DNA from: Deltaproteobacteria bacterium
GTDB lineage: Bacteria > Myxococcota_A > UBA9160 > SZUA-336
Assembly: GCA_016875225.1 (NCBI GenBank)
Contig: VGRW01000039.1
Span: forward strand, 1-32,929
Length of the DNA stretch: 32,929 bases
Direction: 5' to 3'
The notes under the pieces are model-generated. The model worked only from the letters and a program-made list of their open reading frames with translations, did not search any database and was not told the DNA's origin. The stretch's first letter is position 1, and the number at the start of each line of letters is the position of its first letter. A program made the position numbers and the translations under genes. This document shows positions 1-32,929 of this stretch, piece after piece.

Positions 1-271
1 CCACCTCCCCCTTCGAAAGGGGAGACGAGTCTCGCGTCAGCACCCGCTGCCCGAACTCGCGTTGGCTACACCGTAGCGCAACATCTATTTTGGGACCGCT
101 TCTAGTCAGCTTTTCGTCCTCTTCCGGGGTCAGCCCGAGCCCCTTCACGAGCCCCTCGATCTCGGCCGTCGTGTCGGCCGACAGCGCGCAGGCACCCGCG
201 AGCGCGAACGGAATCAATCCGGCGGCGCGCAGCAGGGCGCGGCGAGACGGCGATCGGAGCCTTTCGGACAT
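1..271 (-). CDS. Exported protein with twin-arginine-like signal, C-terminus outside window
   Basis: An open frame starts at the ATG at 269-271 and runs off the left edge (90 codons visible). The start is supported by an excellent ribosome binding site, AAGGAGG, 3 nt upstream of the ATG. The N-terminus reads SPSRRALLRAAG followed by a short hydrophobic stretch ending LAGACALSAD, which looks like a Tat-type signal with a weak lipobox-like AGAC. The mature part begins acidic (TTAEIEGLVKGLGLTPEEDE). The gene lies 28 nt after the stop of the sigma-54-type regulator and may share its transcript. Between about 61 and 115 base composition falls and rare codons appear (AGA, ATA, CTA), followed by a palindrome at the window edge. 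The gene may therefore be broken or end in a repeat. I do not recognise the family. Confidence 0.55.
   Translation of the reverse strand, partial: MSERLRSPSRRALLRAAGLIPFALAGACALSADTTAEIEGLVKGLGLTPEEDEKLTRSGPKIDVALRCSQREFGQRVLTRDSSPLSKGEV
5..26. repeat. Small palindromic hairpin at window edge
   Basis: CTCCCC at 5-10 can pair with the GGGGAG that follows within about 15 nt, around a TTCGAA core. This resembles the short C-rich/G-rich intergenic palindromes seen dispersed in many GC-rich genomes. It lies inside the open frame of the truncated exported protein, so either the frame is no longer coding here or the palindrome is part of the gene. A genome-wide copy count would decide. Confidence 0.3.
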
Positions 272-299
272 ATTGCCTCCTTGACAGTCAGTCGTTCAC

Positions 300-1820
<1,521 letters not shown>

Positions 1821-1831
1821 CGGGATCGCCC

Positions 1832-2530
1832 TCATGCCTGGCCACGCGGGCCGAGCATACACGACGGGGCGTCGCTCTCGGATCCTGTTTCACGTACGCT
1901 GCCGAATGCCAGACACATCGCTTCGTGCGCGGGGGACCAGGCCGAAGGTTTCTCGAAAGACTCGCGCTTCGAACGCCAGGGGAGCGAGAACACGAGGCAC
2001 GCTTCCGGAATCCCCTTGAGCGTCACCCAGTGCCCGGCGTCCACGGAGAGCCCGTGCTCCGAGAGCTTCTGCACGATGGCCGACGAGACGAGGATCTCGC
2101 CCGGCGCGGCCTCCTCCGCCACGCGCGCGGCGAGGATCACGTTGCTGCCGAAGTAGCCGGTCGCGACGCGAAGCGCGGAACCGGTGTGGATGCCGATCCG
2201 GGCACTCACGCGCCGATCCTGGGGCATGCCGAGCAGGCTGCGCTGGATCCCGACCCCGCAGTCCACCGCGTGCCGTGAGTCCTCGAACGCGAGCAGCACG
2301 CCGTCGCCGCGAAGCTCGAGCTCGTGGCCGCCCTCGGGAGTCGCGGCGCGGAGCACCAGGTCGTGGAACTCCTGGATCACGCCGTAGGCGCCGCGGTCGC
2401 CGAGCCGACGCGTGAGCTCGGTCGAGCGCACCACGTCGCAGAACAACAGCGTCACATCCACCTCCTCCGGAGCCGACACCGCGGGGACCGGCCGGAGGTT
2501 GCTTCGCCGGGATGGCTGGCGGGTCTTCAT
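1832..2530 (-). CDS. Class III adenylate/guanylate cyclase-like domain protein, atypical active site
   Basis: This is a stand-alone soluble cyclase homology domain of 232 residues. The two metal-binding aspartates are present: D32 in LLFCDVVRSTEL and D76 in LRGDGVLLAFE. The later arginine is kept (R136 in VILAARVAEEA). Other positions differ from canonical adenylate cyclases. The purine-selecting Lys three residues before GD is Glu (E72), the partner Asp before YFG is Gly (G125), and the transition-state Asn is Ile (I132). It may therefore prefer another nucleotide, be weak, or act only as a binding domain. No transmembrane segment is seen, and the N-terminus is basic and disordered-looking. 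The ATG at 2530 is preferred; a TTG at 2548 in the same frame is possible. It sits 11 nt before the GAF-containing regulator gene. Confidence 0.8.
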   Translation of the reverse strand: MKTRQPSRRSNLRPVPAVSAPEEVDVTLLFCDVVRSTELTRRLGDRGAYGVIQEFHDLVLRAATPEGGHELELRGDGVLLAFEDSRHAVDCGVGIQRSLLGMPQDRRVSARIGIHTGSALRVATGYFGSNVILAARVAEEAAPGEILVSSAIVQKLSEHGLSVDAGHWVTLKGIPEACLVFSLPWRSKRESFEKPSAWSPAHEAMCLAFGSVRETGSESDAPSCMLGPRGQA

Positions 2531-2593
2531 TGCGACCCGAGAGAGCAAGGCACGTGCCGACGCTACGCGCCGCCGTTCGGGCGTCCGCCCGAG

Positions 2594-4012
2594 TCAGGCG
2601 TCTCTGGAGCTGGACGGCTCGAAGCGCGGCGCGGCCAGCGCAGTGGACATCGCTGGCGGGGGACCTCGGCCGATCGAGCTCGATACGCCCGTGAGCACGC
2701 CCGCGAAGAAGACCGGCAGCGAGTTCCACCAGCCGTTCAGGAGCAGATCGACCGAGCGCATCCCGACCATCACCATCAGCGCCGCGAGCAGCGCCATCAG
2801 CACGGGATCGCGAAGCCGCCGCATGCGCCGCCAGGCCAGGAAGACCGGCCAGCCGAAGATCGCGTAGTGCAGCTGCACCCCGATGATGCCGTGGGTTCCG
2901 ATCCGGTTGACCCACCAGCCGTCGATTCCGACCTCGCCCACGCCGAAGGTCTCGGCGCCGGGCGTGCGCACGTAGTTGCCCCAGCCGAACCAGTACTTCT
3001 CTCCCAGCCCCTCGAGCACGAAGTCCTCTTCGTCGAAGCGACCCGAGAGCGAGCGCGCGCGCTCGCGGTCCAGTCCTTGCGCGAACTCGACCAGCTTCCG
3101 GTTCGGGAACAGGTCCGCCGTCCGCAGCGCGGGATACGTGCACGAGAGCGTCACGAGCCCGAGCCCGATCGCCGCGATCGTCCGCGCCTTCAGCAGCGCG
3201 AAGCAGAGCGTCAACACGTGCCCGTACACGTTTCCCGCGACGCTGCGGGTCATGAGCAGTCCGAACGCGACGGCGAGCCGCGCGCGCGTGGCGCGGATCG
3301 GAAGCCACTCGACGCGGATCTTGATCAGCGCAGCGACCGCGATCAGACACGCCGCCATGAAGGTCGCGACGGAGAGTCCGTTGTCGAGAAAGACCACGGG
3401 CTGGATCACGCCCCAGCGCCAGAGCGGCTGCTGGCGGATCCCGTACACGCGCTCGCCCAGCTGGAACACCTTGAACGGAATGCTTCCCGCGACCTCGATC
3501 ACGATCAGCACGGTGTAGACCAGCCCGACCATGCCCAGGGTCCTCATCAGCACGAGCGCGTCCTGCCGGGTCCGGAACAGCGCCCGGCCCACGAAGTACG
3601 GCAGGGCGATGCCGAGCGCGTCGTCGCCGGTCTTCGCGACCACGTCCCAGATGCCGAGCCCCGCCTCGAGCTTGCCCTCGTCCCACATCGGATCCGGATT
3701 CATGAACGCCGTGATGATGTTCTCGACCAGCATCAGCACGACCAGCGCCTCGAGGCCGCGGCCCGGCCGCGCCGAAGCGATGCTCTTCGCCCGGTAGATC
3801 ATCCCGCCGGCAAGAGCGCAGAGATAGGTGAGGTACTCCTTGCCGATCGGCGGCAGCGTCGGCAGATCGAACGCGGCCTGCTCGGGAAGGAAGCCGATGC
3901 CGCACAGGAACACGATCGACGCTGCGGTCGCGCGCGGCTTGCGCTGGAACATCGCCATCGCGAACGGGACGAACAGGAGCAGCGCGAGGAGGGCTCGTAC
4001 CGTTCCCGCCAC
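2594..4012 (-). CDS. O-antigen polymerase/ligase-like multipass membrane protein
   Basis: The 472-residue protein is very hydrophobic, with about ten predicted membrane helices beginning at VRALLALLLFVPFAMAMF. A large hydrophilic segment lies near 300-370. It contains SLSGRFDEEDFVLEGLGEK and WFGWGNYVRT and is followed by GTHGIIG, the arrangement of the periplasmic loop in Wzy polymerases and O-antigen ligases. The likely role is linking saccharide units at the outer face of the inner membrane. The substrate cannot be told from sequence, and no glycosyltransferase cluster surrounds it. The GTG at 4012 is the only plausible start after the argG stop (14 nt away) and precedes the first hydrophobic helix. 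It has no good ribosome binding site, so coupling to argG translation is likely. Family assignment rests on topology and loop features and is moderate. Confidence 0.6.
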   Translation of the reverse strand: MAGTVRALLALLLFVPFAMAMFQRKPRATAASIVFLCGIGFLPEQAAFDLPTLPPIGKEYLTYLCALAGGMIYRAKSIASARPGRGLEALVVLMLVENIITAFMNPDPMWDEGKLEAGLGIWDVVAKTGDDALGIALPYFVGRALFRTRQDALVLMRTLGMVGLVYTVLIVIEVAGSIPFKVFQLGERVYGIRQQPLWRWGVIQPVVFLDNGLSVATFMAACLIAVAALIKIRVEWLPIRATRARLAVAFGLLMTRSVAGNVYGHVLTLCFALLKARTIAAIGLGLVTLSCTYPALRTADLFPNRKLVEFAQGLDRERARSLSGRFDEEDFVLEGLGEKYWFGWGNYVRTPGAETFGVGEVGIDGWWVNRIGTHGIIGVQLHYAIFGWPVFLAWRRMRRLRDPVLMALLAALMVMVGMRSVDLLLNGWWNSLPVFFAGVLTGVSSSIGRGPPPAMSTALAAPRFEPSSSRDA

Positions 4013-4026
4013 GGTGGATGCCGGCT

Positions 4027-7264
<3,238 letters not shown>

Positions 7265-7280
7265 TGCCGGTGCCTCGCGT

Positions 7281-8681
7281 CTATCCGCGCGGCAGCGTGA
7301 AGTAGAACGTCGCGCCCTGGCCGGGATCCGACTCGACCCAGATCCGTCCGCCGTGCCGTTCGAGGATGCGGCGGCAGATTGCGAGCCCCACGCCCGTGCC
7401 GGGAAGCTCGCCGCCGTGCAGGCGCTCGAAGACGCGGAAGATGGTCTCGTGGTGCTGGGCCGGAATGCCGATTCCGTTGTCGCGCACGTAGACGAGCACG
7501 TCGCGCTCGCGCGGCTCCGCGCCGATGCAGATGATCGGGCGCGAGCCGCTGCGGAAGCGCAGCGCGTTCGCCACCAGGTTCTGGAACACGCGCGCGATCT
7601 GGATCGGGTCGGCGTTCACGCGCGCGAGCCCGTCGATCTTGACCTCGGCGTCGCACTCGCCGATCGCGGGCCGCAGGTTCTCGAGCGCCCACTCGACCGC
7701 CTGCGCGAGCTCCGTCGGCTCGACGGCCAGATGGACCGCGCTCGATGCCGCATAGTCGACCAGGTCGCGAAGCAGGTCGCGCATGTGCGAGACCTGCCGC
7801 AGCGCCAGGCCCAGGTCCGAAGACTCGCCCGCCAGCGCGAGCTTCAAGAGCTGCTCGATGCTGCGCAGCGGCTCCTGAAGATCGTGCGCGCCCGCGAGAG
7901 CGACCTCTTCGAGCTCGCCACTCACGGTCTCGAGCTTCGCCGCGTCGGCCCGGGCCAGCTCGCGCGCCTCGACCAGATCGTCGATCTCGAATACCGAGCC
8001 CACGAAGCCCGAGAGCTCCTCCTTGGCGTCGAAGCCGGGAAGCGCCGAGATTCGCACCCAGCGGTGCACCCCCGACGCCGTGCAGACGCGCAGGTCGACC
8101 TCGAACGCGTCGGGCTCCTCGAGCGCGGCCGCGAACGTCGCCGCCCAGACGCCGCGGTCCTCCGGGTGGATGCGCTCGGTCCAACCGAGGCCACGAGCCG
8201 CATTCTCGGAGAGACCCAGGTACGCGAGAAAGCGCCGGGTGAAGTGAGTGAAGCTCCCGCGTGAGTCGGTCTTGAAGAGCATGGCCGGCGCGCGCGAGGC
8301 GTCGGCCGGCGCCGCGGGCAAGAGCTCGAGCAGCTCGACGAGCGCGGCCGACAGCACGGCGCTCGACGCGCTCTCGCTCGCGAGCATCGTGCAGAAGCGC
8401 AGCGTTCGCGCGCGCTCCACGGCCTCGGCGTCGCCGTGTTGCACGAGCAGAAGCGCCGGCACGGTCGAGCCGCGCGCGCGTCGCTCGCGCAGCACGTCGA
8501 GCGCGCCGTGGCCGCCGCTGGCCAGATCGATCACGATCGCCGCTGGCTCCGCCTTCGCGAGCTCGCCGCGGAGCTCCGCGAGCGACCCCGCGCGCACGAG
8601 CTCCGCCGGGACCCCCGAGATGCGGACGTCCCCCGGATACGACACGACGCGCAGCGGCGCGCGCCCGACTCCCTCACCCAC
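7281..8681 (-). CDS. PAS-domain sensor histidine kinase with N-terminal receiver-like domain
   Basis: This cytoplasmic kinase has 466 residues and no membrane segment. Residues 1-125 look like a degenerate receiver fold (AAIVIDLASGG, VPALLLVQHGDAE). A PAS/PAC region follows at about 130-240, with FLAYLGLSENAARGLGW and WTERIHPEDRGVW. The phosphoacceptor segment is AGAHDLQEPLRSIEQLLKL, the phytochrome-type H-box. The ATPase domain has an N-box (NLVANALRFRSG), DNGIGI, a phytochrome-type FERLHGGELPGTGVGLAIC stretch and a terminal GATFYFTLP. It lacks an output receiver and no response regulator gene is adjacent, so its partner is unknown. The start is GTG at 8681 without a clear ribosome binding site; a GTG twelve codons further in is possible. 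Confidence 0.85.
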   Translation of the reverse strand: MGEGVGRAPLRVVSYPGDVRISGVPAELVRAGSLAELRGELAKAEPAAIVIDLASGGHGALDVLRERRARGSTVPALLLVQHGDAEAVERARTLRFCTMLASESASSAVLSAALVELLELLPAAPADASRAPAMLFKTDSRGSFTHFTRRFLAYLGLSENAARGLGWTERIHPEDRGVWAATFAAALEEPDAFEVDLRVCTASGVHRWVRISALPGFDAKEELSGFVGSVFEIDDLVEARELARADAAKLETVSGELEEVALAGAHDLQEPLRSIEQLLKLALAGESSDLGLALRQVSHMRDLLRDLVDYAASSAVHLAVEPTELAQAVEWALENLRPAIGECDAEVKIDGLARVNADPIQIARVFQNLVANALRFRSGSRPIICIGAEPRERDVLVYVRDNGIGIPAQHHETIFRVFERLHGGELPGTGVGLAICRRILERHGGRIWVESDPGQGATFYFTLPRG

Positions 8682-8719
8682 GCCGCCAGCTTAGGACACG
8701 ATCCGGAATTCGCGTAGCC

Positions 8720-9511
8720 CTACCCCCCGAGCTCGCCGCGCAAATAGCGGCGCCATGCGCCCTCCGCGAAGCCGTCCGCCGAGAGTCCGTAGCGCGCGAA
8801 GTAGCGCTCCAGATTGCGCACGTCGCGGAGCAGATGCGGAAGGCCGTCGCGACTCGCGTGCAGGTCGACCGACTGCGGCACGTCGATGATCACGGGCCGC
8901 TCCTGCCACCAGAGCACGTTGTACGCCGACAGGTCGCCGTGCACCCGGTGCAGGTCGAGCATGCGCTCGACGTCCTGGAGCAGCCGCGCCAGCGCCGCGC
9001 GCGCCTGCTCGATCGTGAGCTCGACGTGGCGCAGCTGCGGCGCCGGGCCCTCGCGATCGCCGACGTACTCCATCAGGATCGCGTCGTCCGAGGCCGCCAG
9101 CGCGCTCGGCACGCTGACGCCCGCGTCGTGCAGGGCGCAGAGCGTCTCCCATTCCCAGTCGATCCAGGCGTGGTGCGCCATGCGCCGGCCCTTCTCGGTG
9201 GGGGCCTTCATCGCGCGCCCCTTGCGAGCGTCGAGCACGACGCGCGCGCTCGCGTAGTCCCGCGCGTGCGCGAACGCGCGGAACTTCTGCGCCCGGTACA
9301 CCTTCGCCGCCAGAAGCTCGACGCCCGTCGAGGCGTCGGCGGCGCAGCAGTACACCGTCGCCTCCTTGCCGTCTCCGATCACGCCGAGCACGTCCGTGAT
9401 CAGGCCCTGCCCGCCGAACTCGCGCAGAACCGCGGCCTTCTCCTGGTCCGCGAGCATTCCGCGCGTGAACGCCGCGCCGGACAACCTCGAGCCGATCCGC
9501 TCCTTCGACAC
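8720..9511 (-). CDS. RIO-family atypical serine protein kinase/ATPase
   Basis: The 263-residue protein has the RIO kinase core. It has a flexible P-loop IGDGKEATVY (about 45-54), the ATP-anchoring Lys K70 in LAAKVYR, catalytic HGDLSAYN (D193, N198) and metal-binding IIDVPQ (D210), where canonical kinases have DFG. The IIDVPQSVD ending and the conserved KEATVY put it with RIO1-like proteins. These are mostly archaeal/eukaryotic ribosome maturation factors and are sporadic in bacteria. Its bacterial substrate is unknown. I chose GTG at 9511 because TTGGAG sits 6 nt upstream; a TTG at 9523 in frame lacks a site. The gene follows a strong terminator and a short leader ORF (9534-9665), so its expression may be controlled by read-through. 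Confidence 0.85.
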   Translation of the reverse strand: MSKERIGSRLSGAAFTRGMLADQEKAAVLREFGGQGLITDVLGVIGDGKEATVYCCAADASTGVELLAAKVYRAQKFRAFAHARDYASARVVLDARKGRAMKAPTEKGRRMAHHAWIDWEWETLCALHDAGVSVPSALAASDDAILMEYVGDREGPAPQLRHVELTIEQARAALARLLQDVERMLDLHRVHGDLSAYNVLWWQERPVIIDVPQSVDLHASRDGLPHLLRDVRNLERYFARYGLSADGFAEGAWRRYLRGELGG

Positions 9512-9533
9512 TCCGATCTCCAAGGCGAGGACG

Positions 9534-9569
9534 AAAAAAAACGAGCCGCAGGCCCACGCCTGCGACTCG
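9534..9569 (-). terminator. Strong intrinsic terminator upstream of RIO kinase gene
   Basis: On the minus strand a 12-position stem (arms 9558-9569 and 9542-9553, one mismatch, GUGG loop) is followed at once by eight U residues (9541-9534). It is the clearest Rho-independent terminator in the window. It lies downstream of the 20-codon ORF and of the rpe/tRNA transcript and only 22 nt before the RIO kinase start, so it either insulates that gene or acts as an attenuator. Confidence 0.88.
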
Positions 9570-9602
9570 CCGGATTCCTCGCCAGAAGATCGGTCTGCGA
9601 AC

Positions 9603-9665
9603 CTACCCGATCCGTCGGCTCCGCCGGAGGCATGAGCACCCGTCGCAAACGAATCGCGCAGTCAT
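9603..9665 (-). CDS. Putative 20-residue Cys/Arg-rich leader peptide
   Basis: A short ORF of 20 codons ends in TAG. Its ATG (9663-9665) has an AAGGAGG Shine-Dalgarno exactly 6 nt upstream, among the best in the window. The peptide has three Cys in a CxxCxC pattern (residues 7, 10, 12) and six Arg, five of them in the last nine codons. The stop lies 33 nt before the terminator stem, and the kinase gene follows the terminator. A small hairpin (9681-9697) precedes the ribosome binding site. Codons 6-8 contain UUUGCGAC, which could pair with GUCGCAGG in the 5' arm of the terminator, the geometry expected of an attenuation leader. It could instead be a free-standing micropeptide or chance. Translation is inferred only from the ribosome binding site. 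Confidence 0.45.
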   Translation of the reverse strand: MTARFVCDGCSCLRRSRRIG

Positions 9666-9680
9666 CTCGAGCCTCCTTCC

Positions 9681-9709
9681 GCCCCGGGGATCGGGGCAGC
9701 GCCATCCTA
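9681..9709 (-). promoter_or_regulatory. Candidate promoter -10 and 5' hairpin of the RIO-kinase leader
   Basis: On the minus strand a TAGGAT -10-like hexamer (9704-9709) lies just upstream of a GCCCCG/CGGGGC hairpin (9681-9697). The Shine-Dalgarno of the 20-codon ORF follows 3 nt later. No convincing -35 is visible. A transcript starting near 9697 would begin with the hairpin. This is a weak call made on position. Confidence 0.3.
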
Positions 9710-9806
9710 GCCCACCGGCGAGGCGAGGGCCGCCCCGAGCCGAGCCCCGCAAGCGCCGCGAAGCCGCGCGCGCAGTGAGCCGAAGGCGAACGTAGTCAAT
9801 GGGAAG

Positions 9807-9879
9807 TGGGCCCTCCGGGGTTCGAACCCGGGACCAACCGGTTATGAGCCGGCCGCTCTCACCACTGAGCTAAGGGCCC
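9807..9879 (-). tRNA. tRNA-Ile2 (anticodon CAU, lysidine type)
   Basis: A full cloverleaf of 73 nt can be drawn. The acceptor is GGGCCCU/AGGGCCC, the D-stem GCUC/GAGC, the anticodon stem GCCGG/CCGGU with loop CUCAUAA, and the T-arm CCGGG-UUCGAAC-CCCGG. The discriminator is A and no CCA is encoded. CAU could mean Met, but the start GGGCCCUUAGCUCAGUGGU and the CUCAUAA loop match the minor isoleucine tRNA (E. coli ileX type). In that tRNA the wobble C is converted to lysidine by TilS to read AUA. It starts 7 nt after the rpe stop and must be processed from that transcript. Confidence 0.85.
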
Positions 9880-9886
9880 GAGAGGA

Positions 9887-10548
<662 letters not shown>

Positions 10549-10552
<4 letters not shown>

Positions 10553-11898
10553 GCGCGCACCAGGCGAACCGCGAAGAAGCCGTCGCAGCCGTGGCGCTGC
10601 GGCCAGGTGGAAAGCTCGTTCTCGGCGGTCACCAGCACGTGCGCGGGCTCGGGCAGGAACGGCCTCGGATCGTCGATCCGGAACTCCTTGGCCGACTCGA
10701 GGAAACGCGACACCACTCCACGGGTCTCCTCGGGGGTGAAGGTGCAGACACTATAGACGAGCGAGCCGCCTTCCTCGACGTAGCGCCCCGCGGACGAGAG
10801 GATCTCGAGCGCGCGCTCGGCGCAGCGCGGGATCTCCTCGGGGCGCACACGCCAGCGCGCGTCGGGATTGCGCCGCAGCGTGCCGAGCCCGGAGCAGGGC
10901 GCGTCGACGAGGATGCGCCGGTAGAACGACGGGCCCTTCAGGTCGAAGCCCTTCGCCACGTCGCGCTCGAGCGGGCGGACGTTGTGCAGGCCCAGCCGCT
11001 GCGCGCTCTTGTAGATCAGCGCCATGCGCGTGCGGTTCTGCTCCAGCGCGATCACCTCTCCGCGTGGCCCGACGATCTCGGCGAGCTGGACCGCCTTGGT
11101 GCCGGGCGCGGCGCAGCAGTCGACCACCGTGTCGTTCGGCTCGGCGCCGAGCAGGAGCGGCACCAGCTGCGAGGCCTCGTCCTGGATCACGTACTCGCCG
11201 CGGTCGAAGGCCGGCCCTCGCGAGGGGTCCTTCGCGGCGTTCGTCACGCCCTTCGGCGCGTACGGCGTCGGCACGCCGCCGAGCTCGCGCGCGACCCGCT
11301 CGCGCACTCCGTTCGCCGTCACGCGGACGGTGCGCGGCGGCGCCTTCGCGCAGGCCTCGGCGAAGGCGACGGCGTCTTCCGGGCCGAGCTCGGCGACGAG
11401 CCGCTCGGCGAGCCAACGAGGCATCGATCCCCACTGCTCGACGTGGCCGATCGGGTCCGCGACCGGATCGGGCCAGACCAGGCGCTGCTCGTCGCGAACA
11501 CGGATCAGGCCGCGCAGCACCGCGTTGGTGAAACCGGTGGCGCGCTCGAAGCCTACTTTTCGCGCGAGCAACACGGTCTCGTGTACGACCGCGGCGTCCG
11601 GGATCGAGTCCAGGCAGAGCAGCTGGTACGCGCCGAGCCGGAGCAGATTTCGCACCTCGGACTCGACCCGGCGCAGCGGGCGGTCGAGCGCCTGGCCGAG
11701 CGCCGCATCCACGCGGCCGCGCAGCCGCAGCGTTCCGTAGCTGAGCTCGGTGGCGAGCGCGCGGTCGCGGATCTCGAGCTTCGCCTCGGGAAGCGCCGCG
11801 TGCAGCACGATCTCGGCGAAGGCGCGGTCGCGGTCGACGCGCTCGAGCACGAACCAGGCGATGCCGCGGGCGGTGGGGACGAACGGGGTCTCGGTCAC
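10549..11898 (-). CDS. rsmB: 16S rRNA (cytosine-967-C5)-methyltransferase
   Basis: The 449-residue enzyme methylates C967 of 16S rRNA using S-adenosylmethionine. The N-terminal NusB-like RNA-binding domain (about 1-140) includes ELSYGTLRLRGRVDAAL and SEVRNLLRLGAYQLL. The methyltransferase domain has the SAM motif DCCAAPGTKAVQLAE, ALEQNRTR, DAPCSGLGTLRRNPD with one catalytic Cys, and VYSVCTFTPEE with the second Cys. The start is GTG at 11898, which overlaps the fmt stop as GTGA; GAGGAGG lies 10 nt upstream. Neighbours fmt and def fit the classic def-fmt-rsmB arrangement. Confidence 0.96.
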
Positions 11899-12836
11899 GG
11901 CGTGCGCGCCTCCTCGGCATCGGGAACCCGGAATCCGCGAAGCAGCTCGTCGGCGCGCATCGGCCGCTTGCCGGCGAGCTGGATCTGCTCGAGCTCGAGA
12001 TACGCGTCGCCCGCGGCGAGCAGCAGGCGGCCCGCCTCGACGCGAAGCGCGCCGGGCCGCGCGTGGCCGAAGTGGTCGGGGCCGAGCTTCGCGCGCACGA
12101 TGCGCATGCGCTTGGCGGCGCGGACCAGCTCGATGTCGACCCCCGGCCGCGGCGTGGCCGCGCGGATGCGCCGCAGCAGACGCTCGGCGGGCTGCGTGAA
12201 GTCGAGCTGAGCGAAGCCGCGGTCGAGCTTCGGCGCGAGCGTGACGCGCACGGAGCCCTGCGGCGCGAAGACCGCGCGGCCATTCGCGAGCTGGTCCACA
12301 GCGTCGAGCAGCGCCTGCGCGGCGAGCTCGGCCAACCGAGCTGAGACCTCGCCGGCGGTCTCGTCCGCGCCGATCGCGGTCTCGCGCACCAGGCACACGT
12401 CGCCCGCGTCCATCTCCTTCACCACGCGCATCACCGAGATGCCCGTGCGCGGGTCGCCCGCGTCGATCGCCCACTCGATCGGCGCGGCGCCGCGCCAGCG
12501 CGGCAGCAAGCTCGCGTGCGCGTTGATCAAGCCCAGCCGCGGCAACTCGCGCACGCTCTTCGGGATGAACTGTCCGAATGCCACCACGACTCCCAGCTCC
12601 GGCTCGCGCGCGCGCATCCACGCGAGCGCGCTCTCGTCTCCGACCTTCTCCGGCTGCAACACATCTACACCGATCTCTGTCGCCGCGATCTTCACCGGCG
12701 TTCCGTCCAGGGTCCGGCCGCGCCCGCGCGGACGATCGGGCTGCGACACCACGCCGACCAGGGTGTGCGAGCTCGAGGCGAGCGCCCGAAGAGCCGGCAC
12801 CGCGAAGTCCGGCGTTCCGAAGTACAGCAGGCGCAA
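11895..12836 (-). CDS. fmt: Methionyl-tRNA formyltransferase
   Basis: It transfers a formyl group from 10-formyl-tetrahydrofolate to the initiator Met-tRNA. The 313-residue product has the N-terminal Rossmann fold (LLYFGTPDFAVPAL). The folate and catalytic segment LINAHASLLPRWRGAAP supplies Asn and His, and the Asp is in KEMDAGD. The C-terminal OB-like domain carries PRPGVDIELVRAAKRMRI. The start is TTG at 12836, one base after the def stop, with no strong ribosome binding site, so it probably relies on coupling to def. The def product later removes the formyl group that this enzyme adds. Confidence 0.96.
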   Translation of the reverse strand: MRLLYFGTPDFAVPALRALASSSHTLVGVVSQPDRPRGRGRTLDGTPVKIAATEIGVDVLQPEKVGDESALAWMRAREPELGVVVAFGQFIPKSVRELPRLGLINAHASLLPRWRGAAPIEWAIDAGDPRTGISVMRVVKEMDAGDVCLVRETAIGADETAGEVSARLAELAAQALLDAVDQLANGRAVFAPQGSVRVTLAPKLDRGFAQLDFTQPAERLLRRIRAATPRPGVDIELVRAAKRMRIVRAKLGPDHFGHARPGALRVEAGRLLLAAGDAYLELEQIQLAGKRPMRADELLRGFRVPDAEEARTP

Positions 12837-12837
12837 G

Positions 12838-13389
12838 TCAGCCGTCGGCGTGGCCCGCCGGCTCGCGCTCCTCCTGATCGCGGCGGAGCTGCTTCTTGCG
12901 CCGCCGTACGTACAGCTCGCGCTTGAGCTTGCTGATGTGGTCGATGAAGAGGACCCCGTCCAGGTGGTCGATCTCGTGCTGGAAGCAGAACGATTCGAGC
13001 TCGGTCGCGTCGAACTCGACTTCCTCCCAGTCCAGAGTGCGCGCGCGCACCACCACGCGCGCGTGGCGCTCGACGTCCGACTTGAAGTCCGGTACCGACA
13101 GGCAGCCCTCCTGCTCCGACACCGCTCGGCCCTCGGCCACGCGGATCTCGGGGTTCAGCAGGATGCGCGGGTTGCGCTCGCCGTCCTCGCTCCAGTCCAG
13201 GTCCATCACGATCAGGCGCTTGGCGACACCGACCTGCGTCGCCGCCAGGCCGATGCCCGGCTCGTCGTACATGGTCTCGGCCATGTCGTCGGCGAGCGCG
13301 CGGAGCGCGTCGTCGATCTCGTGGCGCTCGACCGCCGCGGCCTTCTGGCGCAGCCGGGCGTCGGGGAACTGCAGGACCTGTCGGATCAT
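12838..13389 (-). CDS. def: Peptide deformylase
   Basis: This metallohydrolase removes N-formyl groups from new proteins. All three family motifs are present: GIGLAATQVG, EGCLSVP with the metal Cys, and QHEIDHLDG with the two metal His and the catalytic Glu. The protein is 183 residues with a basic tail (KLKRELYVRRRKKQLRRDQ). I chose the ATG at 13389 because family members begin MI-x-x-VLxxPD; a longer frame from 13425 would overlap priA and has no homologous-looking N-terminus. The chosen start lies 10 nt after the priA stop. Confidence 0.96.
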   Translation of the reverse strand: MIRQVLQFPDARLRQKAAAVERHEIDDALRALADDMAETMYDEPGIGLAATQVGVAKRLIVMDLDWSEDGERNPRILLNPEIRVAEGRAVSEQEGCLSVPDFKSDVERHARVVVRARTLDWEEVEFDATELESFCFQHEIDHLDGVLFIDHISKLKRELYVRRRKKQLRRDQEEREPAGHADG

Positions 13390-13399
13390 CGGCCGTATT

Positions 13400-15850
<2,451 letters not shown>

Positions 15851-15856
15851 CCCCTG

Positions 15857-15885
15857 TTTGTACCGCCGCCGCGGCGCGACTCCAA
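15857..15885 (-). promoter_or_regulatory. Candidate sigma-70-type promoter for priA operon
   Basis: On the minus strand TTGGAG (15880-15885) and TACAAA (15857-15862) are separated by 17 nt. The -10 ends 6 nt before the priA ATG, so initiation would give an essentially leaderless mRNA. Hexamer matches are partial (3/6 and 4/6); spacing and the lack of a Shine-Dalgarno are the support. Confidence 0.4.
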
Positions 15886-15932
15886 GCGCCGGTCCCTTGC
15901 CCGGCTCCCCGGCGCGCCCTACCTGAAGGGCG

Positions 15933-16853
15933 ATGCGCGACATCACCGTCGTCGGCAGCCTGAACATCGACATCTCCGTGCGCGTGCCCCGCTTCGTGCG
16001 GCCGGGCGAGACGCTGCGCGCCACCGGCCTGCTGCTCGGCGCAGGCGGCAAAGGCGTGAACCAGGCGATCGCCGCCGCGCGCCTGGGCGGTCGCGTGCAC
16101 CTGGTCGGCTGCGTGGGCGACGACGAGTTCGCCGCGATTCCGCTTCGCGCGCTGGCCGAAGCGGGCGTGGACGCGACGCACGTCGCGACGCTCGCCGGCC
16201 AGCGCACCGGCACCGCGCTGATCACCGTCGACGAGGCGACCGGCCAGAACCAGATCGCCGTCGACGCGGGTGCGAACCGAAGCGTGCGCCCGGAGCACGT
16301 GCGCGACGCGGTGCCGGCGTTCCGCGCGTCCGCCGTGCTGCTGGTGCAGCTCGAGCTCCCGCCCGAGACGGTCGAGACCGCGCTCTGGCTCGCGCGCGCG
16401 AACCACGTGCGAACCGTGCTCGACCCCGCGCCCGCGCGCGATCTCGCCGACGGCACGCTCGCGCTGGTCGACGTGCTCACGCCCAACGAGAGCGAGGCCG
16501 AGGCGCTCACGGGAATCGCGATCGGCAGCGTCGAATCCGCCGCGCAGGCCGGCGCGCGGCTGCAGGCGCGAACCGGCGGCGACGTGGTGGTGAAGCTCGG
16601 CGAGCAGGGCTGCGTCTGGGTTCACGCGACCGGCTTCGAGCACGTCGCCGCGCCGCGTGTCCGCGCGCTCGACACCACCGGCGCGGGCGACGCGTTCAAC
16701 GGCGGGCTCGCGCTCGCGCTCGCGCGGGGCGAGCCGCTCTCTGCCGCGCTTCGCGAGGCCGTGCGCGCGGGCGCCGCCGCGACGCTGCGCCGCGGCGCGG
16801 CTGCCGCCATGCCCACCCCCGCCGACCTCTTGGCGCTGCCGGAAGCGCGCTAG
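15933..16853 (+). CDS. rbsK: Ribokinase (PfkB-family sugar kinase)
   Basis: This PfkB-family kinase of 306 residues most likely phosphorylates D-ribose to ribose-5-phosphate. Visible features are [22 protein letters not shown], the sugar-binding [37 protein letters not shown] and the anion-hole/catalytic-base motif [17 protein letters not shown]. The GGKGVNQA form favours ribokinase over fructo- or adenosine kinases, though other sugars or nucleosides remain possible. GAAGGG lies just upstream of the ATG. No ribose transporter is nearby. The bufferin precursor gene follows after 37 nt on the same strand, so read-through into it is likely even if functionally unrelated. It is divergent from priA. 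Confidence 0.9.
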
Positions 16854-16890
16854 ACTCGGGCACCGCTCTCGAAGAACGGAGGTCACCGCC

Positions 16891-17163
16891 ATGGACAAGT
16901 CCCGCTCGCTCGCCGCCACCGCCCTCACCACGCTGATCGGCCTCTCCGTCGGCCAGATCGCCGAAGCCGCCAGCGCCCAGGCGTCGTCGGGAAACGAGAA
17001 GTGCTACGGCGTGGTGAAGAAGGGCCAGAACGACTGCGGCACCGCGAATCACGGCTGCAGCAAGCAGGCGAGCCAGGACGCCGACCCGAACGAGTGGGTC
17101 TACCTGCCCAAGGGCAGCTGCGAGAAGATCGTCGGTGGCAGCCTCGCGCCCAAGGACAAGTAG
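16891..17163 (+). CDS. bufA: Bufferin-type RiPP precursor (BufA1/DUF2282 family)
   Basis: A 90-residue exported precursor. A signal peptide covers about 1-29 ([25 protein letters not shown]). The mature part has four Cys at 38, 49, 56 and 77 in the family pattern [30 protein letters not shown]. In characterised bufferins an MNIO enzyme turns the central Cys residues into thiooxazole groups and the peptide binds copper outside the cytoplasm. By that analogy Cys49 and Cys56 are the likely modified sites and Cys38/Cys77 a disulfide. The ATG has GGAGG 8 nt upstream, better than most genes here, as expected for an abundant peptide. It is followed directly by the MNIO and partner genes. The longer open frame upstream belongs to another frame of rbsK and is not used. 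Confidence 0.88.
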
Positions 17164-18004
17164 CGCCGCCTCGTCGCTCCCGCGCGCCTGCGGGCTCGGC
17201 CTGCGCGCGCCGCACTACGACGCGATCCTGGCCGGCGCGCCCGACGTCCCGTTCTTCGAGGTGCTGGCCGAGAACCACACCACCCTCGGCGACCCCGCGC
17301 GCGAGATCCTGACGCGCGTCCGCGAGCGCTGGCCGGTGACGCTTCACTGTGTCGGCATGTCGCTCGGCTCGACCGACCCGCTCGATTTCGAGCACCTGGG
17401 CCGGCTGCGCGAGCTCGAGCACCGGCTCGAGCCCGCGCTCGTCTCCGACCACCTGTCTTGGTCGTCGCTGGACGGCCGCTTCCTGCACGACCTTCTGCCG
17501 CTGCCCTACCTGGAGGAGTCGATCGCGCACGTCTCCGCGCGCATCGCGCGCGTGCAGGATTTCCTCGGCCGCCGGATCGCGATCGAGAACGTGTCTAGCT
17601 ACGCGACCTTCGCCGAGTCCGAGCTGGCCGAGTGGGAGTTCCTGTCCGCCGTCGCCGAGCGCGCCGACTGCTCGATCCTGCTCGACGTGAACAACGTGCA
17701 CGTCTCGGCGGTGAATCACGGCTTCTCGGCCGAGACCTACCTGGACGCGCTCCCGCGCGAGCGCGTGGCGCAGCTGCACATCGCCGGGTTCTCGCGCGGC
17801 CGCGAGCTGCTGCTCGATTCGCACGGCGCCGCGATCGACCCGGCCGTCTGGCGCCTGCTCGAGCTCGCGCTCGAGCGGTTCGGCGCACTCCCGTTCGTAC
17901 TCGAGCGCGACCGCAACATCCCGCCGCTCTCCGAGCTGCTCGACGAGGCGAAGAAGGCGAGCGCGCTGATCGCGCGGCGAGTGACTCGCGATGATCTGGA
18001 GTGA
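17135..18004 (+). CDS. bufB: MNIO-family (DUF692) bufferin-modifying multinuclear iron oxidase
   Basis: A TIM-barrel enzyme of 289 residues with the expected metal ligands: H27 (RAPHYDAIL), E46/N47, H71 (LHCVGMSLG), D105/H106 (VSDHLSW), E151/N152 (ENVSSYATF), D184 and N187 ([15 protein letters not shown]), H215 (QLHIAG), D228/H230 (DSHGAAID) and E257 near NIPPL. This is the MNIO family that converts Cys of RiPP precursors to heterocycles; here the substrate is the bufA product just upstream. No ATG exists. The only in-frame start before the conserved GLGLRAPHY is the GTG at 17135, which lies inside bufA, giving a 29-nt overlap and probable translational coupling. It ends in GTGA, touching bufC. 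Confidence 0.9.
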
Positions 18005-18009
18005 CTTCC

Positions 18010-18726
18010 ATGCTGCGTGAGCTGCAGCGCCGCTTCGTGCGCGACATGCTCGCGGGCGAGTCATGGGTGCACCCGTACCGAGAGAACCTGCTCTGCGGCC
18101 ACGCCGAGGCGCTCGAATCGCTGTACCCCGTGTGCCGCCGCCTGGTCGGCGACGAGTTCTTCCGCGCCGCCGCCCGCCGCTTCGCTCTCGGTCATCCCGC
18201 TTCCTCGCCCGATCTGAACGACTACGGCGCCGAGCTGGCCGACTTCTTCGCCGGCTTCGAGCCCGCGCGCGCCCTGCCCTACCTGCCCGACGTCGCGCGC
18301 TTGGAGCGGGCGCTGCACCGCGCGCTGCTCGCGCCGGTTCCGCCGAGGGTCGACCTCGCGGCGCTCGCGCAGGTGCCCGAGGCGCGCCGCGGCCAGGTGC
18401 GCTTCGCGCTCGCGCCCGGCGTCGCGCTGCTCGAGTCCCGCTACCCCGCCGACCGGATCTGGCTCACCAACCAGCCCGGCTACACCGGCGAGGATCGCGT
18501 CGACCTGTCCGAGGGCGGCGTGCGGCTGGCCGTCTGGTTCACGCCGGACGGCGAGCCCGCGCTCGAGCGGCTCGTCCCGGCCGAGCTCCAGCTGCTCGCC
18601 GGCTTCGAGCGCGGACTCACGCTCGACGACGCGTGCGCGTCCTGGCCAGGCACGAGTCAGGAGCTGGCCGGATTCCTCGCCCGAGCGGTGCAGCGCGGGT
18701 GGATCGGGTCGGCGCGGGTCGGGTGA
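18010..18726 (+). CDS. bufC: MNIO partner protein (DUF2063, BufC/HvfC-like)
   Basis: The 238-residue protein has the conserved N-terminal domain LRELQRRFVRDMLAG, YRENLLCGHAEALESLYPVCRRLVGDEFF, FALGHPASSPDLNDYGAELADFF and LPYLPDVARLERALH. This domain, once called putative DNA-binding, is the substrate-presenting partner that works with the DUF692 enzyme. The C-terminal part (DRIWLTNQPGYTGEDRVDL onwards) resembles the RRE-like half of such partners. I chose the ATG at 18010 because GGAG lies 8 nt upstream; a GTG at 18001 overlaps the bufB stop as GTGA but has no site. No DoxX-like bufD follows; the next gene is convergent. Confidence 0.88.
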   Translation: MLRELQRRFVRDMLAGESWVHPYRENLLCGHAEALESLYPVCRRLVGDEFFRAAARRFALGHPASSPDLNDYGAELADFFAGFEPARALPYLPDVARLERALHRALLAPVPPRVDLAALAQVPEARRGQVRFALAPGVALLESRYPADRIWLTNQPGYTGEDRVDLSEGGVRLAVWFTPDGEPALERLVPAELQLLAGFERGLTLDDACASWPGTSQELAGFLARAVQRGWIGSARVG

Positions 18727-18744
18727 GCCGCGATTGGATCGCGG

Positions 18745-18785
18745 CGAACCAGCGCGGCGTGCGGTCCGCGCCGCGGAATGGTTCG
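18745..18785. terminator. Long GC-rich hairpin between convergent genes
   Basis: CGAACCA (18745-18751) pairs with TGGTTCG (18779-18785). Inside it CGCGGCG pairs with CGCCGCG around a 9-nt loop. It starts 18 nt after the bufC stop. There is no U-tract in either direction, so it may be a Rho-assisted end, an RNA 3' stabiliser or a bidirectional stop. Confidence 0.4.
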
Positions 18786-18820
18786 GTCTCACCTCCGCGG
18801 AGCGAGCCTCCGCGGAGACC
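18785..18820. repeat. Second hairpin with two copies of a 10-bp palindrome
   Basis: CTCCGCGGAG occurs twice (18793-18802 and 18808-18817), inside an outer GGTCT/AGACC pair. The structure directly abuts the previous hairpin and lies before the stop of the convergent PPOX gene. It is probably a terminator element for that gene or both. Confidence 0.4.
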
Positions 18821-18853
18821 GCGGGGATTCAGACCGCGTCCGAACGCCGGCGC

Positions 18854-19411
18854 CTACGGCCGGTCGGTTGCGTTCCACGCCATCGCTCCCGTGATCCAGT
18901 GGGTGATCTCCTCCTGCTGGTCGTTCCTGTGCAGGTGGCGGGGCGGCTGCGCGAAGGTCTCGTAGGGGCGACACCGCAGGACGACGCGGCCCTCCTTCTC
19001 CGCCATCGCCTGCACCACCGGCCGAGCCTCCGCGGGCAGCGGTTTCCCCGACATGCGGCCGCCGACAGCCATCATGACGTCGACCACCAGCGCGGGATCG
19101 GTCTCCAGCCGCGCGTCGCAGTAGACCTGCAGGTACGCGAAGGGCCAGCGCTCGTCGAGAATGCAGAGGCTGATCTTTCCCGAGCGCGCCACTGCCTTCG
19201 CCTTGGCCCGGCCTCCCATCGTGGAGACGAGGAGCTCGTCGCCGTCGGTCGGCACGTAGTAGACCACCGACATCGCCGGCCCGTCGGAGCGCCGCTCGTA
19301 ACCGAAGATGCAGGTGCGGTGCGTGCGGACGAACTCGCGGCGCTCGGATGGGAGCATGTCGCGGTCGGTCGGAGCGGTGAACGGGGCGGGCGAGAGCGGG
19401 AGGATGCGCAT
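18854..19411 (-). CDS. PPOX-fold flavin/F420-dependent oxidoreductase
   Basis: The 185-residue protein belongs to the pyridoxamine-5'-phosphate-oxidase-like split-barrel family. It begins MLPSERREFVRTHRTCIFGYERR after a short leader, then MSVVYYVPTDGDELLVSTMGGRAKAKAVARSGKISLCIL and WPFAYLQVYCDARLE. That order is typical of the PPOX class in which the strand-turn GGRAKAKA contacts the cofactor phosphate. The family includes FMN- and F420-dependent reductases; the cofactor cannot be told here. AGAGGAG lies 7 nt upstream of the ATG. It is divergent from a TetR gene across a dyad operator, so it is probably the regulated target. Confidence 0.8.
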   Translation of the reverse strand: MRILPLSPAPFTAPTDRDMLPSERREFVRTHRTCIFGYERRSDGPAMSVVYYVPTDGDELLVSTMGGRAKAKAVARSGKISLCILDERWPFAYLQVYCDARLETDPALVVDVMMAVGGRMSGKPLPAEARPVVQAMAEKEGRVVLRCRPYETFAQPPRHLHRNDQQEEITHWITGAMAWNATDRP

Positions 19412-19429
19412 CGAGTTCTCCTCTACAAG

Positions 19430-19456
19430 AGTCTTGTTATCGATCGATAATAGACT
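19430..19456. promoter_or_regulatory. TetR-type dyad operator
   Basis: The central TTATCGATCGATAA (19437-19450) is a perfect 14-bp palindrome, flanked by AGTCT (19430-19434) and AGACT (19452-19456) as outer arms, with a 1-nt asymmetry. It lies in the 56-nt gap between the divergent TetR and PPOX genes and overlaps the candidate promoter. It is strikingly AT-rich for this genome. It is very likely the autoregulatory site of the TetR protein. Confidence 0.8.
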
Positions 19457-19461
19457 ATGCT
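19434..19461 (+). promoter_or_regulatory. Candidate promoter of tetR, leaderless
   Basis: TTGTTA (19434-19439) and TATGCT (19456-19461) are spaced by 16 nt, each matching 4 of 6 consensus bases. The tetR ATG follows 6 nt after the -10 with no Shine-Dalgarno, so the message would be leaderless. The operator occupies the spacer, fitting repression by steric block. Confidence 0.5.
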
Positions 19462-19467
19462 CGCCCG

Positions 19468-20124
19468 ATGGGTCAAGCGCAGAAGCGCCGTCGTCGGCTG
19501 CGCCGATCGCGCGGGGACATCCGCGAGCGCTTGCTCGACGCCGCCCTCGTGGAGTTCGGAGCGAAGGGGTTCGACGGCGCCTCGACGCGCGCCATCGCCG
19601 AGCGCATCGACGCCCACCAGCCTCAGATCCACTACCACTTCGAATCGAAGGAGGCGCTCTGGAGAGCGGCGGTGGATCACCTCTTCGCGGAGCTCGGTCG
19701 CGCCATGGAGGGGCTCGACTTCGGAGCGGATCCGGCCCGGACCACCGCGATCGATACGCTCGCGGACGGGTTCGCCGAGCTGATCCGGCGCTTCGTGCGT
19801 TTCGCGGCTGCAAGGCCCGAGCTGAACCAGATCATGCTGCACGAGGCAACCGCCAGGAGCGCGAGGCTTCGCTGGATGACCGACCGGCACGTTCGGCCGC
19901 TCTACGACGCCGTACGCGTGCTCTGGCGCCGCCTGCGCGAGGCGGGGATCGCCGCGCCCATCGACGATGCGATGTTTCATTACGTGTTGGTGGGCGCCGC
20001 GTCACTCCCCTACGTGAACGCTCCGGAGGTGCGCCTGCTGACGAAAGCGGAGCCGACTGACCCCTCCTGGGTGGAGAGGCATGCGGACGGGCTCGTCGCG
20101 ACCTTCCTGCCGAATCGAAGCTGA
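19468..20124 (+). CDS. TetR-family transcriptional regulator
   Basis: The protein has 218 residues. The N-terminal helix-turn-helix is typical: IRERLLDAALVEFGAKGFDGASTRAIAERIDAHQPQIHYHF, followed by ESKEALWRAAVDHLF. It is preceded by a very basic tail (KRRRRLRRSRG). The C-terminal ligand domain is helical, with RPELNQIMLHEATARSARLRWM, like TetR proteins of catabolic loci; its ligand is unknown. There is no ribosome binding site at the ATG, consistent with a leaderless mRNA. The divergent PPOX gene and the downstream phosphotriesterase-like gene (80 nt after, same strand) are the likely regulon. Confidence 0.9.
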   Translation: MGQAQKRRRRLRRSRGDIRERLLDAALVEFGAKGFDGASTRAIAERIDAHQPQIHYHFESKEALWRAAVDHLFAELGRAMEGLDFGADPARTTAIDTLADGFAELIRRFVRFAAARPELNQIMLHEATARSARLRWMTDRHVRPLYDAVRVLWRRLREAGIAAPIDDAMFHYVLVGAASLPYVNAPEVRLLTKAEPTDPSWVERHADGLVATFLPNRS

Positions 20125-20203
20125 TCTCCGGGGAGAGCTACCGACTCCGCGTCTCGGCGGAGCCGCAGCGCTTGCGCGCGCCCCCGTGCGACAATCGCTG
20201 CCG

Positions 20204-21310
20204 ATGAGCCAGCTCGACCCGAAGGTGATGACCGTGCGTGGACCCGTGGCGCCGGAAGCGCTCGGCCTCACGTCGCTGCACGAGCACATCCTGTGCGATC
20301 TGTCCGCGTGCTACCGCGATCGGTTCCGGAAGATCCTGCCGGCCGAGATGGAGATGCCGGACGGGCCGTTCGAGATCGGGGAGCGCTCGACGCTGCGGCA
20401 CGCGATGCTGCTGTCGAGCAGCAACCTTCGGCTGGACGACGAGAAGGTGATGACGGCCGAGGTCGCGGACTTCGCGGCGGCGGGCGGGGGCGCGATCGTC
20501 GAGACCGGCTCGCCGGGGATCCGCACCGGCCAGGACGTGCGCGCGTTCGCGCGCATCTCGCAGGCGACCGGCGTGCACATCGTGGCGTGCACGGGGCTGT
20601 ACGCGGAGGACAGCTGGCCGGAGCGCTTCCGGGGTTTGTCGGAAGCGCAGTACGCGGACTACCTGCGCGGCGAGATCGCGAGCGGGATCGACGGCTCGGG
20701 AATCCTGCCGGGCCAGATCAAGGTCGCGTACGAGGGACGAAGCGCCGACGCGGACGCGTACCTGCGCGCGGCGGCGCGCGTCTCGCGCGAGTCGGGGCTC
20801 TCGCTGCAGGTGCACGTGGGCTTGCTTCAGTCGAACCCCGAGCTGCGCGAGTCGTTCCTGCCGCTCCTGTACGGGAGCGAGTGCGTGCCGGAGCGGACGG
20901 TGATCTGCCACGTCGAGAACTGGCTGGGGTCGCTGCCCCTGCAACAGATCGTGCTCGAGCCACGGCTTGCGGCGCAGGACTTGACGTTACACCGCGAGGT
21001 GTTGGACCGCGGCTTCCACGTCTGCTTCACCTGCATCGGCGCGGAGTGGGACCTGGAGGAGCTCGGCTTCGCGCACCGGCCCGACTGGTTCTACCTGGCG
21101 GGACTGGTGGCGCTGATCCGCGAGGGCTACGCGGACCAGCTCACGATCGGACACGACGTGTTCACCAAGCTCTGCACGCGCCGCGGCGGCGGCGAGGGCT
21201 ACACGCGGATCCCCCGCTTCGTGCTGCCCCTGCTCGGACGCTGCGGGGTGTCCGACGCGGATGTCCGCAAGCTCACGGTCGAGAATCCGGCGCGGCTTCT
21301 GGCGCAGTGA
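20204..21310 (+). CDS. Phosphotriesterase-family metal-dependent hydrolase
   Basis: A binuclear-metal TIM-barrel hydrolase of 368 residues. The family metal ligands are visible: H26 and H28 in SLHEHIL, bridging K173 in GQIKVAYEG, H204 in LQVHVG, H236 in VICHVEN, and an Asp in LTIGHDVFTK near residue 313. Length and motif order fit phosphotriesterase-related proteins and lactonases, which hydrolyse esters or lactones; the natural substrate is unknown. The segment between the HxH motif and the bridging Lys contains an extra acidic stretch (ILPAEMEMPDGPFEIGE). The start is the ATG at 20204, though one at 20228 is possible; neither has a clear ribosome binding site. It lies 80 nt after tetR and may be under its control. 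Confidence 0.82.
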   Translation: MSQLDPKVMTVRGPVAPEALGLTSLHEHILCDLSACYRDRFRKILPAEMEMPDGPFEIGERSTLRHAMLLSSSNLRLDDEKVMTAEVADFAAAGGGAIVETGSPGIRTGQDVRAFARISQATGVHIVACTGLYAEDSWPERFRGLSEAQYADYLRGEIASGIDGSGILPGQIKVAYEGRSADADAYLRAAARVSRESGLSLQVHVGLLQSNPELRESFLPLLYGSECVPERTVICHVENWLGSLPLQQIVLEPRLAAQDLTLHREVLDRGFHVCFTCIGAEWDLEELGFAHRPDWFYLAGLVALIREGYADQLTIGHDVFTKLCTRRGGGEGYTRIPRFVLPLLGRCGVSDADVRKLTVENPARLLAQ

Positions 21311-21313
21311 GTC

Positions 21314-23755
21314 GTGCGAAGCCTCGGTCACAGGCTCGCCCTCGCCGCGCTGCTCCTGGCCATGCTCGGGCCGGAGACCGCGCTCGCGGCGGTCGACAAG
21401 TGCGGCGCGGATCGGGCCAAGGCTCTCGGCAAGCACGCGGCCGCGGGGCTCGATTGCCACTCACGCGCGGCTGGATCCGGCGCAGCCGTAGACACCGCGT
21501 GCCTGGCGAAGGCGCAGACGCGACTCGCCGACGCGTTCGCGAAGCTCGAAGCCAAAGGCTGCACGCCAGGCGACGCTTTTGACGGAGCGGAGAGCGCTGC
21601 CGAGTTCTGGAAGGCCGCCGCCGCACGGCTCCGCACGGGGGCGGGCGCGGCCGATTCCTGCGCCGCGGCCAAGCTGCGCGGCGCGGGGCGGCACGCGCGC
21701 GACGCGTTCGAGTGTCACGCGAAGGCGCTGAGTAGAGACTTGCCGCGCGACGCCGCGTGCTTCGCGCGCGCGCGCCAGCGCTTCCACGCCGAGCTCGCCC
21801 GCGCCGAGCGGCGAGGCGGCTGCCTCACGCTCGACGACGGCGCGCCGCTCGAGCGCGAAGCCGACGCGCACGTGGCTCGCGCGCTCGACCTCGCGCTCTG
21901 CGCCGACCTGGTCGAGGACGACGTGCCCGGCGCCTGGAGCGCGAGCGCCGTCGGCGGCTACCCGACCGAGCTCTCCGCGCTCGCGCCCGACGACGCGCTG
22001 GTGGGAAGCGCTGCGCTGCGCGCCGAGACGACCGCGCTCTTCGGCTGGACGCTGCGCCACGCCGCGCCCGGGCCGCTCGACGTCTCGGAGGGAATCGCGA
22101 GCGAGCTGCGCTTCGCGGTTCGCGCCGAGAACACCAACACACCGACCTGGCAGGGAAGCTGGCCGGCGCTCACCCTCGAAGACGCGTTCGGGCGGCGGCG
22201 GCGCTACGAGCCGACCGCCCCGCGGCTTCCCGACGACGGCTTCCTCTGGCGCCCGATCTCGGTGCCGCTGGACGGAGGCGCGGGCTGGACTACGAGCGGC
22301 GACGAGAGCTTCGACCGCACGGCCGTGGCCGCGGTCGAGCTCGAGGCCGACACCTGGGGCGCAGGATTCCGGATCGAGCTCGATGGGCTCGCCGCGGTCG
22401 GGCCGACCTGCCGCGCGCCGTGTGACTGCGGCGCGCACGGGAGCTGCGGCGAGTCACTCGCCTGCGAGTGCGACCTGGGCTACTCGGGCGCGCGCTGCGA
22501 CGAGTGCGCGTACGGCTGGGGCGAGGGTCCGGGCGACACCTGCGCGCTCGAGAGCGACGGCGGAGCCACGGTCTGGCCCAACGCCTACGCGCCCGCGAAC
22601 TCGAGCCCGTGGCTCGCCGCGCACCACGACGACGTCGTGCGCCTCGAGCCGACGGTGCTGGTGCTGAACTTCGTGAACCCGAGCTCGCCGGGCGCGGTGC
22701 GGACGCTGGTCGACGGCGTGATCGCGGGGCTCGCGGAGGGATCGCGCGAGCGCGGCGACGAGATCCCGGGCGCGACCCCGCAGCTCGAGTACCGCATCTT
22801 CGGCGACGCGGTGATCGATCTTCGCGACGGCGTCGAAGGGCGCGATCCCGCGCCGCCCGGCTGGCCGTACCAGAACTCGACGCTCTACCCGCGCCGGCCG
22901 GACGGCGAGCCCGGCGCCTGGCGCTTCGACTACGCGGAGCTCTTCGACCAGGACTTCGCCGAGCACTACGGAGTGATCGATCCGAACGACCCGGGCCGCT
23001 ACCTCGAGCTCTGCGAGCTGGCCGAGCGCGGGCTGGTGCACGACGTCTGGGTGGTCGGCTCGGGCGATGTCCCGGACGCGGGCGCGGCCGAGGTCCTCGA
23101 ATCCAAGCCTCTTTACGATTCGGCGGGAAACCGCGTGGGCGAGGGCTTCGACCGCTGCGCGGGAAACGGCTGCTTCGATCTGGACGTGCCGGTCTGCGGC
23201 GTGAGCCTGCGCGTCGGATTCGTGAACTACAGCCGAGGCCCCGGCTGCTACATCCACTCACAGGCGCACGGGATCGAGTCGACTGCCGCGCGCGCGGTCA
23301 CGCCGGGACTCACGGCGTGGTTCGACCGCTTCGCGGGATTCGATCTGGACACGCGCTGGGGTCTGCCGCTGCCGAGCCTGTACGGGGTGTCCTGTCCGTC
23401 GCCGCCGTGCATCGAGCACCCGACGCCGTCGTCGCTCGCGCTTCAGACGTACGACGGCGCGCACGAGCGCGATCCGTTCGACGCGGTCTGCGGCAACGTG
23501 CACTTCCCGCCGAACGCCGAGTCGGGCTACGACTACGCGAACCCCGACGCCGTGCTCTCGAGCTGCCGCGGCTTCGGGACGACGGGCGAGCGCGCGCCCG
23601 TCTCGGCGCAGGACTGGAGCGCGTACTCGGACTACGGCGACTGCGGCGGCGAGTTCCTGGTCTGGTGGATGCAGCGAATGCCCGGCGCCTCGGGCACGCG
23701 CGCTTTCGGCGACGGCCGTCCCATGCGCTCGGTCTGGCCGTACCTGTTCTACTGA
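21314..23755 (+). CDS. Large secreted Cys-rich protein with duplicated 4-Cys modules and laminin-type EGF domain
   Basis: The 813-residue protein has a signal peptide (1-25, ALAALLLAMLGPETALA). Two N-terminal modules follow with Cys at 30/48/63/83 and 116/134/149/170, spacings 18-15-20 and 18-15-21, each with a CH motif at the second Cys. A beta-rich region leads to an eight-Cys laminin-type EGF domain at 370-410 (C370, 372, 378, 384, 386, 395, 398, 410). The C-terminal 400 residues (from VLVLNFVNPSSPGAV) have more Cys and motifs such as YIHSQAHGIES and CGNVHFPPNAESGYDYANP. I do not recognise that domain; it has a conserved, enzyme-like look but I cannot name an activity. It is probably extracellular or surface-attached. 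The start is GTG at 21314, 3 nt after the hydrolase stop and without a strong site, so coupled translation is likely. Confidence 0.7.
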   Translation: MRSLGHRLALAALLLAMLGPETALAAVDKCGADRAKALGKHAAAGLDCHSRAAGSGAAVDTACLAKAQTRLADAFAKLEAKGCTPGDAFDGAESAAEFWKAAAARLRTGAGAADSCAAAKLRGAGRHARDAFECHAKALSRDLPRDAACFARARQRFHAELARAERRGGCLTLDDGAPLEREADAHVARALDLALCADLVEDDVPGAWSASAVGGYPTELSALAPDDALVGSAALRAETTALFGWTLRHAAPGPLDVSEGIASELRFAVRAENTNTPTWQGSWPALTLEDAFGRRRRYEPTAPRLPDDGFLWRPISVPLDGGAGWTTSGDESFDRTAVAAVELEADTWGAGFRIELDGLAAVGPTCRAPCDCGAHGSCGESLACECDLGYSGARCDECAYGWGEGPGDTCALESDGGATVWPNAYAPANSSPWLAAHHDDVVRLEPTVLVLNFVNPSSPGAVRTLVDGVIAGLAEGSRERGDEIPGATPQLEYRIFGDAVIDLRDGVEGRDPAPPGWPYQNSTLYPRRPDGEPGAWRFDYAELFDQDFAEHYGVIDPNDPGRYLELCELAERGLVHDVWVVGSGDVPDAGAAEVLESKPLYDSAGNRVGEGFDRCAGNGCFDLDVPVCGVSLRVGFVNYSRGPGCYIHSQAHGIESTAARAVTPGLTAWFDRFAGFDLDTRWGLPLPSLYGVSCPSPPCIEHPTPSSLALQTYDGAHERDPFDAVCGNVHFPPNAESGYDYANPDAVLSSCRGFGTTGERAPVSAQDWSAYSDYGDCGGEFLVWWMQRMPGASGTRAFGDGRPMRSVWPYLFY

Positions 23756-23762
23756 CCCGGCA

Positions 23763-24251
23763 CTACGAGCCGTCGGCGCGCCAGGTCAGCACCTCGCCGC
23801 CGCGGCCGAGCAGCACGCTGCCCGGGAACACGCGCAGCCGCCACGGCTCGAGGCGAAGCGCGGCGAAGCTCGCGTCGGTGGGCTTGGTCCAGCCGGGGAT
23901 GATGGCGGGGTCGTAGCCGACCGGCGCGGGCGCGTCGCGGAACAGGTTCCAGACGCGCGTTCGCGTCTCGTCGTCGAACGCCCACTCGGCGCGGCACTCG
24001 GCCAGACAGGTGTCCTGCGTGGTCGCCCAGTAGTTGAGCGAGAGATACGGGCTCTGCGCCAGGTGCGCCCGCTTCAGCGGCGTGGGGCCGGTGGCGATCC
24101 AGCCCGAGAGCTTTGCTCCGTCCCAGACCCAGATCGGGTGCAGCACGCGCGAGCGCGGGCGGCCGCGGCGATCGACCGTCGCCGCGCTGCACCAGACGAT
24201 GCGATGGGCCATCTCGACGAAGGCCGGGCCGATCTTTGCAAGCTCCGTCAT
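23763..24251 (-). CDS. PPOX-fold (pyridoxamine-5'-phosphate-oxidase-like) protein
   Basis: The 162-residue split-barrel protein includes IVWCSAATVDRRGRPRSRVLHPIWVWDG, LSGWIATGPTPLKRAHLAQSPYLSLNYW and a C-terminal FFP-like LRVFPGSVLLGRGG. Together these fit the FMN-binding pyridoxamine oxidase-like family; the exact reaction is unknown. A GGAG site lies about 7 nt upstream of the ATG. It converges on the secreted-protein gene with only 7 nt between stops, and is divergent from the amidohydrolase (53 nt), suggesting shared regulation with the latter. It is a second, distinct PPOX protein in this neighbourhood, not a copy of the one at 18854. Confidence 0.8.
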   Translation of the reverse strand: MTELAKIGPAFVEMAHRIVWCSAATVDRRGRPRSRVLHPIWVWDGAKLSGWIATGPTPLKRAHLAQSPYLSLNYWATTQDTCLAECRAEWAFDDETRTRVWNLFRDAPAPVGYDPAIIPGWTKPTDASFAALRLEPWRLRVFPGSVLLGRGGEVLTWRADGS

Positions 24252-24304
24252 GCGCAGCTCCTTTCGAGGTCCGAAGCGAGAGCATACTCGGGTACTCTCT
24301 CGCG

Positions 24305-25330
24305 ATGGGCTCCGCGCTGGCCGAGAACGAGACGTTCCGCTTCGACCGACTCGAGGACCTGGCGCGGCTGCCCTGGTTCGACGTGGACGGCGATCGGCTG
24401 GTGGTCTCGGACGCCTCGGTCGGGCCGATCATCGACATGCACGCGCACTACGCGCTGCCGGCGATCTGGCCGCTGCGCTTCGACCTGGAGCGCGAGAGCG
24501 AGCGCACGGAGCTGCTGCTGCCCTGCTGCAGCCGCCACGACCTGGACGTCTACGCCAATCACAACTTCGGCGCGCTAGGCGTGAAGCAGCTGAAATCCGA
24601 GCTCGTGCTCGGCGGCGCGCTCGGCATCGGCAAGCGCTGGACGCACACCGCGCCCAACCGGGCGCGCGACTGCCGCGACATGGGCATCGTGCACAGCGCG
24701 ATCCTCGCGATCGACATCGGCCTGCCGAGCCGCCACGTCGCGGACTCGATCGCGGCCGCGAAGGCGCGAAGCTCGACCACGCCGTTCGGGAGCGTGCACC
24801 CGCGCCGACGTCGCCCGCGCGAGAAGCTCGAGGAGCAGCTCCACGCGGGCGCGCGCGGGCTGAAGCTGCACCCGCAGCTGCAGAAGTTCCTTCCCGGTGC
24901 GGACGAGGCGATGCCGCTGTACGCGCTCGCCGCGGCCGAGCGCATTCCGGTGCTCTGGCACTGCGGGCCGGTCGGGATCGAGCTCGCGTCCGCGCGCAAG
25001 TTCGTGCAGGTGCCGAGCTACGAGCGGCCGCTGGCCGAGTGTCCCGACACCACCTTCGTGCTCGGCCACGCGGGCGCGCTCGACTCCGACCTGGGCCTCG
25101 AGCTGCAGCTCCGCCACGCGAACGCGGTGCTCGAGGTCTCGTGCATCAGCCTCTCGCAGCTGCGCCGCGTGATCGATCGCGGCGACCCGGACCGGATCGT
25201 CTACGGCACGGACTGGCCGTTCTACCACCACGCGCTCGCGCTCGCGAAGGTGCTCGTCGCGACGGAAGGCCGGCCGGAGCTGCGCCGCAAGATCCTGCAC
25301 GACAACGCCGCGCGGCTGCTCGGACTGTGA
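24305..25330 (+). CDS. Amidohydrolase-2 family metal-dependent hydrolase/decarboxylase
   Basis: The 341-residue TIM-barrel has the family ligands D44/H46/H48 (IIDMHAHYA), LKLHPQLQKF, LWHCGP, VLGHAGALDSD and the catalytic Asp in YGTDWPFYHH. Such proteins hydrolyse or decarboxylate aromatic acids and lactones; the substrate is unknown. An N-terminal 40 residues (FDRLEDLARLPWFDVDGDRLVVSD) precede the barrel. A HPRRRRPRE segment is unusually basic. It has no Shine-Dalgarno; a CATACT -10-like hexamer (24283-24288) lies 16 nt before the ATG, so the leader would be very short. It is divergent from the PPOX gene. Confidence 0.82.
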   Translation: MGSALAENETFRFDRLEDLARLPWFDVDGDRLVVSDASVGPIIDMHAHYALPAIWPLRFDLERESERTELLLPCCSRHDLDVYANHNFGALGVKQLKSELVLGGALGIGKRWTHTAPNRARDCRDMGIVHSAILAIDIGLPSRHVADSIAAAKARSSTTPFGSVHPRRRRPREKLEEQLHAGARGLKLHPQLQKFLPGADEAMPLYALAAAERIPVLWHCGPVGIELASARKFVQVPSYERPLAECPDTTFVLGHAGALDSDLGLELQLRHANAVLEVSCISLSQLRRVIDRGDPDRIVYGTDWPFYHHALALAKVLVATEGRPELRRKILHDNAARLLGL

Positions 25331-25445
25331 CTCCGCACTGCCGCTGGCGCGTGCGGGCGCAGGCGGTCACCGCCGTCCGTCACTGATCCCGCGCTCGGCG
25401 CGCTCTCCCTCAAGCCGGGCGCGGGTACCGGTCGAAGCCATCGGT

Positions 25446-27289
<1,844 letters not shown>

Positions 27290-27293
<4 letters not shown>

Positions 27294-28120
27294 CTCGGCG
27301 AGAGATCCCGCTCCTGCTCGGCGAGGAAGCGGATCACGAGCCGGTTGAAGCGCGGCGCGAGCTCGGCCGCGATCAGGTGGCCGGCGTTGGGCAGCAGAAC
27401 GAGGCGCGAGTCCTTGATGCGCGAGGCGAGCTGCCGCGAGAGCACGGGCGGGGTCAGGATGTCCCCCTCGCCGCAGACCACCAGCGTCGGCACGCGGATC
27501 CGGTCGAGCCGCTCGAGCGCGTCGTGCGCGATGCAGGCGTCGGCCTGTCGCGCGAAGACGCGGTCGTCCATCGGCGCATCGTCGCGCAGGTAGAAGCGCC
27601 ACATCGCCTCGATCAGATCCTCTTGCTCCATGGTCGCGTCGCCGATCGTCCAGGCGAGCCGGTTCTTGATCCGGATCTCGGCGGGGACCTTGAGCTCGAC
27701 CATCCGCTTCCACAGGTCGAGCACCGCGCGCCGTTTCGCGTCGGCGCGCGCGTAGGTTCCGGCCAGGACCAGCGACGCGAGCCGCTGCGGGTGCTCGAGC
27801 GCGAGCTCCTGCGCGATCATGCCGCCGAGGAATCCACCCAGCACGTGCGCACGCGCGAGCCCGAGATGGTCGAGCAGAGCGCGCGCGTCCTCGGCCATCT
27901 CGGCGGTGCTGAACGGGCCGCCCGGATCCTCCGACTGCCCGGCGCCGCGATTGTCGAAGACGATGCACGGGTGGCCTGCGCGGATCAGGTCGGGCACGGT
28001 GACGGTGAGCCAGCCCTGGCAGGTTCCGCCCATTCCCATCACGAGCAGAAGCGGCGTCTTGGGTCCGTCGCCGTGGAGCTCGTAGTGGATCGAGAACCCG
28101 CGCGTGCGAAAGCTCGGCAT
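27290..28120 (-). CDS. Alpha/beta-hydrolase fold protein with Phe in the nucleophile position
   Basis: The 276-residue protein has a complete alpha/beta-hydrolase core: LLVMGMGGTCQGW (oxyanion region), FDNRGAGQSEDP, the nucleophile elbow GGFLGG, PTLVVCGEGDILTPP with acid D220, and LPNAGHLIAAE with H248. The elbow should read G-x-S-x-G, but residue 97 is Phe (TTC at 27832-27830). Acid and histidine are kept. A single base change from TCC would explain this, so either the protein is no longer a hydrolase (for example a receptor or scaffold) or the base is an error. GGAG lies about 12 nt before the ATG. The gene is 41 nt downstream of mglA and likely in the mglBA operon. Confidence 0.9.
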
Positions 28121-28161
28121 CGGCGGATCTTACTCCGCCGGCGGCGCGTCCCGCGAGCGGG

Positions 28162-28755
28162 CTAGCGCGAGCCCTTCTTCAGCTCCTGGAGCACCAGCCG
28201 CGCGAGCGCCTTCAGGGTCTCGAAGACGCCCTTGCCCGACTGCGCGGCGGCTTCGAAGTCGGCGATCTTCCCGGTCGGGTTCAGCGCGGACTTCAGGTCC
28301 TCGATCGGCACGGCGTTGGGCAGGTCGCGCTTGTTGTACTGCAGCACGACGGGGATCTTGTCGAAGTCGTAGCCCTGCTCGCGCAGGTTGGCCTTCAGGT
28401 TCTCCAGCGACTCGACGTTCGCCTCGAAGCGCTCCTCCTGGCTGTCGGCGACGAAGACCACACCGTCGACGCCCTTCAGGATCAGCTTGCGGCTCGCGTC
28501 GTAGAAGACCTGACCCGGAACGGTGTAGAGGTGGAAGCGCGTCTTGAAGCCGCGGATCTCGCCGAGCGAGAGCGGCAGGAAGTCGAAGAAGAGCGTGCGC
28601 TCGGTCTCGGTGGCGAGCGAGATCATCTTGCCCTTCGCGTCCGCCGCGGTCTTCTCGTAGATGTACTTGAGATTGGTGGTCTTCCCGCACAGCCCCGGTC
28701 CGTAGTAGACGAGCTTGCAGTTGATCTCGCGCGCGCTGTAGTTGATGAACGCCAT
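28162..28755 (-). CDS. mglA: MglA-type Ras-like small GTPase
   Basis: The 197-residue protein is nearly identical in its core to Myxococcus MglA, the polarity and motility GTPase. The P-loop is [12 protein letters not shown] (K25, T26), the switch region contains T54 in [11 protein letters not shown], then [15 protein letters not shown] and the guanine-specificity NKRDLP (141-146). In the cell it marks a pole or a complex in its GTP form and is switched off by MglB. It ends in a basic KKGSR. The ATG is weakly preceded by AGAG. mglB ends 7 nt upstream, the usual order. Many non-gliding deltaproteobacteria carry the pair, so gliding should not be assumed. Confidence 0.96.
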
Positions 28756-28762
28756 GGGATCT

Positions 28763-29260
28763 CTAGTCCGAGAACAGGTTGTCGATGTCTTCGTCGCTGA
28801 TTTCGGCGAACGGCGAGGCCGGCCCGTCCGCGTCCGAATCCGATTCCGCCCTCTTGAAGATCTCGTCGAACAGCTCGGAAAGCTTTTGCCCGGCCTTCTT
28901 CACGCGCAGCCGGACCAGTCCGAGCGAGCTTCGGTCGTCGAAGACGACGACCAGGATGATTCGCTGCGCGACCAGCGTGATGTGGACGTTGTCGCGCTCG
29001 CCCTGGTGGAAGTGAGTCGGGAAGTCGGGCTCGCCGATCACCTTCGCCAGCCCCTGCGTGGCCGCGACGTTCCCGGCCACCAGTGACGCGAGCGACGTGG
29101 TGTCGATGCCCTTGAGCTCGCCCGCTTCGGTCACGAGCTGACCGTTTCGATCGACCAGGAAGATCGCCTTGGCGTTCGCGTCCTCGACCAGCCGTTCGGA
29201 GACGGCGAGAAGCTTGCGATGGTCGTCCTCGAAGAGCACTAGCTGCGGCGTCAACGACAT
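28763..29260 (-). CDS. mglB: MglB-type Roadblock/LC7 GTPase-activating protein
   Basis: The 165-residue protein has the Roadblock fold: [42 protein letters not shown], and [24 protein letters not shown]. It is followed by a coiled, acidic tail ([30 protein letters not shown]). MglB accelerates GTP hydrolysis by MglA and sets its location. It begins [17 protein letters not shown] with AAAGGGG 9 nt before the ATG. It is first in an operon mglB-mglA-hydrolase with its own upstream region of 160 nt. Confidence 0.95.
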
Positions 29261-29333
29261 CGCCTCGGCCCCTTTTGATCTCGGCGCAGTCGAAGCTCTA
29301 ACACTTCGATCCGTCTGGGAAATCCCGGTTCGC

Positions 29334-29363
29334 AGACTAGCAGAGGGCGATTTCGCCAGACAA
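29334..29363 (-). promoter_or_regulatory. Candidate mglBA promoter with dyad in spacer
   Basis: On the minus strand TTGTCT (29358-29363) and TAGTCT (29334-29339) are 18 nt apart. The spacer holds a perfect small dyad, GGCGA-N2-TCGCC (29346-29357). Hexamer matches are modest. It lies about 75 nt upstream of the mglB start. Confidence 0.35.
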
Positions 29364-29387
29364 GCCGATTCCAGCTGTCGAATCGGC
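29364..29387. repeat. Inverted repeat GCCGATT-N10-AATCGGC
   Basis: Perfect 7-bp arms at 29364-29370 and 29381-29387, with a further AATCGGC at 29408-29414. It directly abuts the candidate mglBA -35 on its upstream side and begins 34 nt after the recR stop. It could be an activator or repressor site, or a weak recR 3' hairpin; no U-tract follows. Confidence 0.5.
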
Positions 29388-29420
29388 GGATGCCGCGGGA
29401 TCTTGAGAATCGGCCCGGCT

Positions 29421-30029
29421 CTAGCTCCGGAACGAGCGGCGATTCTCGAGCGATTTCCGGACCGTGATCGGATCGACGTATTCCAGATCCCCGCCGATCG
29501 GCATTCCGTAGCCGATCCGCGTCACGGGCACCCCCGACATCGCGAGTCGATCGGCGACGTAGAGAGCGGTGGCCTCGCCTTCCGGGTTGGGATTGGTGGC
29601 GAGGATGACCTCGTCGATCCCGCCGGACTCGACGCGCCGGGCCAGCGCGTCGATGCGCAGCGCCTCGGGCCCCACGCCGTCGAGCGGCGAGATCGTGCCG
29701 CCGAGCACGTGGTAGCGGCCCTTGTAGCCGCGCGTGCTCTCGATCGAGGCCAGGTCGGCCGGCTCCTCGACCACGCAGACCAGCCGGGCGTCGCGCGTCT
29801 CGTCGCGGCAGATCTCGCAGGGCGAGCGCGAGGTCAGGTTGAAGCAGACCTCGCACAGGCGGATGTCGGCGCGCAGGCGCAGGATCGCCTGGCCGAGCTC
29901 CGCGGCGTAGCTCTCGGGCGCAGAGAGCAGGTAGTACGCCAGCCGGGTCGCCGTCTTCTCGCCGATTCCCGGCAGGCGCCGCAGCGCCTTCACGAGCCGC
30001 TCGATCGGCTCGAGGCTCGAATCGCTCAA
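29421..30029 (-). CDS. recR: Recombination mediator RecR
   Basis: RecR works with RecF/RecO to load RecA on gapped DNA. The 202-residue product has the helix-hairpin-helix (LVKALRRLPGIGEKTATRLA), the zinc finger CEVC...CEIC (about 59-74), the Toprim motif DEVILATNPNPEGEATALY and the end GYGMPIGGDLEYVDPITVRKSLENR. The start is TTG at 30029, overlapping the ybaB stop as TTGA. It is the last gene of dnaX-ybaB-recR. Confidence 0.97.
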   Translation of the reverse strand: MSDSSLEPIERLVKALRRLPGIGEKTATRLAYYLLSAPESYAAELGQAILRLRADIRLCEVCFNLTSRSPCEICRDETRDARLVCVVEEPADLASIESTRGYKGRYHVLGGTISPLDGVGPEALRIDALARRVESGGIDEVILATNPNPEGEATALYVADRLAMSGVPVTRIGYGMPIGGDLEYVDPITVRKSLENRRSFRS

Positions 30030-30373
30030 TTTCCACCGCCCGGCGGGCCGAAGCCCAGGCCCGGCGGCAGCGAGAACCCGGTGACCTGCTGCATCGCCGC
30101 CGCGGCCATCTCGCGCGCACGCACGAGCGCCTGGTTCACACCCGCGCAGACGAGATCCTGGAGCATCGCCACGTCGCGCGGGTCGACGGCCAGCGGGTCG
30201 ATCTTCACCTCCAGGATCTCGAGCGCACCGTTGGCCTTGACCTCGACCATCCCGCCGCCCACGGTCACCGACACGCTCCGGTGTCGGAGCTCCTCCTGCA
30301 CGCGGCGCAGCTTCTCGCCCATCTCCTGCGCCTGCGCCATGACCGCGCGAAGGTCGAACGGGGGCTCGGTCAC
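30026..30373 (-). CDS. ybaB: YbaB/EbfC nucleoid-associated protein
   Basis: The 115-residue protein has the YbaB core AVMAQAQEMGEKLRRVQEEL, VTVGGGMVEVKANGALEILEVKIDP, and DLVCAGVNQALVRAREMAAAAMQQVTG. It ends in a Gly/Pro-rich tail. It binds DNA as a dimer and is almost always encoded between dnaX and recR, as here. The start is GTG at 30373, overlapping the dnaX stop as GTGA; an ATG at residue 12 is an alternative. Confidence 0.95.
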   Translation of the reverse strand: MTEPPFDLRAVMAQAQEMGEKLRRVQEELRHRSVSVTVGGGMVEVKANGALEILEVKIDPLAVDPRDVAMLQDLVCAGVNQALVRAREMAAAAMQQVTGFSLPPGLGFGPPGGGN

Positions 30374-31953
30374 GGCGCGCCTCGGCCCGGGGGCGCCAGC
30401 GTTCGCGAGTCGACGCGGATCTCGCGCAGCTCCGCGTCGAGCGTCTCGATCACCTGGTGCACGCTCGGGTGCGCCTTGGCCTCGGCGCGCACGCGCGCCT
30501 CGAGCGCCGAGCGCTGCTGGTGGCTCAGCACGGATCGGTCGGGCGGCAGCAGCGCGCCGTCGCGCGCGTCGTCGATCGGGGGCGCGAGCTCCGCGTCGTC
30601 CGGGGTCGGCGGCTCGGGCTCGGGAGCCGGTGCAGCTGCGGGAGCAGCTGCGGCTGCAGGTGCAGGCGCAGCCACGAGCGCAGGCACCGCTGCAGCCGCG
30701 GTCGCGGGCGCCGACGAGACCCGCGGCGCGGGCTTCGCCGGCGCGGCCGGCTTCGCGACGCGTGCGCCCGGCCCCGTCGAACCGGAACCGCTCGGAGAGC
30801 CGCCTCCGCCCGGCGCACCGTCGAGCGCGTCGAGCTTCTGGATCAGCGCGGCGAGCGTCTCCGCCTCGGGCAGCGTCGCCAGGCGCAGCACCGCCATCTC
30901 GAGCGCGTGCTCCTGCCGCGACGCGAATGGAAGCTCGCCGATGCGCGAGAGCAACACGCGGAAGAGTCGCTGCAGCGTCTCGGGGTCGTGCGGCCGCGCG
31001 CGCTCGCGAAGCTCGGCGATCGCCTCGGGCGCGGCGTCGATCATTCCGGTCGGGTCATCGACCAGGCGCGCGACGACCAGATCGCGCAGCTCCGCGAGCA
31101 GATCTCCCGCCAGGCGCGCCGGATCGATGCCCCGCTCGAGCACGCGGCGCAGCGCCACGAGCGCTGCAGCCGGGTCGCGCGCGAGCACCGGCTCGAGCAC
31201 GCCGACCAGAAGCTTGCGGTCGATCAGGTCGAGGATCTCGATCGCGTCCTTCTCGGCGACGGTCTTGCCGAGAGCGCTCGTCAGGCGGTCGAGAAGCGTG
31301 AGGGCGTCGCGCCCGCTGCCCTCGGCCTCGCGCGCAATGGTGCGCAGCACCGCTTCGGGCACCTCGATCCCATCCGCGCTGCAGATCCTGCCGAGCAGCG
31401 TGAGCAGCTCGGCGCTGCCCAGCCGGCGCAGATCGAAGCGCTGCACGCGCGAGAGCACGGTGATCGGGATCTTCTGCGGGTCGGTGGTCGCCAGGATGAA
31501 CAGGCTGCGCGGCGGCGGCTCTTCGAGCGTCTTCAGCAGCGCGTTGAACGCCGGGGTCGAGAGCATGTGGACTTCGTCGATGATGAAGATGCGGTGCTTG
31601 CCGGGCGCGGCCGCGTAGCGGACGCTCTCGCGGATCTCGCGCACGTTGTCGACGCCGGTGTTGCTGGCGGCGTCGATCTCCTGCACGTCGAGCGACGTGC
31701 CCGCCGCGATCTCCAGACACGGCGAGCACCTCCCGCACGGCTTCTCGGTCGGGCCCTCGTCGCAGTTCAGCGCGCGCGCGAGGATTCGCGCGATCGTGGT
31801 CTTCGCCACACCGCGCGGACCCGCGAGAAGCAGCGCGTGCGGCAAGCGGCCGAGCCGGATCGCGTTGCGCAGCGCCGTCACGACGTGCCGCTGGCCCTCG
31901 ATCTCGTCGAAGGTCTTCGGCCGGAAACGCCGCGCGAGAACCTCGTAGCTCAT
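30370..31953 (-). CDS. dnaX: DNA polymerase III subunit gamma/tau
   Basis: This clamp-loader ATPase subunit has 527 residues. It begins MSYEVLARRFRPKTFDEIEGQ. Walker A reads GPRGVAKTT (Ala in place of the usual second Gly), then the zinc cysteines (LNC, CGRCSPC), Walker B FIIDEVHMLS, the sensor LFILATTDPQKIP and the arginine finger LSRVQRFDL (usually SRC). The C-terminal third has an Ala/Pro-rich linker (about 390-450) and a short terminal domain. No slippery A-run for a gamma form was noticed. A GACAAT -10-like sequence (31966-31971) lies 12 nt before the ATG, and the SRP RNA gene is directly upstream. It heads dnaX-ybaB-recR. Confidence 0.96.
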   Translation of the reverse strand: MSYEVLARRFRPKTFDEIEGQRHVVTALRNAIRLGRLPHALLLAGPRGVAKTTIARILARALNCDEGPTEKPCGRCSPCLEIAAGTSLDVQEIDAASNTGVDNVREIRESVRYAAAPGKHRIFIIDEVHMLSTPAFNALLKTLEEPPPRSLFILATTDPQKIPITVLSRVQRFDLRRLGSAELLTLLGRICSADGIEVPEAVLRTIAREAEGSGRDALTLLDRLTSALGKTVAEKDAIEILDLIDRKLLVGVLEPVLARDPAAALVALRRVLERGIDPARLAGDLLAELRDLVVARLVDDPTGMIDAAPEAIAELRERARPHDPETLQRLFRVLLSRIGELPFASRQEHALEMAVLRLATLPEAETLAALIQKLDALDGAPGGGGSPSGSGSTGPGARVAKPAAPAKPAPRVSSAPATAAAAVPALVAAPAPAAAAAPAAAPAPEPEPPTPDDAELAPPIDDARDGALLPPDRSVLSHQQRSALEARVRAEAKAHPSVHQVIETLDAELREIRVDSRTLAPPGRGAP

Positions 31954-31990
31954 CTCGGGGGAGTCATTGTCAGGGGAGAACCTCGGCCAG

Positions 31991-32124
31991 GTCCATCACC
32001 GCGGGTGATCGCTGGGCCGATCCGACCACCTGGAGAGCACCGCTACCGTTGCTTCCTTCCGGACCTGGCGGGGTTCACGGACCGACCACCGGCCGGGACC
32101 CAGCGATCACCGGCGGTGATGGAC
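31991..32124 (-). ncRNA. ffs: Signal recognition particle RNA (4.5S type)
   Basis: The diagnostic apical motif AGGUCCGGAAGGAAGCA lies near 32049-32065 on the minus strand. It holds the GGAA tetraloop and the Ffh-binding internal loop. Flanking sequences fold into a long rod. Positions 32099-32124 pair with 31991-32016 over 26 bp with one mismatch. The RNA binds Ffh to target membrane proteins. Ends are set from the stem and from a promoter that predicts a start at 32124, and could be off by a few nt. It sits directly upstream of dnaX, a common place for ffs. Confidence 0.92.
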
Positions 32125-32929
32125 GCCCGGACTCTAACTTGGCCCCCGCCGAAGGTAAACCTGCGCCCGGCGGCGCTTCGGGCGCTTCGGGCGCCTCGGG
32201 CGCCTCGAGCGTCTCGCGAGCGAGCTGGCGCAGCAGGATCGCCGCGAGCGTCGCGCGCTCCGACAGGCTCGGAAGCTCGATGTACTCCGCGTCCGTGTGG
32301 GCGCCGCCGCCGCGCACGCCCATCGAATCGAGTGTGGGAAGCCCGACCTCGGCCATGATCGAGCCGTCGGTGACACCGGCGGAGTGCACGGGCTCCGGCG
32401 CCGCGTAGCGCAACGCGAGCGAGACCCCGCGGTGCGCGGCGAGGAGTCTCGCGACCTCGGGCGTCTCGGGCTTCGGCGGCCGGTGCAGCACTCCCCAGAG
32501 CGCGGCGCTGGTTCCCGCGCCGTCGTTCGCGCGCGCGATCCGCTCGAGCTCGCGCTGCACCTCCTGGCCCTGCGCGAGCTCGTCGAAGCGCAGGTCGATC
32601 CAGGCCTCGGCGTGCGCGGGAACGATGTTGCGTTTGGTGCCGCCGGAGATCGTGCCGACGTTCAGGATCACCCCGCGCTCGTAGTCGGTGAGTGACTCGA
32701 TATTGATCACCTTGCGGGCCAGCGCGACGATCGCGCTGCGCCCGTCGCGCTGCGACGTGGCGACGTGCGAGGCGACACCTTCGACCGAGAGCTGGAACTG
32801 GCCGACGCCGCTTCGCGAGCGCGCCATCTCGCCGTTCTCGGGCGAGGGCTCGAAGACGAAGCCGATCTGCGCGCGCTTCGCCTCGGCCTCGATCCGGGGG
32901 CGCGAGCCGAGCGAGCCGATCTCCTCGTC
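32075..32929 (-). CDS. M20-family metallopeptidase (glutamate-carboxypeptidase-like), N-terminus outside window
   Basis: The frame is open to the right edge and shows the C-terminal 284 residues. It opens with the metal/catalytic-Glu motif DEEIGSLGSRPRIE. The dimerisation domain follows (VEGVASHVATSQRDGRSAI, NVGTISGGTKRNIVPAHAEAWIDLR). The last catalytic segments are HSAGVTDGS and GGGAHTDAEYIELPSL with the final metal His. This order fits M20A carboxypeptidase G2-like enzymes, which cleave C-terminal Glu or similar acyl-amino acids. After the normal domain end (LLRQLARE) the frame continues for 46 codons: first an Ala-Pro-Glu repeat, then the SRP RNA promoter and about 50 nt of the RNA gene, before a TGA at 32075-32077. 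That tail is not family-like. Confidence 0.85.
   Translation of the reverse strand, partial: DEEIGSLGSRPRIEAEAKRAQIGFVFEPSPENGEMARSRSGVGQFQLSVEGVASHVATSQRDGRSAIVALARKVINIESLTDYERGVILNVGTISGGTKRNIVPAHAEAWIDLRFDELAQGQEVQRELERIARANDGAGTSAALWGVLHRPPKPETPEVARLLAAHRGVSLALRYAAPEPVHSAGVTDGSIMAEVGLPTLDSMGVRGGGAHTDAEYIELPSLSERATLAAILLRQLARETLEAPEAPEAPEAPPGAGLPSAGAKLESGRPSPPVIAGSRPVVGP
32131..32159 (-). promoter_or_regulatory. Promoter of the SRP RNA gene
   Basis: On the minus strand TTTACC (32154-32159) and TAGAGT (32131-32136) are separated by exactly 17 nt, each matching 4 of 6 consensus bases. The -10 ends 6 nt before position 32124, the first base of the long SRP stem. It lies inside the reading frame of the M20 peptidase. 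Confidence 0.65.
32172..32207. repeat. Four tandem copies of a 9-bp unit
   Basis: The unit GGCGC(T/C)TCG is repeated four times without gaps, encoding an Ala-Pro-Glu repeat in the M20 peptidase tail. It lies 13 nt upstream of the SRP promoter -35. A tandem repeat like this can change copy number by slippage. Confidence 0.8.

Follow-up and report, generated by a model that had tools for sequence, protein, structure and literature searches.

The three genes at 16891-18726 of the window (the whole 32,929-nt stretch of DNA analyzed here, with coordinates given on its forward strand) constitute a genuine and ordinary bufferin operon of the known Buf1 type, bufABC. Very probably this compact operon encodes a copper buffer that is exported after conversion of its central cysteines to thiooxazoles, and was inserted at an rbsK junction; it is probably transcribed there by read-through, and an internal GTG codon probably couples synthesis of its enzyme to that of its precursor. 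This interpretation builds on the gene identities, the cysteines of the precursor, the metal-site motifs of the MNIO enzyme, the partner fold, and the overlap and gene order shared within the genus, with the chemistry, export and copper role taken by analogy from characterized relatives. The initial annotation described a minimal system of a precursor, an MNIO enzyme and a DUF2063 partner; all of its coordinates hold (Table 1), and its family assignments are borne out by the DUF2282, DUF692 and DUF2063 model searches that it called for, all three of which were passed.

Table 1. Coordinates of the bufABC operon, its neighborhood in the window, and the Buf2-type locus of the same genome (L033)
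Feature	Coordinates	Strand	Evidence and details
rbsK/PfkB sugar kinase, immediately 5' of bufA	15933..16853	+	PF00294, 241.6 bits
GGAGG, likely ribosome-binding site of bufA	16878..16882	+	sequence; 8 nt 5' of ATG
bufA, Buf1-type (DUF2282) bufferin precursor, 90 aa	16891..17163	+	PF10048; ATG 16891, TAG 17163
bufA/bufB coding overlap, 29 nt	17135..17163	+	start scan
bufB, MNIO enzyme (bufferin maturase), 289 aa	17135..18004	+	NCBIfam MNIO_BufB, PF05114; GTG 17135, TGA 18004
bufC, PME type 1 partner, DUF2063 and C-terminal RRE-like domain	18010..18726	+	PF09836; ATG 18010 (alternative start GTG 18001), TGA 18726
TetR gene, further 3' of the operon	19468-20124
Hybrid histidine kinase gene, further 3' of the operon	25446-27293
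Alpha/beta hydrolase, far edge of inserted segment	27290..28120	-	PF00561; synteny
Buf2 locus with promoter-like boxes and convergent ECF sigma/NrsF-like gene pair	L033 2168-2193, 2225-4691, 4691-5365 and 5362-5962
IS91-type transposase gene	L033 74-1993

The BufA precursor matches the DUF2282 model PF10048 with 79.3 bits (cut-off 22.4) and contains four cysteines, Cys38, Cys49, Cys56 and Cys77, all of which are invariant across 14 aligned homologues. A 29-residue stretch at its N terminus shows the n-, h- and c-regions of a Sec-type signal peptide when judged by eye; the initial annotation had proposed a signal-bearing precursor with four cysteines. Comparison with a genome of the same genus (G001) revealed fast divergence of bufA, with dN about equal to dS across the whole gene, and conservation of the cysteine-bearing core. 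Published work on Buf1 bufferins places the modifications on the two central cysteines and a disulphide between the outer pair (PMC12452194), and the proposal that Cys49 and Cys56 are the modification targets agrees with this chemistry. Assignment of BufA to the Buf2 type was rejected, as the protein scores 30 bits against the BufA2 model NF050166 (cut-off 60) and has four cysteines, not six.

The BufB enzyme passes both NCBIfam NF050167 (MNIO_BufB; 344.8 bits, cut-off 310) and PF05114 (MbnB_TglH_ChrH; 341 bits, cut-off 25). The initial annotation credited BufB with all His, Asp, Asn and Glu ligands expected of an MNIO enzyme; the metal-site motifs (H, DH, EN, LDVNN, H and D-x-H) are kept in the alignment with 3BWW, and residues N175, D242 and H244, reported as essential in HvfB, have evident counterparts in the Asn of LDVNN and in the Asp and His of LDSHG. 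An oxazolin/HvfABC identity was also considered and discarded: BufB reaches 266 bits against the HvfB cut-off of 360, BufC only 29.8 against the HvfC cut-off of 142, and the EGKCG repeats are absent from bufA. A scan of genome contigs with BufB returned only three distant relatives (45-47% identity). In the MNIO tree the enzymes of the window and G001 form a pair (100/98), which is not joined with the Buf1 enzymes of two other family members, G007 and G009.

The partner BufC passes the DUF2063 model PF09836 with 63.7 bits (cut-off 27.2). Although phmmer found no meaningful match among PDB sequences, a search of the PDB with its AlphaFold2 model (pLDDT 92.1) returned NGO1945 (3DEE) and TglI (8HCI, 8HI7) as the only matches with E < 0.001, both of them known MNIO partners. 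In G001 the BufC protein (L021 6614-7105) has 163 aa only and is without most of the C-terminal RRE-like domain, which raises the possibility of a decaying or altered system in this relative.

According to published work on Buf1 and captophorin systems, BufC presents BufA to BufB, the two central cysteines become 5-thiooxazoles, a disulphide joins the outer ones, and the product binds copper once exported (PMC12452194, PMC13097082). By analogy, the BufA protein of the window would be made with its Sec signal peptide and presented in the cytoplasm by BufC, through its DUF2063 and RRE-like domains, to BufB, an iron-dependent oxidase that would convert Cys49 and Cys56 to 5-thiooxazoles. After export, a disulphide would link Cys38 with Cys77, and the mature product would buffer copper in the periplasm. 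An alternative is that the system buffers zinc, cadmium, chromium or mercury, or responds to redox stress, and it has some precedent, because the earliest work on such operons, in Caulobacter, dealt with them as genes that depend on sigma-F and respond to dichromate and cadmium by induction (PMC3511200), and MerC-bufferin fusions suggest further metals (PMC12452194). We regard it as unlikely, given that the characterized Buf1 products bind copper and aid growth under copper stress (PMC12452194, PMC13097082), and that no further metal gene was found directly beside the operon.

The start of bufB lies within bufA, as the initial annotation had noted. Close to where the conserved domain begins, GTG 17135 is the only ATG, GTG or TTG codon in frame with bufB, both in the window and in G001, where the identical GTG start and 29-nt overlap are found. 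A GAGAAG motif is located 7 nt upstream of this codon at the same spacing in the two genomes. The GTG arises from a GGT glycine codon within the conserved CEKIVGG stretch of bufA; GGT accounts for 6.8% of glycine codons in nearby genes of the window and for none in rbsK and bufB of G001 (priA was left out of this count), and it is present at the bufB start in both genomes, a small sample (n=2). The alternative, initiation of BufB elsewhere, for example at a CTG codon 3' of the bufA stop, with the overlap being an effect of ORF calling, draws on the 18 residues that follow the GTG, which fall outside the Pfam domain and diverge between the window and G001, and on the other loci with the A-B gene order, where bufA and bufB are mostly separated by small gaps or share a 4-nt overlap. 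The absence of any other ATG, GTG or TTG near the domain start and the retention of the rare GGT codon and of the spaced GAGAAG in both genomes make this a rather improbable explanation. We conclude that the GTG inside bufA is the usable start and that it probably couples BufB synthesis to translation of the precursor. The operon anatomy is less unusual than the initial annotation held: the GTG start and the 29-nt overlap are real and were seen in this genus only, and the rbsK neighbor can be explained by an insertion at a conserved junction.

This junction was identified by comparison with family members that have no buf genes at the site. In G006 and G009, priA and rbsK are followed by the genes for an alpha/beta hydrolase, an Arf-like GTPase, a Roadblock protein and recR, with a spacing of 8-17 nt between rbsK and the hydrolase gene (matched ends); def adjoins priA in G006, where the contig extends that far, and in G007 the GTPase gene comes after rbsK. 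In G001, bufABC and one further ORF are located between rbsK and the hydrolase gene, and in the window the same interval contains bufABC and about 8.5 kb more (18727-27289). The latter region encodes a PNPOx-like protein, TetR, a phosphotriesterase, an amidohydrolase and a hybrid histidine kinase, and is not found at this junction in G001, G006 or G009. As rbsK directly abuts the hydrolase gene in G006 and G009 and bufABC lies between them in this genus, the gene order indicates that bufABC was most likely inserted behind rbsK in an ancestor of the genus. The rbsK stop codon (16853) is separated from the bufA ATG by 37 nt, as originally reported, and the corresponding gap in G001 is 9 nt; these short distances suggest that rbsK and bufABC are likely co-transcribed, with transcription probably reading through from the rbsK promoter. 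A functional tie of bufABC to ribose is not indicated.

Scans for sigma-70-type promoters and intrinsic terminators around the operon found nothing, and boxes of the sigma-F type (GTAACC-N16-CGAA, at most two mismatches) are absent from 15700-16895 of the window and from the matching stretch of G001. With neither a copper-responsive regulator nor a recognizable promoter at the operon, its control by copper is unsupported. The lack of a recognizable dedicated promoter and the shortened BufC of G001 could be taken as signs of a decaying or non-functional operon retained behind rbsK by chance, but this is very improbable, since all three genes of the window are intact, the GTG start and the set of cysteines are kept, and the dN/dS ratio of about 0.5 for bufB (0.29/0.60; window against G001) points to purifying selection.

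Genes for DoxX, an ECF sigma factor and NrsF were not found beside the operon in the window; the DoxX genes of this genome are on contigs C114 and C19, and its sole NrsF-like gene is on C114. The absence of DoxX from the locus had been recorded correctly; its description as unusual could not be upheld. None of the 13 DUF2282-encoding genomes compared (this one plus 12 relatives) has a DoxX gene adjoining the DUF2282 gene, the DoxX matches being on other contigs. At the level of the phylum, bufA-bufB-bufC without a DoxX match occurs in the fetched stretches of G198, G183, G262, G290 and G069, as judged by a single-sequence search that a diverged DoxX could escape. A bufABC operon without DoxX is therefore the rule at the DUF2282 loci examined in this class and also occurs elsewhere in the phylum. 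DoxX is common but not obligatory in Buf1 operons, so its absence is no bar to membership. Two relatives with DUF2282 precursors, G011 (99% complete) and G028 (94%), have no PF05114 or PF09836 matches, and in both of them the precursor gene lies divergent to a Gluconate_2-dh3/GMC oxidoreductase gene pair (L023 4346-7211 and L022 6777-9569). No such pair turned up at the other loci checked.

The same genome has a second, Buf2-type operon on contig C114, doxX-bufA2-bufB2-bufC2, in which doxX is the first gene and the precursor passes the BufA2 model (69.1 bits, cut-off 60). It is convergent with the genes for an ECF sigma factor and an NrsF-like protein, the latter scoring below the model cut-off (21.5 against 26.8 bits), and an IS91-type transposase gene is located just 5' of the operon. 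The exact pattern GTAACC-N16-CGTA, which was picked after viewing both sites so that its count is descriptive, occurs twice in the genome, before doxX and at the start of the sigma factor gene, and its reversed control pattern does not occur. The Caulobacter sigma-F consensus GTAACC-N16-CGAA is close to this box (PMC3511200), and the same layout and boxes in G042 (L074) provide independent support. Sigma/NrsF genes have been reported with Buf1 clusters, not with Buf2 (PMC12452194), and the locus on C114 is an apparent exception to this pattern. A rather unlikely idea is that the genus has rewired its Buf1 operon, read-through from rbsK and GTG-coupled BufB synthesis turning it into a constitutive copper buffer beside the sigma-controlled Buf2. 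The two operons in one genome would allow a test of whether constitutive and inducible bufferins coexist in the same cell.

This work adds one Buf1 operon without DoxX to those known and illustrates how such an operon can slot into a block of housekeeping genes. The founding Buf1 system of Caulobacter vibrioides (PMC12452194) likewise comprises a four-cysteine DUF2282 precursor, with a signal peptide that in BufA of the window is apparent by eye, the MNIO enzyme BufB and a DUF2063-RRE partner BufC, whereas the operon of the window has neither DoxX nor an adjoining ECF sigma/NrsF pair, is located behind rbsK, and has the 29-nt bufA/bufB overlap created by the GTG start. The captophorin cluster fon (fontiphorin) from Fontimonas thermophila (PMC13097082) shares the minimal set of precursor, MNIO enzyme and PME1 partner without DoxX, but its precursor is of the EGKCG-repeat type with seven thiooxazoles, unlike the DUF2282 precursor found here. 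The Buf2 operon of the same genome (L033) is similar in having an apparently Sec-type precursor, an MNIO enzyme and a DUF2063 partner, and differs by its six-cysteine BufA2, the presence of DoxX, and a neighboring ECF sigma/NrsF-like pair, the two units bearing promoter-like boxes that match.
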